The notes under the pieces: model-generated | Database searches by the model: none | What the model saw: the letters and a program-made list of their open reading frames with translations, nothing else | Told to the model about the DNA's origin: nothing | Made by a program: the position numbers and the translations under genes | Source of the DNA: Gammaproteobacteria bacterium | Lineage (GTDB): Bacteria; Pseudomonadota; Gammaproteobacteria; Steroidobacterales; Foliamicaceae | Reading direction: 5' to 3' | DNA: 64,000 nucleotides | Assembly (NCBI GenBank): GCA_009844425.1 | Contig: VYBN01000013.1 | Location: forward strand, 1 to 64,000 | Shown: one piece after another, positions 1 through 64,000 of the stretch | Layout: every line of letters starts with the position of its first letter | Position numbering within the stretch: position 1 is the first letter of the stretch

Positions 1-62
1 CATAATCGGGATCAACAAAATAACACATCCCCTTGTATTTATGAGATAGCCTCTACGCAACC

Positions 63-2930
63 GTGTTCGGCGGACATCCCGAACCGCCCGATGCGAGCGG
101 CGCAGGCCAGTCGCTTTACTACCTGGCCGCATCCTTCGCAGTTCTGGTCCTCCCCACCGCGTGCATGGGCGCGACATTGCCGATGCTGTTGCGCTATGCG
201 GTGCAATCGGACGATCAGGTCGGCCCCAGAACAGGCGCGCTGTACGCCCTGAACACGATCGGCGCGATTGCCGGGACTCTCGCAGCGGCATTCCTGCTGC
301 TGCCCGCGCTCGGGCTCAGGAACAGCATTCTGTTTGGAGCGAGTGTGAATTTCGTCGTGTTCCTGGTGGCGGCCTGGTTGTCGCGGGCGCAGTCAGGCGT
401 TCGGGATACCGCATCATCCATGACGCTGCAACACGCGCGGATCGGGAAACAGGCCGAAGCACTGATACTCCCGGTCATGCTCATTTCCGGGATGGTGACG
501 TTTACCTATGAGGTCCTGTGGACGCGCCTGTTGTCGCATGTCCTGGGCGGCAGCGTCGTGGCGTTCGCAGTCATGCTCGCGAGTTTCCTCTCGGGAATTG
601 CGGTAGGCAGTGCGGTGGCGTCCCGTCTTGCGGTATCACGCCTGTTTTCCCAAAAGGCGTTCGCGGTAACGCAACTGGGAATCGCGGCCACCTCGCTGGC
701 GATCTACCAGCTGCTGGACGTTGCCGTACCGGAAATTGCAGGCCTCGGCCGCAATATTGCGCTTGCCGTTGCAGTGCTTCTGCCCGCGACATTGTTTATC
801 GGGGCGACATTTCCGCTCGCCGTTCGCATCCTCAGCCGCAACGAAGAGGATGCGGCGAACGCGTCCGCGCGCGTGTATTCATGGAACACCCTGGGCGCCA
901 TCGCAGGTGCGGTGATTGCCGGCTTCATATTGATTCCGGCTCTTCGTTACGAAGGAACGGTGAAGCTGGCGGTGATGGCGAACATTCTTCTGGCGCTTGC
1001 GGTTGCGCTCGCCGTACCGGTCCGGCTGTCGAAACTGGCGGGCGTTGCTGCCGCATCGGCGATTCTCGTTCTGATTGCCTTCAGGCCGAGCATGCCCGAG
1101 TCCTTTCTGAGGGTGTCACCATTGAACGATGCTCGCAACGGGACGATCCGCTACTATGATGTCGGTCGCTCGGCAACAGTCCTGATGCTGGAGCGGGATG
1201 GCTTCTTCTATTTGAGAACCAATGGCCTGCCCGAGGCATCGACGGACATGAATGGCGCGCCGCCGACCCGGCATTCGCAGCGTCTGCTCGCTGCGCTTCC
1301 GGTAATCGCCAGGCCTGAAGTCGAGAAAATGCTCGTCATCGGGCTTGGCGGCGGCGTCGTGGCTGAGGATATTCCGGCGTCGGTGCGGGAGTTCGATGTC
1401 ATCGAGCTGGAGCCGAAAGTGGTCGAAGCCAATCGCGAAATTGCCGCGGAGCGAAACACCGATCCGCTGAGCGATCCGCGCGTAAGGGTCGTGGTCAATG
1501 ACGCCCGGAACGCCATGCGCCTCATGACCAAGGAATATGATGCGATCGTCTCGCAGCCGTCACATCCCTGGACGGCTGGTTCGTCCCATCTCTACACGCG
1601 CGAATTCATGTCGCTGGCCAAGTCCCGGCTTGCGAAGGACGGCGTCTTCCTGCAGTGGATGAACCTCAGATTCGTTACCGAAGACCTGTTGCGGTCGCTC
1701 TCCGGCACCCTGCTGGACGTATTCCCGCACGTCCGGGCCTATCATTTCGATCCCAACGTCGTATTCTTCCTGGCTTCGCGATCGCCGTTGAACCCCGAAC
1801 TGGGGCTTGCGATGCACGGCGAGCCCCTTGCGACCCACCGGCCCCAGTTCATGCGCAAGGGAATTGCGTCCCTCAATGATGTCGTAGCAGGGCTCGCCTG
1901 GGATACCGAGGGACTGCGCGTGATGGCCGGTGGCGCACCTCTGCTCACGGACGACGAGAACCGGATGGCGCAAAGGATCGTGGGCGACTTTGAAAATGCT
2001 GCGATTCCGTATTCTCGCGTGAAAAGCCTGATCCGGGAGCACGGCCCACTGTTTGATCCGACCAGTTTTGTCTATCGAGAGCTTATCGGCGAGATTGACT
2101 TCGTTTACGTCGGTGATCGGCTCGCGGCAATGTATGCACCTGAACTTGTTCAGGCGCTTGTCCGGTCGCTGGCCGACCACAGACACGCAGATGGGGTCGC
2201 GATTGGCGCGAAAGTGCTCCTTTCGCAAGGTCAGCCGCGGCGAGCCGATCGGTTTCTGATGAGCGTGCTCGATCTGGATCCTGACAACCCGGTCGCAGGC
2301 TACCTGCTCTTCAAGGATCGCGGCGATTCACTTGCCGATGACTCGCTGCCCAGTCGAATTGCCGGCTTCGCCGACACGCTGACGGACGCCGCGCGGTCGG
2401 TGATTCTGAATTGGGACGATTCGTTCCGCGGGCCGGCTGCCGGCGCGCGTTCCGACGACGCCCTTCTCGCCGAGTCAGCGCCCTACGAGCAATGGTACGT
2501 AGATGCCGCAAAGATGCGCGCCGACTGGCGAATCCGGGCGGGCATGCGGGGTGAATCCGGCACTTACGCAGTTGACGCGATGAAAATCATAGACGATGCA
2601 ATCGCCCTGCATCAGGATCTTGATATATACGGCATGCGCATGGCCGCATCGTTTCTCGCCGGTGATTTTGATGCGACGCTCGAAACGGCGCGACGGATGA
2701 TCTGGGTGATTCGCACGGATCTGGAGTTTCGCTCTAGATCGGGCGGAACTCCGATGTCGCGTGTCGAAGCGAGAAATACGCTGCGAAGGCTTGACGCCAT
2801 CAATCGTGGCCTTAAGGAAGTAAGAGACCGGGGTCTTGCGGCAGAGTACAAACTCGATGATCTCGACGCGCAAGCCGGCGCGCTCGCAAGGCGGCTGGAA
2901 CTGATCGACCAGGGTGCTCCCCGGAGCTGA
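63..2930 (+). CDS. Membrane-fused spermidine-synthase-like protein, 5'-truncated
   Basis: The N-terminal ~330 residues are hydrophobic and carry two GATLP/GATFP-type segments typical of the membrane half of fused MFS/spermidine synthases. A Rossmann aminopropyltransferase-like domain follows, with an LGGGVV motif near residue 430 and QPSHPW where the family usually has EPSNPW. The C-terminal third is TPR-like. Family members normally have several more membrane helices before this point. Here homology-like sequence reaches back to an in-frame TGA at 42-44 and then stops, and bases 1-44 are AT-rich and unrelated. The GTG start is therefore nominal and the gene is probably a 5'-truncated fragment. 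Polyamine synthase activity is not assured for this fused family. Confidence 0.7.
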   Translation: MFGGHPEPPDASGAGQSLYYLAASFAVLVLPTACMGATLPMLLRYAVQSDDQVGPRTGALYALNTIGAIAGTLAAAFLLLPALGLRNSILFGASVNFVVFLVAAWLSRAQSGVRDTASSMTLQHARIGKQAEALILPVMLISGMVTFTYEVLWTRLLSHVLGGSVVAFAVMLASFLSGIAVGSAVASRLAVSRLFSQKAFAVTQLGIAATSLAIYQLLDVAVPEIAGLGRNIALAVAVLLPATLFIGATFPLAVRILSRNEEDAANASARVYSWNTLGAIAGAVIAGFILIPALRYEGTVKLAVMANILLALAVALAVPVRLSKLAGVAAASAILVLIAFRPSMPESFLRVSPLNDARNGTIRYYDVGRSATVLMLERDGFFYLRTNGLPEASTDMNGAPPTRHSQRLLAALPVIARPEVEKMLVIGLGGGVVAEDIPASVREFDVIELEPKVVEANREIAAERNTDPLSDPRVRVVVNDARNAMRLMTKEYDAIVSQPSHPWTAGSSHLYTREFMSLAKSRLAKDGVFLQWMNLRFVTEDLLRSLSGTLLDVFPHVRAYHFDPNVVFFLASRSPLNPELGLAMHGEPLATHRPQFMRKGIASLNDVVAGLAWDTEGLRVMAGGAPLLTDDENRMAQRIVGDFENAAIPYSRVKSLIREHGPLFDPTSFVYRELIGEIDFVYVGDRLAAMYAPELVQALVRSLADHRHADGVAIGAKVLLSQGQPRRADRFLMSVLDLDPDNPVAGYLLFKDRGDSLADDSLPSRIAGFADTLTDAARSVILNWDDSFRGPAAGARSDDALLAESAPYEQWYVDAAKMRADWRIRAGMRGESGTYAVDAMKIIDDAIALHQDLDIYGMRMAASFLAGDFDATLETARRMIWVIRTDLEFRSRSGGTPMSRVEARNTLRRLDAINRGLKEVRDRGLAAEYKLDDLDAQAGALARRLELIDQGAPRS

Positions 2931-2973
2931 TGAGTAATCCGGGACGGTCGGTCCACCACCCGGCGACGGCGCG

Positions 2974-3033
2974 CTCAGACACCAAAAATTATGCACTCAG
3001 ATGCCAGCGTGAACATTAACGGAAAACTATACT
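2974..3033 (+). promoter_or_regulatory. Putative AraC-type tandem operator and promoter of the arylsulfatase block
   Basis: Two direct repeats, CTCAGACACCA at 2974 and CTCAGATGCCAG at 2996, are spaced 22 bp apart. A -10-like TATACT lies at 3028-3033, 20 nt after the proximal repeat. The same motif, spacing and -10 distance occur at 14464-14523. The layout suits an AraC/XylS-family activator touching the -35 region. The likely regulator is the AraC-type gene at 13308; that link is inference. Confidence 0.6.
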
Positions 3034-3066
3034 CAGACATGGGCCGGTTCACAGAGGTCCACGCCC

Positions 3067-3864
3067 ATGGGTAGGAATGCAATGGACTTGGCGGCCAAGA
3101 GAATCGTTGTAACGGGCGCAGCGTCCGGAATTGGCAAGGAAAGTGCTCGAATGCTCCGGGAAAGGGGCGCGACGGTGATCGGTCTCGATCGCAAGCAGCC
3201 GGCAAATGGGCTGGTCGATCAGTTCATTCGCGTTGACTTGACGGAATTCGAGTCAATCGGCCGGGCCGTCAACGCGATCGAGGGCAAAGTCGATGGGCTT
3301 TGCAATATCGCCGGTGTGCCCCCGACGGCATCTATTGCCACCGTTGTCACCGTGAACTTCATTGCCTTGCGATACCTGACGGAGCGCATGCTGGACAAGC
3401 TCGCCGACGGCGCATCCATTATCAATATGGCATCGTTGGCAGGCGTGGGCTGGCCCGATTCCATCGAGCAGGTCAAGCGCTTCATTGCGGAGGCGGATTT
3501 CAACAATGCCGATAGTCTGTGCGAGGAACTCGGCATCGATGAGGAACGGAGCTATTTCTTTGCGAAGGAAGTGCTCCGCGTATGGACCATGCAGAACTGG
3601 AATACCTGGCGGCAGCGCGGGATACGGGTGAATGCAATAAGTCCCGGCCCCGTTGAAACTCCGATTCTGGCCGATTTCCTCGAGACTCTGGGTGAACGTG
3701 CCGAAGAGGACATGGGCGTCATGGGCCGCGCCGGTACGGTGGAAGAGATTGCACCGATCGTTGTATTTCTGTGCAGTGATGACAGCGTCTGGATAAACGG
3801 CACGAACATAGCCGCAGATGGCGGTATGCAGGCGCATGTGATGAGACAGGTTCACGGGTTCTGA
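3067..3864 (+). CDS. Short-chain dehydrogenase, coniferyl-alcohol / 3-alpha-hydroxysteroid dehydrogenase type
   Basis: A classical SDR with the TGAASGIG nucleotide-binding motif at residues 16-23 and catalytic Ser123, Tyr163 and Lys167. The unusually long stretch of about 40 residues between Ser and Tyr is typical of the 3-alpha-HSD/carbonyl reductase and coniferyl-alcohol dehydrogenase (CalA) branch. Met6 (ATG at 3082) is an alternative start; an AGAGG precedes the first ATG. It is the first gene of the block running to 11855. An NAD-dependent oxidation of an aromatic alcohol to the aldehyde fits its neighbours, but the substrate is inferred. Confidence 0.8.
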   Translation: MGRNAMDLAAKRIVVTGAASGIGKESARMLRERGATVIGLDRKQPANGLVDQFIRVDLTEFESIGRAVNAIEGKVDGLCNIAGVPPTASIATVVTVNFIALRYLTERMLDKLADGASIINMASLAGVGWPDSIEQVKRFIAEADFNNADSLCEELGIDEERSYFFAKEVLRVWTMQNWNTWRQRGIRVNAISPGPVETPILADFLETLGERAEEDMGVMGRAGTVEEIAPIVVFLCSDDSVWINGTNIAADGGMQAHVMRQVHGF

Positions 3865-3877
3865 AGAGGGTGCGGCT

Positions 3878-5575
3878 TTGAGGCATCTTCGATTTGCACC
3901 TGCAGCCTTTCTGGCCGTTTCGCTGTTATCGGGTTGCGGCGGCGGCGATGGTGGTTCCGCTCCAGTCAGTGAGGGAGATGCGCGCCCCAACATTCTGCTG
4001 ATTGTCGTTGACGACCTGGGTCTGAACGATCTCAGTTTTTTTGGCAGCGAGATCGAGACGCCGAATATAGATGCGCTGGTGAGGGATGGAGTGATGCTCG
4101 CGGATTTCAATGCGAGCCCTAACTGTTCGCCTACGCGGGCGATGCTCATGACGGGTGTGGACAACCACGTTGTCGGCCTTGGATGGATGGCCGAAGTGCT
4201 GCCGGATTTTCTGAAGGGTCGCCCCGGTTACGAGGGCTACCTCAATCAGCGCGCCGCCACACTGCCGGAGCTTATGGCCGATGCCGGCTACAACACTTAT
4301 ATGACCGGCAAGTGGCACCTTGGAAACACGGAAGAGACAAGCCCTTTCGCACGGGGTTTTGACAGGACATTCAGCCTGGCGAACGGTGGCGCGGGCGCCT
4401 TTCAGAATCAATTGTGGTTGCTTCCGCACGATCCCATCGTTTATCGCGAGAACGGCAAACGGGTCGAGGTTCTGCCCGACGATTTCTACAGCACCCGTTT
4501 CTATACGGAAAAGATGATCGAGTTCATCGACAGCGATCTTGGCGACGGCAAGCCGTTTCTGGCGTTCCTTTCATATACGTCGCCGCACTGGCCGCTTCAG
4601 GCGCCGGCGGAATCCATCGCCAAGTACGAGGACATGTATCTCGATGGGTACGATGCTCTGAAGAGTCGCCGCCTGCAACGTCTCAAGGATCTGAGTTTCT
4701 ACGAACAGGATATCGACGCATTCCCCAGGATGCTGAAGGGAAGACCATGGGTCGAGCTTACCGAAGAGGAACAGCGATACGAGTCGAAGAAGATGGCCAT
4801 ATACGCCGCCATGGTTGACGATCTCGATGTCTACATCGGTGTAATCGTCGATCATCTGAAGGGCATAGGCGAGTATGAGAACACCCTGATCTTCTTTATG
4901 TCGGACAACGGCCCGGAAGGCAACAACATCCTGATGGGTCCGGGCATGAACGAGTATCTGGAAGCCTGTTGCGACAACCGATACGAAAATATAGGCAACG
5001 CCGATTCCTACGTCATCTACGGTCCCGATTGGGCCCAGGCCGGCAACGTGCCGTTGCGGACCTACAAGGCGCACACATCGCAAGGAGCGTTGCTGGTGCC
5101 CGCCTTCGCCCATTTTCCGAAAAACTACCCGGGGGGCAGGACCTCTGACGAATTCCTGACGATAAAGGACTTATTGCCGACCATTCTCGAGGCGGCGAAT
5201 GTGGAACATCCTGGAGGCGGGATGTATCGCGGGCGCGAGGTCGCCGAATTGGAGGGACGTTCAATGCACCCGCTTCTGCTCGGCCGGCAGGATTCCATTC
5301 GCGAACCGACAGACTACATGGGCTGGGAAATATTCGGCCGACGTGCGATCCGCAAGGGCGACTGGAAGGCGATTTACCTGGCGCAACCGCTGTTCGGAGA
5401 AAACGATGTTCCGTTGGTAAAGCTGCAGACCTGGCAGCTCTATAACCTGGCCGACGATCCCGGCGAAGTAAACGACCTGTCCGCCGAGCACCCGGCGAAG
5501 CTGAATGAACTGGTGGCTCTTTGGGACGAGTACGCGGAAAGAAACAATATCTTCATTCGTGAGGGCGCCGAATGA
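3878..5575 (+). CDS. atsA: Arylsulfatase, AtsA-like, predicted lipoprotein
   Basis: A type I sulfatase of 565 residues. The formylglycine site is CSPTR with Cys83, metal-binding Asp45-Asp46 lie in VVDDLG, Lys145 in GKWHLG, and Asp343-Asn344 in SDNGPEG. Long stretches (for example the region around GYEG, GKWHLG, and WEIFGRRAIRKGDWK near the C-terminus) resemble Pseudomonas aeruginosa arylsulfatase AtsA. The leader ends in a lipobox, LLSGC with Cys20, predicting a lipid-anchored periplasmic enzyme. Translation seems to start at TTG after GAAGAGGG. It should release a phenol and sulfate from aryl sulfate esters, feeding the oxidases downstream. A formylglycine-generating enzyme is not seen in this window. 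Confidence 0.88.
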   Translation: MRHLRFAPAAFLAVSLLSGCGGGDGGSAPVSEGDARPNILLIVVDDLGLNDLSFFGSEIETPNIDALVRDGVMLADFNASPNCSPTRAMLMTGVDNHVVGLGWMAEVLPDFLKGRPGYEGYLNQRAATLPELMADAGYNTYMTGKWHLGNTEETSPFARGFDRTFSLANGGAGAFQNQLWLLPHDPIVYRENGKRVEVLPDDFYSTRFYTEKMIEFIDSDLGDGKPFLAFLSYTSPHWPLQAPAESIAKYEDMYLDGYDALKSRRLQRLKDLSFYEQDIDAFPRMLKGRPWVELTEEEQRYESKKMAIYAAMVDDLDVYIGVIVDHLKGIGEYENTLIFFMSDNGPEGNNILMGPGMNEYLEACCDNRYENIGNADSYVIYGPDWAQAGNVPLRTYKAHTSQGALLVPAFAHFPKNYPGGRTSDEFLTIKDLLPTILEAANVEHPGGGMYRGREVAELEGRSMHPLLLGRQDSIREPTDYMGWEIFGRRAIRKGDWKAIYLAQPLFGENDVPLVKLQTWQLYNLADDPGEVNDLSAEHPAKLNELVALWDEYAERNNIFIREGAE

Positions 5576-6720
5576 AAAAAGGCATCCTGGCGGCAGTCAT
5601 TGCCGCCTCGGTTAACGGCATGTTCGCGGTCTTTTCCGTCATCCTGGCACTGGCCATTTCCCGGGACGGGCTGGCGCACGAAAGCGAATACGACCCGAAG
5701 ACGAATCCCCGGCCCTGGATTCGGCCGCTGGACCGGCAGGGCTTTCACCTCGGTTTTCCGCTGGCAACCGTTACGCCAATGCTTTCGCCGGCTGACACCG
5801 GCGGCTTGTTCGATGGGGGCGTCGAGCACATCGAAACGGATTACTACGGCCCGGCGCATGTGCACGAGAAATTGGACGAAACCATCATCATGATCGATGG
5901 CAGCGCCTACATACGACTCAATGATCGCGACTTCACGCTCACCAGGGGCGAATGGCTTCACATCCCACGGGGCACGGTTCACAGTTTCAAGTCAACGGGC
6001 AGCCCGGCCAAGTGGATTATCCTGAAATCACCGTCGGCGCCACCGCCGCCCGCAACTGTCACGCCCGAGTGCGATCGTTCCGCATTCACGCCTTCGATGG
6101 TCGCGGATGTCGAGAGAATGAAACAGTTCTATCACGACTGCCTCGATGACTTTTATATGGTTCCGGATGCAGGTTTACCGGGAACACCCTATACGCCCAG
6201 CAGTTACAGGCCCGATTTCGAGGTTCGTCCCTGGGTCCGGCCGCTGGACCGCCGACAATTTCACCTTGGCTTCCCGTCCGCAAGCGTTACGCCCATGTTG
6301 AGCGGCGAAGATACGGGGGGCGCATTTACGGGCGCCATAGAGCATATCGAGACCGATTACTACGGTCCCGCGCATGTGCACTACACCAAGTCCGAGACGA
6401 TCATCATGATCGATGGGAGCACCCGGCTCCGGGTGGATGGCACCGACATTACATTGACGGAGGGTCAGTGGCTGCATATTCCGCCCGGCAATGTGCACAG
6501 CTTTGATTCCACCGGCAATCCGGCCAGGTGGATCATCCTGCAGTCGCCTGCATCGGGAGAGCCTGGCGATGCGGCGGATTCGGATGAGTGCGACAGGAGC
6601 GCCTTCACGCCGGACATGATTGCCGATCCGGAAATCATGACCAGGTGGTATCACGACTGCGTGGATGACTTCTACATGGTCCCGGAAGCGGGACTGCCCG
6701 GTGACGAAGCGGGGCGGTAG
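5572..6720 (+). CDS. Membrane-anchored tandem double-cupin protein with chimeric leader
   Basis: Two near-identical halves (about residues 45-195 and 215-375), each a cupin followed by a conserved tail with CDRSAFTP, YHDC and DDFYMVP. Metal ligands are intact in both: His96, His98, Glu103 and His137, then His268, His270, Glu275 and His309. ATGA overlap couples it to the sulfatase. The first ~31 residues form a hydrophobic leader that matches two separate parts of the symporter encoded at 14551 (see findings). The reaction is unknown; a periplasmic metal-dependent role on a phenolic or ester substrate is possible. Confidence 0.75.
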   Translation: MKKGILAAVIAASVNGMFAVFSVILALAISRDGLAHESEYDPKTNPRPWIRPLDRQGFHLGFPLATVTPMLSPADTGGLFDGGVEHIETDYYGPAHVHEKLDETIIMIDGSAYIRLNDRDFTLTRGEWLHIPRGTVHSFKSTGSPAKWIILKSPSAPPPPATVTPECDRSAFTPSMVADVERMKQFYHDCLDDFYMVPDAGLPGTPYTPSSYRPDFEVRPWVRPLDRRQFHLGFPSASVTPMLSGEDTGGAFTGAIEHIETDYYGPAHVHYTKSETIIMIDGSTRLRVDGTDITLTEGQWLHIPPGNVHSFDSTGNPARWIILQSPASGEPGDAADSDECDRSAFTPDMIADPEIMTRWYHDCVDDFYMVPEAGLPGDEAGR

Positions 6721-6738
6721 TTCGCGCGGTTACTCAAT

Positions 6739-7182
6739 ATGGGGAAACGAATGATGAATAGACGGGCGTTTGTGAAAATGGGCATCGGCTCCGTGTCGGC
6801 TTCGCTGATATGGCCCGTGCTGGCGCAAGGCAAGTCCGGCGCAGAACTGCTGAACACTGTTGTGGTTTATCACGAAAATGCGCCCGACGGGACGGCTTTC
6901 TTCGGGGAACTCCTGGACAGGGGTGCGGAACCATTCCCGATTGGCGGAACTCTCGATCCTGCCCGGAAGAACCAGCTGTACCGCCGCCTCCAGGAACGTC
7001 CCTCGCTGGTCATGGGTCTGACTGACCAGGTGAGCGCTTTCGAATTGCAGATGGCCGCGGGAGACGCTTTTCATTTCAAGGTGCCTGAGGACCAGGTGTC
7101 CATCGAAAACCGTGGGGATGGCTCATTGGTGGCCTGGGCCGTAGCCCCGATTGCTGAAATACGCAAAGGAGGTGGAGCATGA
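6739..7182 (+). CDS. Tat-exported protein of unknown function
   Basis: A 147-residue protein with a twin-arginine leader (NRRAFVKMG) followed by a hydrophobic stretch ending near AQG, so likely a folded periplasmic protein of about 115 residues. GGGGAAA precedes ATG codons at 6751 and 6754, either of which is a better start than 6739. It overlaps the flavoprotein gene by ATGA, which suggests an accessory or assembly role for the flavocytochrome. No catalytic motif is recognised. Confidence 0.65.
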   Translation: MGKRMMNRRAFVKMGIGSVSASLIWPVLAQGKSGAELLNTVVVYHENAPDGTAFFGELLDRGAEPFPIGGTLDPARKNQLYRRLQERPSLVMGLTDQVSAFELQMAAGDAFHFKVPEDQVSIENRGDGSLVAWAVAPIAEIRKGGGA

Positions 7183-8855
7183 GAACTCCGGATGGGGTAA
7201 GCGAAAGCGACTTTCGGAAGGCGCTCGAGGAATTCGCGAATATAGTCGGATCCCAGTGGGTATTCACGTCGCCGGAAGCCGTGGATCTGTATCGCGACGT
7301 TTACTCGATTTACAGGAATGAGCCGGAAGAGCCGGTGATTCCGGCGGCGATCGCACCTTATACAGCCGAAGAAGTACAGGCGGTCGTGAAGGTTGCGAAC
7401 CGATACAGGATCCCCCTGTATCCGATCTCCACAGGCAAGAACCTGGGTTACGGTGGCCCCTCGCCGGTGTACTCGGGCAGCCTCGTACTCGACCTGAAGC
7501 GCATGGATCGCATTCTTAACGTCGACGTTCAGAGCGCGACCGTCCTGGTTGAGCCGGGAGTCAGTTTTTACCAGCTGTATGAGTACTTCGAGGAAAACAA
7601 CATCCCACTAACCATGGATATTCCCGATCCGGCGTGGGGCAGCCTCGTCGGCCATGCACTGGACCGTGGCCTGGCGCATACCTATTCGCAATACGGCCGC
7701 GACCGCTGGAGTAGCCGGTGCGGCATGGAGGTCGTGTTGCCTACGGGTGAGTTGATCCGTACCGGAACCGGGGCTGCGGAAAACACCGCAATCTGGCAGG
7801 ACCATCAATACGGCATGGGTCCTCAGATTGACGGGATCTTCGCACAGTCAAATTACGGTGTGGTGACCAAGATGGGGTTCTGGTTGCGGCCGGCGCACGA
7901 GGGGTTCCGCCGCGGCCGCGTTCACTTTGCGAATTTCGACGATATCCACAAGATGCTGGAACTGGATACCCGCCTGCAAAACATGGAAGTCTATAACGGC
8001 ATGGCGAATCTGGGCACGCCGTTGTACGGAAGCATGATGCCCGGCATGCACGAGAAACCGGTCACCGATCCCGAGCACCTGCGCCTGCTTGAGATCAAGG
8101 ACAGCAAGCGCCCCGACCCCGGCCCCCTGGCGCGCTATGGAAAGGAAAACAGGATTCCGTTCTGGGTGCTGGATCTCAAGTACCACGGGCCAAACTCGAT
8201 TACAAAGGCGCAGTGGGAGTACACCCGGGACCTGTTTTCCCGGGAGGTGCCCGGGTGCTGGTTCACGGAGTACGAACCGCTTACGTTCCCGCTGGACAAG
8301 GCGACCATGGATACGCTGAACGAACCCGGTCGTGTCGAAAAGGTGCACCTCGGCATTCCCACGCTGGCTCGATTCGCGAGCGTCATGCGCAGCGAGCTCA
8401 ACCCGAATCCCGATGTCGGCCACCTCTGGTTTGCACCCATGGTTCCGAAGAACGGGACGGAAGTCCTGAAGGCGCAGGAAGTACTGCAACGGGAAACGGA
8501 CCGTCTGGGCGTCAAACTGCCGTTCCCCTATTACGCGCAGATGCCGCTCTTCTGGTACCCGAGAGTGGGCATCTTCCTCGCCGGCTGGCAGGTCAGCCCC
8601 GACCCCAAGGTCAATCAGCGAACCCGGGAACAGTACATCGAGCTTACGCAGATTTGCGCCGATCTTGGCTGGACCGAATACCGGGCGCCGGCCCCGCTGC
8701 ACAAGGACATTATCGGCATGGCGAACGGCTTCAACGACTCGGCCATGATGAAGTTCCGGAACACGCTGAAGGACGCCATCGACCCGAACGGAATCATTTC
8801 CGCGGGGCGCTATGACGTTTGGCCGAAGCATCTCAGAGAGGAGCGAGAGTCATGA
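7179..8855 (+). CDS. pchF: Flavoprotein subunit of a p-cresol methylhydroxylase / vanillyl-alcohol oxidase family enzyme
   Basis: 558 residues with the FAD-binding (PCMH-type) domain, including PISTGKNLGYGGPSP near residue 86, and a long C-terminal substrate-cap domain; the length matches PchF, eugenol hydroxylase flavoprotein and vanillyl-alcohol oxidase. It is immediately followed by a c-type cytochrome, as in the two-subunit flavocytochromes that hydroxylate a 4-alkylphenol at the benzylic carbon with water and pass electrons to cytochrome c. No export leader is visible on this subunit; the Tat protein upstream or the cytochrome may bring it to the periplasm. The true 4-substituted phenol is not known. 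Confidence 0.85.
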   Translation: MRTPDGVSESDFRKALEEFANIVGSQWVFTSPEAVDLYRDVYSIYRNEPEEPVIPAAIAPYTAEEVQAVVKVANRYRIPLYPISTGKNLGYGGPSPVYSGSLVLDLKRMDRILNVDVQSATVLVEPGVSFYQLYEYFEENNIPLTMDIPDPAWGSLVGHALDRGLAHTYSQYGRDRWSSRCGMEVVLPTGELIRTGTGAAENTAIWQDHQYGMGPQIDGIFAQSNYGVVTKMGFWLRPAHEGFRRGRVHFANFDDIHKMLELDTRLQNMEVYNGMANLGTPLYGSMMPGMHEKPVTDPEHLRLLEIKDSKRPDPGPLARYGKENRIPFWVLDLKYHGPNSITKAQWEYTRDLFSREVPGCWFTEYEPLTFPLDKATMDTLNEPGRVEKVHLGIPTLARFASVMRSELNPNPDVGHLWFAPMVPKNGTEVLKAQEVLQRETDRLGVKLPFPYYAQMPLFWYPRVGIFLAGWQVSPDPKVNQRTREQYIELTQICADLGWTEYRAPAPLHKDIIGMANGFNDSAMMKFRNTLKDAIDPNGIISAGRYDVWPKHLREERES

Positions 8856-9193
8856 AAAGGCTGATCCTTTTGTCAATACTTGCAGCGTCCATGGGAGTAG
8901 CCGAGGCCGACGACGAAAAGCAGCATGCCAGAGGCAAGGCCGTCTACGGCAAGTGGTGTCTGATCTGCCATGGCGAAGACAATGGCTCGTCCGGAGGCGG
9001 AACCCGGGCGCTGAAGGTCCTTTACAAGGGCGTGGTGCCCGCCAAGCTCGAAGACAGGACCGACATGACTCCCGAATTCATCAAGACGGTCGTCCGGCAA
9101 GGACAGGCCGGCATGCCGAACTTCAGATACACGGAAATCAGCCCCGAAGACCTGGAGGCCGTAATCGCCTACCTGAGGAGGAACAACAAGTAA
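8852..9193 (+). CDS. pchC: Cytochrome c subunit of the flavocytochrome
   Basis: A 113-residue mono-haem class I cytochrome with a Sec leader ending near AEA, haem site CLICH (Cys36, Cys39, His40) and likely axial Met88 in GMPNF. The ATG at 8852 overlaps the flavoprotein stop (ATGA), is preceded by GAGAGGAGCGAGAG, and gives a clean leader, so the longer in-frame start at 8819 was not used. It should accept electrons from the flavoprotein. Its haem would be attached by the Ccm system encoded at 23835-30865. Confidence 0.85.
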   Translation: MKRLILLSILAASMGVAEADDEKQHARGKAVYGKWCLICHGEDNGSSGGGTRALKVLYKGVVPAKLEDRTDMTPEFIKTVVRQGQAGMPNFRYTEISPEDLEAVIAYLRRNNK

Positions 9194-10476
9194 TGAGCCT
9201 CGTCAACCGGCGCCGGTTTCTGGCGCGGATCGCGGCTTTGCCGGGCGGGATCGCCGCCGCCGGCGCCTTGTCATCGCTGCGTTCTCCCGATGCCCGTGCG
9301 GCGCCCATGCCGGAATATCCCTATACGCTCGCGGAACGCGATCGCCGTTGGGCCAACGTTCGCAAGATGATGTCCGAAGGCGGCTTTGACTGCCTGATTC
9401 TTCCCCATCGGTCGGGCGATGATGTCAACCAGCTGATGTATGCAGACTACGTTTCGGGCGGCGGCTTCTTCGACTTCGGCGATGGAGCGGTCGTATTTCC
9501 GCTGGAAGGCGAACCCGTTCTTGTCAATGGCTTTTTGCCGTCGGCCTGGATCGACAGGCGGGCGGACAAGGCCTACCAGGAGAACGGAGTGCAGGTTCCT
9601 TTGGGCGATCAGATTGTCGAGGTCGTTCAGGACCTGGGACTGGCCAGGGGCAACCTGGCGGTTGTCGGCACCCGGTCGGGCGCCGAAGGCCTCAACGAAT
9701 TCCTCAATGAGGGCCTGATCACGCATGCGGCGTGGTCGGCCGTCCTGGCCGGCTTGCCGGAGGCGACTTTCACGGACATCACCGAGGCCTTCTCATTGGT
9801 CATGATGATCAAGAGCAAGGAGGAGATTGCCAATATCGAGAAATCGGCGTTGCTGGGCGAGCGGCTCCACGAACTCATTCTGCAGGAAACCGCGGTCGGC
9901 ATGGACAAGCGGGAATTCCAGGCGATGGTCGAGCATTTTCTGGCCGTGAACGGCGCGCGTCCGGACGTGCGGGCGCTTGCGATGGCGCCGGGGCCCGTCA
10001 GGGAGGGCCATGTCATCAATTCCGAGTACGGGATCGTATACGCGGGCGGGTACAGCCAGGTCACGCTCTGCGCGGTGGTCGGCAGGATGAGCGATGAAAT
10101 GAAGAGGCTCGCCGATGTCGCCCACCAGCTCATGGACCTCGGCGCATCGACTCTGCGCGCGGGAAAGACTTTCGGCGATGTCATCGAGCCGATGGAGAAG
10201 CTCAGCGCCGACTCCGGCTACTGGCACATGTTCCCGCATATTCACAATATTCTGCCGATGACCCTGGTCGGCCCGGTGTATATCGGCGGTCCGGACAAGC
10301 CGGGTTCCCTTTGCCTTGGAGCGCACGTCGAGATCAAGGAAGGAATGGCATTCAGTTTCGAACCGGCTGCAAGAACAGGGCAATTCGCCGAAGCCAAGGT
10401 AGGCGCGACTGCCGTCGTTACCGCGGACGGACTCAACGTAATCAACACGATCGGAACGCGGGTCCAGCAGATCTGA
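9193..10476 (+). CDS. Tat-exported M24/creatinase-fold protein with degenerate metal site
   Basis: 427 residues starting at a TAATG overlap with the cytochrome gene. A Tat leader (NRRRFLARIAAL) precedes a creatinase N-terminal domain and a pita-bread domain. The five metal ligands of M24 aminopeptidases look mostly lost: the usual Asp pair is replaced around NSEYG and YSQVT, and the last Glu falls where VGATA is found, although EP in FSFEPA and a His in FPHIHNI remain. It may act like metal-free creatinase, as a C-N or C-O hydrolase, rather than as a peptidase. Role in the cluster unknown. Confidence 0.75.
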   Translation: MSLVNRRRFLARIAALPGGIAAAGALSSLRSPDARAAPMPEYPYTLAERDRRWANVRKMMSEGGFDCLILPHRSGDDVNQLMYADYVSGGGFFDFGDGAVVFPLEGEPVLVNGFLPSAWIDRRADKAYQENGVQVPLGDQIVEVVQDLGLARGNLAVVGTRSGAEGLNEFLNEGLITHAAWSAVLAGLPEATFTDITEAFSLVMMIKSKEEIANIEKSALLGERLHELILQETAVGMDKREFQAMVEHFLAVNGARPDVRALAMAPGPVREGHVINSEYGIVYAGGYSQVTLCAVVGRMSDEMKRLADVAHQLMDLGASTLRAGKTFGDVIEPMEKLSADSGYWHMFPHIHNILPMTLVGPVYIGGPDKPGSLCLGAHVEIKEGMAFSFEPAARTGQFAEAKVGATAVVTADGLNVINTIGTRVQQI

Positions 10477-10513
10477 GGACCCCTTGAATACCCGATCTGA
10501 GCAAGAGGCCGGC

Positions 10514-11458
10514 ATGCAGGATTTGAGAAAGGAAAACTGGGTCTACGGCGGGGCCTTTATCGTCGGTCTCGCGATTGTCGCCATGCTTCAGTACCTCTTC
10601 TGGAGCCGCGCACCCGGCGATTGCTCGGTGGAAACATTTGGTGAAGATGCTGCTGCGGCGTGGAATAACCGTGAGTACCTTGCTCATTCAGCCTGTTACC
10701 AGAAGCTGTTCCGTGACCATTCCGATCTGGATCTCAGTCAACAAGCGGCCCGCGATATGGAAGCGATACTGGCAAGGGATCACCCGCGGCGCGGTTACAA
10801 GATTGGCGGCCACGATGCCTCCATGTGGGACAGAATCGGATTGCCTGGCCCGATGTTTGGCGTGTTCTATGGCGAGGATGCGTTCTTTGAAAACGGCGCG
10901 ACTGTTCCCATCCGGGGCCAGGTGATGAATTACGAACCGGACATGCTGCTCCGGATCGGCGACGAGCGCATCAACGAGGCGGAGTCCGTCGAGCAAGCCA
11001 TGCGTTATGTGGACCGCATCTACGCGTTCATCGAACTGCCGGTGCTGTTGGGCGACCCGGCGGAACTGCAGGAAGGTTTTATCTTTCCTTTCCTGATGCA
11101 GGCGACAAACCTGGGAGCAAGGCACGGCGTCATCGGCGAGTACCTGGATACGGCCGATGACCCCGAGATCTTCGAGAACCTGCGCAATCTGACGGTGATA
11201 TCCGCCAACCCTGACGGAACTCAAAGAAGCATTTACGAGGTTGCGAAACGCGATTCCGTGCACCCGGTCATAGTCACGCTGCAGGCCGCAGAATCCCTGC
11301 GCAAACGGGGAGAGTCACTGAAAAAAGGCGACGTGATCAGCGTGGGCGCGATGATGGAGGAGTTCATTGATCCCGCTGTCCCTATCGAAGGAAAGCGGCA
11401 TGTGCACTATTACATTGGCGACTCAGTGATCTCCGTGGCCGCCGGATTCCGGGAGTAA
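10514..11458 (+). CDS. Membrane-anchored 2-keto-4-pentenoate hydratase-like protein
   Basis: One N-terminal membrane helix (about residues 10-28) precedes a hydratase/decarboxylase-like domain. YKIGGHDASMWDRIG followed by PMFGVFYGEDAF and ENGATVP parallels the MhpD/FAH-fold signature of hydratases that act on 2-hydroxypenta-2,4-dienoates. ATG 10514 is chosen because AAGAGG lies 5 nt upstream; a TTG at 10484 would add ten residues. The metal-binding acidic residues of active hydratases are hard to place, so catalysis is uncertain. Membrane anchoring is unusual for the family. Confidence 0.6.
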   Translation: MQDLRKENWVYGGAFIVGLAIVAMLQYLFWSRAPGDCSVETFGEDAAAAWNNREYLAHSACYQKLFRDHSDLDLSQQAARDMEAILARDHPRRGYKIGGHDASMWDRIGLPGPMFGVFYGEDAFFENGATVPIRGQVMNYEPDMLLRIGDERINEAESVEQAMRYVDRIYAFIELPVLLGDPAELQEGFIFPFLMQATNLGARHGVIGEYLDTADDPEIFENLRNLTVISANPDGTQRSIYEVAKRDSVHPVIVTLQAAESLRKRGESLKKGDVISVGAMMEEFIDPAVPIEGKRHVHYYIGDSVISVAAGFRE

Positions 11459-11462
11459 GGCG

Positions 11463-11855
11463 ATGGCGAACATTCTGGCGCATACAACGCTGCCGCGCAT
11501 GGCGAAGAACCACCTGCTGTTCGTGCTGACGCTGTCCATGACAGTGGTCTTCCTGATGGCGGCAAGCCTGAAGATCCGGGCCTACTGGATGATGATCATG
11601 GGCTTTGACGGTTACGGCTATCCGATCGCTTTCCTGTTCTTCATCGGTTATGCCGAATTGTTCGGGGCGATCTCCCTGTGGCTCAGACGATGGGCCCTGC
11701 TGGGCTCAATGGGTCTGTCGGTCATTGTTCTCGGCGCTGCGGCGACCCACATCATCAACGACGACCCCATCGAGTTTTCCGGTCTGGCGTATGCAATGAC
11801 GCCGGTGATGCTCCTGATCACCTTCTATCATTGGCGGGCTGCCCGTCAGGAGTAG
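11463..11855 (+). CDS. DoxX-like small integral membrane protein
   Basis: 130 residues with four hydrophobic segments and a DoxX-like arrangement (AASLKIR after helix 1, GYAELFGAISLWL in helix 2). It starts 4 nt after the hydratase-like gene and closes the block that begins at 3067. DoxX-type proteins are often linked to quinone or thiol redox; its specific role here is unknown. It converges on the arylsulfotransferase gene with only 5 bp between. Confidence 0.6.
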   Translation: MANILAHTTLPRMAKNHLLFVLTLSMTVVFLMAASLKIRAYWMMIMGFDGYGYPIAFLFFIGYAELFGAISLWLRRWALLGSMGLSVIVLGAAATHIINDDPIEFSGLAYAMTPVMLLITFYHWRAARQE

Positions 11856-11860
11856 ACAAA

Positions 11861-13231
11861 TCAGGGCGTTAACAAGCCCTGATCGGTAGCGTCCGTCAGT
11901 GCGGGGATGTGGGCGGCCGGATACTTGTACGCCTTGAATACCGGAGTAGTTCCCTTGTACTCGGCGACGATTTCGCCGTCGGAGGCCACCTCCACCACGT
12001 GATAGTCCGTCGTGTCGGAAATCAATGTGTTGCCGTTCGGCAGGCGTCTCGCTCCGCCCTGAAAATCGGCGAAATAGCCGGGGTGCTCCCAGTACCATGC
12101 GATTTCGGCTTCGTAGGCCGAGCTTTCGCGACGCCCGTAAGTAACTCCGTCCCAACCGGGTAACGTCAATTCGTACACGTTGCTGCGGGTTTCCTGAACT
12201 TCGATTACGCCGATTTCGCGCATATTGTCAGCGGGCGGCTGCCCGGGCCGACGCGGCCGCATGACCGTGTTGTTGTTGTGGATCAGGATATTGCCCGCGC
12301 CCGGTAGTCCCTCGTCGATCCAGTTCGCGTCATGTTGCTTCAAAAAAACTCTGTCGGCGGCGGTTCCCATGTCGTAGGCGGCCGGATTGCCGTACCGAAA
12401 AAGGATTTCGCCGCTGCGCCCGACAATCCAGATTTCGTCGTAGATAAATGAGCTTAGCAGCACCTGGTCGAGGTCCGCGTTGTAATCGACGGAATTGATG
12501 TGTTGCCTTACGGTGTCGAGCGGCGCATAGGACTCCGGAAAGTGCGGATCAATTCGCTCCGGATGCTCAGCAATTACGCCGTAGTTGGGGGCGTCCGGAA
12601 ATCGATCCTGGATGAGGTGGTCCGCGAAACTCCATGCCCAGACAATCTCGCCTCCACCGGTTTCGAAATCGGGCGCAAGTTCCATCACTCCATCGGCCCA
12701 CACTTCGTCCCGCCCCTCTGCGTCCCAGCCGATCGCCCTTGCTTCGCCGGCTGACAAACGCTTGTACGTCGTTACCAGAAAATGGCCGTTCGGCATCGGC
12801 TCCATGTCGTGGTGGAACAGCGTGTTTTCGAACTGCGTCGCCAGAAACTGCCAGATGACATTGCCGTGGGCATCGACCACCTGAATCGCGTCCGTCGAGG
12901 CGATCGGCCCGCCCGCGACATTCCCGCGATCAAGAATCCCGGTCCTCAGGACCCGGCCTCCGTCAAGCAGGTAGGCAGGCGTTCCGCCGCCCGTGAGGTT
13001 GGTCGGCCATGTGTGGACCAGTTTGCCGGCAGAGTCGACGAGAACGCTGATGTTCTCGACATCCTGCTGTAATTCGTCGGACTGGTGCCAGAAGAGAAAG
13101 CCAGGGTCAACGCGATCAGGCTGGTGAATGTTGACCTCAATTGGCTCCCGGGAATCGCCCGCACTGGCGCAAGCGAACGCGACAAGTGCCAGGACCAGAG
13201 GCGTTCGTGTGATGAGAGATTGAGTGGTCAT
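11861..13231 (-). CDS. Arylsulfotransferase family protein (ASST-like beta-propeller)
   Basis: 456 residues with a Sec or lipoprotein-like leader (ALVAFACASAG) and the repeated blades of bacterial aryl-sulfate sulfotransferases: a DxxGNVIWQF blade, HHDMEPMPNGHFLV with the expected His cluster, an HDANWID motif, and RRLPNGNTLISDT near the end. Family members transfer sulfate from one aryl sulfate to another phenol in the periplasm. Sitting next to an arylsulfatase, it may shuttle sulfate between phenols or bind aryl sulfates. It is opposite in strand to its neighbours and divergent from the AraC-type regulator. Confidence 0.72.
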   Translation of the reverse strand: MTTQSLITRTPLVLALVAFACASAGDSREPIEVNIHQPDRVDPGFLFWHQSDELQQDVENISVLVDSAGKLVHTWPTNLTGGGTPAYLLDGGRVLRTGILDRGNVAGGPIASTDAIQVVDAHGNVIWQFLATQFENTLFHHDMEPMPNGHFLVTTYKRLSAGEARAIGWDAEGRDEVWADGVMELAPDFETGGGEIVWAWSFADHLIQDRFPDAPNYGVIAEHPERIDPHFPESYAPLDTVRQHINSVDYNADLDQVLLSSFIYDEIWIVGRSGEILFRYGNPAAYDMGTAADRVFLKQHDANWIDEGLPGAGNILIHNNNTVMRPRRPGQPPADNMREIGVIEVQETRSNVYELTLPGWDGVTYGRRESSAYEAEIAWYWEHPGYFADFQGGARRLPNGNTLISDTTDYHVVEVASDGEIVAEYKGTTPVFKAYKYPAAHIPALTDATDQGLLTP

Positions 13232-13307
13232 TTATTCACTATCGACTGCGGATCGTTCTGTTGAGGCAAGGAAGTATACTGACACGGGAATGATGGGAGC
13301 GTGAGAT

Positions 13308-14276
13308 TTGGGGGAGAGGATTTTCGACACGAGCGTCGTGCCGGCACAAGCCCAGCTGGAGTATTGGGCCGATCACGTTTGCAAGGCTTTCACGAATTTG
13401 CAGATCCGAAAGGCTTCGAGTGATATCGAAGGATTTGCCGGCAAGCTTGCCCAACGCGATTTCGGGCCGATATCAATAGCGTCCGCGCTTGCGCAGGAAA
13501 GCGAAGTACAGCTGACCAGAAGGGAAATCTCGGAGGCAACCGAAGAGGTCCTGCTGCTTCATCTGCAATACAAGGGACGCTCAACCCTCTACCACAACGG
13601 CGCGGACACGATTCTGAGCGCGGGCGATATAGAGATATGCGACTGCACGCAACCGTACCGCCTCAACCTGTTCAGCAACCATCGGGCGCTGCATGAAATG
13701 CTGGTTGTTCGAATACCGCTGGCGCTTCTGTCGTCTCGAATACCTAATGTTCATGTCCTGGCCGGCGCGTTTGTGTCCGCAAAGAGCGACCTTGGAAATT
13801 TGCTTTCCCGGTTCATTGTCAACGTCTGGGAAGGTCGTCACGGAATCAAGGATGAGGCCGCCATGCAACTTGGAAAGCAGATCGTGGACCTGGTGATGCT
13901 CGCATTCAATAACGACGCCATCAAGGAGATTCCGGAATCTTCGATTCGGACGGGGCACCTGATTCGAATGAAGCGATTCATCGACGCACATTTGTCCGAT
14001 GCATCCCTGGCGCCTGCAACAGTTGCGGCAGCCGCATGCATTTCACAAAGATACGCTCATCAGCTGTTCGCGACCGAGGAAGGCACCATCTCGGGCTACA
14101 TAATGGCGTGTCGATTATCGCGTTGCGAGGAGATGTTGGCGGCGCCGCAATACAGCAATCTCACGATATCGGAAATCGCTCATATGTGGGGTTTCAAAGA
14201 CGCTTCGCACTTTGGCCATGTGTTTCGTCGCAAGCATGGAATGAGCCCGTCAGCCTTCAGAAACCCAAGGCCATAG
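13308..14276 (+). CDS. AraC-family transcriptional regulator
   Basis: 322 residues with an N-terminal effector-binding domain of the XylS/FeaR kind and a C-terminal pair of helix-turn-helices (about residues 220-320), ending with the family signature SHFGHVFRRKHGMSPSAFR. Translation probably begins at TTG 13308. It sits between two large catabolic blocks whose promoters share a 22-bp-spaced direct repeat, making it the natural candidate activator responding to an aromatic ligand. Confidence 0.88.
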   Translation: MGERIFDTSVVPAQAQLEYWADHVCKAFTNLQIRKASSDIEGFAGKLAQRDFGPISIASALAQESEVQLTRREISEATEEVLLLHLQYKGRSTLYHNGADTILSAGDIEICDCTQPYRLNLFSNHRALHEMLVVRIPLALLSSRIPNVHVLAGAFVSAKSDLGNLLSRFIVNVWEGRHGIKDEAAMQLGKQIVDLVMLAFNNDAIKEIPESSIRTGHLIRMKRFIDAHLSDASLAPATVAAAACISQRYAHQLFATEEGTISGYIMACRLSRCEEMLAAPQYSNLTISEIAHMWGFKDASHFGHVFRRKHGMSPSAFRNPRP

Positions 14277-14463
14277 TGTCCACGCATTCGGCTCGGCCCC
14301 GTGATGGATGACGGAACTCAGATAGCTCCTGCGTGAGAATTTTGCAGGCACCGAACCCGTATCGAATAGCCCTCCACCACGAAGCCAAACCCAGTGCCCT
14401 GATTTGAATATAACCGGACGTGAATTCGGCATGTTTCGCTCATGGGCCGCAACTTCAGTTGCA

Positions 14464-14523
14464 CTCAGAAGCCAGCATTTGGGCGTCCAGATACCAGACT
14501 TTTCTCTTCCGAACAACTAGATT
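14464..14523 (+). promoter_or_regulatory. Putative AraC-type tandem operator and promoter of the symporter-lig block
   Basis: Repeats CTCAGAAGCCAG at 14464 and TCCAGATACCAG at 14486 are 22 bp apart. A -10-like TAGATT lies at 14518-14523, 20 nt after the second repeat. This mirrors the site at 2974-3033. The remaining intergenic sequence from 14277 shows no further gene; one isolated CTCAGATAGC occurs at 14317. Confidence 0.6.
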
Positions 14524-14550
14524 TGTAACCGTGTTCGTCAGGAAGAACGC

Positions 14551-16005
14551 ATGAAACAAGGCATCCTGTTGGCGGTTATCGCTTATGAGCTGATCACGAT
14601 TGTCGGCGTCGGCTGGTGGGTAGCCCGAATCCAGGCTCGCCGGACGCTCGCGGAACCGGAATCGTTCACTCACGCGGGCCACGGCCTTCCGGTTCCCGCA
14701 GTTGCACTGACGCTGGCGCTCACTGTTCTCGGAGCCGTGCATGTGATCGGCGTGTTCGAAATGACCTGGGATCTTGGCGCGCCGGTACTGTGGTTCAGTT
14801 TCGCGCATGTAATCCTGTTGTCGGTAATCTGCCTGGCAACGGGCCGTTGGGTGCGGCGGCTGAAGATGTCCACGGTGCCCGAGTTTCTCGAGTCGGGCTT
14901 CGGACTGCGAACGCGTCTCCTGGTGAGCAGTGCCATGATCGGCGCCATTTTCGGAATCATCACCCTGGAAGCCCAGGGGCTGGGCGTGCTCTTCTACACG
15001 ATGACCGGCTGGCCGATTCAAGTCGGTTGCATCGTTGGAGGCGTACTCGGTGTCCTGTACGTGATATTGGCGGGGATGAGGGAAATCAGCTTTCTCAATA
15101 TCATCAACGCGGCGGTAATGTACCTCGCCATCATCCTGTCGGTCATCTTCATTGGCTTCGCCCTGCCAGGGGACGGTTACAACACGGTCGCCGAGGTCCA
15201 TCGGGCCGCGGAAAACGGACCTTCGCTCTCTCCGATCGGCGACCTTGGAGTCATAATCGGCTTTGGCTTGCCCATCATCATTGCGATCGCAGTCAGTCAG
15301 TCTGTAAGCCAGATGACCTTGCAGACTGCAATGTCGGCGAAGTCCGAGAAGACATTGGTGCGATCAATGTGGATCGCGGCCCCGGTTAACGGCATGTTCG
15401 CCGTGTTTGCGGTGATCCTGGCTCTTGCCGCCATGTCATTGCCGGAGTTCGCCGATCGCGGCCCGAAGGTAGCGACCACGGCCATGCTCGTCGAACTCCT
15501 GCCGCCGTGGCTCGCTGCGGTCCTGCTGGCCGCATTTGTGGGTGTGATCCTTTCGACCTTCGCGATGACGGCATTGGCCTCGTCAACACTCTTTGCCAAG
15601 GACATATACAAGCGGCTCTACAGGCAGGATGCGAACGAAGCCGAAGTGACCCGCGTAACGCGGATCGGAATCGTCGTGTTCGGATCGCTGGCCATGGTCG
15701 CGTCCATGTTCATGCCTCCTATCCTCGCCGGTGTCGCCTGGCTCCTGGCGTGGATGACACCCGTCTTCTGGGTGCTGGTCTACGGGTTGTTCTGGAAACG
15801 CAATGAGAACGTCGCGATTGCAGCCTTGCTGGCAGCCTGGATTCTCAATTCACTTTGGACTTACACGGATCTTGCGGACTGGGTAGGGCTCGCGGTCGTA
15901 CACAATGCCTACGTGACTTTCAGCGCAGGATTTGTGGTGACAACGCTGGGCAACGCGATATTTGGTGGAAAGCCCGGCCTGATGAACAAAGCGGCGAGAG
16001 CCTGA
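14551..16005 (+). CDS. Sodium:solute symporter (SSS family)
   Basis: 484 residues with about 13 hydrophobic helices and SSS-type features such as GxxxVLYVILAGMREISFLNIINA in the helix 4-6 region. It starts after CAGGAAG. Leading the aldehyde dehydrogenase and lig genes, it is probably the importer of an aromatic acid or aryl sulfate, although SSS substrates cannot be read from sequence. Its first 11 residues and its residues ~276-293 reappear fused in the leader of the double-cupin protein at 5572. Confidence 0.85.
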   Translation: MKQGILLAVIAYELITIVGVGWWVARIQARRTLAEPESFTHAGHGLPVPAVALTLALTVLGAVHVIGVFEMTWDLGAPVLWFSFAHVILLSVICLATGRWVRRLKMSTVPEFLESGFGLRTRLLVSSAMIGAIFGIITLEAQGLGVLFYTMTGWPIQVGCIVGGVLGVLYVILAGMREISFLNIINAAVMYLAIILSVIFIGFALPGDGYNTVAEVHRAAENGPSLSPIGDLGVIIGFGLPIIIAIAVSQSVSQMTLQTAMSAKSEKTLVRSMWIAAPVNGMFAVFAVILALAAMSLPEFADRGPKVATTAMLVELLPPWLAAVLLAAFVGVILSTFAMTALASSTLFAKDIYKRLYRQDANEAEVTRVTRIGIVVFGSLAMVASMFMPPILAGVAWLLAWMTPVFWVLVYGLFWKRNENVAIAALLAAWILNSLWTYTDLADWVGLAVVHNAYVTFSAGFVVTTLGNAIFGGKPGLMNKAARA

Positions 16006-16016
16006 CAGGAGCAACG

Positions 16017-16133
16017 ATGGCCTGGGACATCATCTTGAAAAGCCTTGGGATCATTCTCGCAATCATGGTCGTTGCGCAGGCGATCTTCCACTTCTTCGGG
16101 GACAAGCGGAGTCCGGGGGTAAACGATGAGTGA
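16017..16133 (+). CDS. Very small single-helix membrane protein (38 aa)
   Basis: ATG at 16017 lies 11 bp after the symporter stop with AGGAG at good spacing. The product is one hydrophobic helix (IILAIMVVAQAIFHFF) followed by a short polar tail. Its stop overlaps the next small gene by 8 bp, so the pair is translationally coupled to the symporter. It could be a symporter accessory subunit; no homologue is recognised. Confidence 0.55.
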   Translation: MAWDIILKSLGIILAIMVVAQAIFHFFGDKRSPGVNDE

Positions 16134-16299
16134 TGCACTGACGGAGATGCTGTGGATGGGTGGTTGCACGGCCCTGATGGTTTGTGTGGGCCTGATTGCA
16201 TTCGTTGGCTACCTGCGCACGAAGCCGGCCGCGACCCGTACACGAGTCAGAGGAGTTCCTGATCGACGAGATCTCGGTGTAGGGACAGGCCGCGATTGA
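16126..16299 (+). CDS. Very small membrane protein (57 aa) after the symporter
   Basis: A 57-codon gene overlapping the preceding small gene. One transmembrane helix (about residues 12-30, GGCTALMVCVGLIAFVGYL) is followed by a strongly basic tail rich in Arg. Coupling to the symporter suggests a small partner. The tail could be random sequence, so the stop may have shifted during evolution. Confidence 0.45.
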   Translation: MSDALTEMLWMGGCTALMVCVGLIAFVGYLRTKPAATRTRVRGVPDRRDLGVGTGRD

Positions 16300-16331
16300 C
16301 CAACTTCCTGCATGCTTCGGAGGAATAATTG

Positions 16332-17792
16332 ATGGCATACAGCATGTACATTGACGGTGCCTGGTATGCACCCGGAGACACGTTCCCCGTTATCAATCCG
16401 GCGGATGGAGCGGAATGGACGCAAGTGGCGAATGCCGACCGGCCGGCTACGGTTCAAGCGATCGAAAGCGCTGCCGCGGCGGCCAACGGATGGGCGAACC
16501 TGCCCCATACAGAACGGGCACGCTACCTCTTGAAGGCTGCCGATATTGTCGAGGCACGCCGCGACAATCTCGTGGATTCCCTGGTCGACGAAGCCGGCTC
16601 CTGGATTGGCAAGGCGATGTTCGAATCAGGTTATGTTCCCGGCATTTTTCGCGCAGCGACTGCCGCCGCGTATCAGACAAGCGGAGAGATCCTGCCGTCC
16701 GAACACGACAAGGTCAGCATGGTGCAGCGCTGCCCTCTCGGCGTTGTAAGCGTCATCTCGCCATGGAACTTCCCTGCCCTGCTTTCCGCCCGCGGCTTTG
16801 CCGTCGCCCTGGCGGTGGGGAATTCCGTCGTGCTCAAGCCTTCCGAGGAAACGCCCGTGAGCGGCGGCGTGTTTTTCGCCGAGGTCTTTGAAGAGGCCGG
16901 TTTGCCTCCCGGCGTACTCAATGTCGTCACCTGCTCGCGCGAAAGGGTTACCGATGTGGGCGAGGAACTCGTATCCAATCCTCATGTGCGAGGAATCAGC
17001 TTTACCGGCTCCACGGCCGTGGGGCGCGAGATCGCGTCGCGGGCCGGTTTCCTGCTCAAGAAGGCTTGCGTCGAACTGGGCGGCAAGGATGCGCTGCTGA
17101 TACTTGACGACGCCGACCTGGATCGGGCGGTCAACGCAGCAACCTTCGGCTCCTTCATGCACCAGGGACAGATCTGCATGTCGGTTGAAAGAATCATCGC
17201 TGCCGAATCGCTGGCCGAGGAGTTCTCCGGACGCTTCGCTGCCAACGCGCGACGGCTCAAGAGCGGCAACCCGCGTGATTTGGGCTGCCCTATTGGCCCA
17301 ATCATCAACGAGCGCCAATTGGAAAAAATCAGGACGCAGGTTGAAGACGCGCGCGACAGAGGCGCGAAAGTGCTTGCGGGTGGAACGAGTAACGGAAACT
17401 TCTACGATGCCACCGTGCTGACCGAGGTCACGGCGGACATGCAGGTGTACTCCGAGGAAACTTTCGGACCGGTAGCTGCCGTGATTACGGCTGCCGATGA
17501 CGATGAAGCCATCGCAATTGCCAATGACACGGAATACGGGCTTTCGGCAGGCATCATCACCGCTGATGAAGAGCGCGGACTGGAGGTCGCACGCCGTCTG
17601 CACACCGGAATGGCGCACGTGAACGACAGCTCCGTGAACGACGAACCGCATGTTCCGTTCGGCGGAATGAAGTCCAGCGGCCTCGGTCGTCACGGAGGGC
17701 GCGCTTCCGTCGATACCTTTACCGAAATGCGCTGGATCACGCTGGAGCGCGGTGGAAGGCACTATCCTCCGCCCTTCCTTGAGCCGAAATAG
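16332..17792 (+). CDS. Aldehyde dehydrogenase, vanillin/benzaldehyde dehydrogenase type
   Basis: 486 residues with a full ALDH fold: SPWNFP near residue 138, FTGSTAVG, general base Glu248 in VELGGKD, catalytic Cys282 in GQICMS, and ETFGPVA. ATG 16332 follows a strong AGGAGGAA. Overall look is that of vanillin or aromatic aldehyde dehydrogenases. Placed between the importer and the protocatechuate genes, it should oxidise the aldehyde made by the flavocytochrome and SDR to a 4-hydroxybenzoate-type acid. Confidence 0.85.
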   Translation: MAYSMYIDGAWYAPGDTFPVINPADGAEWTQVANADRPATVQAIESAAAAANGWANLPHTERARYLLKAADIVEARRDNLVDSLVDEAGSWIGKAMFESGYVPGIFRAATAAAYQTSGEILPSEHDKVSMVQRCPLGVVSVISPWNFPALLSARGFAVALAVGNSVVLKPSEETPVSGGVFFAEVFEEAGLPPGVLNVVTCSRERVTDVGEELVSNPHVRGISFTGSTAVGREIASRAGFLLKKACVELGGKDALLILDDADLDRAVNAATFGSFMHQGQICMSVERIIAAESLAEEFSGRFAANARRLKSGNPRDLGCPIGPIINERQLEKIRTQVEDARDRGAKVLAGGTSNGNFYDATVLTEVTADMQVYSEETFGPVAAVITAADDDEAIAIANDTEYGLSAGIITADEERGLEVARRLHTGMAHVNDSSVNDEPHVPFGGMKSSGLGRHGGRASVDTFTEMRWITLERGGRHYPPPFLEPK

Positions 17793-17856
17793 TTGAACGC
17801 AGGGCACAAGAACGGTACGCATCAGGCATCTGACTTTTTTATGGAAGCAGCTTCTC

Positions 17857-18540
17857 ATGTCCATCGTCTTTACGAAGATTGACCGCTCCGCGCAGGGAAT
17901 GACGGAGGAATTCGCCGGTTTCGGCGTTGCCACCGTGCATGAGGCGCAGGGCCAGAGGGGATTGCTTGACCCGGCGTTGCGGCCGATCTACCGGCCGGTA
18001 TCTATTGCCGGCACGGCCGTAACCTGCGAGGTGGCGCCCGGCGACAACTGGATGATCCACGTTGCCGTGGAGCAATGCCGGGACGGCGATGTGCTGGTCG
18101 TGACACCAACCCATGCCTGCCGTGACGGTTACTTCGGCGATCTTCTGGCGACCTCCCTGCAGGCCCGCGGCGTGCGTGGACTGGTCATTGATGCGGGCGT
18201 CCGCGATATCGCCACGCTCACCGAGATGCAGTTTCCGGTCTGGTCGGCCGCGGTGTGCGCCCAGGGCACGGTGAAGGAAACGCTGGCCAACGTCAACACG
18301 ACGATTATTTGCGCGGGACAGACGATCGCGCCGGGCGACCTTGTCGTTGCCGACGACGACGGTGTGGTGGTCGTGCGCCAGGACGAAGCAAAGGCCGTGC
18401 TCGAAAAGGCCAGGCAGCGGGTTGTTCAGGAAAAAGAGAAGCGGGCGCGGTTCGAAGCCGGTGAACTGGGCCTGGACATGTACAACATGCGCGAAACCCT
18501 GGCAGAAAAGGGCCTGCGCTACGTCGAATCGGAGGACTGA
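17857..18540 (+). CDS. ligK: 4-carboxy-4-hydroxy-2-oxoadipate (CHA) aldolase
   Basis: A 227-residue RraA-like class II pyruvate aldolase, the usual length of LigK/GalC. The core has GVRGLVIDAGVRD, with the Arg-Asp pair used for the divalent metal and substrate. It performs the last step of the 4,5-cleavage pathway, splitting CHA into pyruvate and oxaloacetate, and can decarboxylate oxaloacetate. It starts 64 bp after the aldehyde dehydrogenase and leads seven tightly packed lig genes. Confidence 0.88.
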   Translation: MSIVFTKIDRSAQGMTEEFAGFGVATVHEAQGQRGLLDPALRPIYRPVSIAGTAVTCEVAPGDNWMIHVAVEQCRDGDVLVVTPTHACRDGYFGDLLATSLQARGVRGLVIDAGVRDIATLTEMQFPVWSAAVCAQGTVKETLANVNTTIICAGQTIAPGDLVVADDDGVVVVRQDEAKAVLEKARQRVVQEKEKRARFEAGELGLDMYNMRETLAEKGLRYVESED

Positions 18541-18585
18541 CGTGCCGATTACCGGCACGTCAAGCCGTTCACCCGCACACTAGCG

Positions 18586-19665
18586 ATGCAGACGGCGATT
18601 CCGACTGTCGTCATGCGCGGCGGCACCTCAAAGGGGCTGTACTTCCTGAAGGACGATTTGCCGGCTGACGAGGCCGCACGCGACCGTCTGCTGCTGGCTG
18701 CGATGGGCTCGCCCGACGTGCGCCAGATCGATGGAATGGGCGGCGCTCATCCTCTGACAAGCAAGGTGGCCGTGGTTTCAAGGTCGAAAAATCGTGACGC
18801 CGACGTCGACTACCTCTTTCTGCAGGTCCTGGTGGAAAAGGCGCTGGTATCCGACGGCCAGAATTGCGGCAACATCCTTGCGGGGGTCGGTCCGTTTGCG
18901 ATCGAGAAGGGCCTGGTGCGGGCTGACCCATCCGAAACCACGTTACGAATTCGCATGCTGAATTCCGGCGGTATCGCGGTTACAAAAGTGATCACGCCCG
19001 GCGGCCAGGTCAGCTACGAGGGCGCGGCGCGCATTGACGGCGTGCCCGGGACCGCAGCGCCCGTCATGATTGATTTCGCGGACGTTGCCGGGTCGAACTG
19101 CGGCGCCCTGCTGCCGACGGGCAAGGCCGTCGACCGGATCGATGGAATCTCCGTGACCTGCGTGGACAACGGCATGCCGGTTGTCGTGATGCGGGCTTCG
19201 GACTTCGGCAGGACAGGCCATGAGTCGCCCGGGGAACTGGAGCAGGATGAGGCCCTGAAATCCCGGGTCGAATCGATCCGCATTCAGGCGGGCCCGATGA
19301 TGAACCTCGGAGACGTTACCGGGAAGACGGTTCCCAAGATGAGCCTCATCGCTCCTCCGCGGCACGGCGGCGTGGTGGCCACGCGAACATTCATCCCGCA
19401 CCGCGTTCACCAGTCGATCGGCGTGCTGGGCGCGGCCAGCGTGGCCGCAGTCTGCTGCATCACGGGAAGCATTGCCGAGGGCGTCACGGAAATCGGCCCG
19501 GGCGGAGAAATGGACATCGAGCACCCGACCGGCCGCTTCACGGTGGACATCGGAATCTCGGAGCAGGAAGGCCGCCATGTCATCACCCGCTCCGCCCTGC
19601 TCCGCACCGCGCGCAAGCTGATGGACGGAACCGTCTACGTGCCGCAGGGGGCCGCAGTATGCTGA
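18586..19665 (+). CDS. ligU: 4-oxalomesaconate tautomerase/isomerase (LigU/GalD, PrpF family)
   Basis: 359 residues of the PrpF/diaminopimelate-epimerase fold, beginning TVVMRGGTSKG and containing DGQNCGNILAGV with the family Cys. It converts the keto and enol or double-bond isomers of 4-oxalomesaconate before hydration. It overlaps ligJ by 7 bp. LigU and GalD functions cannot be told apart by eye. Confidence 0.85.
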   Translation: MQTAIPTVVMRGGTSKGLYFLKDDLPADEAARDRLLLAAMGSPDVRQIDGMGGAHPLTSKVAVVSRSKNRDADVDYLFLQVLVEKALVSDGQNCGNILAGVGPFAIEKGLVRADPSETTLRIRMLNSGGIAVTKVITPGGQVSYEGAARIDGVPGTAAPVMIDFADVAGSNCGALLPTGKAVDRIDGISVTCVDNGMPVVVMRASDFGRTGHESPGELEQDEALKSRVESIRIQAGPMMNLGDVTGKTVPKMSLIAPPRHGGVVATRTFIPHRVHQSIGVLGAASVAAVCCITGSIAEGVTEIGPGGEMDIEHPTGRFTVDIGISEQEGRHVITRSALLRTARKLMDGTVYVPQGAAVC

Positions 19666-20684
19666 TCGTCGATTGCCACGGTCACTACACGACCGCGCCC
19701 AAGCCCCACCAGGACTACCGCAAGGCGCAACTGGACCGGCTGGCGGATCCTTCCCTGCCGCCGCCCGAAACGGCGAAGATCAACGATGACGAAATTCGTG
19801 AGAGCATTGAGCAGAATCAACTCAAGCTGTTGCGCGAACGCGGTGCGGACCTGACGATATTCTCGCCCAGGGCCTCGGCGATGGCGCATCACCTGGGCGA
19901 CACCGCGACATCCATGGAATGGGCGCGCGCCAACAACGACCTGATCCGCCGCGTCATCGACCTTTATCCGCAGCACTTTGCCGGCGCCGCGCAGCTGCCT
20001 CAGGTGGCCAACGAGTCGCTGGCGGGCCCCGTGGAAGAACTGGACCGCGCCGTCAACGAGCTCGGTTTCGTGGGCTGCAACCTGAGCCTGGACCCATCCG
20101 GCGGCCACTGGACCTCCCCGCCGCTTACCGACCGTTACTGGTACCCGATCTACGAGAAACTCGTGGAGCTGGACGTGCCGGCGATGATCCACGTTTCGGC
20201 GAGCTGCAACCCCTGCTTTCACGCGACGGGTGCGCACTACATCAACGCCAATACGACTGCGTTCATGCAGCTCATCCAGGGCAATCTGTTCGCCGATTTC
20301 CCCGAACTGCGCCTGATCATCCCTCACGGCGGCGGCGCGGCGCCCTACCACTGGGGCCGCTACCGGGGCCTTGCGGACATGCTCAAGCAGCCGGAACTAT
20401 CCGAGCACGTCATGAAGAACGTTTTCTTCGACACCTGCGTCTACCACCAACCCGGCATCAATCTGCTGTTCGAGGTGATCGATGTGGAGAACATCCTGTT
20501 CGCATCGGAAATGGTCGGCGCCGTGCGCGGCATCGACCCTGAAACAGGCCACTACTTTGACGACACGAAGCGCTACGTCGACGCTCTCGATCTCGACAAG
20601 GCGGACCGCCGCAAGGTCTTCGAATTGAATGCTCGCCGGGTCTACCCAAGGCTGGATACGCACCTGAAAGTGCAGGGACGATGA
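19659..20684 (+). CDS. ligJ: 4-oxalomesaconate hydratase
   Basis: 341 residues, the length I recall for LigJ. An amidohydrolase-fold zinc protein starting VDCHGHY with the HxH pair, a later His in MIHVSAS, and IIPHGGGAAPYHWGR. It adds water to 4-oxalomesaconate to give CHA. It is flanked by overlapping ligU and ligI. Confidence 0.88.
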   Translation: MLIVDCHGHYTTAPKPHQDYRKAQLDRLADPSLPPPETAKINDDEIRESIEQNQLKLLRERGADLTIFSPRASAMAHHLGDTATSMEWARANNDLIRRVIDLYPQHFAGAAQLPQVANESLAGPVEELDRAVNELGFVGCNLSLDPSGGHWTSPPLTDRYWYPIYEKLVELDVPAMIHVSASCNPCFHATGAHYINANTTAFMQLIQGNLFADFPELRLIIPHGGGAAPYHWGRYRGLADMLKQPELSEHVMKNVFFDTCVYHQPGINLLFEVIDVENILFASEMVGAVRGIDPETGHYFDDTKRYVDALDLDKADRRKVFELNARRVYPRLDTHLKVQGR

Positions 20685-21598
20685 ACGCGAACCGTTTCGA
20701 GATGGATGAGGGCTGGCTTGCCTTCCACCCCAATCCTTCGCGCCCCGAGTTCGCCGTCCCTGAAGGCGCGGTGGATGCGCACTGCCATGTTTTCGGTCCG
20801 GGCGACGTCTTTCCGTTTGCGCCGGAACGCAAGTACACGCCCTGCGACGCCTCCAAGGAACAGCTCTGGGGACTGCGCGACCATCTTGGCTTCGAGCGCA
20901 ACGTCATCGTGCAGGCCACCTGTCACGGTGCGGATAATCGCGCGCTCGTCGATGCATTGATTCACTCCCAAGGCTCGGCTCGCGGAGTCGCTTCCGTCAG
21001 GCGAAGCGTCACCGACGAGGAACTGCAGGCGCTGCATGACGCAGGAGTGCGCGGCATTCGCTTCAATTTCGTGAAGCGCCTGGTGGACGTGTTGCCCATC
21101 GACGAGCTCCAGGAGATCGCGGAACGTATCGAACCCATGGGCATGCATCTGGTGATTTATCTCGAGGCCGAGGATCTGCCCGAATTTGAGCAATTGTTCG
21201 CTTCTCTGCCCGGCACGGTCGTCTTCGACCATATGGGCAGGCCGGATGTGCGGAAGGGCGCGCAATCCAACGAATTCGATCAGTTCATCGGCCTGTTGGG
21301 CGAGAACCAGAACATGTGGGCGAAAGTCAGTTGCCCCGAGCGGCTGAGTTCCAGTGGACCTCCGGACTATGACGACGTCGTTCCCTTCGCCCGACGAGTC
21401 GTGGAGACCTTCCCCGACCGCGTGCTCTGGGGCACGGACTGGCCGCATCCGAACATGAAATCGCATATGCCCGATGACGGCAAGCTGGTCGATTACATTC
21501 CAAGAATCGCAACAACGGGCGAACTTCAGCACAAGCTGCTGGTAGACAACCCGATGAGGCTGTACTGGCCGGAGGAAACAAGCCATGGCGCCGGATAA
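20681..21598 (+). CDS. ligI: 2-pyrone-4,6-dicarboxylate hydrolase
   Basis: 305 residues of the amidohydrolase superfamily with VDAHCHVFGP near residue 31, TDWPHPN near 249 and a conserved FDHMGRP. LigI opens 2-pyrone-4,6-dicarboxylate to 4-oxalomesaconate; it belongs to a metal-independent branch of the superfamily. ATGA overlap with ligJ and a 14-bp overlap with ligA. Confidence 0.9.
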   Translation: MNANRFEMDEGWLAFHPNPSRPEFAVPEGAVDAHCHVFGPGDVFPFAPERKYTPCDASKEQLWGLRDHLGFERNVIVQATCHGADNRALVDALIHSQGSARGVASVRRSVTDEELQALHDAGVRGIRFNFVKRLVDVLPIDELQEIAERIEPMGMHLVIYLEAEDLPEFEQLFASLPGTVVFDHMGRPDVRKGAQSNEFDQFIGLLGENQNMWAKVSCPERLSSSGPPDYDDVVPFARRVVETFPDRVLWGTDWPHPNMKSHMPDDGKLVDYIPRIATTGELQHKLLVDNPMRLYWPEETSHGAG

Positions 21599-21971
21599 GC
21601 CCTACTCCGACATCCCGGGCACGACGATCTTCGACGCGCAGCAGGCGCGCCTGGGCTATCACCTGAACCAGTTCTGCATGTCGCTGATGAATGCAGCCGA
21701 CCGCGCCCGATTCGCGGCGGACGAGCGGGCCTACCTCGATGAATGGCCGATGACGGAGGAGCAGAAGCAGGCTGTACTCGATCGCGATTACAACCGCATG
21801 ATCAGCCACGGGGGCAACATCTACTTCCTTGCCAAGATCTTCCTGTCGGACGGACAGACTTTCGAACAGGCCGCGGCGTCCATGACCGGCCTGAAGCGCG
21901 AGGAATACCGGCAAATGATGCTGAGCGGAGGTCGATCACCGGAAGGCAACCTGCACAAGGGGGAAAGTTAG
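21585..21971 (+). CDS. ligA: Protocatechuate 4,5-dioxygenase alpha subunit
   Basis: A 128-residue all-helical small subunit resembling LigA, with GTTIFDAQQAR, GYHLNQFCMSLM and a final GGNIYFLAKIF segment. It caps the active site of LigB. Its stop codon abuts the ligB start codon with no spacer, so the two are coupled. Confidence 0.92.
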   Translation: MAPDKPYSDIPGTTIFDAQQARLGYHLNQFCMSLMNAADRARFAADERAYLDEWPMTEEQKQAVLDRDYNRMISHGGNIYFLAKIFLSDGQTFEQAAASMTGLKREEYRQMMLSGGRSPEGNLHKGES

Positions 21972-23770
<1,799 letters not shown>

Positions 23771-23834
23771 CAGCCCGGAAGTTTCGCGGGCGGCAAAGCG
23801 CGGGGGTCGCGATTCCCGGGCTTCGCCGATAGCC

Positions 23835-24839
23835 TTAGGGCTGATGGATCAGGTCGAGTTCGAGGGCGCCCTGCCCTGCCTGCCAGGCGGCCTGCGCCTC
23901 GTAGTCGCCGGCGCCGCGTGTGATTTGCCCGCTGGCGGATAGCCGGGCAGTAATTGCCAGTTCGGACTGGTCGGAAATTCTTGCGCCGGGGAGCATAGCG
24001 TCAGCATCGCTCAATCGGACTACCAGCGGGAAACGCGCTCCGTCCACGCGCTTTGCGGCCAGCGGCGGGCCGGCCTGTCCGGGAATGCGCGCATCGATGA
24101 ACAGGACGGCGCCGGGCGGCGGGGTGGCCGGCGCCCCCAGGGTCAGGCGAAGCTCCACGTTGCCTTCCGCGGCGACGGCCCCGCTCGTCTCAACGCGCGC
24201 CCCCAGGCGATTCAATTCGCCTTCGACGATGGCTCGCACCTCGGGCGTGACCGGGCCTTCCAGCATCATCCTCCAGCGCTGCACCGCGATGATGTCCTGG
24301 CCGGTTGCGCTGGCCCGCAGGCCACCGTACCAGAGTCCCTTGGGATTGGCGGGGTCCGCCAGCAGCACCTGCTCGACCATTTCGCCGGCGTCCTCCAGCA
24401 GCCGCTGGGGATTGCCGAGGATCAGCGCCTCGGCCTTGCCCATCAGAGCATCCATGTCCCGGCCTCCGGTCAGGTCCAGCACCCGGTCGAAGGCCTGCGC
24501 CGCGTCGGAATAACGCTCCACCTGGGCGTAGGAAGCGCCCAGCAGCATCCAGCCCCTGGGATCGTCCGGTGACGCTTCCAGTCGCGCGCGCAACGGACCG
24601 ATCAGTTCCTCCACTCTCGGAGGCGAACCGTCCTCGCCCATTTCAAGTCCGGCATGGGCCCATTCGTAGTTACTGGACTGCAGGTAGATCAGCGCGGCCA
24701 GGACCGGAATCAGCAGGCACGAGGCAGTCAATGCCGCCGTGCTTGCGGGCTTGCCGCGGTCGCGCCACAACTGCGGCGCAACGCAGGCCAGCGCCGCCAG
24801 AGCGAGAACCACGCAGATTGCAACGAAGCCGGCGACCAT
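23835..24839 (-). CDS. ccmI: Cytochrome c biogenesis protein CcmI
   Basis: 334 residues: two N-terminal helices, a TPR region (PDDPRGWMLLGASYAQVERYS and further units) and a C-terminal beta domain with PPLAAKRV and SDADAMLPG typical of CcmI/CycH. It holds apocytochrome for haem ligation by CcmFGH. Last gene of the operon. Confidence 0.88.
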   Translation of the reverse strand: MVAGFVAICVVLALAALACVAPQLWRDRGKPASTAALTASCLLIPVLAALIYLQSSNYEWAHAGLEMGEDGSPPRVEELIGPLRARLEASPDDPRGWMLLGASYAQVERYSDAAQAFDRVLDLTGGRDMDALMGKAEALILGNPQRLLEDAGEMVEQVLLADPANPKGLWYGGLRASATGQDIIAVQRWRMMLEGPVTPEVRAIVEGELNRLGARVETSGAVAAEGNVELRLTLGAPATPPPGAVLFIDARIPGQAGPPLAAKRVDGARFPLVVRLSDADAMLPGARISDQSELAITARLSASGQITRGAGDYEAQAAWQAGQGALELDLIHQP

Positions 24840-24855
24840 GTCCTGTGCCCGGGCC

Positions 24856-25356
24856 CTAGTCCTCTTCGGGTATCGGCAACTTCATGCGGCGCCGGATGAC
24901 CACCGCGATCGAGCCCAGCGCGAGGACCACAATTACGCCGGGGCCGGCCCAGAGCAACAGCGTATTGGGCGCAAGCCGGGGACGGTAGAGCGCGAAGTCG
25001 CCATACCGGTCCAGCAGAAACTGCTTTACATCGGCTTCGCTTGCGCCGTCTTCCACCATGCGGCGCAACTCGCGGCGCATGTCCCTGGCCAACGGCGCGT
25101 CGGAATCGGCCAGGTTCTGGTTCTGACAGACCATGCAGCGCACTTCCTCCAGCAGCTTGCGATAGAGGCTCTGCTGCTCCGCGGTCTCAAGCGGCGCTTC
25201 CGTGTCCACGGCGCCGGCACTTGCCGACACCAGTGTGAGCAGGGCCGCAGCCACGACAGCTCGGATGCGTCCGGACAGGTGGGCGTACGCCTGGGAGCGA
25301 AGGCGTCTCGCCTTCGTGGAGGGCGGGACGCCCTCCTTCCCAGGCCAGCACTTCAT
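24856..25356 (-). CDS. ccmH: Cytochrome c biogenesis protein CcmH with repeat-derived N-terminus
   Basis: 166 residues with the redox motif VRCMVCQNQ and a C-terminal membrane helix, as in CcmH thiol reductases. The first ~24 residues are encoded by a copy of palindromic repeat family A and supply the basic stretch KARRLRS ahead of the leader helix. A shorter start inside or after the repeat cannot be excluded. The start overlaps the ccmG stop (ATGA-like overlap). Confidence 0.85.
   Translation of the reverse strand: MKCWPGKEGVPPSTKARRLRSQAYAHLSGRIRAVVAAALLTLVSASAGAVDTEAPLETAEQQSLYRKLLEEVRCMVCQNQNLADSDAPLARDMRRELRRMVEDGASEADVKQFLLDRYGDFALYRPRLAPNTLLLWAGPGVIVVLALGSIAVVIRRRMKLPIPEED
25291..25343. 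repeat. Palindromic repeat family A, copy 1
   Basis: Two adjacent hairpins, GAAGGCG-TCT-CGCCTTC and GAGGGCG-GGA-CGCCCTC, enclosed by CTGGGA/TCCCAG, forming a three-way-junction shape. It lies inside the 5' end of ccmH and is translated there. Confidence 0.8.
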
Positions 25357-25949
25357 CGAGTTCTACCCTCTAGGACCGGCAGGAACACGTCCGCGAATAC
25401 GGCGCCGTCCAGCGGGCCTACGTGTCGGTACCGCACGATCCCGTCAGCGTCGATCAGGAAAGTTTCCGGCGCCCCGTAGACGCCCCAGTCGATACCGGCG
25501 CGCCCGTCGGCATCGACGGCGATGGCCCGGTAGGGATTGCCCCTGAGCCGCAGCCACTCCATGGCGTCCTCGTGCCCGTCCTTCCAGTTAAGGCCGTAGA
25601 GGGGTGCGCCGGCGCGGCCCAGCGCCATCAGGAACTCATGCTCGACGATGCAGCCCGAGCACCAGCTGGCCCAGACGTTGAGCATCCACGGACCTTCCTC
25701 GACGTCCTGCAGGGAAAACGTGGCGTTGGGATCCAGCAGCTCCGGCAGCGCGAATTCCGGCGCCGGGCGGCCGACCAGCGGGGACGGCACCAGGCTGGGA
25801 TCGCGGCCCAGGCTGATGCCGAAGAAGTACACCATCACGAGCAGTACCGCGCACGGCAGCAGCAGGATCCAGCGTATGCGTTTGCGGGCGGAGCGCGTCG
25901 AGGGCGGGACGCCCTCGCTCCCAGGGGTGCTCGGCGGGTTCGGGCTCAC
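25353..25949 (-). CDS. ccmG: Thiol:disulfide interchange protein CcmG/DsbE
   Basis: 198 residues from a GTG that overlaps the ccmF stop (GTGA). A single N-terminal helix precedes a thioredoxin fold with redox motif WCSGC, GRPAPEFALPEL before it, and APETFLID in the cis-Pro region. It reduces apocytochrome or CcmH in the periplasm. The 15 or so residues before the helix include SEGVPPST from a family A repeat. Confidence 0.88.
   Translation of the reverse strand: MSPNPPSTPGSEGVPPSTRSARKRIRWILLLPCAVLLVMVYFFGISLGRDPSLVPSPLVGRPAPEFALPELLDPNATFSLQDVEEGPWMLNVWASWCSGCIVEHEFLMALGRAGAPLYGLNWKDGHEDAMEWLRLRGNPYRAIAVDADGRAGIDWGVYGAPETFLIDADGIVRYRHVGPLDGAVFADVFLPVLEGRTR
25891..25926. repeat. Palindromic repeat family A, copy 2 (single hairpin)
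   Basis: Retains only the GAGGGCG-GGA-CGCCCTC hairpin followed by GCTCCCAGG. It lies within the ccmG coding start and encodes SEGVPPST. Confidence 0.7.
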
Positions 25950-27877
25950 AAGGCATCCTCTTTCGGCGCGGGCAGGCGGTAGCGCCGGTCCGAGATTGCC
26001 AGCAGTCCGCCCAGGCCCATGATCAGCGCGCCCAGCCAGATGAACCGCACCAGCGGTTTCACCTGCACCCGCACGCTCCAGGCCTCCTCGCCCAGCGGTT
26101 CGCCCAGCGCGACGAACAGGTCGTGCCGCCATCCGGGATCGATTCCGGCCTCGGTCATCGGACTCTGCTGAACTTCGTATATGCGCTTTTGCGGATACAG
26201 CGTCGTGACCGGCCGGCCGTCCCGGGAGACCTGTACAACCCCCTGTGCGGCCTGGTAGTTCGGGCCCTGGACATCTTCGATGCGATCGAGCTGGAATTCG
26301 TATCCGGACACTTCGAGGCTTTCGCCCAGCGCCAGGCTGCGGTCGGTTTCCACCCCCCAGGCGGAAACCACGACGATGCCCAGCGTCGTCACGCCCAGCC
26401 CGCAATGCGCCACCTGCATGCCCCAGGCCGAACGCCTCGGTTTCGGGCTGCGCCTGAGCAGCCAGGCCACCGGATCGCGCAGCGCCGAGGCAATCACCCA
26501 GACGGCGATCAGGATCCCGATGCCGGTCAACACTCCCGCAAACCCGTAGGCCGCGACGGTCAGGACGATACCCGCGAGAACGGCAACCGCGGCCGGCACC
26601 CGGAGCTTCCGTCCCCAGGCGGCGGTATCGGTCGCCTTCCAGGAAGCGTGCATGCCGGCGCCCACGACCAGGAGCAGCGGCAGCATGGGAAGGATGAAGA
26701 CCAGGTTGAAATACGGCGGACCCACCGAAATCTTGCCCATGTCCATTGCGTCCAGCGCCAGCGGGTAGAGCGTGCCGAACAGCACCAGCACCGTCGCGGC
26801 GCTGAGCAGGACCGTATTGACCAGCAAGGCGGACTCACGCGACACCAGCCTGAATCCCGTCTGGGTATTGGTGGCCGCATTCCGGAGCGCGTACAGCAGC
26901 AGCGCGCCCCCCATCACGACCGCGAGGAACACCAGGATGAACAGCCCGCGCGCCGGATCGCTCGCGAAGGCATGCACCGAGACGAGCACGCCGGAGCGGA
27001 CCAGGAAAGTGCCCAGCAGGCTAAGACCGAAGGCGGCGATCGCCAGCAGCAGCGTCGTGTTGCCGAAAAGCCCGCGGCGCTCGGTGACCGCCAGCGTGTG
27101 AATCAGCGCGGTGCCCGCCAACCACGGCATGAACGAGGCGTTCTCCACCGGGTCCCAGAACCACCATCCGCCCCAGCCCAGCTCGTAGTAGGCCCACCAG
27201 CTCCCCAGTGCGATCCCCACCGTGAGGAACATCCAGGCCGCGGTGGTCCACGGGCGGGTCCAGCGCGCCCAGCGCCGGTCCAGCCGCCCGCTCAGCAGAG
27301 CCGCGATCGCGAAGGCGAAGGGCACGGCCAACCCAACGTAGCCCATGTAGAGCATCGGAGGATGGATCGCCAGGGCCGGATCCTGGAGCAGCGGGTTAAG
27401 GTCGGCGCCGTCCTCCGCCGCCGGGAAGAGTCTCAGGAACGGGTTCGAGGTCAGCAGGATGAACAGCAGAAAGCCGATGCTTACCAGCCCCAGCACGCCC
27501 AGGACCCTGGCCCGTAGAACCTGCGGCAGCGAACGGCTGGCCAGCGCCACGGCCGCCGTCCAGGCGCTCAGGATGAGCTGCCAGAGGACCAGCGAACCTT
27601 CGTGCGCCCCCCAGATCGCCGCGAAACGGTAGATAGCCGGCAACTTCAGGTTCGAGTGCTGGGCCACGTACTGGACGCTGAAGTCGTGACGAAAGAAGCT
27701 GACCGCCAGCATGGCGAACGCCACGGCGACAAACGCGAGCACCCCCAGGGCGCAGGGCCGCGCGACGTCCATCCAGCGGGCATTGCCCGTATGCGCGCCC
27801 GCCAGCGGGAATACGGCCAGCGCAAGCGCCAGGCACAGGGCGAGCGCCAGGCTGATCTGGCCGATTTCAGGAACCAT
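25946..27877 (-). CDS. ccmF: Cytochrome c haem lyase subunit CcmF
   Basis: 643 residues, the expected length, with about 14-15 helices and the haem-binding WWD signature GWGGWWFWDPVENASFMPWL near residue 230. Conserved His residues lie in QHSN and IHTLAVTERRG. It ligates haem to the CxxCH motif of exported apocytochromes together with CcmG, CcmH and CcmI. Confidence 0.95.
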   Translation of the reverse strand: MVPEIGQISLALALCLALALAVFPLAGAHTGNARWMDVARPCALGVLAFVAVAFAMLAVSFFRHDFSVQYVAQHSNLKLPAIYRFAAIWGAHEGSLVLWQLILSAWTAAVALASRSLPQVLRARVLGVLGLVSIGFLLFILLTSNPFLRLFPAAEDGADLNPLLQDPALAIHPPMLYMGYVGLAVPFAFAIAALLSGRLDRRWARWTRPWTTAAWMFLTVGIALGSWWAYYELGWGGWWFWDPVENASFMPWLAGTALIHTLAVTERRGLFGNTTLLLAIAAFGLSLLGTFLVRSGVLVSVHAFASDPARGLFILVFLAVVMGGALLLYALRNAATNTQTGFRLVSRESALLVNTVLLSAATVLVLFGTLYPLALDAMDMGKISVGPPYFNLVFILPMLPLLLVVGAGMHASWKATDTAAWGRKLRVPAAVAVLAGIVLTVAAYGFAGVLTGIGILIAVWVIASALRDPVAWLLRRSPKPRRSAWGMQVAHCGLGVTTLGIVVVSAWGVETDRSLALGESLEVSGYEFQLDRIEDVQGPNYQAAQGVVQVSRDGRPVTTLYPQKRIYEVQQSPMTEAGIDPGWRHDLFVALGEPLGEEAWSVRVQVKPLVRFIWLGALIMGLGGLLAISDRRYRLPAPKEDAL

Positions 27878-27925
27878 GCCAATACTCTTCGGAAATTCTC
27901 ACCGTCGAAGACTACACAATGTAAG

Positions 27926-28028
27926 CCCCTTACTGCTTCCTTCGGCTGGGGGTATTGGAGGCAGGGATGCCGGAGCAAGCCCCATGGATGGGTTCATGCG
28001 TCCCCCGGCCGAAGGAGGCAGTAAGGGG
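27926..28028. repeat. Long hairpin repeat family B, copy 1
   Basis: Inverted arms of 27 bp (27926-27952 and 28002-28028, 25 of 27 positions complementary) enclose a 49-bp core that starts TATTGGAGGCAGGGATGCC. The core is shared with copy 2 at 40661, the outer arms are not. It separates ccmE from ccmF in the operon. Confidence 0.8.
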
Positions 28029-28088
28029 CGGGATCGAAGCGCCATAGGAGGCCTGAAAGGCGAGGCGTCTTCGCTATCAGGAGGGGCG

Positions 28089-28535
28089 TCAGCGAAGGGA
28101 AGCATCCGGGGGGTGGCCCCGTTCTTCCAGCATTTCCGCGACTTCCGGCGGCATATAGTTCTCGTCGTGGCGGGCCAGGACCTCGTCGGCCTCGAACATC
28201 CCGTCGGCGCTCACCCAGCCGTGTGCGACGACGCCCTGCCCCTCGCGGAACAGGTCCGGCAGGACGCCGGCGTAGGCCACGGTAATCGTGCGATCCAGGT
28301 CGGTCACGTCGAACCGCACTTCCAGCGAACCGGGCGTGCGCCGCACGCTGCCCTGTTCGACCAGCCCGCCGACCCGCAACCGCCGCCCTTCCGGCGCCTC
28401 GCCCGCGGCGATCTGCGTGGGCGTGTAGAAATACAGCATGTTCTGCTCGAAGGCGGTCATCACAAGCGCCGTTGCCGCCACCAGGCAGACGAGCCCGCCG
28501 GTCATCGCCACCATCCGGCGCCGGCGCGGCGTCAT
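28089..28535 (-). CDS. ccmE: Haem chaperone CcmE
   Basis: 148 residues with one N-terminal anchor, an OB-fold domain (RVGGLVEQGSV, GVLPDLFREGQGVVAHG) and the haem-attachment motif ARHDENYMPPE near the C-terminus. The start overlaps ccmD. It carries haem from CcmABCD to CcmF. Confidence 0.93.
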   Translation of the reverse strand: MTPRRRRMVAMTGGLVCLVAATALVMTAFEQNMLYFYTPTQIAAGEAPEGRRLRVGGLVEQGSVRRTPGSLEVRFDVTDLDRTITVAYAGVLPDLFREGQGVVAHGWVSADGMFEADEVLARHDENYMPPEVAEMLEERGHPPDASLR

Positions 28536-28711
28536 GCGCGCAGCTCCCAGGCGCCCTCGTCCGGCGCGACATTCAGGTGCCGGATGCGCCGGTGCACGCC
28601 GCGCAGGCGCCGGCGGGCGGTCAGCAGCAACCCCGCCAGGATCGCGAACGACAGCCCCACACAGGGCCATACGAACGCGGCGTAGCCGCCCATGGCCAGA
28701 AACTCGCTCAT
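28532..28711 (-). CDS. ccmD: Haem exporter small subunit CcmD
   Basis: 59 residues: MSEFLAMGGYAAFVWPC and one helix, then an Arg-rich cytoplasmic tail, the standard CcmD layout. Four-base overlaps with ccmC and ccmE fix both ends. Confidence 0.85.
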   Translation of the reverse strand: MSEFLAMGGYAAFVWPCVGLSFAILAGLLLTARRRLRGVHRRIRHLNVAPDEGAWELRA

Positions 28712-29457
28712 GCGCCCACCGCCACCACGTCGCGCACCCAGCGGGCGCCGCGCTCGCGCAACAGCACTTCCGCGCGCGCCCGGGTCAGCGTGACCGCAAG
28801 GGAAAACAGCACCGCCCCCACTATCATGACCAGCAGGGGCCAAAGCATATCCCAGGTGATCGCCGGCGCCGCCAGGCGGGAAATGGTCGGGCCCTGGTGC
28901 AGGCTGCTCCACCATTCCACCGAGAACTTGATGATCGGCAGGTTCACGACGCCCACCACCGCAAGAATGCCGGCCGCGCGGTCCGCGGTCGAACGCTCTT
29001 CCAGCGAGGCATGCAGCAGCATGTAGCCCAGGTAAAGGAAGAACATCACGAGCACCGAGGTCAGCCGGGCATCGCCCCAACTCCAGTAGGCGCCCCACAT
29101 GGGCTTGCCCCACAGCATGCCGGTAGCCAGCGCCAGCCCGGTAAACGCCAGGCCCACCGGCGCCGCGGCCGCCGAGATGGCATAGGCCAGCTTCATCCGC
29201 CAGACGAGTCCGATCGCCGAACCGATCGCCATCAGCGCATAGAGTTGCATCGCGAGATAGGCGGCCGGCACGTGGAAATAGATGATGCGGTAGGCATCGC
29301 CCTGCTGGTAGTCGGGCGGCGCCAGCAGCAATCCGCCGAAAGCCCCGACCGCGATGGCCGCAAGGCCGGACCACAGCATCCAGGGCTCGATGCGCCCCGC
29401 AATCCGGTAGAAATGGGGCGGCGAAGCCAGCTTGTGCAGCCAGTTGGGAAGTCGCAT
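28708..29457 (-). CDS. ccmC: Haem exporter/transfer protein CcmC
   Basis: 249 residues with six helices, a tryptophan-rich loop WGAYWSWGDARLTS (one Gly more than the common WGTWWVWDARLTS form), NLPIIKFSVEWWSSLHQG and flanking His ligands. It loads haem onto CcmE. Confidence 0.92.
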   Translation of the reverse strand: MRLPNWLHKLASPPHFYRIAGRIEPWMLWSGLAAIAVGAFGGLLLAPPDYQQGDAYRIIYFHVPAAYLAMQLYALMAIGSAIGLVWRMKLAYAISAAAAPVGLAFTGLALATGMLWGKPMWGAYWSWGDARLTSVLVMFFLYLGYMLLHASLEERSTADRAAGILAVVGVVNLPIIKFSVEWWSSLHQGPTISRLAAPAITWDMLWPLLVMIVGAVLFSLAVTLTRARAEVLLRERGARWVRDVVAVGA

Positions 29458-29525
29458 CTTGGGCAGCCGGACGGGTTCGGGATCAGGCGAAGTTCAGCCC
29501 CTTATTTTAGCGTGTGGACTGCGAC

Positions 29526-29587
29526 GGCGGGACACCCTGGGAGCGAAGGCGTCTCGCCTTCCCGGAGGGTGAGACGCCCTCCCCCCA
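29526..29587. repeat. Palindromic repeat family A, copy 3
   Basis: The double hairpin GAAGGCG-TCT-CGCCTTC plus GAGGGTG-AGA-CGCCCTC with GGGAGC before it. It fills the 131-bp gap between ccmB and ccmC, a point where the operon would otherwise be tightly packed, so it is probably an insertion. Confidence 0.75.
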
Positions 29588-29588
29588 A

Positions 29589-30254
29589 TCAGTTTGCAGT
29601 TGCCCGGAGCGCGGCGCCCGCGGCCCAGGGCAAAAGCCCCACGGCCACAAGCAGGAACGCTCCGAGCATCATCAGCGGCGCGCCAGCCGGAAGGCCGTCC
29701 ACCGCCAGCTCCGTTCCGCGCACGCCGAACAGCAATACCGGCAATGACAGCGGCAGGACCAGCAACGCCAGCAACCCCACACCGCGGCGCAGTCCCGCGG
29801 TCAGCGCGGCGGCCACGGCCGCCAGCAGGATCAGCGCCGGCGTCCCCAGCGCCAGCGTTGCCGGCAGGACCAGCAACGCCATCCCCTCCATTCCGTAGCT
29901 GGCGGCCAGTAACGGCGAAAGAATCACCAGCGGCAGTCCGAAAACGCACCAGTTGGCGCCCGCCTTCGCCAGCGCCAGCCAGGCCGGATCGACGGTGCTC
30001 AAGAGCATCAGGTCCAGCGTCCCGTCGTCCCGGTCCGGCTGAAACAACAGCGGCATTGCCAGGAGCATCGAAAGAAAAGCCACCACCCAGATCACGCCCG
30101 CGCCCCACTGCGCAAGCAGCTCTGGCTCAAGTCCCGCGACGATCGAAAACAGCGAAGTGGAAATAAGGAAAAATGCTATATTTATAATGATATGTATCCA
30201 TTTCTTGAAGTAGATCAAGAATTCATGCTGCAGCACGATCAGCCAGATTCTCAT
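29589..30254 (-). CDS. ccmB: Haem exporter permease CcmB
   Basis: 221 residues, six helices, with LLFQPDRDDGTLDLML typical of CcmB. The ATG at 30254 overlaps the ccmA stop. Works with CcmA as the ABC-type complex that frees holo-CcmE. Confidence 0.92.
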   Translation of the reverse strand: MRIWLIVLQHEFLIYFKKWIHIIINIAFFLISTSLFSIVAGLEPELLAQWGAGVIWVVAFLSMLLAMPLLFQPDRDDGTLDLMLLSTVDPAWLALAKAGANWCVFGLPLVILSPLLAASYGMEGMALLVLPATLALGTPALILLAAVAAALTAGLRRGVGLLALLVLPLSLPVLLFGVRGTELAVDGLPAGAPLMMLGAFLLVAVGLLPWAAGAALRATAN

Positions 30255-30865
30255 CGCCCCACCCCAAGAAACAATTGCGCGACCGGCCCCGGGAAATCCC
30301 AATCCACACGATGACCCGCAAGCACCGCGCATCCGCCTCCGTCGAGATGCGAGCCAAGTTCCTGCTGCAGCCACTCCCTGCCCTGCGCGTCCAGGTTGGC
30401 GTCCGGCTCGTCCAGCAGCCAGAGAGGCGGATTTGCCCCGATCAACCCGGCCAGCGCCAGACGCCGGCGTTGTCCGTATGACAGTTGCGAGGCAGCCCGC
30501 TCCTCCAATCCGCTCAGGCCCGCCTTCTCAAGCAGTTCGTCTTCCAATCCCGTAGAGCCGGCCAACCGCAGCGTAAAGGCCAGGTTCCGGCGCAGGCTCA
30601 ACTCACCCTTGACTCCGTCCTTGTGCCCCAGCCATCCCAGGCTACGAAGATATCGTGCCGGGTCGCTCTGAAACGGGACTCCGTTCAGCTCGACAGTTCC
30701 CGATTCCAGCGGCAGCAGGCCCGCCAGGGCGCGCAACAGGGAGGTCTTGCCAGAACCGTTCGGTCCCTTCAACAGCAACAGTGCACCCGGCGCGAGGCTG
30801 AAGGACAGTTCGTGGAAGAGGCGCCGTTCCCCGCGCCAGAGAGTCAGCCCCTGCGCCGCAAGCAT
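30251..30865 (-). CDS. ccmA: Haem exporter ATP-binding protein CcmA
   Basis: 204-residue ABC ATPase with Walker A GPNGSGKTS, signature LSYGQRRRLALA, Walker B LWLLDEPDANLD and a switch His in LAGHR. First gene of the ccm operon, directly after a minus-strand oxidoreductase gene 8 bp upstream, which may share its promoter. Confidence 0.93.
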   Translation of the reverse strand: MLAAQGLTLWRGERRLFHELSFSLAPGALLLLKGPNGSGKTSLLRALAGLLPLESGTVELNGVPFQSDPARYLRSLGWLGHKDGVKGELSLRRNLAFTLRLAGSTGLEDELLEKAGLSGLEERAASQLSYGQRRRLALAGLIGANPPLWLLDEPDANLDAQGREWLQQELGSHLDGGGCAVLAGHRVDWDFPGPVAQLFLGVGR

Positions 30866-30873
30866 GGTCGCTT

Positions 30874-31881
30874 CTAGCCGATTCTCACCAGCAGCTTGCC
30901 GAAATGCTCGCCGCGGGCGATCGACCCGATGGCCTCCGGGCCTTCCGGCAGGGAATACTCGCGGTCGATCACGGCGGCAATGCCATGCTTGACCAGGTGT
31001 GCGCTCAGCGCCCGGTGGTCGTCGCGCGCGCCGACCGTAATTCCATGAATTCCGGCGCATTTTCCGATCAGGGCCATCGCGTTCAATTCGGCGCTGACAC
31101 CACCCAGCGCTCCCAGGACTCCGATCGAGCCGCCAAGCCCCAGGGCCTGCAGCGACTGGCCCAGCGTGCCCATGCCGCCGGTCTCCACCACCACGTCCAC
31201 GCCGCCCCCGGCGCGCTGGAAGGCTTCCGCTCCCCACTCGGGCGTCTGCTGGTAATTGATCGTTTCGTCCGCGCCCAGTTCCCTGGCGCGCTCCAGCTTC
31301 TCGTCGCTGGAGGAAGTGATGACCGCGGTCGCCCCGAAGGCCTTCGCGATCTGCAGGGCGAAGATGGATACTCCACCGGTGCCCAGCAGCAAAACCCTGG
31401 AGTCCGGCCCCACCGGACCGCCGCAATGCAGCGCGGTCCAGGCGGTCACGCCCGCGCAGGCCAGCGACGCCGCCGTTTCGATGGTCATTTCGTCAGGCAC
31501 GGGCAGCAATGCCGATTGCGGAAACACCCCCAGTTCGGTAAGCGCGCCGGGCGCCTCGCATCCGGTGGTGCGGGTACGAACGCCGGGTCGCACCGGCTGC
31601 GTCTCCCAGTCCTGCCAGAACACCGTCATGACGCGGTCCCCCGGCTGAATATCCGTGACGTCGGAGCCGACCGATTCGACCTCCCCTGCCCCGTCGGACA
31701 GCGGTATCAGCGGGTATTCCTTGCCGCCGCCGTAGATGCCGGCGCAGATCATGAAGTCCCGGTAGTTGATCGCCGCTGCCTGCATACGCACACGCACCTC
31801 GCCCGGCCCGGGCTCCGGCGCCGCGGCCGAAACGACCTCCAGTTTCTCCAGGCCGGACGCCGTCAACTGCACGCACTTCAT
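30874..31881 (-). CDS. Zinc-free MDR superfamily oxidoreductase (quinone oxidoreductase-like)
   Basis: 335 residues from ATG 31881, preceded by AAGGAGAAAACT. A GroES-like N-domain with NYRDFMICAG and a Rossmann domain with LLLGTGGVSIFALQIAKAFGA. The structural-zinc cysteines of alcohol dehydrogenases are absent, which points to a quinone/enone reductase or related NADPH oxidoreductase. Substrate unknown. It precedes ccmA on the same strand with an 8-bp gap. Confidence 0.8.
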   Translation of the reverse strand: MKCVQLTASGLEKLEVVSAAAPEPGPGEVRVRMQAAAINYRDFMICAGIYGGGKEYPLIPLSDGAGEVESVGSDVTDIQPGDRVMTVFWQDWETQPVRPGVRTRTTGCEAPGALTELGVFPQSALLPVPDEMTIETAASLACAGVTAWTALHCGGPVGPDSRVLLLGTGGVSIFALQIAKAFGATAVITSSSDEKLERARELGADETINYQQTPEWGAEAFQRAGGGVDVVVETGGMGTLGQSLQALGLGGSIGVLGALGGVSAELNAMALIGKCAGIHGITVGARDDHRALSAHLVKHGIAAVIDREYSLPEGPEAIGSIARGEHFGKLLVRIG

Positions 31882-32063
31882 AGTTTTCTCCTTCGCAAAG
31901 TCCAAAAAGAATCGCTGCTGAAGGGCGGATTTTGCCCCATTTCCGTCAAAAAGGGATTTCCATGGACTGACCGTGCCGTCTTGCCGCCGGCACTAGCCAA
32001 CAGCGCCGATTCTGTATAGCCTTAGTGCACAGGGGATACACGCATTGACCGGGGACCGCGAAC

Positions 32064-33188
32064 ATGCAGAAACCGACACTGAAGGACGTTTACCGCCCCA
32101 CCCATGACGAGGGGGCCAGGCACGCATTCGTAGGCGCATTGAAAGGTTACCTGAACGGCCCGCTGGAAGCGCGCCTTGCGGGTCACTACGAGGAAAGCCT
32201 CAAACCCGCATTCGTCGAGGCGCGCGGGCGCGAACCGGAGAACCGCGCCGAGGGAACCGAGGCGTTTCGCGAGGACCACCTGTACCAGCTTTGGGGCAGC
32301 TCGGTGTTCACCTCCCAGAATCTGATGTGGGAGACAGTGGGCGAGACCTGTGATCGGCTGCTGCCGGACTTTGAAGCGCGCCGACAGCAACTGGCGAACC
32401 GGGAATCGCACGGCCGTCTCGAAATCGAGGAAGGATTCGTCCCCCCGGATCCCATCCGCCGAGTGGAAATACACCGCCAGCCGGGCGGCTATTTCGGGCA
32501 ATCGGGCGATACCAGCCTGCGCCTGGGCATGGACTACATGGGCACGGGCGAGCTCTATCGCGCCGCTAAGGGCCTGTCCGAAGGCGACGAGGTCGGCGAC
32601 CCGGGAATGGGCAAGTACGTCCTCGGCGCGCTCGGGCGCCGGTTTCCCGATGTCGATCCCGGTTCCGTGCTCGACATGGGCTGCGGCGTCGGCGTCCACA
32701 CCATTGCCTACAAGCAGGCATTCCCCGATGCGGACGTCTGGGGCGTGGACCTGTCCGCGCCTTTCCTCCGGTTCGCCCATGTCTGGGCCGAGGACAAGGG
32801 ACTGGCGATCAACTACCGCCAGGCGTGCGCAAGCGATACCGGTTTCGCCGACGGCAAGTTCGACCTGATCGTCTCGCACATCATGTTCCACGAAACCTGG
32901 CATGACGTGCTGGCCGGCATCATGGCCGAAGCCCACCGCCTGCTGGCGCCCGGCGGCATCTTCCTGAACGCCGACGTTCCCTATCAACCCGAGCGGTTGA
33001 CGATGACCAAGCAGGTCACCAACCACTGGCAGGTGGTCAACAACGGCGAACCGTTCTGGACCGGCTTTGCCGACACCGATGTACGGCAGGCCCTGATCGA
33101 CGGCGGCTTCGACCCGCAGCAGGTCTTCGCCGAATACGATCCCCTGGGTTCGGGCCAGTACTTCATATTCGGAGGGGTGAAGGCGTGA
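32064..33188 (+). CDS. SAM-dependent methyltransferase, class I
   Basis: 374 residues. The C-terminal half has the SAM-binding motif VLDMGCGVGVHT near residue 208, then DLSAPFLRFA and HRLLAPGGIF. The N-terminal ~190 residues are not recognised and may form a substrate domain. Divergent from the MDR gene across about 180 bp. A small gene overlaps its end by GTGA. Substrate unknown. Confidence 0.75.
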   Translation: MQKPTLKDVYRPTHDEGARHAFVGALKGYLNGPLEARLAGHYEESLKPAFVEARGREPENRAEGTEAFREDHLYQLWGSSVFTSQNLMWETVGETCDRLLPDFEARRQQLANRESHGRLEIEEGFVPPDPIRRVEIHRQPGGYFGQSGDTSLRLGMDYMGTGELYRAAKGLSEGDEVGDPGMGKYVLGALGRRFPDVDPGSVLDMGCGVGVHTIAYKQAFPDADVWGVDLSAPFLRFAHVWAEDKGLAINYRQACASDTGFADGKFDLIVSHIMFHETWHDVLAGIMAEAHRLLAPGGIFLNADVPYQPERLTMTKQVTNHWQVVNNGEPFWTGFADTDVRQALIDGGFDPQQVFAEYDPLGSGQYFIFGGVKA

Positions 33189-33469
33189 CGACAACCCCCG
33201 GCGACGATGCCGCGCGGCCCCACAAGCTGCCGCGCCCGCGCCAGATCCAGGAACTGAACCCCGATCAGCTGGTAGCGGTCATCTGGCGGCTGGCGATGGA
33301 AATCTGCGTGCTGCGCGACCGGCTCGGCACGCACGAAGCGCTGCTCTACGAGACCGGCTTCATTTCGCAGAAGGCGATTGACAGCCATTCGCCTTCACAG
33401 GACGAAACGGCCGCCCGCCTCAAGGCCCGCACCGAACTGATCGAGAACATCATCAACGACCTGAGCTAG
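33185..33469 (+). CDS. Small conserved-looking protein coupled to the methyltransferase
   Basis: 94 residues from a GTG overlapping the methyltransferase stop. Predicted helical, with ALLYETGFISQKAIDSH and a charged C-terminal helix; no membrane segment. The overlap suggests it works with, or stabilises, the methyltransferase. No family recognised. Confidence 0.55.
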   Translation: MTTTPGDDAARPHKLPRPRQIQELNPDQLVAVIWRLAMEICVLRDRLGTHEALLYETGFISQKAIDSHSPSQDETAARLKARTELIENIINDLS

Positions 33470-33482
33470 CCCGAAACGGCAT

Positions 33483-33746
33483 AGTGCCGTGTCAAGCTCA
33501 TATTGTCGCATCAGAGCGGGCGTAGCGTGTCCCTGCAAGGCGCAGTCCGCAGGGAATACTGCCTGTATTTCCAAGGGCTGCAACGCCGCTGGGGCGCGCT
33601 ACGCACGCTCCCGGAGGGCGCGTCTCCCCTGGCCCGTGGCGGCGTTGCGCCCCTGGGCAATGGGAGGCGCCATTCCCGGCGGGACGCGCCTTGCCACGAA
33701 CCAGGGGAGACGCGCTGATGCGACAATATGAGCTTGACACGGCACT
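33483..33746. repeat. 264-bp nested palindromic element with perfect 32-bp inverted ends
   Basis: Bases 33483-33514 and 33715-33746 are perfect inverted repeats (AGTGCCGTGTCAAGCTCATA at the left end). Inside, GCGCGTCTCCCCTGG near 33619 pairs with CCAGGGGAGACGCGC at 33700-33714, and smaller stems such as TCCCTGC/GCAGGGA occur. No gene and no clear target-site duplication is seen. It ends 12 bp before the start of the next gene. Confidence 0.8.
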
Positions 33747-33757
33747 TGGAGGAAGCC

Positions 33758-34636
33758 ATGTGCGATGACCGGACATACAGGGAATCCCGCAAGTATCTGA
33801 ACAAAAGGAACGAGCTGAGCCGGCGCAGGTTCAACGCGCTTTCGGCCGGGGCCGGGCTGGCGATGCTGCTGCCACGGGCGGCGGACGCGCAGGAGGTCAC
33901 CGAACAGGACGTCGAAGTCACCACGCCCGACGGCGTCGCGGACTGCTACTTCGTGCATCCGACGTCCGGCCGCCATCCCGGTGTCCTCGTGTGGCCGGAC
34001 ATCCTGGGCCTGCGGCCGGCGTTCAGGCAAATGGGCCGGCGGCTCGCCGAGTCGGGCTACTCGGTCCTCGTGGTCAATCCCTTCTACCGCTCGGCGCGGG
34101 CGCCGGTCGTGCCCGAAGGCGCGACCTTTCAGGACGAGTCGGTCAGGAACACGGTATTTCCGCTCTATCAACAGCTCAGCGCCGAAACCCACATCACCGA
34201 CGCGCGGGCCTTTGTCGATTTCCTCGACGCCCAGGAGGCCGTCGATCCGGACCGCAGCATGGGCACCACCGGTTACTGCATGGGCGGCCCGATGACGATG
34301 CGCACCGCCTGGGCGCGCTCCGACCGTATCGGCGCCGGCGCCTCCTTCCATGGAGGCGGACTCGTGACCGACCGGCCGGACAGCCCTCATCTTCTCGTCT
34401 CGGAAATGAACGCGCACTACCTGTTCGCCGTCGCCGAGAACGACGACGAAAACGATCCCGAAGCGAAGAACGTGCTGCGCGAAACCTTCGCGGCCGCTGG
34501 ACTTCCCGCTGAAATCGAGGTCTATGAGGGGGCGCTGCATGGCTGGTGCCCGCCGGATTCTTCGGTCTACAACGAGGCGCAGGCCGAACGGGCCTGGAGC
34601 CGGCTGCTCGTCCTGTTCGAAACCGCGCTCGCCTGA
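33758..34636 (+). CDS. Tat-exported dienelactone hydrolase family protein
   Basis: 292 residues from ATG 33758, preceded by TTGGAGGAAG; an earlier in-frame ATG at 33728 lies inside the inverted repeat and is less likely. A Tat leader (LSRRRFNALSAGAG) precedes an alpha/beta hydrolase with nucleophile Cys in GYCMGGPMT and a late His in GALHGW, the Cys-Asp-His triad of dienelactone hydrolases. Export to the periplasm is unusual for a ring-cleavage enzyme; it may act on esters or lactones from outside. Confidence 0.8.
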   Translation: MCDDRTYRESRKYLNKRNELSRRRFNALSAGAGLAMLLPRAADAQEVTEQDVEVTTPDGVADCYFVHPTSGRHPGVLVWPDILGLRPAFRQMGRRLAESGYSVLVVNPFYRSARAPVVPEGATFQDESVRNTVFPLYQQLSAETHITDARAFVDFLDAQEAVDPDRSMGTTGYCMGGPMTMRTAWARSDRIGAGASFHGGGLVTDRPDSPHLLVSEMNAHYLFAVAENDDENDPEAKNVLRETFAAAGLPAEIEVYEGALHGWCPPDSSVYNEAQAERAWSRLLVLFETALA

Positions 34637-34709
34637 CGCGGCCCCGGTCCCGGCGGGACGCCGGGCGAAAAGAGGAAGAGCAGATGCCTTTCAGGGAGAC
34701 AAGCGCGCG

Positions 34710-36309
34710 GTGAACACGGATCCAATCCGCTTGCCTCTGATTCTGTTGTCCGCTCTGCTGACCCTCGGCGGTTGCGGAGAATCCACGAACACGCCGAGCG
34801 GCGCGCCCGGCTTCGACATTCTGCTCCTCAACGGCTCGGTTTATCGAGGCGGCGCAGGAAGGGCCTTCGAGTCCGTCGATGTCGGCATTCGCAACGGCGA
34901 AATCGCCTACATCGGAAATGCTCACGCCGACGGGGTCGATGCCCGGCGGCGCCTCGATGCAACGGGCCTCATCGTGGCGCCGGGATTCATCGATCCGCAC
35001 ACACATGCGCTCAACGAGCTGCGCAGTGCGACGGCGAACAGCAATCTGAACTACCTGATGCAGGGCGTTACGACGGTTTTCACGGGTAACGACGGTGAAG
35101 GTCCCGCCTCGCTCGAGGAGACGATCGAGCATCTGAACTCCAACGGCATCGGTACCAATGCGGCCTTGTACGTCGGCCACGGCAGCCTTCGCAACAGCGT
35201 GATGGGGGGCGCATACCGGGCGCCGACCGCAGAGGAACTCGAGCAAATGAAGAGCCTCGTCGCCAATGCAATGGAAAGCGGTGCGCTGGGCCTGTCGACC
35301 GGGCTCTATTACGTGCCGGGCTACTTCGCCGGCACGGACGAAGTCATTGCGCTCGCGCGGGTGGCGGCCGAGTACGGCGGCATCTACGACACTCATCTGC
35401 GCGATGAGAGCACCTACAACATTGGATTGATTGCCGCGATCGACGAAGCGCTGCGCATCGGACGCGAAGCGCGGATTCCCGTCAACATTGCGCACATCAA
35501 GGCTCTCGGCGTCGACGTCTGGGGCGAAAGCGCCAGGGTCATCGAACGGATAGAGCAGGCGCGAAAAGCCGGGCAACGGGTCACGGCGGACCAGTATCCA
35601 TGGCCGGCGTCGGGCACTCATCTGCGCAACACGCTGCTCCCCCGGGCCGTTCTGGCCGGCGCCGGAACGGATTACTTCGAGCGGCTTCGGGCCCCCCGGA
35701 TCCTGGCGAAAATCCGTCCGGAGATGCAGGAGAACCTGCGCCGCCGAGGGGGGGCCGGATTCGTTATTGATCATCGCGGCGGACAACCCGGATATCGTCG
35801 GCAGGACACTGGCCGAGATAGCAGGCGAACGCGGCGAGGACCCGATCGACACGGCCGTGGACATCATGACCGAAGGATCCACTCGAGTCGCGTCCTTCAA
35901 CATGCATGCCGATGACATCAGGGCCTTCATGCAGCAAGAGTGGGTCATGACCTCGTCCGACGGGACGGACGGCCATCCGCGCAAGTACGCAAGTTTTCCG
36001 AAAAAGTACAGGGACTACGTGCTCGGCGAGCAACTCCTCTCGCTCGAGGATTTTCTGTATCGCAGTTCAGGACTGACCGCGGAAACGTTCGGCCTCGCCG
36101 GGCGGGGACGGATCGAAATCGGATACGTGGCCGACGTTGTCGCGTTCGATCCGGAAACGTTTGCGCCGGTGGCGACGTTTGCGGCCTGGAACGAGTTGTC
36201 GGAAGGGCTCGTCTATTCCATCGTCAACGGTCAACTCGTCGTTGATAAAGGAAAGTACACGGGCATCCTTCCCGGGATCGTCTTGCGGAAGAGAAACGGC
36301 CGCAGCTAG
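34710..36309 (+). pseudogene. N-acyl-D-amino-acid deacylase (D-aminoacylase) family, frameshifted
   Basis: A lipoprotein leader (LLSALLTLGGC) from GTG 34710 opens an amidohydrolase with HTHA metal ligands in GFIDPHTHAL, STGLYYVPG, and HIKALGVDVWG. Reading continues to about 35747, where a run of seven G (35748-35754) shifts frame; removing one G restores a continuous protein through IIAADNPDIVGRTLAEIAG to the stop at 36309, including MTSSDGTDGHPRKY. Either a sequencing error, a recent mutation or a phase-variable tract. The intact product would be about 530 residues and hydrolyse N-acyl-D-amino acids or relatives. Confidence 0.8.
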
Positions 36310-36328
36310 CGTGCTTTCGTGCTTCCTC

Positions 36329-36428
36329 GCCTTTCGTTCATCCCCCTCCTCGTTGGAGTCGCCATCCTGGCTCGATTCTCGCTGTCCCTGCTTCAACGCT
36401 CCCACGAGGAGGGGGATGAACGAAAGGC
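36329..36428. repeat. Long hairpin repeat family B, copy 3
   Basis: Perfect 25-bp inverted arms (36329-36353 and 36404-36428) around a 50-bp core. The core read on the minus strand nearly equals that of copy 4 at 59292-59341 (GCAGGGACAGCGAGAATCGA and flanks). It lies between the convergent deacylase and LysR genes and could also act as a terminator. Confidence 0.85.
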
Positions 36429-36450
36429 TTCAGCTGGAGCCGCACGCGGC

Positions 36451-37344
36451 TCAGAGATCCAGGAACTCCCGCGTTCTGGTCTGCAGGTGTTCGACGAACT
36501 GCCGGGCAATCATGGACAGCGGCCGGGAGTCCGCGTGGATGACCGAAATCGGAAACCGGATCGCGGGCTTGAGGCGCCAGATCCTGACATCATCATGACC
36601 CGCCGACTGTGCCGTGATCTCGTCAATGATCGTAATCCCGGCTCCTTCGGCCACCAGCAATTTGCCCACATGGTAGGTATCGCAGGTAATGATTGTCTTG
36701 AATTCCGTGCTGCGGTCTTCCAGCCGCCTGGTCAGCATCTGCCCGAGAGGGCTCCTGCCGCTGAGTTTGATGAACGGTAGATTACCCAGATCCCTGATGT
36801 TCACGACCGGCTTGCCGGATATTTTCAAATGGACCGGCGCCAGCACGACAAACTCCGCTGTCGCAATTTCGTCGATCCCCAGACCCGGTTTCGGCGGCGG
36901 GGCAAACACCAGGCCGATGTCGATGCGCTGTTCCTCCAGAGCCAGCGCCATCTCCTCATAGTGAAGCGTTTCCACATCAAACGCCGTCTTCCCGTGAGCA
37001 AGCAGGAAAGACGCGATGGTGGATGGGAGCAACTGAAGGCCGAACGCCGGCGTGGCGGCAACACGAATCCGGGATTCGCCGGATGACTGGAGATTCCGCG
37101 CGAGGCGCCGAAGCTGCTCCATATCCTTGTACACGGTCGAAACGCTCTTGAACAGCCGATGCGCCTCGGGCGTGGGTATCAGCGCGCCCCGAACACGCTC
37201 GAACAGCGCATATCCCAGAACCTGTTCCGCGTGCGCCAGCACTTTGCTGACGGACGGCTGCGTGACATTGAGGATCTTGGCGGCGGCCGTTACGGAACCG
37301 CTTGAATAGACGGCGTGAAACACTTCGGCGTGGCGCAATCTCAT
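36451..37344 (-). CDS. LysR-family transcriptional regulator
   Basis: 297 residues with an N-terminal winged helix (SGSVTAAAKILNVTQPSVSKVLAHAEQVLG) and a LysR substrate domain. It is divergent from the TonB receptor gene at 37603 and is likely to control it, itself, or the peptide-related genes beyond. The effector is unknown. Confidence 0.88.
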   Translation of the reverse strand: MRLRHAEVFHAVYSSGSVTAAAKILNVTQPSVSKVLAHAEQVLGYALFERVRGALIPTPEAHRLFKSVSTVYKDMEQLRRLARNLQSSGESRIRVAATPAFGLQLLPSTIASFLLAHGKTAFDVETLHYEEMALALEEQRIDIGLVFAPPPKPGLGIDEIATAEFVVLAPVHLKISGKPVVNIRDLGNLPFIKLSGRSPLGQMLTRRLEDRSTEFKTIITCDTYHVGKLLVAEGAGITIIDEITAQSAGHDDVRIWRLKPAIRFPISVIHADSRPLSMIARQFVEHLQTRTREFLDL

Positions 37345-37353
37345 GGCAACCTG

Positions 37354-37368
37354 ATACTGAGCGTGTAT
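37354..37368. promoter_or_regulatory. Candidate LysR-type box (ATAC-N7-GTAT)
   Basis: A dyad ATACTGAGCGTGTAT with the T-N11-A pattern lies 9 bp upstream of the LysR gene start in the 258-bp divergent region before the TonB receptor. Position suits autoregulation. Such short dyads also arise by chance. The rest of 37369-37602 shows no gene. Confidence 0.3.
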
Positions 37369-37602
37369 TCCCGGAGGTTATACACGGCCTGATCGGCGTC
37401 TGCAAATATGCGGAACATTATCTTGGCCGGCAAACCCATCCGCGCAAGGCAATGGGCTCGAACATTACCCCCGGTTATATCCTGACTTTCGATTGGAATT
37501 TGCCAACGCCAGCCGCCTGGTTGATACTTGAGTGGCGCGATTCCGCATCAAATGAGCCCGACTGCGTAATCGCTCCAGAGCTGGAAACGCAGGGGAATAC
37601 TG

Positions 37603-40600
37603 ATGTTGTTTTTGTTATCGAAACACTCCAGGAAGGCAGTCCGTCTCGTCGAAGTGCTGCTGACGTTCGGCCTGACGGCATTGGCGCTCCAAACGGCCAG
37701 TGCGCAGGAGGAAGAAACCGCGGACACGGCCCTTGAAGAGATCGTTGTAACCGGTACGCACATCGAGGGCGCCGATGTGGGAGGGCTGTTGCCGGTAACG
37801 GTGATGGACTTTGAAGACATCCGAGCGACCGGCGCCGAGATTGGCGATGAACTTCTCAGGGCGATTCCGCAGTTCGGATCGATCGGGATGACGCATGTCC
37901 GGGGAGGCATTACGGGCGTCAACGCGGCCCGGGGGGATGTCGCATCGTTCAATCTGAGAAGCCTGGGTGAAGGCAATACGCTGGTTCTGATTAACGGCAG
38001 GCGGATGGTCCTGCACCCCATTACGCAAACCAGCACCGCTTTCGGCGTGCCCGTTGCGTCGCCAAACGCCAACACGCTGCCGATCGCGGGTCTCAACCGG
38101 GTCGAGGTGCTTCGCGACGGCGCGAGCTCTTTGTACGGCGCCGACGCCGTTGCGGGCGTCGTCAACTACGTCCTCGACGACACCTTTGACGGCGCGGAGG
38201 TGTCGATCCGCTATGGCGCCGAGAACGGCACCGGCCGGGACGACTTGTCGGTAAACGGCGCGATCGGCTTCGAACTGGGCGGCGGCGATACCCACCTGTT
38301 GCTATCCGGAAGCTACATGACCAGCACCGGCGTGATGGCCTCGGAGAAATCGTATTCGGTCACGCAGGACAATCGCTCGCGAGCGCCGGAAGAGTTCCGG
38401 TCGGACGTGAGTCTCGACGGGCGTTCCAGCCTGGAGCCCCATTCTCTTGTGAGTTTCACGGGACTTGGCTCGTTCCACGTGCGGCCTGCGAACATGGTGA
38501 GGGACAACGGCGGCATGCTCGGAGTGGCCGATTGCGGTGGCCGGGGACTGGCCGGCGCGGACCTCGTCTATAACGACGGCGTACAGGACTTGTGCCTGGA
38601 CTCCAGCAGCCAGGACCGCGCCCTGCGTCCCAACCGCAATGAGGTCAAGTCGCTGACGCCGGATGTTGATCGGATCAATCTCTATGCCCGCCTCAGCCAC
38701 GACCTGGACAACGGCTGGGAACTCTATGGCGAGGGGGGCTACTACCAATCGGAAGTCAATCGCGTCTGGGAACAGGCGGCGATCCTTAGCAATGGGCGGT
38801 TCTTCGTGCCGGCGCACTACTACTGGAACCCGTTCGGCCCGGTGACGTTCGCCGACGGCCGTCCGAACCCCAACCGGCTGCCCGGCCTGGACACGTCCAT
38901 CGTCCCGGCCGAGGGCCTGGGTTTTCGGCTCACCGGTCATCGGCCGGTCGATCTGGGCCCCCGGCGTGTTGAGGTGGAGAGCTCCAGCCATCGAATGCTG
39001 GCGGGCCTGCAGGGCAATCTGGGAGACTGGGATATCGATACCGCCGTCTGGCACAGCGAGGCGCGCGTGGACGACACCGCCAGCAACCGCATCAGCACGC
39101 CGCTTTTTCAGGCGCAGATGATGCTGGACACCCCGGCCGCCTACAACATCTTTACCGGCGTCAATCCGAACGATACGACGAGCACCATCGACTCCACCCC
39201 GAATCCGCAGTCCAGTATCGACCCTTTCCTCGTCAGCGCATCGCGGGACGTCACTACCACGCTTACGGCCGTCGATTTTCGGGCTTCGAGGCCGGACCTG
39301 TTTTCGTTGACGGCCGGTGAGGTCGGCATCGCGGTGGGCGCCGAGTTTCGGCAGGAGGACCTCGACGAAGACAACAGTTCGATCTTCGACGGCTCCATGC
39401 CCTACATCGATCCGCTGAATCCGAGCCTAGGGCCCGGCGACGTGACCAATCTCAGCAGCCTCGAGGGCAGCAGCGTCCGGCCCGACGTCGCCGCGGACCG
39501 GGATGTCTCGTCCTTGTACGCGGAACTCCTGATTCCGCTTGTGGCCAACAGTTCAGGAGTACCGATCGTTGAAGCCCAGGTCGCCGTTCGATACGAAAAC
39601 TTCAGCGACGTCGGCAACATTACCCGCCCGAAGATCGCACTTTCGTGGCATCCGTCCGAGTGGCTGCGGTTGCGGGGCTCCTACTCTGAGGGCTTTCGGG
39701 CGCCGAATCTGATTCAGCTGAACTCGCCGGGAACGTCCATCACGACCTCGATACAGGATTTTGCCGAAGGCATACTGCTCGGCACCGGCGACCTTAACCG
39801 CGGCCCGGCCAACGGAAATTACATTCTGGAAACCTCGGGCAACGCGGAGCTGAGGCCGGAGGAGAGCGAGCAGACGAGTATCGGCATCGTATTGACGCCC
39901 ACCGACGGCCTCACGGTGACGCTGGACTGGTGGGAGATCGAATCGACCGGCGCCGTAGGCGTGTTCACCGACGAAAACGAGTCCCGTCTCGACGCCGTGC
40001 TGCGCGCCGAAGGCAGCTCCAACCCTTCCGTGTTTCGCGATGTGCCCGACGCGGACAATCCGCTCGGCGAAATCCTGAGGGTCGTGCGTCGCTACGAGAA
40101 CCTCAACACGAGAAAGGTGAATGGCTACGATGTTCAGGTCATTCTTGGACTGGAATCGCCTGTCGGCGCCTTCGACTTCAGGCTGAACTGGGCCGAACTG
40201 AAGGACTTTGACCAGGAAGCCGGCGGAAACGCGGCGCGGCTGGTAGAAGCAGGCGCAAACCCGAGCGTGCTCGGGGCGACGGTCGGGTCTCTGATTCGGC
40301 GGGAGTTCTTCCCTGAGCGGCGAGCCACCTTCAGCGCACGCTGGAGCAGCAACAATTCACTCTGGGAGGCCGGCGCGTTCGCTTCCTACGTAAGCGACGT
40401 GTTCGAACCATCGGTTACGAATGCGAATGGCGACTTCATGACGGTCGAGTCGATGACCGTCGTAAACGTGCACGCAGCGCGTTACGACCTGCTTGGTGCG
40501 GGAAGCGCGATCCGTCTCGGAATCACCAATGTTTTCGACGAGGATCCCCCGCTGGCATCGGAGTCGTTCGGATTCGAAGGCGAATTGCACACGAACCGCG

Positions 40601-40641
40601 CGCAATACGTCTACCTGAGCTTCAGCAGGCGATTCCAGTAA
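37603..40641 (+). CDS. TonB-dependent outer-membrane receptor
   Basis: 1012 residues with a leader ending AQEEE, a TonB box-like EEIVVTGTHI, a plug domain (RVEVLRDGASSLYGADAVAGVVNYV) and a C-terminal barrel ending in YLSFSRRFQ with the terminal aromatic. Imports a large or scarce nutrient through the outer membrane. Proximity to gamma-glutamyltransferase and a D-aminoacylase-like gene hints at a peptide or glutathione-like substrate, which is inference. Confidence 0.9.
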   Translation: MLFLLSKHSRKAVRLVEVLLTFGLTALALQTASAQEEETADTALEEIVVTGTHIEGADVGGLLPVTVMDFEDIRATGAEIGDELLRAIPQFGSIGMTHVRGGITGVNAARGDVASFNLRSLGEGNTLVLINGRRMVLHPITQTSTAFGVPVASPNANTLPIAGLNRVEVLRDGASSLYGADAVAGVVNYVLDDTFDGAEVSIRYGAENGTGRDDLSVNGAIGFELGGGDTHLLLSGSYMTSTGVMASEKSYSVTQDNRSRAPEEFRSDVSLDGRSSLEPHSLVSFTGLGSFHVRPANMVRDNGGMLGVADCGGRGLAGADLVYNDGVQDLCLDSSSQDRALRPNRNEVKSLTPDVDRINLYARLSHDLDNGWELYGEGGYYQSEVNRVWEQAAILSNGRFFVPAHYYWNPFGPVTFADGRPNPNRLPGLDTSIVPAEGLGFRLTGHRPVDLGPRRVEVESSSHRMLAGLQGNLGDWDIDTAVWHSEARVDDTASNRISTPLFQAQMMLDTPAAYNIFTGVNPNDTTSTIDSTPNPQSSIDPFLVSASRDVTTTLTAVDFRASRPDLFSLTAGEVGIAVGAEFRQEDLDEDNSSIFDGSMPYIDPLNPSLGPGDVTNLSSLEGSSVRPDVAADRDVSSLYAELLIPLVANSSGVPIVEAQVAVRYENFSDVGNITRPKIALSWHPSEWLRLRGSYSEGFRAPNLIQLNSPGTSITTSIQDFAEGILLGTGDLNRGPANGNYILETSGNAELRPEESEQTSIGIVLTPTDGLTVTLDWWEIESTGAVGVFTDENESRLDAVLRAEGSSNPSVFRDVPDADNPLGEILRVVRRYENLNTRKVNGYDVQVILGLESPVGAFDFRLNWAELKDFDQEAGGNAARLVEAGANPSVLGATVGSLIRREFFPERRATFSARWSSNNSLWEAGAFASYVSDVFEPSVTNANGDFMTVESMTVVNVHAARYDLLGAGSAIRLGITNVFDEDPPLASESFGFEGELHTNRAQYVYLSFSRRFQ

Positions 40642-40660
40642 ACCCCGCCCGCTCGATTCC

Positions 40661-40767
40661 GCCTTCTCATTGCTCCCTTCTTCCGGGAGTATTGGAGGCA
40701 GGGATGCCGGAGCAAGCTACAGGGATGTATTCATGCGTCTCCCGGAAGAAGGGGGCGATGAGAAGGC
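40661..40767. repeat. Long hairpin repeat family B, copy 2
   Basis: Arms of 29 bp (40661-40689 and 40739-40767, 27 of 29 complementary) around a 49-bp core beginning TATTGGAGGCAGGGATGCC, as in copy 1. It sits between the convergent TonB receptor and gamma-glutamyltransferase genes, where it may also terminate transcripts. No gene occupies 40642-40836. Confidence 0.85.
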
Positions 40768-40836
40768 TACCGCGGGTGCGCCAGCGGAGTTTCGGGAGGA
40801 GGAGAAATATGCGGGTCAGGGCCTGTTGGCGCCATC

Positions 40837-42603
40837 TCATTCGGCGCCCAATGTAAGCGCGTTCGGGCGGCGGGGATCAGATGCTCCGAACAGATAGTGA
40901 GTTCCCACCTGAATCGACTGGGTGCTTCCCATGTTGAAGGACTGCTCAATCGTGTGCCCGCGCGATTCGAGAAGTGCGAGCGTATCCAGATTGAAACCGG
41001 GTTCGACCTCCAGGATGTCGGGAATCCACTGGTGGTGAATTCGGCGCTGATTGGTGGCTTCGGCTACGTTCATCCGGAAGTCGATGATGTTCACGATCAT
41101 CTGGATAACGGCCGTGATGATGCGGCTCCCGTCGGGGCTCCCCACGACAAGAAAGACCTTGCCGTCCTTCATTACGATGGTCGGGGACTGTGAACTGACC
41201 GGCCGCTTGCCCTCCTCTACCCTGTTTGCCTGGCTGGCGACGAAACCCTCGGCGCCTTCGATGCCGGCCCTGACGGAAAACGTATGAATCTGGTTGTTCA
41301 GGAGAATGCCGGTGTCCGATATCGTCAGCCCGGCGCCGAAGGAGGACGACAGCGTGTAGGTATTCGATACGGCCGTACCGTTCGCGTCAACGATCGAATA
41401 GTGTGTTGTCGAACTGCCTTCGTCGAATGACGCCAGCCCGCCATCGATCACCGCCGATGGCGTGGCGCGGTCCAGGCGAATGTGCGAGGCCCTCTCAGCC
41501 GCGTAGCCCTTGTCCGTCAACTCGCTAACCGGAACGTCGAAAAAGGCGGGGTCCGCCATATAGTTGCCGCGGTCCGCGAACGTCAATCGCATGGCTTCGG
41601 CCAGGACATGCACGGACTGCGCCGAGTAGCCCCAACCCTGCAGCGGAAAATTCTCCAGAATGTTGAGCGCTTCCACGATGGCGATGCCGCCCGAGCTTGG
41701 GGGCGGCATGGAGACGATCTCATGGCCGCGATAATTGCCTCGTATCGGGCGACGGATGATTGCTTCGTATTCCGCCAGGTCGCGCCGGTCGATATGGCCC
41801 CCGAAACGTTCCATGTCCGAAACGATCTGCCCGGCGACCTCACCGCGATAGAACACGTCCGGTCCCTTCCCGGCAATCAGACGCAGCGTGCGGGCGAGCG
41901 CCGGCCGCCGCATGACATCACCGGCCGCGTAAGGCTCGCCTCCCGCCTTGTACAGCGAGTCTGCCGTTGCCTGGTTTTGCGTCAACCACTCTTTCTTGGA
42001 GGCAAGCAACTCCGCCAGGTCGTGATTGACCGTAAAACCCTCCTCGGCAAGACGGATGGCCGGGGCCAGCAAGTCACCCCAGGCCAGCGAGCCTCCCTTT
42101 TGCCAGGCTTTGTGCAGACCGGCCACCGTGCCGGGGACGCCGACGGCAGGCCAGTCGAATCGGGAGCTGTCGAGCTTTTCGCCCTGCTCGTCGAGGAAAT
42201 CTCCGGCGGTGACCCCGGAGGGCGCAGTCTCCCGGTAATCAATGGTGTAGGACTCGTCATTGGCGGCATCGTGCACGACCATAAAGCCACCGCCGCCGAT
42301 GTTGCCCGCACGGGGAAGCGTTACGGCCAGGGCAAAGCCCACGGCCACCGCCGCGTCGATCGCGTTGCCCTCCCGGTTCAGGACATCGATGCCGACCCGC
42401 GTCGCGAAGTCGCTTTGCGTGGAGACCATCGCGCCCGACGATACGACCGGCAGAAACACGTCGTTGTATCGAACGATGTAGGCATCCCTGGCGATGTTGT
42501 AGGGGCCTTCCTTGTCCTCGGCCAATGCGAATTCTTGCGAGAAAAGCGCGGCAGCGGCCAGTGGAACAAGCCAGGCCCGGATGCGCAAAAATCGGTTTCC
42601 CAT
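40837..42603 (-). CDS. ggt: Gamma-glutamyltransferase
   Basis: 588 residues from ATG 42603 with a Sec leader ending FALA. Standard GGT features: RAGNIGGGGFMVVHD, YRETAPSG, the autoprocessing/nucleophile Thr in SSTTHYSIVD, SSFGAGLT and GSPDGSRIITAV near the end. It removes gamma-glutamyl groups from glutathione and similar peptides in the periplasm. Divergent from the oxidoreductase at 42775. Confidence 0.93.
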   Translation of the reverse strand: MGNRFLRIRAWLVPLAAAALFSQEFALAEDKEGPYNIARDAYIVRYNDVFLPVVSSGAMVSTQSDFATRVGIDVLNREGNAIDAAVAVGFALAVTLPRAGNIGGGGFMVVHDAANDESYTIDYRETAPSGVTAGDFLDEQGEKLDSSRFDWPAVGVPGTVAGLHKAWQKGGSLAWGDLLAPAIRLAEEGFTVNHDLAELLASKKEWLTQNQATADSLYKAGGEPYAAGDVMRRPALARTLRLIAGKGPDVFYRGEVAGQIVSDMERFGGHIDRRDLAEYEAIIRRPIRGNYRGHEIVSMPPPSSGGIAIVEALNILENFPLQGWGYSAQSVHVLAEAMRLTFADRGNYMADPAFFDVPVSELTDKGYAAERASHIRLDRATPSAVIDGGLASFDEGSSTTHYSIVDANGTAVSNTYTLSSSFGAGLTISDTGILLNNQIHTFSVRAGIEGAEGFVASQANRVEEGKRPVSSQSPTIVMKDGKVFLVVGSPDGSRIITAVIQMIVNIIDFRMNVAEATNQRRIHHQWIPDILEVEPGFNLDTLALLESRGHTIEQSFNMGSTQSIQVGTHYLFGASDPRRPNALTLGAE

Positions 42604-42774
42604 CAGATACTCCGTGCGAAAATTCGGTCGGTTGCAACACGCGTGCGACACGGAATTCTACGGGCCGCCGGCGTCGGCCAATACCGCCGTCTATACGCGG
42701 GCGAACATTTGGAATTGGCCAACCCGAACACTAACAGGCATTCTTACGTTCTCAACGCAAATGAAGCTCACACC

Positions 42775-43770
42775 ATGATTGAACGCATCAAAGCCGTGCA
42801 GATGGGCTGTGGACCGATCGGCCGCAGCATTGCAAGGCTGGCGGCGTCGAGATCCAGCATTGAAATCGTCGGCGCCGTGGATCCGGCCTTTTCAGGGCAT
42901 GACATCGGTGAAATCGTGGACGATCGCAACCTGAATGGAATGAAAATTTCCGATGATGCGCGCAGCACGATTGAGCAAACAAACCCCGACATCATCCTGC
43001 ACGCTACAGGTTCTTCGCTGGAACAGGTAATGCCTCAACTCGAGCAGATACTGGATTTCGGCGTGGATATCGTTTCCACCTGCGAGGAGATGTCATACCC
43101 TTTTTTCCATCACCCGAAACTGTCACGGAAACTCGACGACCTTGCGGTGCGGCACGATGCAACGGTGCTCGCAAACGGAGTGAACCCCGGCTTTCTGATG
43201 GATGTCTGGCCGGTCTTCATGACCGGCGTCCTGCAGGATGTCGAATCGGTGGTCTGCATCCGGGTGCAGGACGCAGCGCATCGCCGCCTGCCGTTCCGGA
43301 AGAAGATCGGTGCGGGGCTCAGCGTCGGTGAATTCCGGCAACGTGTCGCCGACGGGCGAATACGGCACGTGGGGCTGCCTGAATCAGTGGCCATGATCGC
43401 GGCCGGCCTCGGTTTGCATCTGGATGATGTCGTCGAAACGATAGAGCCGGTCGTGGCCGATCATGAAGTGAGCAGCAAGGACTTGCCGGTTGCGGCGGGA
43501 CAGGTGGCGGGGGTGAGGCAGGTAGCGAACGGCCTTATCGGCGGCGCCGAAATCATTCGTCTCGAATTCAACGCGTACATTGGCGCGGAAGGACCTCATG
43601 ACGCCGTCTACATCAAGGGATTGCCGGACCTGGATGTCGTCATAAAGGGGGGCGTGCACGGCGACCTGGCGACAGCGTCGGCTGTGGTGAATGTCGTTCC
43701 CCGCGCCATCAGCGCGCCGCCCGGCCTGAAGACAATGATCGACATCCCGCCTGTTGCAGCGTTCCGGTAA
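42775..43770 (+). CDS. Dihydrodipicolinate-reductase-like / 2,4-diaminopentanoate dehydrogenase-like protein
   Basis: 331 residues with an N-terminal Rossmann fold (GCGPIGRSIARL), CEEMSYPF and a C-terminal HGDLATASAVVNVVP as in the DapB-like family that includes 2,4-diaminopentanoate dehydrogenase. It lacks the core DapB signature, so lysine synthesis is unlikely; an amino-acid or imine dehydrogenase is plausible. The ATG at 42775 is used because the upstream open frame is antisense to ggt. Confidence 0.65.
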   Translation: MIERIKAVQMGCGPIGRSIARLAASRSSIEIVGAVDPAFSGHDIGEIVDDRNLNGMKISDDARSTIEQTNPDIILHATGSSLEQVMPQLEQILDFGVDIVSTCEEMSYPFFHHPKLSRKLDDLAVRHDATVLANGVNPGFLMDVWPVFMTGVLQDVESVVCIRVQDAAHRRLPFRKKIGAGLSVGEFRQRVADGRIRHVGLPESVAMIAAGLGLHLDDVVETIEPVVADHEVSSKDLPVAAGQVAGVRQVANGLIGGAEIIRLEFNAYIGAEGPHDAVYIKGLPDLDVVIKGGVHGDLATASAVVNVVPRAISAPPGLKTMIDIPPVAAFR

Positions 43771-43895
43771 TGCGGAATGCCGCGCTCGCCTGACGACGTC
43801 AAATGCGCTTTCGGTGCCCATACGATCCACCCGCGCAGCCAGCGTCAAACCGTTCATGACGCCCGCGTTCGCTGCCGGCTGACTTAAACCGGCGC

Positions 43896-44228
43896 TCAAC
43901 CGTCCTCTTCGGTTTCGGGTGCTATGTTTGCCTGGGTCCCAGCATCCATAGGCAGCGCAATGTGTCCCTCTATTCTCGCGACTCGTTCCCGCAGACTCAC
44001 GAGGTCACCGCTGATATTGTCGAGACGGATGTTGACTTCCGCAAAGCGGCTATTGACCTCCATGAAACGCCCGTTGACTTCCGCAAAGCCGCTGCGAAGC
44101 TCGGCCCTGACATCAGCCATATCGCTACGCTGCTGCGCTTGTCCCTGAAAGACCGCACCCAGCAGAAGCGCAACCGCGGCGATCGCCGCGGACACCTTTC
44201 CCGCGCTGATCCATGCGCTCTTGCTCAT
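43896..44228 (-). CDS. Small membrane-anchored coiled-coil protein
   Basis: 110 residues: one N-terminal helix (AAIAAVALLLGAVFQG) followed by a repeated seven-residue unit (GRFMEVNSRFAEVNIRL) predicting a coiled coil, then an acidic tail. No catalytic motif. It may be a scaffold or a phage-like accessory; function unknown. Confidence 0.55.
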   Translation of the reverse strand: MSKSAWISAGKVSAAIAAVALLLGAVFQGQAQQRSDMADVRAELRSGFAEVNGRFMEVNSRFAEVNIRLDNISGDLVSLRERVARIEGHIALPMDAGTQANIAPETEEDG

Positions 44229-44330
44229 TGAAACAATCCCATCACGAACAGTAGGCTTGACAATATCACAGCAGCGCCAGAAGGTCGCGCTGAAATACTC
44301 GTCAAATCATCGAGAAAGAAGCTTGCGGCG

Positions 44331-44349
44331 TGTAGCGCGGCGCGTTACA
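44331..44349. promoter_or_regulatory. Candidate HigA operator upstream of higBA-1
   Basis: Near-perfect 19-bp palindrome TGTAGCGCGGCGCGTTACA (one mismatch) ending 7 bp before the toxin start, overlapping a -10-like TACAGT. Expected site of autoregulation by the antitoxin. A similar palindrome precedes higBA-2. Confidence 0.5.
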
Positions 44350-44356
44350 GTAAAGC

Positions 44357-44629
44357 ATGAGGATCAGGCACAAGGGACTGCGGGTGCTGCACGAACGGGA
44401 CGACGCTGCGCGGCTGCCTGCCGCTCTTGTGCCACGGCTCCGGCGCATCCTGTTTCGCCTGCAAGAAGCGACGTATCCGGGCGGCGCCGATGCGCCAGGT
44501 TTTCGGCTGCATCCCCTTAAGGGTGACCGTGCGGGCCAGTGGAGCGTTCGCGTCTCCAGTAACTGGCGCGTGGTTTTCCGCTTTGAGGACGGTGAGGCCG
44601 TGGATGTGGACCTGATCGACTATCACTGA
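44357..44629 (+). CDS. higB: HigB-family toxin (RelE superfamily)
   Basis: 90 residues of the plasmid-maintenance killer type: GLRVLHERDDAARLP, LHPLKGDRAGQWSVRVSSNWRVVFRF and final VDLIDYH. Toxin-first order is typical of higBA. It is predicted to be a ribosome-dependent mRNA interferase. No ribosome-binding site is obvious, suggesting a leaderless transcript. Confidence 0.88.
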   Translation: MRIRHKGLRVLHERDDAARLPAALVPRLRRILFRLQEATYPGGADAPGFRLHPLKGDRAGQWSVRVSSNWRVVFRFEDGEAVDVDLIDYH

Positions 44630-44648
44630 CCGGAAGGAAGTGCTGACC

Positions 44649-44963
44649 ATGAACAAATTAAAGAATAAGCGCGTCGGACCGATGCGGAACCCGCCACACC
44701 TGGGCGAATTGATCCGCGAGAATATGGACGAGGTGGGTTGGAACGTAACCGAAACCGCGGCGCAGCTTGGCTGTGAGCGCGGAACACTGTCGCGCCTGCT
44801 GAACGGCAAGGCGGGTGTGTCGGCGACCATGGCGCTGGCGTTGGAGGACATCGGCTGGGGCACAGCCGATCACTGGATGCGTATGCAGGCGAGTTACGAG
44901 CTTGCCCAGGCGCGCCGGAGCCGGAGCAAGGCTGAAAGAAGCGCGGACGCAGTGCACGCATGA
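44649..44963 (+). CDS. higA: HigA-family antitoxin (XRE helix-turn-helix)
   Basis: 104 residues with PPHLGELIRENMDE and the HTH segment TAAQLGCERGTLSRLLNGK, followed by a helical dimer part. ATG 44649 is 8 nt after GGAAGGAAG. Neutralises the upstream toxin and probably binds the palindrome at 44331. Confidence 0.88.
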   Translation: MNKLKNKRVGPMRNPPHLGELIRENMDEVGWNVTETAAQLGCERGTLSRLLNGKAGVSATMALALEDIGWGTADHWMRMQASYELAQARRSRSKAERSADAVHA

Positions 44964-45002
44964 CTTCATTCCCGCGCTGAGTAACGACAGCAACGCAAAC
45001 TG

Positions 45003-46756
45003 ATGCGCCTTTCATGGAACGAGGTCCGGGTCCGCGCGGCCACATTCGCCGACGAATGGAGCAGCGCGGTTCGCGAGACAAGCGAAACGCAAAGCTTCTA
45101 CAACGCCTTCTTCCGCGTGTTCGGCGTGGAGCGCCGCTCGGTGGCGCGCTATGAGGAGCATGTAGCGAAACTCGGCAACAGCTCCGGCTTCATCGACCTG
45201 TTCTGGCCCGGCGTCCTGATCGTCGAGCAGAAGAGCGCCGGCCGTGACCTCGGCAAAGCCTACGGCCAGGCCGGCGAGTATTTCGACGCGCTCAAAGAGC
45301 GGGACCGGCCCCGTTACATCCTCGTCAGCGATTTCCAGACCTTCGAGTTGCACGACCTGGACGAGCGCACGGAGGTCCGATTCAGCCTCAAGGACCTTCC
45401 CGCTCACGTGGAGCACTTCGGCTTCATCCTCGGCGTGCAAAAACGCGCCTTCCGCGATCAGGACCCCGCCAACATCAAGGCCGCGGAACTGGCCGGGCGG
45501 CTGCACGACGCCCTTTACGCCGCCAACTACCGGGGCCACGACCTCGAACGCTTCCTGGTGCGCATCATGTTCTGCCTGTTCGCCGACGACACCGGCATCT
45601 TCGAGCCGCGCGACATCTTCCTGGAGTTTATCGAAACCCGCACCAGCGAGGACGGCGCCGACCTGGGCCCGTGGCTGCGGCAAGTGTTCGAGGTCCTGAA
45701 TTCGCCCGAAGACGAGCGCAGCCCGCTCTTGGACGAGGACCTGGCGCGTTTCCCCTATGTCAACGGCGACCTGTTCCGCGAGTACCTGCGCACTCCATCT
45801 TTCAACGCTGCCATGCGCGAAGCCCTGCTGGACGTATGCCGCTTCGACTGGTCGAACATTTCGCCCGCCATATTCGGCGCGCTGTTCCAGTCCGTGATGG
45901 AGCCGGAGCAACGCCGCGCCCAGGGCGCGCACTACACCACGGAGAAGAACATCCTCAAGGTGATCGAACCGCTGTTCATGGACGACCTGCGGGCCGAATT
46001 CGAGCGCCTCAAGTCCCGCAAGGACAGCCGCCGCCGCGCCGATCTTCGACGGTTTCAGGAGAAGCTCGGCCGGCTGCGCTTCTTCGACCCCGCCTGCGGC
46101 TGCGGAAACTTCCTCATCATCGCCTACCGCGAACTGCGGCTATTGGAGATCGAAGTGATCCGCGAACTCCGTACGGCGGCTGCCAGACTTGGGCAGGAGG
46201 AGCTTGACGTCGCCACGCTTTCGCTGATCGATGTGGACCAGTTCTACGGCATCGAGATTGGTGAGTTCCCAGCGCGCATCGCCGAGACCGCGATGTGGAT
46301 GATGGATCACATCATGAACAACCGGCTGAGCCTGGAGTTCGGCCAGACCTATGCGCGCATTCCGCTGGAAACCTCGCCGCACACATGGCATGGACGCGGT
46401 ACATCGGCGGGCGACTGAAAAGCGACTACCAGTATTCCGTGGGCATCAACTACAACACCTTCCCGATGCCGCCCAAAGACTCAGACCTGTCGCGGCTGGA
46501 ATCGTTCGCCCAGGCAGTGCTTGACGCGCGGGCCGCACATCAGGACGCGACACTCGCTAACCTCTACGATCCCGATTTAATGCCGCCGAAACTGCGCAAG
46601 GCGCATCAGGCGCTCGACCGCGCCGTGGACCGCCTCTACCGGCGGGGCGGCTTCGCCTCCGAACGCAAGCGCGTCGAACACCTGTTCGCCCTCTACGAGA
46701 AAATGCGCCCCCCTTTGACCACAAGCGCGAAAGTGAGACTGCGACGAAAGCGATGA
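45003..46756 (+). pseudogene. MmeI-type restriction-modification gene with internal deletion
   Basis: The first 460 residues carry a PD-(D/E)XK nuclease (Asp65, Glu75-x-Lys77 in DLFWPGVLIVEQK), a helical linker, HYTTEKNI and the SAM motif DPACGCGNF near residue 365. The frame breaks after RIPLETSPH (about 46385). From about 46386 another frame gives HMAWTRYIGGRLKSDYQYS through to RVEHLFALYEK, the known C-terminal end of MmeI-like enzymes. The catalytic NPPF-type motif and the target-recognition domain, several hundred residues, are missing. The locus should be inactive for methylation. Confidence 0.82.
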
Positions 46757-46788
46757 GCCGCGAAGAATGGAATTACAACTTAGTGTTC

Positions 46789-46805
46789 GTAAAGCGTCGC
46801 TTTAC
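46789..46805. promoter_or_regulatory. Candidate HigA operator upstream of higBA-2
   Basis: Perfect 17-bp palindrome GTAAAGCGTCGCTTTAC, 31 bp before the toxin start and overlapping a promoter-like stretch (ACTATAC). Mirrors the palindrome at 44331. Confidence 0.55.
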
Positions 46806-46836
46806 ACTATACGCCCACACGCGATAACATTCTGCA

Positions 46837-47127
46837 ATGAAGATCAGGAATGTGGCCCACAAGGGATTGCGACGGCTCGTTCAGAAAGACGATGCCGCCG
46901 GTGTCCCACCTGCCGTTGCAGGAAAGCTCCGGCGCATGGTCTCTTTCCTCCAGGACATGGAGCAGGAGGAAGAGTTGCGATCAGTGCCGGGCTGGAAGGC
47001 GCACAGGCTTACCGAGGATCGCAAGGGCACGTGGAGTCTGGTGGTCACTGCGAACTGGCGAGTCACGTTCCGAATCGATCGTGTGGAGATAGAGATCATC
47101 GACCTCAATTACGAGGATTACCACTGA
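46837..47127 (+). CDS. higB: HigB-family toxin, second copy
   Basis: 96 residues with HKGLRRLVQKDDAAGVP, GWKAHRLTEDRKGTWSLVVT and NWRVTFRI, ending NYEDYH. Diverged from the copy at 44357 but the same family and order. It lies directly after the restriction-modification remnant. Confidence 0.88.
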   Translation: MKIRNVAHKGLRRLVQKDDAAGVPPAVAGKLRRMVSFLQDMEQEEELRSVPGWKAHRLTEDRKGTWSLVVTANWRVTFRIDRVEIEIIDLNYEDYH

Positions 47128-47136
47128 GAGGCAGAT

Positions 47137-47460
47137 ATGGCAACGGCAATTGGGATTCGCATGAAGAATCCCGCCCATCCCGGCGGATTCGTCAAGCATG
47201 AGGTGATTGAGGCGCTCAATCTCACGGTGACGGAGGCAGCCGCCGTGCTTGGCGTCACTCGGGCGGCGCTGTCGGCCGTTCTGAACGAGCGCTCGCGTCT
47301 GTCGCCGGAGATGGCGTTGCGCATCGAGAAAGCGTTCGGCGTGTCGATGGACACCCTGATGCGGATGCAGAACAGTTACGATATCGTCAGGATCCGGAAT
47401 CGGGCGGGCGAGATCAAGGTTGCATCATTCGAGAGTGCGGAACGTTTTTCCGCCGGATAA
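47137..47460 (+). CDS. higA: HigA-family antitoxin, second copy
   Basis: 107 residues with NPAHPGGFVKHEVIE and the HTH TEAAAVLGVTRAALSAVLNERS, then MALRIEKAFGVSMDTLMRMQ. Starts 9 bp after the toxin with GAGAGGCAG upstream. Antitoxin and likely repressor of its own operon. Confidence 0.9.
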   Translation: MATAIGIRMKNPAHPGGFVKHEVIEALNLTVTEAAAVLGVTRAALSAVLNERSRLSPEMALRIEKAFGVSMDTLMRMQNSYDIVRIRNRAGEIKVASFESAERFSAG

Positions 47461-47595
47461 ATTGGACTTGTCGCAGGATCGCCTCATCCTGAGTGAAACC
47501 CGCGCGTGTGCGCGCCTTGATCAATGCGCGCGCCACCTCGAACTCTGGTCCCGTGCGCGCCGAAGCGCCAACTTAATCTGCCGGCGGGGCGGTTG

Positions 47596-47912
47596 TGCCC
47601 GGGGCCGGACTCGAACCGGCACGGGGTTTCCCCCGGGGGATTTTCTTACCCGCTACGGCTTTCGCCGCGGGAGGCGCGTCGCAGCGCGCTCCCTTTGGGG
47701 TCTGGACTTTCCCTCTGCCCTATCGCCTGTCGGCGACGTAGGCCGGAGCCGTCAAGTCTCTACACTTTCCCCGTGAAATCGGGGCTTAGCTCGGGATTGC
47801 CACCACCTTGCGTGCTGAGGTTTCCCCGAATTTGACTCCTGGTGCATCGGACGGTTTCCCGACCGGCGCTCAATATCAAGTCCCCTGCGTATACCCATTT
47901 CGCCACCCGGGC
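47596..47912 (-). tRNA. tRNA-Leu(UAA), split by a group I intron
   Basis: 5' exon 47912-47878 begins GCCCGGGTGGCG and ends GGGGACTT; 3' exon 47644-47596 begins AAAATCCCC. Joined, they give an 84-nt tRNA with a 7-bp acceptor stem (GCCCGGG/CCCGGGC), discriminator A, D arm, anticodon stem GGGGA/TCCCC with loop CTTAAAA, a long variable arm and T arm GCCGG-TTCGAGT-CCGGC. The interruption lies between T34 and A35 of anticodon UAA. CCA is not encoded. Confidence 0.92.
47645..47877 (-). ncRNA. Group I intron (IC3-like) in tRNA-Leu(UAA)
   Basis: 233 nt ending in the expected terminal G (47645). Landmarks on the minus strand include GTCAAATTCGGGGAAACCT, GGCAATCCCGAGCTAAGCC, GTGTAGAGACTTGACGGC and AAAGTCCAG, which match the P, Q, R and S-type core of known tRNA introns such as that of Azoarcus tRNA-Ile. 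A P1 helix can form between exon CTT and intron GAG with U-G at the splice site. Too short to encode a homing endonuclease. Confidence 0.9.
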
Positions 47913-47947
47913 ACAGGCGGCGAAGTTTAGCAAAGGTGGGAGGTCAA

Positions 47948-48031
47948 CCTGGGAGCGAAAGCGTCTCTCCTTCGTGGAGGGCGGGACGCCCTCCTCCCCA
48001 GGGTTGAGGGCGAGACACCCTCTCTCCCAGG
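47948..48031. repeat. Palindromic repeat family A, copy 4 (extended)
   Basis: GGGAGCGAAAGCG...CTCCTTCG, the GAGGGCG-GGA-CGCCCTC hairpin, then a third GAGGGCGAGACACCCTC unit ending CTCTCCCAG. It abuts the stop codon of the symporter gene and may form its terminator. The gap 47461-48031 otherwise holds only the tRNA gene. Confidence 0.75.
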
Positions 48032-49378
48032 TTAGCTCAGCAGGCTCCAGAGCACGATGAGGATGAGGAAGGGAGCGAGCCACAGGAGGGCGCGCCAGAT
48101 CCTAAGTAACGGGCCGCTCAGGGCCGTTTCCCCGCGCGCGGAACCGAGCGACCAGAAATAGCCCAGGAACACGGCCAGCAGCAGGGCGTTGACAGGGAGC
48201 AGGACGTTCGCCACGAGGAAGTCGACGAGCTGGAACAAGCCCATCTCGCTGAACATGCCGCCGAGCGGCTTCACGTCGGCCCAGACGTTGAATGAGAGCA
48301 CGAAGACCATGCCGACCGCCCAGGTCAGGAAGCCCATCAGCAGCGTTGCGAGCGGGCGCGAGAGGAACGTGTCCCGCGACAGCCACGCCACGGCCGGCTC
48401 GATCATGCCGAATCCCGTCGTGATCGCGGCCAGGCTCAGCATCACGAAGAACAGCGTCCCCAGCAGCACGCCGCCGGGCATGCCGGCAAACGCGACCGGC
48501 AGAGTCTCGAAAATCAGCCCGGGACCGCTGTTGGCTTCCAGCCCGACGGCGAAAACGATCGGGAAGATCGCCATGCCTGCGAGCAGGGCCACCAGCGAGT
48601 CGGCGCCGGCGATGATCGCGCCGGCCCGCGGCAGCGACACGCGCTGCGGCACGTAGGCCCCGTAGGTGATAAGCATGCCCACGCCGATGGCCAGCGAAAA
48701 GAGCGCCTGTCCGAGCGCCATCAGCACGCCGTCAAGCGTCAGGGCGGAGAAGTCGGCGCTGAACAGAAACGCGATTCCCCTGCCGAAGTCGCCCGCGACC
48801 GCGGCCCAGCCCACCAGCACCAGCAGCAGCGCGAACAGGCCCGGCATCATCAGCTTGCTGGCCCGCTCCAGGCCCTTGCGGACCCCGCCGGCGATAACCG
48901 TCACGACGATGGCGATGAACAGCCCGTGCCAGAACATCAGCCGCAGAGGATCGCTCAACAGCTCTCCGAACAGCGCCCGGGAGCCCTCGGCGCTGATTCC
49001 CCGGAATGCGCCCTGCGCCGCCAGCAGCGTGTAGTTGAGCGACCAGCCGGCGACGATGCTGTAGTAGGTGATGCCCACCAGGGGCACGAGGATCGACAGC
49101 CAGCCGATCAGCACCCAGGCGCCGCTTCGCCCTTCGCGCGAGGCCACCTCGCGCATGGTATGGACCGCGTTTCGCCCGCCGCGCCGCCCCAGCGCCAGTT
49201 CGCCGATCACCAGCGGCAGACCCAGCAGCAGCACCCAGCCGACGTAAACCAGCACGAACGCGCTGCCGCCGTTGCTCCCGGCGATATAGGGGAAGCGCCA
49301 AAGGTTGCCGAGACCGACCGCCGCCCCCACCGAGGCCAGGATAAAGCCCCGCGTGGACGACCAGGTTTCCGTCTTCAT
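48032..49378 (-). CDS. Neurotransmitter:sodium symporter (SNF family)
   Basis: 448 residues with 12 helices beginning WSSTRGFILASVGAAVGLGNLWRFPY, the LeuT/SNF sodium and substrate signature, and GGSAFVLVY. Bacterial relatives import amino acids or amines with sodium. Substrate unknown. Same strand as the TonB receptor upstream. Confidence 0.92.
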   Translation of the reverse strand: MKTETWSSTRGFILASVGAAVGLGNLWRFPYIAGSNGGSAFVLVYVGWVLLLGLPLVIGELALGRRGGRNAVHTMREVASREGRSGAWVLIGWLSILVPLVGITYYSIVAGWSLNYTLLAAQGAFRGISAEGSRALFGELLSDPLRLMFWHGLFIAIVVTVIAGGVRKGLERASKLMMPGLFALLLVLVGWAAVAGDFGRGIAFLFSADFSALTLDGVLMALGQALFSLAIGVGMLITYGAYVPQRVSLPRAGAIIAGADSLVALLAGMAIFPIVFAVGLEANSGPGLIFETLPVAFAGMPGGVLLGTLFFVMLSLAAITTGFGMIEPAVAWLSRDTFLSRPLATLLMGFLTWAVGMVFVLSFNVWADVKPLGGMFSEMGLFQLVDFLVANVLLPVNALLLAVFLGYFWSLGSARGETALSGPLLRIWRALLWLAPFLILIVLWSLLS

Positions 49379-49390
49379 CGCGAAAGAATG

Positions 49391-49417
49391 CCACTCCCCC
49401 TGCAGGAGGGGGAGTGG
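49391..49417. terminator. Hairpin between TonB receptor and symporter genes
   Basis: CCACTCCCCCT-GCAGG-AGGGGGAGTGG, an 11-bp perfect stem, lies downstream of the receptor stop on the minus strand. No U tract follows on that strand, so it may be a weak terminator or mRNA-processing stem. Confidence 0.4.
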
Positions 49418-49464
49418 TGTGAGTTTCCCCTCCTCACAAAAGGGGGATCAAGTCAACGGTACGC

Positions 49465-51894
49465 CTATCCGCCGAAAACCTGCGTCACGGACAGTCCCAC
49501 GGTGCGGGGCCGACTCGTGATCTTGCTGGTCGGCTGGCCGTTCGCGGCGTTGATGAAGAGATCCGGCTGCTCGTCCGTCAGGTTCTCGATATACAACTGC
49601 AGGGTCAGTGCCCGTTCGCCGTTACCGAAGCCCAGCCGCGCATTGAACAGATTGAAGGAGTCCTGATATCGGTTGGTGCCTGCAGTCGGGCGAAGCTGCG
49701 TCCAGGAATCGCCCTTGTGGCTGCCTTCGATGCGGACGAACGCGTCCCAGCCGGTGATCGGCGGCTGGAAGTTGTACTGCGCCGCAAAGCTGGCCGTGAG
49801 TTCCGGAATCCTGGGAATCGTGTCGCCGGCCAGACCGGGCGCGCGGACGGACTCCGAAACCTGGTCCTCGGTCAGCTCGCGCTTGCCCAGATAGGTCAAT
49901 GCCGCTGTCAGGTCCAGGTTGCCGAAACGACCGAGCAGTTCGGTCTCCACTCCGGTCACTTCCGCCTCACCGGCGTTACCGATGAAGTTGAATGCGCCGG
50001 TGGGATCCTGCGCCGCCACCTGCAGGTTTTCCCAGGTCATCCAGAATGCCGCGTTGTTCCACTGGACGGCGCCGCCCAGCCACTGCGACTTCACGCCGAT
50101 CTCGTAACTCGTCACCTTGTCTGCCTCGAACAGCGGCGGAACGCCGGCCTGGGCCGACGCCGGGTTGTTGATGATGCCCGGGTTGTTGGTGCCGCCCAGC
50201 CGATAGCCTTCGGCGCGGGTCCCGTAAATGGTCAGCTCCTCGTTCGGCTGCCAGCGCAACACCACCTTGGTGGTGATTTCATCGTCGTCGATCTCCAGTT
50301 CATCCGTACGGCCATCCGGCGGGTTCGGCGCAAAGGCCGCGAAATTGAACACCGTGTCGCCGATCTCGAACACTTCAACCTTGAACCACCGTATGCCCAC
50401 GCCCAGTTCCCACTGATCGTTCAACTGGTAGCTGGCGTCGGCGAACACCGCCTGCTCGGTGATGTCCTTGTCGGCAAAGCGGGCGAACACGCAGGGATGA
50501 CAGCCCGGTATGCCCGCTCCCGGCTCGCTGGTGGGCGGGATGGTGAACGGAGTGCCGGGATCGAAGGTGAGTCCGTCCGAATTGATCACCGGCACGAAGC
50601 TCTGGAAGTCACTGTTACGTTCGCGCCAGAAGACGCCGCCCACCCATTGCAGGGCGCTCTCTCCCGCGGAGGTCAGGCGCACTTCAAAATGGTTCTGATC
50701 CAGGCTCTGGCGCTGGTCCGTCAGAGCGTAGATCAGGTCGGCGCGCTCGGTGAAGAAGTTGAAATCCTCGGAACTGTTGTTCTGGTACAGGAAGGTAATG
50801 ATCCATGTGGAATCAAACTTGAACTCGAAGTCCCGCTCGTAACGCGAGGCCGTTGCCGTGAGCGTTGCGAACCCGAGATCCAAGTCGCCCGTGAGGCTGA
50901 AGATGTTCTGCTCGTCGGGCTTGAACGTCTGGGCATAGTCTCCCACCAGGAACTCGCCGGTGTGGAAATGCGTGAATCCGGCCACCCGGTCCATATCGCC
51001 GTTGTCGCTTACGCCCCGTTCATCATAGGTGTCGTAGGGGTGATAGCGGTTATCGCCCGCCAGATAGCGGTCCTGCCACCAGTATTGAGCGTTGAGCGAA
51101 AACGTCTCGCTCGGCTGCCATAGGACATTTGCCCGCAGACCGCGCGTATCGATGTAGTTGAAATCCTTCAGGTTAAGGCAGGCCAGTTCCACGCCGGGAT
51201 CGCGCGGATCCTCTGCCGGGTCCACGGGCCGGCAGCGGTTGTTCTCCAGCCACCCGGCATCCTCCACGTTGTAGGCCACCAGGCGCATTCCCAAGGTGTC
51301 CGACAGCGGAAGATTGACTACGCCGTGGCCGCTCCAGTTGTAGTCGTTGGAGTGCGCCGTCTGCCCCAGCTGTCCGCCCAATGTGGCGCTGAACGCCTCC
51401 AGATCGGGCTTGGCCGTGATGAACCGCATCGTGCCGCTCTGCGAATTGGCGCCGAAGGTGGTTCCCTGCGGCCCGCGCAAGGCCTCGATGCGCTGCATGT
51501 CGAAGAGCTTGAGGTCCGTGGTCTGTGAACCGCTGTTGGAACTCGAACTCTGGATTCCGGGAAGCGGAACCTCGTCGTAGTAGACGGCCACCTGCTGCTG
51601 TCCGGCCGACTGAATTCCGCGAATGACATAGCGGCGTTGTCCCGGTCCGGCGTCGATGAAGCTCAGTCCCGGCACCTGGTAAGCGAAATCCTCGAAATCG
51701 AGCACCTGCATGTCCCTGAGCGTGTCCTCGGTTATCGCGGTCACCGTGACCGGCACGTCCTGCAGGCGCTCCGCGCCCAGCTTTCGTGCGGTAACCACGA
51801 TCTCTTCCACGGCGCCCAAGTTGTTCTGCGCCAAAGCAGGAGCGGCAGTCATCGCCAACGCCACGGCCCCAAGAAAAGTAAAACGAAGCCTCAT
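49465..51894 (-). CDS. TonB-dependent outer-membrane receptor
   Basis: 809 residues from ATG 51894, preceded by TTTTGGAGGA. Leader ends APALAQ; the TonB box is VEEIVVTARK; plug features include RYVIRGIQS and RIEALRGPQGTTFGANSQSGTMRFIT; the barrel ends VGLSVTQVFGG. The style is that of proteobacterial receptors for diverse organics. Its neighbours (amidohydrolases, SNF symporter) suggest an amino-acid or peptide-like ligand, uncertain. Confidence 0.9.
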   Translation of the reverse strand: MRLRFTFLGAVALAMTAAPALAQNNLGAVEEIVVTARKLGAERLQDVPVTVTAITEDTLRDMQVLDFEDFAYQVPGLSFIDAGPGQRRYVIRGIQSAGQQQVAVYYDEVPLPGIQSSSSNSGSQTTDLKLFDMQRIEALRGPQGTTFGANSQSGTMRFITAKPDLEAFSATLGGQLGQTAHSNDYNWSGHGVVNLPLSDTLGMRLVAYNVEDAGWLENNRCRPVDPAEDPRDPGVELACLNLKDFNYIDTRGLRANVLWQPSETFSLNAQYWWQDRYLAGDNRYHPYDTYDERGVSDNGDMDRVAGFTHFHTGEFLVGDYAQTFKPDEQNIFSLTGDLDLGFATLTATASRYERDFEFKFDSTWIITFLYQNNSSEDFNFFTERADLIYALTDQRQSLDQNHFEVRLTSAGESALQWVGGVFWRERNSDFQSFVPVINSDGLTFDPGTPFTIPPTSEPGAGIPGCHPCVFARFADKDITEQAVFADASYQLNDQWELGVGIRWFKVEVFEIGDTVFNFAAFAPNPPDGRTDELEIDDDEITTKVVLRWQPNEELTIYGTRAEGYRLGGTNNPGIINNPASAQAGVPPLFEADKVTSYEIGVKSQWLGGAVQWNNAAFWMTWENLQVAAQDPTGAFNFIGNAGEAEVTGVETELLGRFGNLDLTAALTYLGKRELTEDQVSESVRAPGLAGDTIPRIPELTASFAAQYNFQPPITGWDAFVRIEGSHKGDSWTQLRPTAGTNRYQDSFNLFNARLGFGNGERALTLQLYIENLTDEQPDLFINAANGQPTSKITSRPRTVGLSVTQVFGG

Positions 51895-52050
51895 GCGGAA
51901 GTCCTCCAAAAGCTGTTTTTCGATTCTAGCATGCGGCCAAAAATGGCCAAAAATCCGGGAAATCGACGGATTTGCATAGGCTTTCCTTGCTTTCGGGGCG
52001 GTCCCGGGAAGACTGATACACTGCCCGAATAGCTCTTGAGGAGGGCCATC

Positions 52051-53418
52051 ATGACCAGCATCCCACGCCTCCTTCTTGCTGCGTTCGTTCTATCACTGGC
52101 TGGGCCGCTATCCGCGGCGGACTACAACCGCCCCCCCGACTACCGGCCGTTTTCCGGCTACACGCTGATCCAGGCCGGAACGCTGCTGGCCGTGCCCGGC
52201 GAGGAGCCGGCCGCCGGTCAGACCGTGGTCGTGCGCGACGGCCGCGTGGCCGCGATCGAAGACGGCTGGATCGAGCAATGGTCCGGCGATGACGGGTCGC
52301 AGGCCAGGGTTCTCGACCTGCGCGACCGCTTCGTGATGCCCGGCTTCATCGACCTGCACGTGCACCTGCTTTCGCAGTCGGGCGACGAACGCAAAAACCA
52401 GTTCGTCGAGCGGTCCGACTCGTACTTCGCGCTGCAGGGCTCGCAGTTCGCACGCTGGACCCTGGAAGCCGGTTTCACCACCGTGCGCGACCTCGGCGCC
52501 CGTGGGCACGCGATCTTCGCGTTGCGGGACGGCGTTCGCGACGGGCTTGTGCCCGGTCCGCGCATCCTGGCTTCGGGCCAGGCCATCACGCCCAGCGGCG
52601 GCCACGGCGACATCCACGGGTTTCGCGTCGAAATTCTGCGCGCCTTGCCGGCGCTGGGAACCTGCGACGGTCCCGACGATTGCCGCAGGGCCGTGCGCCA
52701 GATGGTCAAGCGCGGCGCGGACGTGATCAAGGTCACGGCCACCGGGGGCGTGTTGAGCGAGACCGCGACAGGCACGGGCCAGCAGTTCACGCAGGAAGAA
52801 CTCGATGCCATTGCCGAGACGGCGCATGCGCTCGGACGCAAGGTCACCGCTCATGCGCACGCCAAGGAAGGCATCGAAGCGGCCTTGAGGGCCGGTTTCG
52901 ATTCCATCGAGCACGCCATGTGGGCCGACGAGGGGACGATGGAACTGTTCTTGGAAACGGACGCGTGGATGGTGCCTACGGTCTATCCAATCACGGCGGT
53001 CGGTGATACGCCCGAGAAAATGAGGGCCGGTCCCTTCGGCAATCTGCCACCGCCGATCATGGCCAAGCTACTTGAACTGGGACGTCAGCCCAAGGACATG
53101 GTGGCCCTGGCCCACAGCATGGGCGTGAAGATCGCGCTGGGCACCGATTCGGCCGTTTCGCCGCACGGCGAAAACGCCAACGAGTTCATCGAATACGTCA
53201 ACGCCGGGATGACGCCGATGCAGGCCCTGATGTCCGGAACCGTTCATGCCGCGGAAGCCACCGGAATCTCCGATCTGACGGGCTCTCTTGAGCCCGGCAA
53301 GGCTGCGGACTTGGTCGCGCTTGCCGCCAATCCGCTGGACGATATCAGCGCGGTGCTGGACGTGCGCTTCGTGATGCGCGACGGCATCGTATTCAAACAC
53401 CTGGAGGACCAGAAATGA
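52051..53418 (+). CDS. Exported amidohydrolase (imidazolonepropionase/Xaa-Pro dipeptidase-like)
   Basis: 455 residues from ATG 52051 with GAGGAGGGCC upstream and a Sec leader ending LSAA. Metal site HVHL in GFIDLHVHLLSQSG, DVIKVTATGGV with the carbamylated-Lys position, HAHAKEG, SIEHAMWAD and a late Asp in LGTDSAV. This is the periplasmic group of metal amidohydrolases that cleave dipeptides or organophosphates. ATGA overlap with the next gene. Confidence 0.85.
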   Translation: MTSIPRLLLAAFVLSLAGPLSAADYNRPPDYRPFSGYTLIQAGTLLAVPGEEPAAGQTVVVRDGRVAAIEDGWIEQWSGDDGSQARVLDLRDRFVMPGFIDLHVHLLSQSGDERKNQFVERSDSYFALQGSQFARWTLEAGFTTVRDLGARGHAIFALRDGVRDGLVPGPRILASGQAITPSGGHGDIHGFRVEILRALPALGTCDGPDDCRRAVRQMVKRGADVIKVTATGGVLSETATGTGQQFTQEELDAIAETAHALGRKVTAHAHAKEGIEAALRAGFDSIEHAMWADEGTMELFLETDAWMVPTVYPITAVGDTPEKMRAGPFGNLPPPIMAKLLELGRQPKDMVALAHSMGVKIALGTDSAVSPHGENANEFIEYVNAGMTPMQALMSGTVHAAEATGISDLTGSLEPGKAADLVALAANPLDDISAVLDVRFVMRDGIVFKHLEDQK

Positions 53419-54821
53419 CTCCGATTTTCTCCCCTGGGAGTGAGGGCATGTCCCTCACGGCCGTCCCGCCCTCGACGAAGGCGAGACGCCTTCGCTCCTT
53501 TCTGCTCACTACACTGCTCTGTGCATCCACCGCCGGCGCGCAGAATCTGCTGGTCGAGAACGTATCGCTGCTGGACGGCACGGGCGGTCCCGCCGTTGCC
53601 GGTATGTGGGTGGCGGTGGAGGACGGGCGCATCAGCGCTGTCGATAATGCGCCGCTCGAAGCGCCGGACGGCGCCGTCGTACTGAATGGCGAAGGCCGCT
53701 ACCTGATGCCCGGCCTGGTGGACATGCACATCCACCTGCGAGGCGGCGTGCGCACACCGCCCGAAGGATTGCAGGAACCGCCCGCCCCCAACTTCGAGGA
53801 AGGTATTCAGGCGCTGCATGGTTATCTTTACAGCGGCTTCACGATGCTCTACGACGCCGGCAACGACCCCGACTTCATCCTTGAGATGAGAGACCGGGAG
53901 CGTGCAGGAGAGATCGAAAGCCCGCGCATTTTCGCCACCGGCGGGATCGTGACCTATCCGGGCAGCCACGGCAGCTCCGCGGGCGCCACGCTGGTCGATG
54001 ACTGGCCTGAGGCCAAGCCGCTGCTGGACGCGCACATCGCGCGCCAACCCGACGTGCTCAAGCTCACCTACGAGGAGCGCGGCTGGGGCTCGCGGCCCAC
54101 CATCCCGCGCCTGCCCGTCGAACTGATGCAGACCATCGTGGAGTACTACAACGAGCGCGGCATCCGCACCACCGTGCACACCTCCAGCGAATTGCGGGCC
54201 CGCCAGGCCATTTTCGCCGGCGTGGACACGCTGGCGCACCCCATCATCCAGGGCCCGGTTACCGAGCAATTCGCCCGTCTGATGGCCGCCAAGGGCGTTC
54301 CCATGGTCACCACGCTCACGATCGGCGAGAACTATGCACGGCTGGTCGAACAGCCCGAGTACCTGGACCAGCCGATCTACCGGGACACGATCGATCCGGA
54401 CGAAATCGAGACGCTCAGGACCGAGACCCGCGCGGAATACGAGGCGCGGCCCTGGACCTGGTGGATGAAGGTGATGACCGAAATCGCCAAGGAAAACGTG
54501 CGGATGGTCCACGCAGCGGGCGGAGTCCTGGTGGCCGGATCGGACCAGTCCTCGGGACCCGCGGGGCACCGCGAACTGGAACTGCTGCAGGACGCCGGTA
54601 TCGCGGCTGTCGACATCATCCCCATCGCGACGCTCAACGGCGCGGTCTTCCTCGGCATGCAACACAAGTTCGGATCGATCGAACCGGGCAAGTACGCGGA
54701 CATGGTGCTGCTTGACGCCAATCCCGCCGAGGACATCAACAACGCCAAGGCCATCTTGGAGGTCATCAAGGGCGGCCGCGTCATCGACCGCTCCGCCCTG
54801 AACCTCCCCGTCAACCGCTAA
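53415..54821 (+). CDS. Exported amidohydrolase with repeat-derived leader
   Basis: 468 residues. A family A palindromic repeat (53431-53499) encodes residues ~6-28, ending STKARRLRS, which serve as the basic n-region directly before the helix FLLTTLLCASTAGAQ. The enzyme part has HIHLRG, VLKLTYEERG, HTSSELRARQ, HPIIQGP and AGSDQSSGP, an amidohydrolase metal site. Coupled to the upstream amidohydrolase; the two may act on the same peptide-like substrate. Confidence 0.82.
   Translation: MTPIFSPGSEGMSLTAVPPSTKARRLRSFLLTTLLCASTAGAQNLLVENVSLLDGTGGPAVAGMWVAVEDGRISAVDNAPLEAPDGAVVLNGEGRYLMPGLVDMHIHLRGGVRTPPEGLQEPPAPNFEEGIQALHGYLYSGFTMLYDAGNDPDFILEMRDRERAGEIESPRIFATGGIVTYPGSHGSSAGATLVDDWPEAKPLLDAHIARQPDVLKLTYEERGWGSRPTIPRLPVELMQTIVEYYNERGIRTTVHTSSELRARQAIFAGVDTLAHPIIQGPVTEQFARLMAAKGVPMVTTLTIGENYARLVEQPEYLDQPIYRDTIDPDEIETLRTETRAEYEARPWTWWMKVMTEIAKENVRMVHAAGGVLVAGSDQSSGPAGHRELELLQDAGIAAVDIIPIATLNGAVFLGMQHKFGSIEPGKYADMVLLDANPAEDINNAKAILEVIKGGRVIDRSALNLPVNR
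53431..53499. repeat. Palindromic repeat family A, copy 5
   Basis: Reverse orientation copy: GGGAGTGAGGGCATGTCCCTCACGG, then CGTCCCGCCCTCGACGAAGGCGAGACGCCTTCGCTCC. Translated in frame as part of the amidohydrolase leader. Confidence 0.8.
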
Positions 54822-54848
54822 CCCCCGCGCCGGGCCGACGGCGCCGCT

Positions 54849-56024
54849 TTATTTTCCGCGCGCGGCGAAGAAGGCGTGCATGCGATCCATTGCTTCCGCC
54901 AGCCGCTCGTAGGGCTCCGCGCCGAAACACACGCGCAGGTGCCCTGCCCCCGCCTGTCCGTAGAACGATCCCTCTTCCACGCAGACGCTGGTCTCCTTGA
55001 GCAAGGCCCGCGCCAGGTCGGCGTCGTCCCAGCCGGTCCCGGAAATGTCCGGAAAGGCGTAGATGCTGCCTTCCGGCGCCGGGCAGCGCACGCCCGGCAT
55101 CGCGTTCATGCGTTCCACCACCAGGTCGCGGCGGCGGCAGTCCTCGCGCACCATTTCCTCGACCGCCTCCTGGGAACCGGACACCGCCGCCCGTCCGCCT
55201 TCCTGGACGAACACGTTCACATGGGCGATGTCGTTCTTCGAGATCTTCAGCATGGCGGCGATGAACCGCTTGGGCGCCGCGGCGTAACCCATCCGCCAGC
55301 CGTCCATCGCGTACGCCTTGGTGAAGGCGAAGTGCGTGATCGTCCGCTCCCACATGCCGGGCAGCGAAGCGACGCTGATGTGCCGGGCGCCGTCGAACAC
55401 GATCTGTTCATAAACCTCGTCGGACATCACCAGGAGGTCGTGTTCGATCGCGATGTCCGCCAGTTCCTGCAGCTCTTCGCGGGTATAGACGCGCCCCGTT
55501 GGGTTGGCCGGGTTGACCAGGATGATCATGCGGGTGCGCGGGCTCAGTCGTTCGCGAATCGCGGCGCCGTCGAGCGCAAAATCCCGCGTGCGGTCCAGGG
55601 GGGCCGTCACCACAACGCCTCCCGCCAGTTCGATCTTGTTGATGTGCTGTGGGTAATACGGAGAAAGCAGCATGACTTCGTCACCCGGATCCAGGGCCGC
55701 CATGCAGGTGATATAGGCCCCATGCGTCAGACCGCTGGTCACCAGGATCTCGTTGCGCGCCGCCTCGATGCCGTTCCGGGCGGCCAGCTTCTCCGCCAGC
55801 GCCCGGCGAAACGGCTCATTGCCCAGGAAGTCGCCGTAATGCACCATGCCGGAGTCCAGGGCCGCCTTGCAGGCCTCCTTGATATGCGCCGGTGTGTCGA
55901 AGCTGGGCATGCCCACTTCGAGGTGGATCACGTCGACGCCCTGCGTCATGAGCGGCAGGGCTTCTTCATACATGCCGAAGCTCTTCTCCGAGCTCTGCAC
56001 GATCCGGTCTGCGGGCCATTTCAT
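54849..56024 (-). CDS. Class I/II PLP-dependent aminotransferase
   Basis: 391 residues from ATG 56024. Fold type I features: LVTSGLTHGAY, NPANPTGRVYT, SDEVYEQIVFDG, and the PLP Lys in FTKAYAMDGWRMGY, with a final RVCFG Arg for the substrate carboxylate. Similar to aspartate/aromatic or broad aminotransferases. It starts 16 bp after the minus-strand sulfatase stop and may be co-transcribed with it. Amino acceptor unknown. Confidence 0.88.
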   Translation of the reverse strand: MKWPADRIVQSSEKSFGMYEEALPLMTQGVDVIHLEVGMPSFDTPAHIKEACKAALDSGMVHYGDFLGNEPFRRALAEKLAARNGIEAARNEILVTSGLTHGAYITCMAALDPGDEVMLLSPYYPQHINKIELAGGVVVTAPLDRTRDFALDGAAIRERLSPRTRMIILVNPANPTGRVYTREELQELADIAIEHDLLVMSDEVYEQIVFDGARHISVASLPGMWERTITHFAFTKAYAMDGWRMGYAAAPKRFIAAMLKISKNDIAHVNVFVQEGGRAAVSGSQEAVEEMVREDCRRRDLVVERMNAMPGVRCPAPEGSIYAFPDISGTGWDDADLARALLKETSVCVEEGSFYGQAGAGHLRVCFGAEPYERLAEAMDRMHAFFAARGK

Positions 56025-56040
56025 GCGCGATATTGTCGCA

Positions 56041-57630
56041 TCAGCGGTCGCGGAACACCGCGGCCGGCCGCTCGACGAAAGGCTCGCGCCAGCCGGGAAA
56101 GCGGTCGCGGAAAATATGGTTTTGCCCATAGTGCGTGTCGAGCAGGATCGCCTTGGCCGAGCCCCCGCGCCACAAGTCGTATTCCGGCGCCGAATGCCGC
56201 GCAAAGAAGTCGGTGAGCCGCCCGTCCAGTTCCGCCACCACTTTCGCATGCGCCGGATCGTCGACGAGATTGCGCTTTTCCCCGGGATCGTCCACCAGGT
56301 CAAACAGCGTGTGCGGCTCGCCGGTATCGAACCGCTTCATGTATTTCCAGCGCCCCGAGCGCACGACGCGAACCGTAACGAACTCGAAAAACGCCGTACT
56401 GTCCCATTCCGATTCCGCTCCTTGCAGCATCGGGGCAAAGCTGCGCCCGCCGGAGTTGCGGATCTCGAGTTTCTCCAGCCCCAGGTACTCGAGCAGCGTC
56501 GGGAACACGTCCACCTGGTTGATGAATTCCTCGCGCACCACCCCTTCGGGCACCCGTCCGGGTTGCGAGAACATCAGCGGCACCTCCATGTTGACCTGAT
56601 GCACGGTGAACGGAAAGCTCCAGGAGGTATTGCCCCAGAGACCGCCGTGTCCGAACCGTGAGCCCTGGTCGGAGGTGTAGATGACCAGCGTGTTGTCGCG
56701 TAGCCCCTGTTCCTCCAGCGCTTCCATAAGCCGCCCTACTCCGTCGTCCACCATCGTCGTTTCGGCAGCCGTATTGATCATCGCCACGGGGTTATTGATC
56801 GCGTTGATCGCGCGCCAGGCGGTGGTGCCGTCGCGTACCATCTCGCCGGTCGGGCTTTTGCCCCGCGCCCAGGCTTCCAGGTAGGGATGGATGGGCTCGT
56901 GCGGCATCGACGGCGGGTTCTGACGGTAACGCTCCGCGTGCCGGTTGCGCGGCGGGAACAGCACGGTCGGCGGCAGCATGTACGGGCCGTTGTACGACAG
57001 GTACAGGAAGAAAGGCTCCCCGGCGTCCGGCCGCTGCCCGATGAACTCGATCGCCTTGTCCGTCCAGAAGTCCGTGAGGTGCTTCTCCACGCGGTAATGC
57101 CGGCCGTTGTCGATGACCTCCTGGTCGTAGAAGGTCGTGGTGTGTCCGGACGGGAAAGTCACCCACCACGAAAATCCCAGTTGCGGGCGCTCGTGCCGTC
57201 CCAGGTGGTACTTGCCCACCAGCCCGGTGAAGTAGCCGGCGTCCGCCAGCGTCTGCGGCAGGTTGCGGAACTCCTCGATCGCCGACCAGCCTTCCAGCTC
57301 CGGTTGGGGAGGCAAGGCCACGTGGATGCCCGTCTGCGAAGGCATGAGACCGGTCAACAGGGCGGCGCGGGCGGGCGAACAAACACCGCTGGCGGAGAAG
57401 GCGTTGCGGAACAGCACCCCCGAGCGGGCCAGCGCGTCGATATGGGGCGTTGCGATCTCGCTGTTGCCGTAGGCGCCCAGCAGCCGCGCGGACTGGTTGT
57501 CCGAAACGATCAGAATGACGTTCGGGCGCTGTGCACCGGACGTTTCCTGCGCGGTCGCGCCCGGAAACACCGCTGCCAGGAAAATTGCGAGGCCGGCCAG
57601 TGATCCGGCGGATTTGATGGTGGTCGTCAT
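56041..57630 (-). CDS. Type I sulfatase, exported
   Basis: 529 residues from ATG 57630 with a Sec leader ending TAQE. The formylglycine motif is CSPAR in SGVCSPARAALLTG; metal and sulfate residues lie in VSDNQS, GKYHLG and TSDQGSRFGHGGLWG. It differs clearly from the AtsA-like enzyme at 3878 and looks like the carbohydrate-sulfatase side of the S1 family. The partner substrate is not evident from its neighbours. Confidence 0.88.
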   Translation of the reverse strand: MTTTIKSAGSLAGLAIFLAAVFPGATAQETSGAQRPNVILIVSDNQSARLLGAYGNSEIATPHIDALARSGVLFRNAFSASGVCSPARAALLTGLMPSQTGIHVALPPQPELEGWSAIEEFRNLPQTLADAGYFTGLVGKYHLGRHERPQLGFSWWVTFPSGHTTTFYDQEVIDNGRHYRVEKHLTDFWTDKAIEFIGQRPDAGEPFFLYLSYNGPYMLPPTVLFPPRNRHAERYRQNPPSMPHEPIHPYLEAWARGKSPTGEMVRDGTTAWRAINAINNPVAMINTAAETTMVDDGVGRLMEALEEQGLRDNTLVIYTSDQGSRFGHGGLWGNTSWSFPFTVHQVNMEVPLMFSQPGRVPEGVVREEFINQVDVFPTLLEYLGLEKLEIRNSGGRSFAPMLQGAESEWDSTAFFEFVTVRVVRSGRWKYMKRFDTGEPHTLFDLVDDPGEKRNLVDDPAHAKVVAELDGRLTDFFARHSAPEYDLWRGGSAKAILLDTHYGQNHIFRDRFPGWREPFVERPAAVFRDR

Positions 57631-57680
57631 ACGGCCGGAGAATACCCGCAAGCAATCGGTGGGTGCAAAGAGGCGGTGCC

Positions 57681-57733
57681 GGGGGGGGAAGGCGTCTCGC
57701 CTTCCCGGAGGGCGGGACGCCCTCGCCCCCAGG
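57681..57733. repeat. Palindromic repeat family A, copy 6
   Basis: GGGGGGGAAGGCG-TCT-CGCCTTC followed by GGAGGGCG-GGA-CGCCCTCGCCCCCAGG. It lies between the divergent sulfatase and CDGSH-cupin genes, untranslated. Confidence 0.8.
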
Positions 57734-57790
57734 GAGGCTAGAATTACAGATTAATCCCGCGCCGGGAGACACAAAGCGGCAGGAAGGTCA

Positions 57791-58861
57791 ATGAGCGACT
57801 CAACCCAAAAGCCCGTAATCGCGAAATACAAGCCGTATTTCGCCGAACTCAAGAAAGACAAGCGATATTTCTGGTGCGCCTGCGGGCGGTCGAAAAACCA
57901 GCCGTATTGCGACGGTTCGCACAAGGGGACCGGCATCGCGCCGATTCCCTACAAGGCGCTCAAGGAGGGCGAAGAGGTGCTGTTCTGCGGCTGCAAGCAC
58001 ACGGGGGAAGCCCCGTTCTGCGACGGCAGTCATAACAACCTGCTGGAAGAGTACGAAACCGAAGACCCCCTAAGTCCGGAGAACCGCGCGATACCCCAGG
58101 CCGCTCAGGCCGCGCCCGGCCGCGTGGTTCTTGATGGCGGCTGCCAGGTCGCCCGGGTCGAACAACTGGCCGATGAGGGCGCCGGCGTCATCGAGGTCCG
58201 CAAACTGATCGGCGCGGAGGACGGCGCGCGCCATCAATCGCAATTTCACCTATGGCTGGGCCCCGGCTATTCGCAGGCAATGGAATTCCCGGGCTGCCAG
58301 GTGCTGCTCTTCGTGAAGGACGATTCGGGCGTTCTCTCCATCGGCCGCCGTGAGTTTGCGCTTGAGCCCCGCAGCGGTGCATTCGTGCGTCCCGGAGAGG
58401 CCTTTGCGCTGACCGCGCCGACCGACCGTCCCCTCAACGTATACGCCAGCACCTTCCCGCAGTCCGACGGCCCCCGGTGGCGAAAGGAATTGACGGACCG
58501 CTTCGATGCGGACTACCCGGACCGCACCATCGCAATGGACCGGGACAAGGCGACGCCGATGGCCGGCCGCTTCTTCCAGGTCCTGATCGACAAGCGCCAG
58601 GGATTCGAGAACGGCGCCCAGTTCATCGGCGAGATTCCGCGGTCTAAGGCCGTTGCCCACAGGCACCTCTACGAGGAAACGCTGATCATGGTTTCGGGCG
58701 AAGGCTGCCTCTGGACGGACAACGTGAAGACGCCGGTCGCGGCAGGCGACGTGATTTTTCTGCCGCCAAAGCAACGCCACTCGCTGGAATGCACCAGCGA
58801 GGACGGCATGCTTGTGGCCGGGGTGATCTTCCCCGGCGACAATCCCTCGATCAATTACTGA
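57791..58861 (+). CDS. Tandem CDGSH iron-sulfur and double-cupin fusion protein
   Basis: 356 residues. The first 90 carry two CDGSH units, [16 protein letters not shown] and [16 protein letters not shown]; the first has the usual C-x-C-x2-S spacing. Two cupin-like domains follow (about 110-240 and 255-350), the second with [17 protein letters not shown] and PPKQRHSLE as a metal-site candidate. A cytosolic 2Fe-2S plus metal cupin could be a small oxygenase or sensor. No leader. The fusion is uncommon in my knowledge. Confidence 0.78.
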
Positions 58862-58865
58862 TTTC

Positions 58866-58939
58866 TGGAGGCCAGGGCCGGAATTGAACCGGCGTCCACG
58901 GATTTGCAGTCCGCTGCATAGCCACTCTGCCACCTGGCC
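58866..58939 (-). tRNA. tRNA-Cys(GCA)
   Basis: Acceptor GGCCAGG/CCTGGCC, anticodon loop CTGCAAA, T arm GCCGG-TTCAATT-CCGGC, discriminator T and encoded CCA. Confidence 0.95.
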
Positions 58940-58988
58940 CGGCTTTTCGGCAGGCCGCGCCCTGCCGCGCTGATTCCTGCCGGAAAAA

Positions 58989-59063
58989 TGGAGCGGGAAA
59001 CGGGACTTGAACCCGCGACCCCAACCTTGGCAAGGTTGTGCTCTACCACTGAGCTATTCCCGC
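58989..59063 (-). tRNA. tRNA-Gly(GCC)
   Basis: Acceptor GCGGGAA/TTCCCGC, anticodon loop TTGCCAA, T arm GCGGG-TTCAAGT-CCCGT, discriminator T and encoded CCA. It lies upstream of tRNA-Cys and the two are probably one transcript. Confidence 0.95.
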
Positions 59064-59123
59064 TCGAAGCGGCGCCGAGTCTAGCAGTAACGCCGCTCCC
59101 GATTCAATAGACACACTAATTCC

Positions 59124-59232
59124 GCCTCATTTGTTGCCCCTTCCTCGCGGGAGACGCATCCGTCATCCATGACGCTTGGCGAGTGACATCCTGTCATCGA
59201 CACTCCCGCAAGGAAGGGGCAACAAATGAGGC
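59124..59232. repeat. Long hairpin repeat family B, copy 5
   Basis: Arms of 30 bp (59124-59153 and 59203-59232, 29 of 30 complementary) starting GCCTCATTTGTTGCCCC. The 49-bp core (ACGCAT...CATCCATGACGCTTG) resembles the copy 1 core on the opposite strand. Confidence 0.82.
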
Positions 59233-59266
59233 TCGCTTAACGCCGGCCCCTGTAGCGCCGGCCAGA

Positions 59267-59366
59267 GCCCATTGTTCGTCCCCCTCCCCGCAGGAGCGTT
59301 GGAGCAGGGACAGCGAGAATCGAGCCAGGATGGCGCCTCCAGCGGGGAGGGGGACGAACAATGGGC
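59267..59366. repeat. Long hairpin repeat family B, copy 4
   Basis: Perfect 25-bp arms (59267-59291 and 59342-59366) around a 50-bp core almost identical to copy 3 in opposite orientation. Together with copy 5 and the tRNAs it fills 58862-59390; no protein gene is seen there. Confidence 0.85.
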
Positions 59367-59390
59367 GGGGGAAGCACGAAAGAGGGCGAA

Positions 59391-60137
59391 TCAGGAGAAG
59401 TAGGCGCCTCCGTTGATGTCGAAACTGGCGCCGGTAATGAAGCTTGCCCGGGACGAGGCAAGGTAGGCGACCAGGTCCGCCACTTCCCGCGATTCCCCCT
59501 CGCGCCGCAGCGGCGTGCCCGCGGCGACGTTGGCGCGCACGGCGTCCTTGGTGAAGGTATCGTGGAAGGTCGTGTCGATCATTCCCGGGCATACGCAGTT
59601 GACCCGGATGCCGCTCGGCCCCAGTTCCTTGGCCATCGCCCGGGTAAGCGACATCACCGCGCCCTTGGACGTCGAGTAGGCCGCGGCGCCGGGACCGCCC
59701 CCGTCCCGGCCGGCCTGCGAGGCGAGATTGACGATGGATCCTCCTTCCGTCATGTGGGGAATGACGCATTGCGTGGTCAGAAAGGTGCTGGTCACGTTCA
59801 GCCGAAGGACATGTTCCAGGAACTCCTCGTCCATCTCCGGCAGCGCCTTGCGCGCAACCATGCCGCCCACGACGTTGACCAGGACGTCAATCGATTCGCC
59901 GAATGCGCGGCGGGTCTCGGCCACCAGCTTCTCGACGTCCTTGCGCCTGGTCATGTCGCCGGCGACGGCAATCGCGGTTCCGCCCGCCTGCCGAATGCTA
60001 TCGACGGTTTCCTGCCCCGCGGCGGCATTATTGAAATAGTTGACGACCACACGGGCGCCGGCCTCGGCCAGGGCCAGCGACACGGCCCTGCCGATGTCCC
60101 TGGAACCGCCGGCGACGATTGCTGTCTTGCCTTCCAT
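59391..60137 (-). CDS. SDR-family reductase, possible alginate-monomer (DEH) reductase
   Basis: 248 residues from ATG 60137, with GGGGGA 7 nt upstream. A classical SDR: TAIVAGGSRDIGRAV, NVVGG, Ser in NLASQAG, YSTSK and CPGMIDT. Immediately downstream of two alginate lyase genes on the same strand, it may reduce 4-deoxy-L-erythro-5-hexoseulose uronate to 2-keto-3-deoxygluconate, as SDRs do in known alginolytic loci. Without context it would be called a 3-oxoacyl-ACP reductase-like protein. Confidence 0.75.
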   Translation of the reverse strand: MEGKTAIVAGGSRDIGRAVSLALAEAGARVVVNYFNNAAAGQETVDSIRQAGGTAIAVAGDMTRRKDVEKLVAETRRAFGESIDVLVNVVGGMVARKALPEMDEEFLEHVLRLNVTSTFLTTQCVIPHMTEGGSIVNLASQAGRDGGGPGAAAYSTSKGAVMSLTRAMAKELGPSGIRVNCVCPGMIDTTFHDTFTKDAVRANVAAGTPLRREGESREVADLVAYLASSRASFITGASFDINGGAYFS

Positions 60138-60155
60138 ACACGCATCCCCCAATGA

Positions 60156-62372
60156 CTAATTTGAATGTTTCAAGGCGACCGGCCCTTTCTGATCGAACAG
60201 ACCGTAAAAGCCGCCCCATACGAACTCCCGGCCGGCGACCCTCATTGCATGCTCAAGGTCGTCGTCGGGGTCGTAGGAAAGAGCCAGGTAGCGCTCGCCG
60301 CGCTGCCTGCTGACAATCTTCACCAGCTGGTTGCCGCCGTCGCCGATTCGCTCGATCGCGGCAATCGACCCTTCGCTGCCGATCGTGGATTCCTCCGCCG
60401 CATCGTACTCGCCATGCGCTTGAAGCGTGGAAACGAAGGTGCTGTCACCCGAGCTCCGTATTCGCAGGATCACGGCCTGCTCGCGCCGGAGATTGATCTG
60501 GGGATCGTTGGCGCCGAGTTCCGCATAGAGCACCTGCAGCGGCTCTTCGGCCTGGATCGAATACGTATAGAAGCGATTTCCGGCAAGCCAGGTCATCGAG
60601 AACAGCTCGCCGGCAGCCACCTCGGTTTCCGCCCGCAGCCAGAGATGCTGGTAACCATTGGCGGTGCCCAGCGGAGACAGTTTGTCTGTCATCGTGCGAA
60701 GCGGCGGGTTGGTGGCTATGACCTGTCCCTTGAAGTGAACCGGCAGATCGTATTGCCGCTCTCCGGCTCCGGTCACGTCAAGCACGTCCACCACGACGGG
60801 TCCGTCGGCCAGCACGCCGTCCGCCAGAACCAGGGTGCGACTGAAGGAAACGCCCTCGTAGGCGCCGTCCATGGACGCCGCCGCGACATGAATGCCCTTG
60901 TCGCCGCCGAAGTACAGCACCTCGGGATGGAAACGCTCGCCAACTGACAAACGGGCGCCGAAATGACTCTCCCCGTCCACGACCAGCGTGTTGTGGGCGA
61001 CCGTCTGCTTGGCCCAGGACTCGTTCTCCGGCAAGTAACGCCCGCCGTTCTTGGGCTCGATATTGAGGAAACGCGCGGCCCCGTAGTCGGCCACGATCTC
61101 GTTGCCGTTGTCGTAGAAGATCCAGTGCAGCTTGTCGAAATGGCCGTGTCCCATTCCCTGCGCCGTGGCCTTGAATACCAGCGCCTGGTGGCCCGGTCCC
61201 GCGCCGTTGCGAAGAACCGCCAGACCGCCCTGTTCGCCGGCGGGGCCGTCCCTGAGCAGCACGGACCGGTGCTCGTAGGGCTCCGCCTCGCCGCGGTCCG
61301 CCGCCAGCGCCGCCTCGAAGCCGTCCCCGGTCAGCACGTAGGACTCCTGCCGCCGGGCCACCGACAACAGCCTGGAGTCGCCGGTGAGCGCGTAGGCGAT
61401 GGCTACGCCGTGGCGCAACTCGACGGTGTCCAGTCCCTTCTCCCGGATCGCGTCGTTGATCGGAAAGAACAGGCCGCCGTAGGAAAGCTCAATGCAGGCA
61501 TAGATCGCCTTCAGCAGCAGGCCGTCGCGATACTCGAATATCTTCAGTTCCGGATCGTTGTTCTCGATGCTGCGGGCAAATACCACCAGCGGCATCAATG
61601 CGTAACGCTGGTAGTACGGACCCTCGGCGTAGTAGCCGTCCGGCGACAGCAGCAGGTCGAGCTGCCGGATGAACCCGGATTCACCGTCGCCTTTGAGGCC
61701 GTAAAGCGACCTTTCCACGTACGAAGGGTCGTCGAGCGTGTATCCGGTCATCCCGACGGCGGCCACCGCCCAGGTTCCGTGGTTGTGAATCCGGTCGAAT
61801 GTCTGCGGCGATTCCACCGAAAGGAAATCGGCCATGGGCCGCAGCAAACGTTCTTCAATTAAGCTCTTTTCGTCGCCGGAAAGAGTGTCGACGATCGCGT
61901 CATAACCCTGGATTGCGTGAACCAGCCAGACGGACTCATTGAGGCTCTGCCAGAACAATCGGCCCGGCGTTTGCTCCTTCTTCATCGGATGCTCGCCCAG
62001 GCCGGGATACAGATCGGCGTACGCCAGCAACAGCGACCTGGCATGATCGGCGTAGCGCCCGTCGCCGGTGAGCTGATAAACGACGCCCGCCTCGCGGATC
62101 GCGACGCCGTTGCGCTTGTGCTGCTCGTGCGAATAGCCGCCGCCGGCGTCGACGGGAGCGGGCACGTCGGGCTCGGATGCGAAATACAGGTCGACGCGCG
62201 CCCGGGTCCGCTCCAGCGAGCGCATGAAGCCCGGCGATTCGCCCATCGCGGCGGTCACACTCGCGACGTCCCCTGCGGTGAGCAGCAGGCGGGGATGCGA
62301 TGCCCGGCCATCCTGCGGCCAGCCGCCGATCGCCAGGGCCGCCAGGGCCGGAACGACAAGGGACCGGCGCAT
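60156..62372 (-). CDS. Oligoalginate lyase, PL17 (heparinase II/III-like)
   Basis: 738 residues with a Sec leader ending GRAS, an alpha-toroid lyase domain and a heparinase II/III-type beta domain. The catalytic pair of PL17 is recognisable: Asn-His in IHNHGTWAVAA and Tyr in GYYAEGPYYQRY, plus GHGHFDKLHWIFY. Such exolyases release unsaturated monomers from alginate oligomers. It overlaps the PL6 gene stop by one base, so the pair is co-translated. Confidence 0.85.
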   Translation of the reverse strand: MRRSLVVPALAALAIGGWPQDGRASHPRLLLTAGDVASVTAAMGESPGFMRSLERTRARVDLYFASEPDVPAPVDAGGGYSHEQHKRNGVAIREAGVVYQLTGDGRYADHARSLLLAYADLYPGLGEHPMKKEQTPGRLFWQSLNESVWLVHAIQGYDAIVDTLSGDEKSLIEERLLRPMADFLSVESPQTFDRIHNHGTWAVAAVGMTGYTLDDPSYVERSLYGLKGDGESGFIRQLDLLLSPDGYYAEGPYYQRYALMPLVVFARSIENNDPELKIFEYRDGLLLKAIYACIELSYGGLFFPINDAIREKGLDTVELRHGVAIAYALTGDSRLLSVARRQESYVLTGDGFEAALAADRGEAEPYEHRSVLLRDGPAGEQGGLAVLRNGAGPGHQALVFKATAQGMGHGHFDKLHWIFYDNGNEIVADYGAARFLNIEPKNGGRYLPENESWAKQTVAHNTLVVDGESHFGARLSVGERFHPEVLYFGGDKGIHVAAASMDGAYEGVSFSRTLVLADGVLADGPVVVDVLDVTGAGERQYDLPVHFKGQVIATNPPLRTMTDKLSPLGTANGYQHLWLRAETEVAAGELFSMTWLAGNRFYTYSIQAEEPLQVLYAELGANDPQINLRREQAVILRIRSSGDSTFVSTLQAHGEYDAAEESTIGSEGSIAAIERIGDGGNQLVKIVSRQRGERYLALSYDPDDDLEHAMRVAGREFVWGGFYGLFDQKGPVALKHSN

Positions 62373-64000
62373 TACGGCGCGCCGATCTCGTCCACGATCG
62401 GTTCCGGCGTGCCGGCAAATCGATTTCTTCCGATTCGGGTGATCGGATCGCCGACCGTGTGCGTAACGCGTATCGGAAGGCTGTCGATGAATTCGTTGTC
62501 GTGAATGTCGGCCACCTGAACGCCCAGCAGCCGTATCGACGACGCCGTCCTGTTGCGCGCGTTGTGACCGACCGAGGCCAGCACGCTGGAACGGATTTCG
62601 AGCCGGGGGCCGAAGGTGCTCTCGTCCGTACCGCCGCGGTAAATGTCGACCACGGCGCCGCCGATGTTGCTGAACCGGCTGTCGACTACCGAAATTTCCT
62701 CGCCGTTGTAGCGGCCCAGGTCGTCGATCTCCCTGCTGAGCGAAATCACGCTGCCGGTAATGTCGCTGAATTCGGAGCGCGTGATGCGAATCTCATCCGC
62801 AAAGGTGTTCTTGGCCACCAGGAAGAAATTGAAGAGGTAATTGACGTCCAGGTCGCTTATGGAGCAGTCGTCGACCACCAGGCTGTAGTTGCTCGTCATC
62901 GAGTAGCGGCTGGTGCGAACCACCGAGTTGCCCGACATGTCGGGAGAAGCTGCCCCGGAAATCTCCAGGCCCGAAAGTTCGAGGCGCCCGCCATCGTCAA
63001 TCTCGAACAGCGCCGGGCGCTCGAACTCCAGCTTCACCGTTCCACGGCCCCGGGACGCCCTTACGCTCAAGGGCCGGTCGGCCACGATCGTCTTCCTGAC
63101 CCGGTAATCACCCGGGGCCAGTTCCAGGACGGAACCCGCTTCGGCCCGGGCGGCGGCATTGAACAGGGCGTCCTCGCCGGGCGTGACGACGATTGTGGGC
63201 GGCGTTGCGGGGGAGGAACCCGGTTTCGGATACCAGGCAACGCCCGTTTCGTCCTTGTCCAGCACCTTGAGGTCCGCGCGAACGCCGATTGAAGCGAGGG
63301 CCTCCCCGACCGGATACCAGAGCCCGTTGGCCGCCTGTTGCATCTCGATGGGGACGTTCGAAAAACCGCTCTTTTGCGGCAGATCCTCGACCGCGTTCGC
63401 CGCATTGCCTTCAAAGGCGATTCCGCTGATGTCGTCATGCACCCGGATTACGTTATTCCCGTCACGATTGAATACCAGGTTGGAACGGAACACGCTGTCG
63501 ATGGGCGTCGCCGAGCGCTCTTCATCGCTGCCCCCGGCCATTTCGATGTAGTCGCACTGAATGATCGAGTTGTTTTCCATCACCACGTCCTCGACCTGGT
63601 GATAGCGATTCAGCGGCGAATCGGGAACGCCGTTCATGACCGTGAAGGCAGCCCCGAAGCGGTAGCCGGTAAGACCGTGCAGATAGTTGTTACGAACCAC
63701 ATGCCCCTTGTTGATGACCCGAATGCCGCCGGTGTTCGGGACGCCGTTGCCGAGGAAGACATTGTCCTCCACCACGGCGTTGTTGCCGTGCCGCATCGTT
63801 AGCGTGCCGCGCGATTCCAGGAACAGGTTTCCGCGGAAGGTGTTGCCGCCGGACTTGTTGGAGATGATCTCCAGCTCGCCGTCGCAGCGGTCGAACACGT
63901 TGTTCTCGACGACGGTCAGCGAATCGGCCATCGAGTAGTGGCTGGTGCCGATTCGCAGCGTCTCGCCGCCGTTGGATCCCAGTATCGGCCGCGGGCCGAA
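62372..64000 (-). CDS. Alginate (poly-mannuronate) lyase, PL6 / chondroitinase B-like, partial
   Basis: A right-handed beta-helix protein running off the window: the frame is open to base 64000 and reads GSNGGETLRIG upstream of the first internal Met. Catalytic PL6 residues are visible in ISNKSGGNTFRGN (Lys) and TLTMRHGN (Arg). It is followed by further parallel beta-helix rungs (VVRNNYLHG, VVMENNSII, DIHDNEF), making a two-domain PL6. It would start alginate breakdown; its leader lies beyond the window. Confidence 0.85.
   Translation of the reverse strand, partial: FGPRPILGSNGGETLRIGTSHYSMADSLTVVENNVFDRCDGELEIISNKSGGNTFRGNLFLESRGTLTMRHGNNAVVEDNVFLGNGVPNTGGIRVINKGHVVRNNYLHGLTGYRFGAAFTVMNGVPDSPLNRYHQVEDVVMENNSIIQCDYIEMAGGSDEERSATPIDSVFRSNLVFNRDGNNVIRVHDDISGIAFEGNAANAVEDLPQKSGFSNVPIEMQQAANGLWYPVGEALASIGVRADLKVLDKDETGVAWYPKPGSSPATPPTIVVTPGEDALFNAAARAEAGSVLELAPGDYRVRKTIVADRPLSVRASRGRGTVKLEFERPALFEIDDGGRLELSGLEISGAASPDMSGNSVVRTSRYSMTSNYSLVVDDCSISDLDVNYLFNFFLVAKNTFADEIRITRSEFSDITGSVISLSREIDDLGRYNGEEISVVDSRFSNIGGAVVDIYRGGTDESTFGPRLEIRSSVLASVGHNARNRTASSIRLLGVQVADIHDNEFIDSLPIRVTHTVGDPITRIGRNRFAGTPEPIVDEIGAP

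Follow-up and report, generated by a model that had tools for sequence, protein, structure and literature searches.

The minus strand of positions 47596-47912 was confirmed to carry a tRNA-Leu(UAA) gene that is interrupted by a 233-nt IC3 group I intron. In our preferred reading, to which we give a probability of about 0.94, this would be a functional gene whose anticodon loop is split by a small intron without an ORF, and its product would be the only tRNA reading UUA; the intron would belong to a settled gammaproteobacterial Leu(UAA) intron lineage that is vertical in the genus and patchy in the order. The exons, the borders, the covarying core, the guide-exon pairing, the conservation in the genus and the lack of a second UAA tRNA were read from sequence, and the splicing steps given below come from the known mechanism. 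The coordinates of the initial annotation were correct, and the strand, which it did not give, is minus. The features are as follows, numbered along the window, by which we mean the whole stretch of 64,000 nucleotides that was analysed.

47878..47912, minus strand: 5' exon of tRNA-Leu(UAA), 35 nt (ARAGORN with introns, and the empty site in intronless relatives)
47645..47877, minus strand: group I intron, 233 nt
47596..47644, minus strand: 3' exon of tRNA-Leu(UAA), 49 nt (ARAGORN with introns)
47869..47871, minus strand: internal guide GAG, P1 partner of exon CUU 47878-47880, giving a U.G pair where the 5' splice site lies
47848..47865, minus strand: P2 hairpin with GAAA tetraloop (CGGUCGG-GAAA-CCGUCCG), from sequence and fold
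47700..47839, minus strand: catalytic core P3-P4-P5-P6-P7-P3'-P8-P7', the stretch covered by model R1
47834..47839, minus strand: P3 5' strand GGAGUC, partner GGCUCC 47745-47750; double changes in 4 of 6 pairs, 100% of cells paired
47825..47830, minus strand: P4 5' strand UUCGGG, partner CCCGAG 47790-47795, from the covariation count and the MFE fold
47769..47784, minus strand: P6 hairpin CCCC/GGGG, from the covariation count
47754..47758, minus strand: P7 5' strand GACUU (guanosine site helix), partner AAGUC 47705-47709 across the pseudoknot; 100% of cells paired
47717..47743, minus strand: P8 hairpin, inner helix varying in 4 of 4 pairs, 95.9% of cells paired
47645..47699, minus strand: P9 region, two hairpins (one GAAA-looped) and the terminal guanosine at 47645

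When introns were disallowed, ARAGORN found no tRNA at 47596-47912, but when they were allowed it returned a tRNA-Leu(taa) whose intron measures 233 nt (gactt^gatattg...gggtaag^aaaat). The 5' exon, which covers tRNA numbering 1-34, ends in ...GGGGACUU, the 3' exon begins with AAAAUCCCCC, and the joined exons were again called as tRNA-Leu(taa) with a perfect tRNA fold. Many relatives in the order have the gene intact without an intron, and in these the query positions 1-35 and 269-317 abut exactly, which places the intron between U34 and A35 and fixes both of its ends independently of ARAGORN. The same empty site sets the border at the intron 3' end (GGGUAAG). The identity of the tRNA, the U34/A35 split, the length and the terminal G were all as first proposed. 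The CCA end was absent from the encoded 3' exon (at window 47596), unlike in the congeners L006 and L008, where it is encoded. The intron is too short to hold a homing endonuclease reading frame, and none was found in its 233 nt. For many of the related loci, the ARAGORN host labels Gln(ctg), Phe, SeC, Ser and Tyr were rejected because anticodon-loop pairing, the U before the intron and the terminal G gave consistent hosts, and the apparent Thr(AGU) introns L103 and L110 were reassigned to Lys(UUU) after U35. The first pass of the host caller demanded a terminal G, so the invariance of this base among called hosts is by construction; some labels of phage-contig hosts were kept unrefined, as ARAGORN gave them.

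The core was analysed in a MAFFT alignment of 13 related introns, in which pairs were counted for the canonical fold including the P3/P7 pseudoknot. All canonical core helices covary, the pseudoknot included: 97.5% of cells were paired and 14 of the 34 pairs had changed on both sides. No shuffled alignment of 500 matched the observed pairing, and when the partners were slid by 1-3 columns, 29-54% of cells were paired; the slid control is the fairer yardstick for percent paired because the tested structure was written in advance from the known IC3 fold. Compensatory core changes were also seen within the genus, and P7 showed a compensatory change of U-A to A-U in L016 and L076. Folding the window intron by free energy, with no relatives added, gave P3, P4, P6 and P8 complete and half of P5. 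Less favourably, when the full precursor is folded to minimum energy, the two exons pair together and also with the ends of the intron; P7 is a helix that folds of this kind cannot show. The strands of P5 are separated by just a hairpin loop (21 nt), there is no P5abc and the core is small, as in IC3 introns, which are without P5(a-d) (PMC11835236). The covariance model R1, built on these introns, scored accepted IC3 tRNA introns at E 1e-17 to 5e-20 (80-90 bits) for cyanobacterial Leu and at E 6e-23 for the Ile(CAU) intron L278. The absence of P5a-d and this homology together bear out the proposed IC3-type core. On the 5' side of P8, CCUACG appears similar to a GAAA tetraloop receptor.

The Rfam search that had been suggested as a check gave a mixed result. 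At the gathering threshold there was no intron match at the locus, but a partial match to Intron_gpI (RF00028) was present below it (30.9 bits on 701 nt with E 5.6e-6, spanning positions 53-154 of the 253 in the model). The gathering score is 50, so that Rfam at its default threshold would miss the intron. This is a practical blind spot, as default tRNA and Rfam searches overlook genes of this kind, and the genome then seems to lack a tRNA for UUA.

If splicing follows the mechanism known for group I introns, P7 would bind an external guanosine, which would attack after U34, the released 5' exon would then attack after the terminal guanosine, and ligation of the exons would yield the sole UUA-reading tRNA. 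R1 matches introns that have splicing relatives: the set includes the Bartonella members L185, L217 and L230, and the tRNA-Arg(CCU) intron of B. bacilliformis splices in vivo and in vitro (PMC7717549).

In total, 46 tRNA genes were read in the genome, with the leucine anticodons CAA, UAG, GAG and CAG and, once, the intron-bearing UAA. No second tRNA-Leu(UAA) was found in this genome, although one could have been missed in an assembly that is 94.4% complete and in 50 contigs. An intact second copy was likewise found in none of the nine genomes of the genus, one of them a single contig, and such a copy would score well above the listed cut in that search. UUA made up 14 of approximately 18,000 codons in 38 window ORFs, which were chosen heuristically by length and GC3, so the codon is in use and a UAA tRNA is required. 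Thus, splicing is very probably needed for reading UUA. The condition set in the initial annotation, that this be the only UAA tRNA-Leu, apparently holds, and splicing is probably essential.

The intron was found in 9 of 9 genomes of the genus, that is, in all 8 besides the genome of the window; seven of the congener copies were full length at 90-98% identity and one was truncated at a contig end. Counting partial and weak matches too, R1 matched 72 of 147 genomes of the order, 70 of 369 of the class and 41 of 398 of the phylum. Twenty of the weaker order matches were fetched, of which 18 were called within tRNA genes and two lay at contig ends; they included Arg(UCU) after U34, Ile2(CAU)-type after U36 and Leu(CAA). 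Among the hosts of all fetched loci, Leu(UAA) after U34 was by far the most frequent, followed by Arg(CCU) after U36, and Lys, Thr, Ser, Met/Ile2 and Arg(UCU) were single or few cases. In each of the sets sampled, Leu(UAA) hosted this type of intron most often, and among the matches listed for named species genomes its introns occurred in alpha-, beta- and gammaproteobacteria, acidobacteria, Bacteroidota and cyanobacteria. A reading of the intron as a rarity in a proteobacterial genome is not supported by these counts: the intron is of a known kind that is common in proteobacteria, and the locus is an ordinary, well-conserved example. Its value lies elsewhere. The sampled genomes of the order hold intronless Leu(UAA) genes together with introns in Leu(UAA), Leu(CAA), Arg(UCU) and Ile2(CAU). 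With this locus as an entry point, close relatives can therefore be compared for intron gain, loss and site change. The patchy presence in the order means that loss, transfer or both have happened.

The window intron is nearest to the other Leu(UAA) introns of gammaproteobacteria and shares a supported clade with them. In a tree of 98 cores its set comprised 40 rows, of which 38 were Leu(UAA) (SH-aLRT 95*); a careful tree search gave a set of 43 rows (98/88*), and a tree with phage rows gave a set of 25 in which no phage occurred (95/95*). These trees were built on 134-138 columns and their bootstrap had not settled, so the deep forks were left unused. Constraining the 38 gammaproteobacterial Leu introns to one clade had no cost, and a single clade of all Leu(UAA) 34/35 introns was rejected (AU p 7e-13). 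The expectation that the locus would be informative on moves between sites and lineages thus holds for the whole family, with which the question can be answered, and not for this locus alone. Core identity to the window intron was 92-96% in congeners.

Two other origins were considered against these trees. Direct descent from the cyanobacterial and plastid tRNA-Leu(UAA) lineage, by transfer of the intron or of the locus, is suggested by the identical tRNA and the same insertion after U34, and the core architecture, without P5abc, is also shared. A joint clade of gammaproteobacterial and cyanobacterial Leu introns was not formally rejected (AU p 0.089), but the tree with this clade was 37.8 log units worse, core identity was just 60-65%, and the cyanobacterial introns formed their own long-branch clade (100*; 100/100*) apart from that of the window, so we consider this descent improbable. 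A site switch from an Azoarcus-type tRNA-Ile(CAU) intron, for which the Pseudoduganella violaceinigra intron L278 (205 nt; also L076) served as a stand-in, is unlikely too. This type shares the IC3 core, its identity to the window intron (71%) is above that of cyanobacteria, the Ile(CAU) introns lay in the neighbouring set of one tree with weak support (87/72), and the joint clade was not rejected (AU p 0.38). However, Herbaspirillum Arg(CCU) (77%), Lys(UUU) (77%) and Leu(UAA) after U33 (75%) are equally close or closer, a supported split in the 98-core tree separates the Ile introns from the window intron, and Ile(CAU) introns are inserted after U36 of the CAU anticodon, so that the switch demands a guide change from GUG to the GAG of the window. 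The earlier remark that the core looks closer to the Azoarcus Ile intron therefore holds for identity and not for descent, as both joint clades stay unrejected.

The other two alternatives concern the state and the source of the gene itself. The rarity of UUA in this GC-rich genome would agree with an inactive intron in a pseudogene and with UUA being read by another tRNA. We consider this very improbable, because the exons retain a perfect tRNA fold, compensatory changes maintain the core pairs within the genus too, and the searches of the genome and its congeners turned up no further tRNA-Leu(UAA). A recent import of the entire intron-bearing tRNA gene by phage or plasmid would fit the existence of such genes on both kinds of element, and the flank at 44.3-47.5 kb has the style of a mobile region. 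Yet relatives without the intron have tRNA-Gly, tRNA-Cys and tRNA-Leu(UAA) grouped on a single strand, and the window retains this order, with tRNA-Cys and tRNA-Gly on the same strand at 58866-59063, 11 kb from tRNA-Leu. Two congeners retain it at a spacing of 8-11 kb, and in G003 the distance is about 8 kb. This match in order argues that the intron sits in the native gene and not in an imported extra copy. The intron is carried by the whole genus, and the window clade has no phage row. We therefore regard a recent import as highly unlikely. An origin from phage was rejected, as a 23-nt core signature of the clade had no match in IMG/VR, and so was the insertion of an island at the 3' end of the tRNA, as the window contains no duplicate of that end. 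The stretch 44357-47460 contains an MmeI-like restriction-methylase reading frame (45003-46418), which matches the methylase domain in part only, with a HigBA-like toxin-antitoxin pair on either side, and it looks like a degraded mobile segment adjoining the tRNA 3' end.

Among known systems, a gammaproteobacterial tRNA-Leu(UAA) intron of 231 nt was reportedly described by Vepritskiy, Vitol and Nierzwicki-Bauer in J Bacteriol in 2002; it is reported to be like the 233-nt window intron in tRNA, site and host class, and its length is nearly equal. The alphaproteobacterial tRNA-Arg(CCU) introns (Agrobacterium, Bartonella) share the IC3 core and the tRNA anticodon loop with the window intron, but they are inserted after U36 and use the guide GGG, and their core identity is mostly below 70%, reaching 77% in the Herbaspirillum member. 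Proteobacterial Ile2 introns were also already known (PMC8450103). One side finding concerns a Tatlockia MAG (L271, a Legionellales bin), in which a cyanobacterial-type tRNA-Leu(UAA) intron is nested among cyanobacteria, which means either transfer or misbinning.

The guide follows the exon sequence that precedes the intron. Near their 5' end, introns after CUU had the guide GAG in 131 of 134 cases. Of the 31 introns after CCU, all 31 had GGG there, and GAG was present in 8; the motif has three bases, so these counts are meaningful as a comparison between host classes. Hosts ending in CUU are Leu UAA, Arg UCU, Ser UGA and, after U34, Lys UUU. They need no change of guide, so exchange of introns among them should be easy. 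The tRNA-Leu(CAA) introns L106, L289 and L290 split their host after C34, so that C-G would replace the customary U.G in the pairing of guide and 5' splice site.

Intron-bearing tRNA genes were also found on mobile elements. The plasmid pCTX-M3 (NC_004464.2; L318:2886-3184), and also L320 and L321, contain a complete tRNA-Leu(UAA) interrupted by a group I intron of approximately 220 nt, at a locus where nothing is annotated. This gene is of alphaproteobacterial type, with 95% identity to Enterovirga and a Bradyrhizobiaceae genome, and in the plasmid records opened it lies close to tmrB-like/aac(3)-IId, which points to a possible alphaproteobacterial source of the aac(3)-IId resistance module. 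Matches to the stretch were present in 1280 PLSDB plasmids, and 635 of the 5426 complete E. coli genomes had it as well. It is a living example of an intron-bearing tRNA passing between classes. In IMG/VR, at least 27 viral contig loci had a tRNA-Leu(UAA) intron at the same site (L337, L378, L349, L347, L334, L330 and others). The 112-kb contig L337 is a phage by its rIIA, rIIB and endolysin genes, and the 281-kb viral contig L378 has three tRNA-Leu(UAA) introns in one tRNA array. Gordonia phage Daredevil (NC_048021.1; L317:1154-1465) carries, beside its integrase gene, an unannotated tRNA-Lys(UUU) with a 238-nt group I intron, whose closest relatives are actinobacterial tRNA-Lys introns. A 2014 review described phage group I introns as confined to protein genes (PMC3984707), and the tRNA-Leu(UAA) introns of the phage contigs and the tRNA-Lys intron of Daredevil are exceptions to this rule.

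We tentatively suggest, at somewhat less than even odds, that the IC3 introns of tRNA anticodon loops may be one mobile group. Its members would insert after U33, U34, U35 or U36 of many tRNAs (with the C34 variant in Leu(CAA)), swap hosts through the three-base guide and cross lineages in the tRNA genes of phages and conjugative plasmids, and the window intron would be one settled branch. Among the tRNA-Arg(UCU) hosts, L077 (in G079) has a 418-nt intron, approximately 200 nt above its kin, with the extra sequence in the core region.
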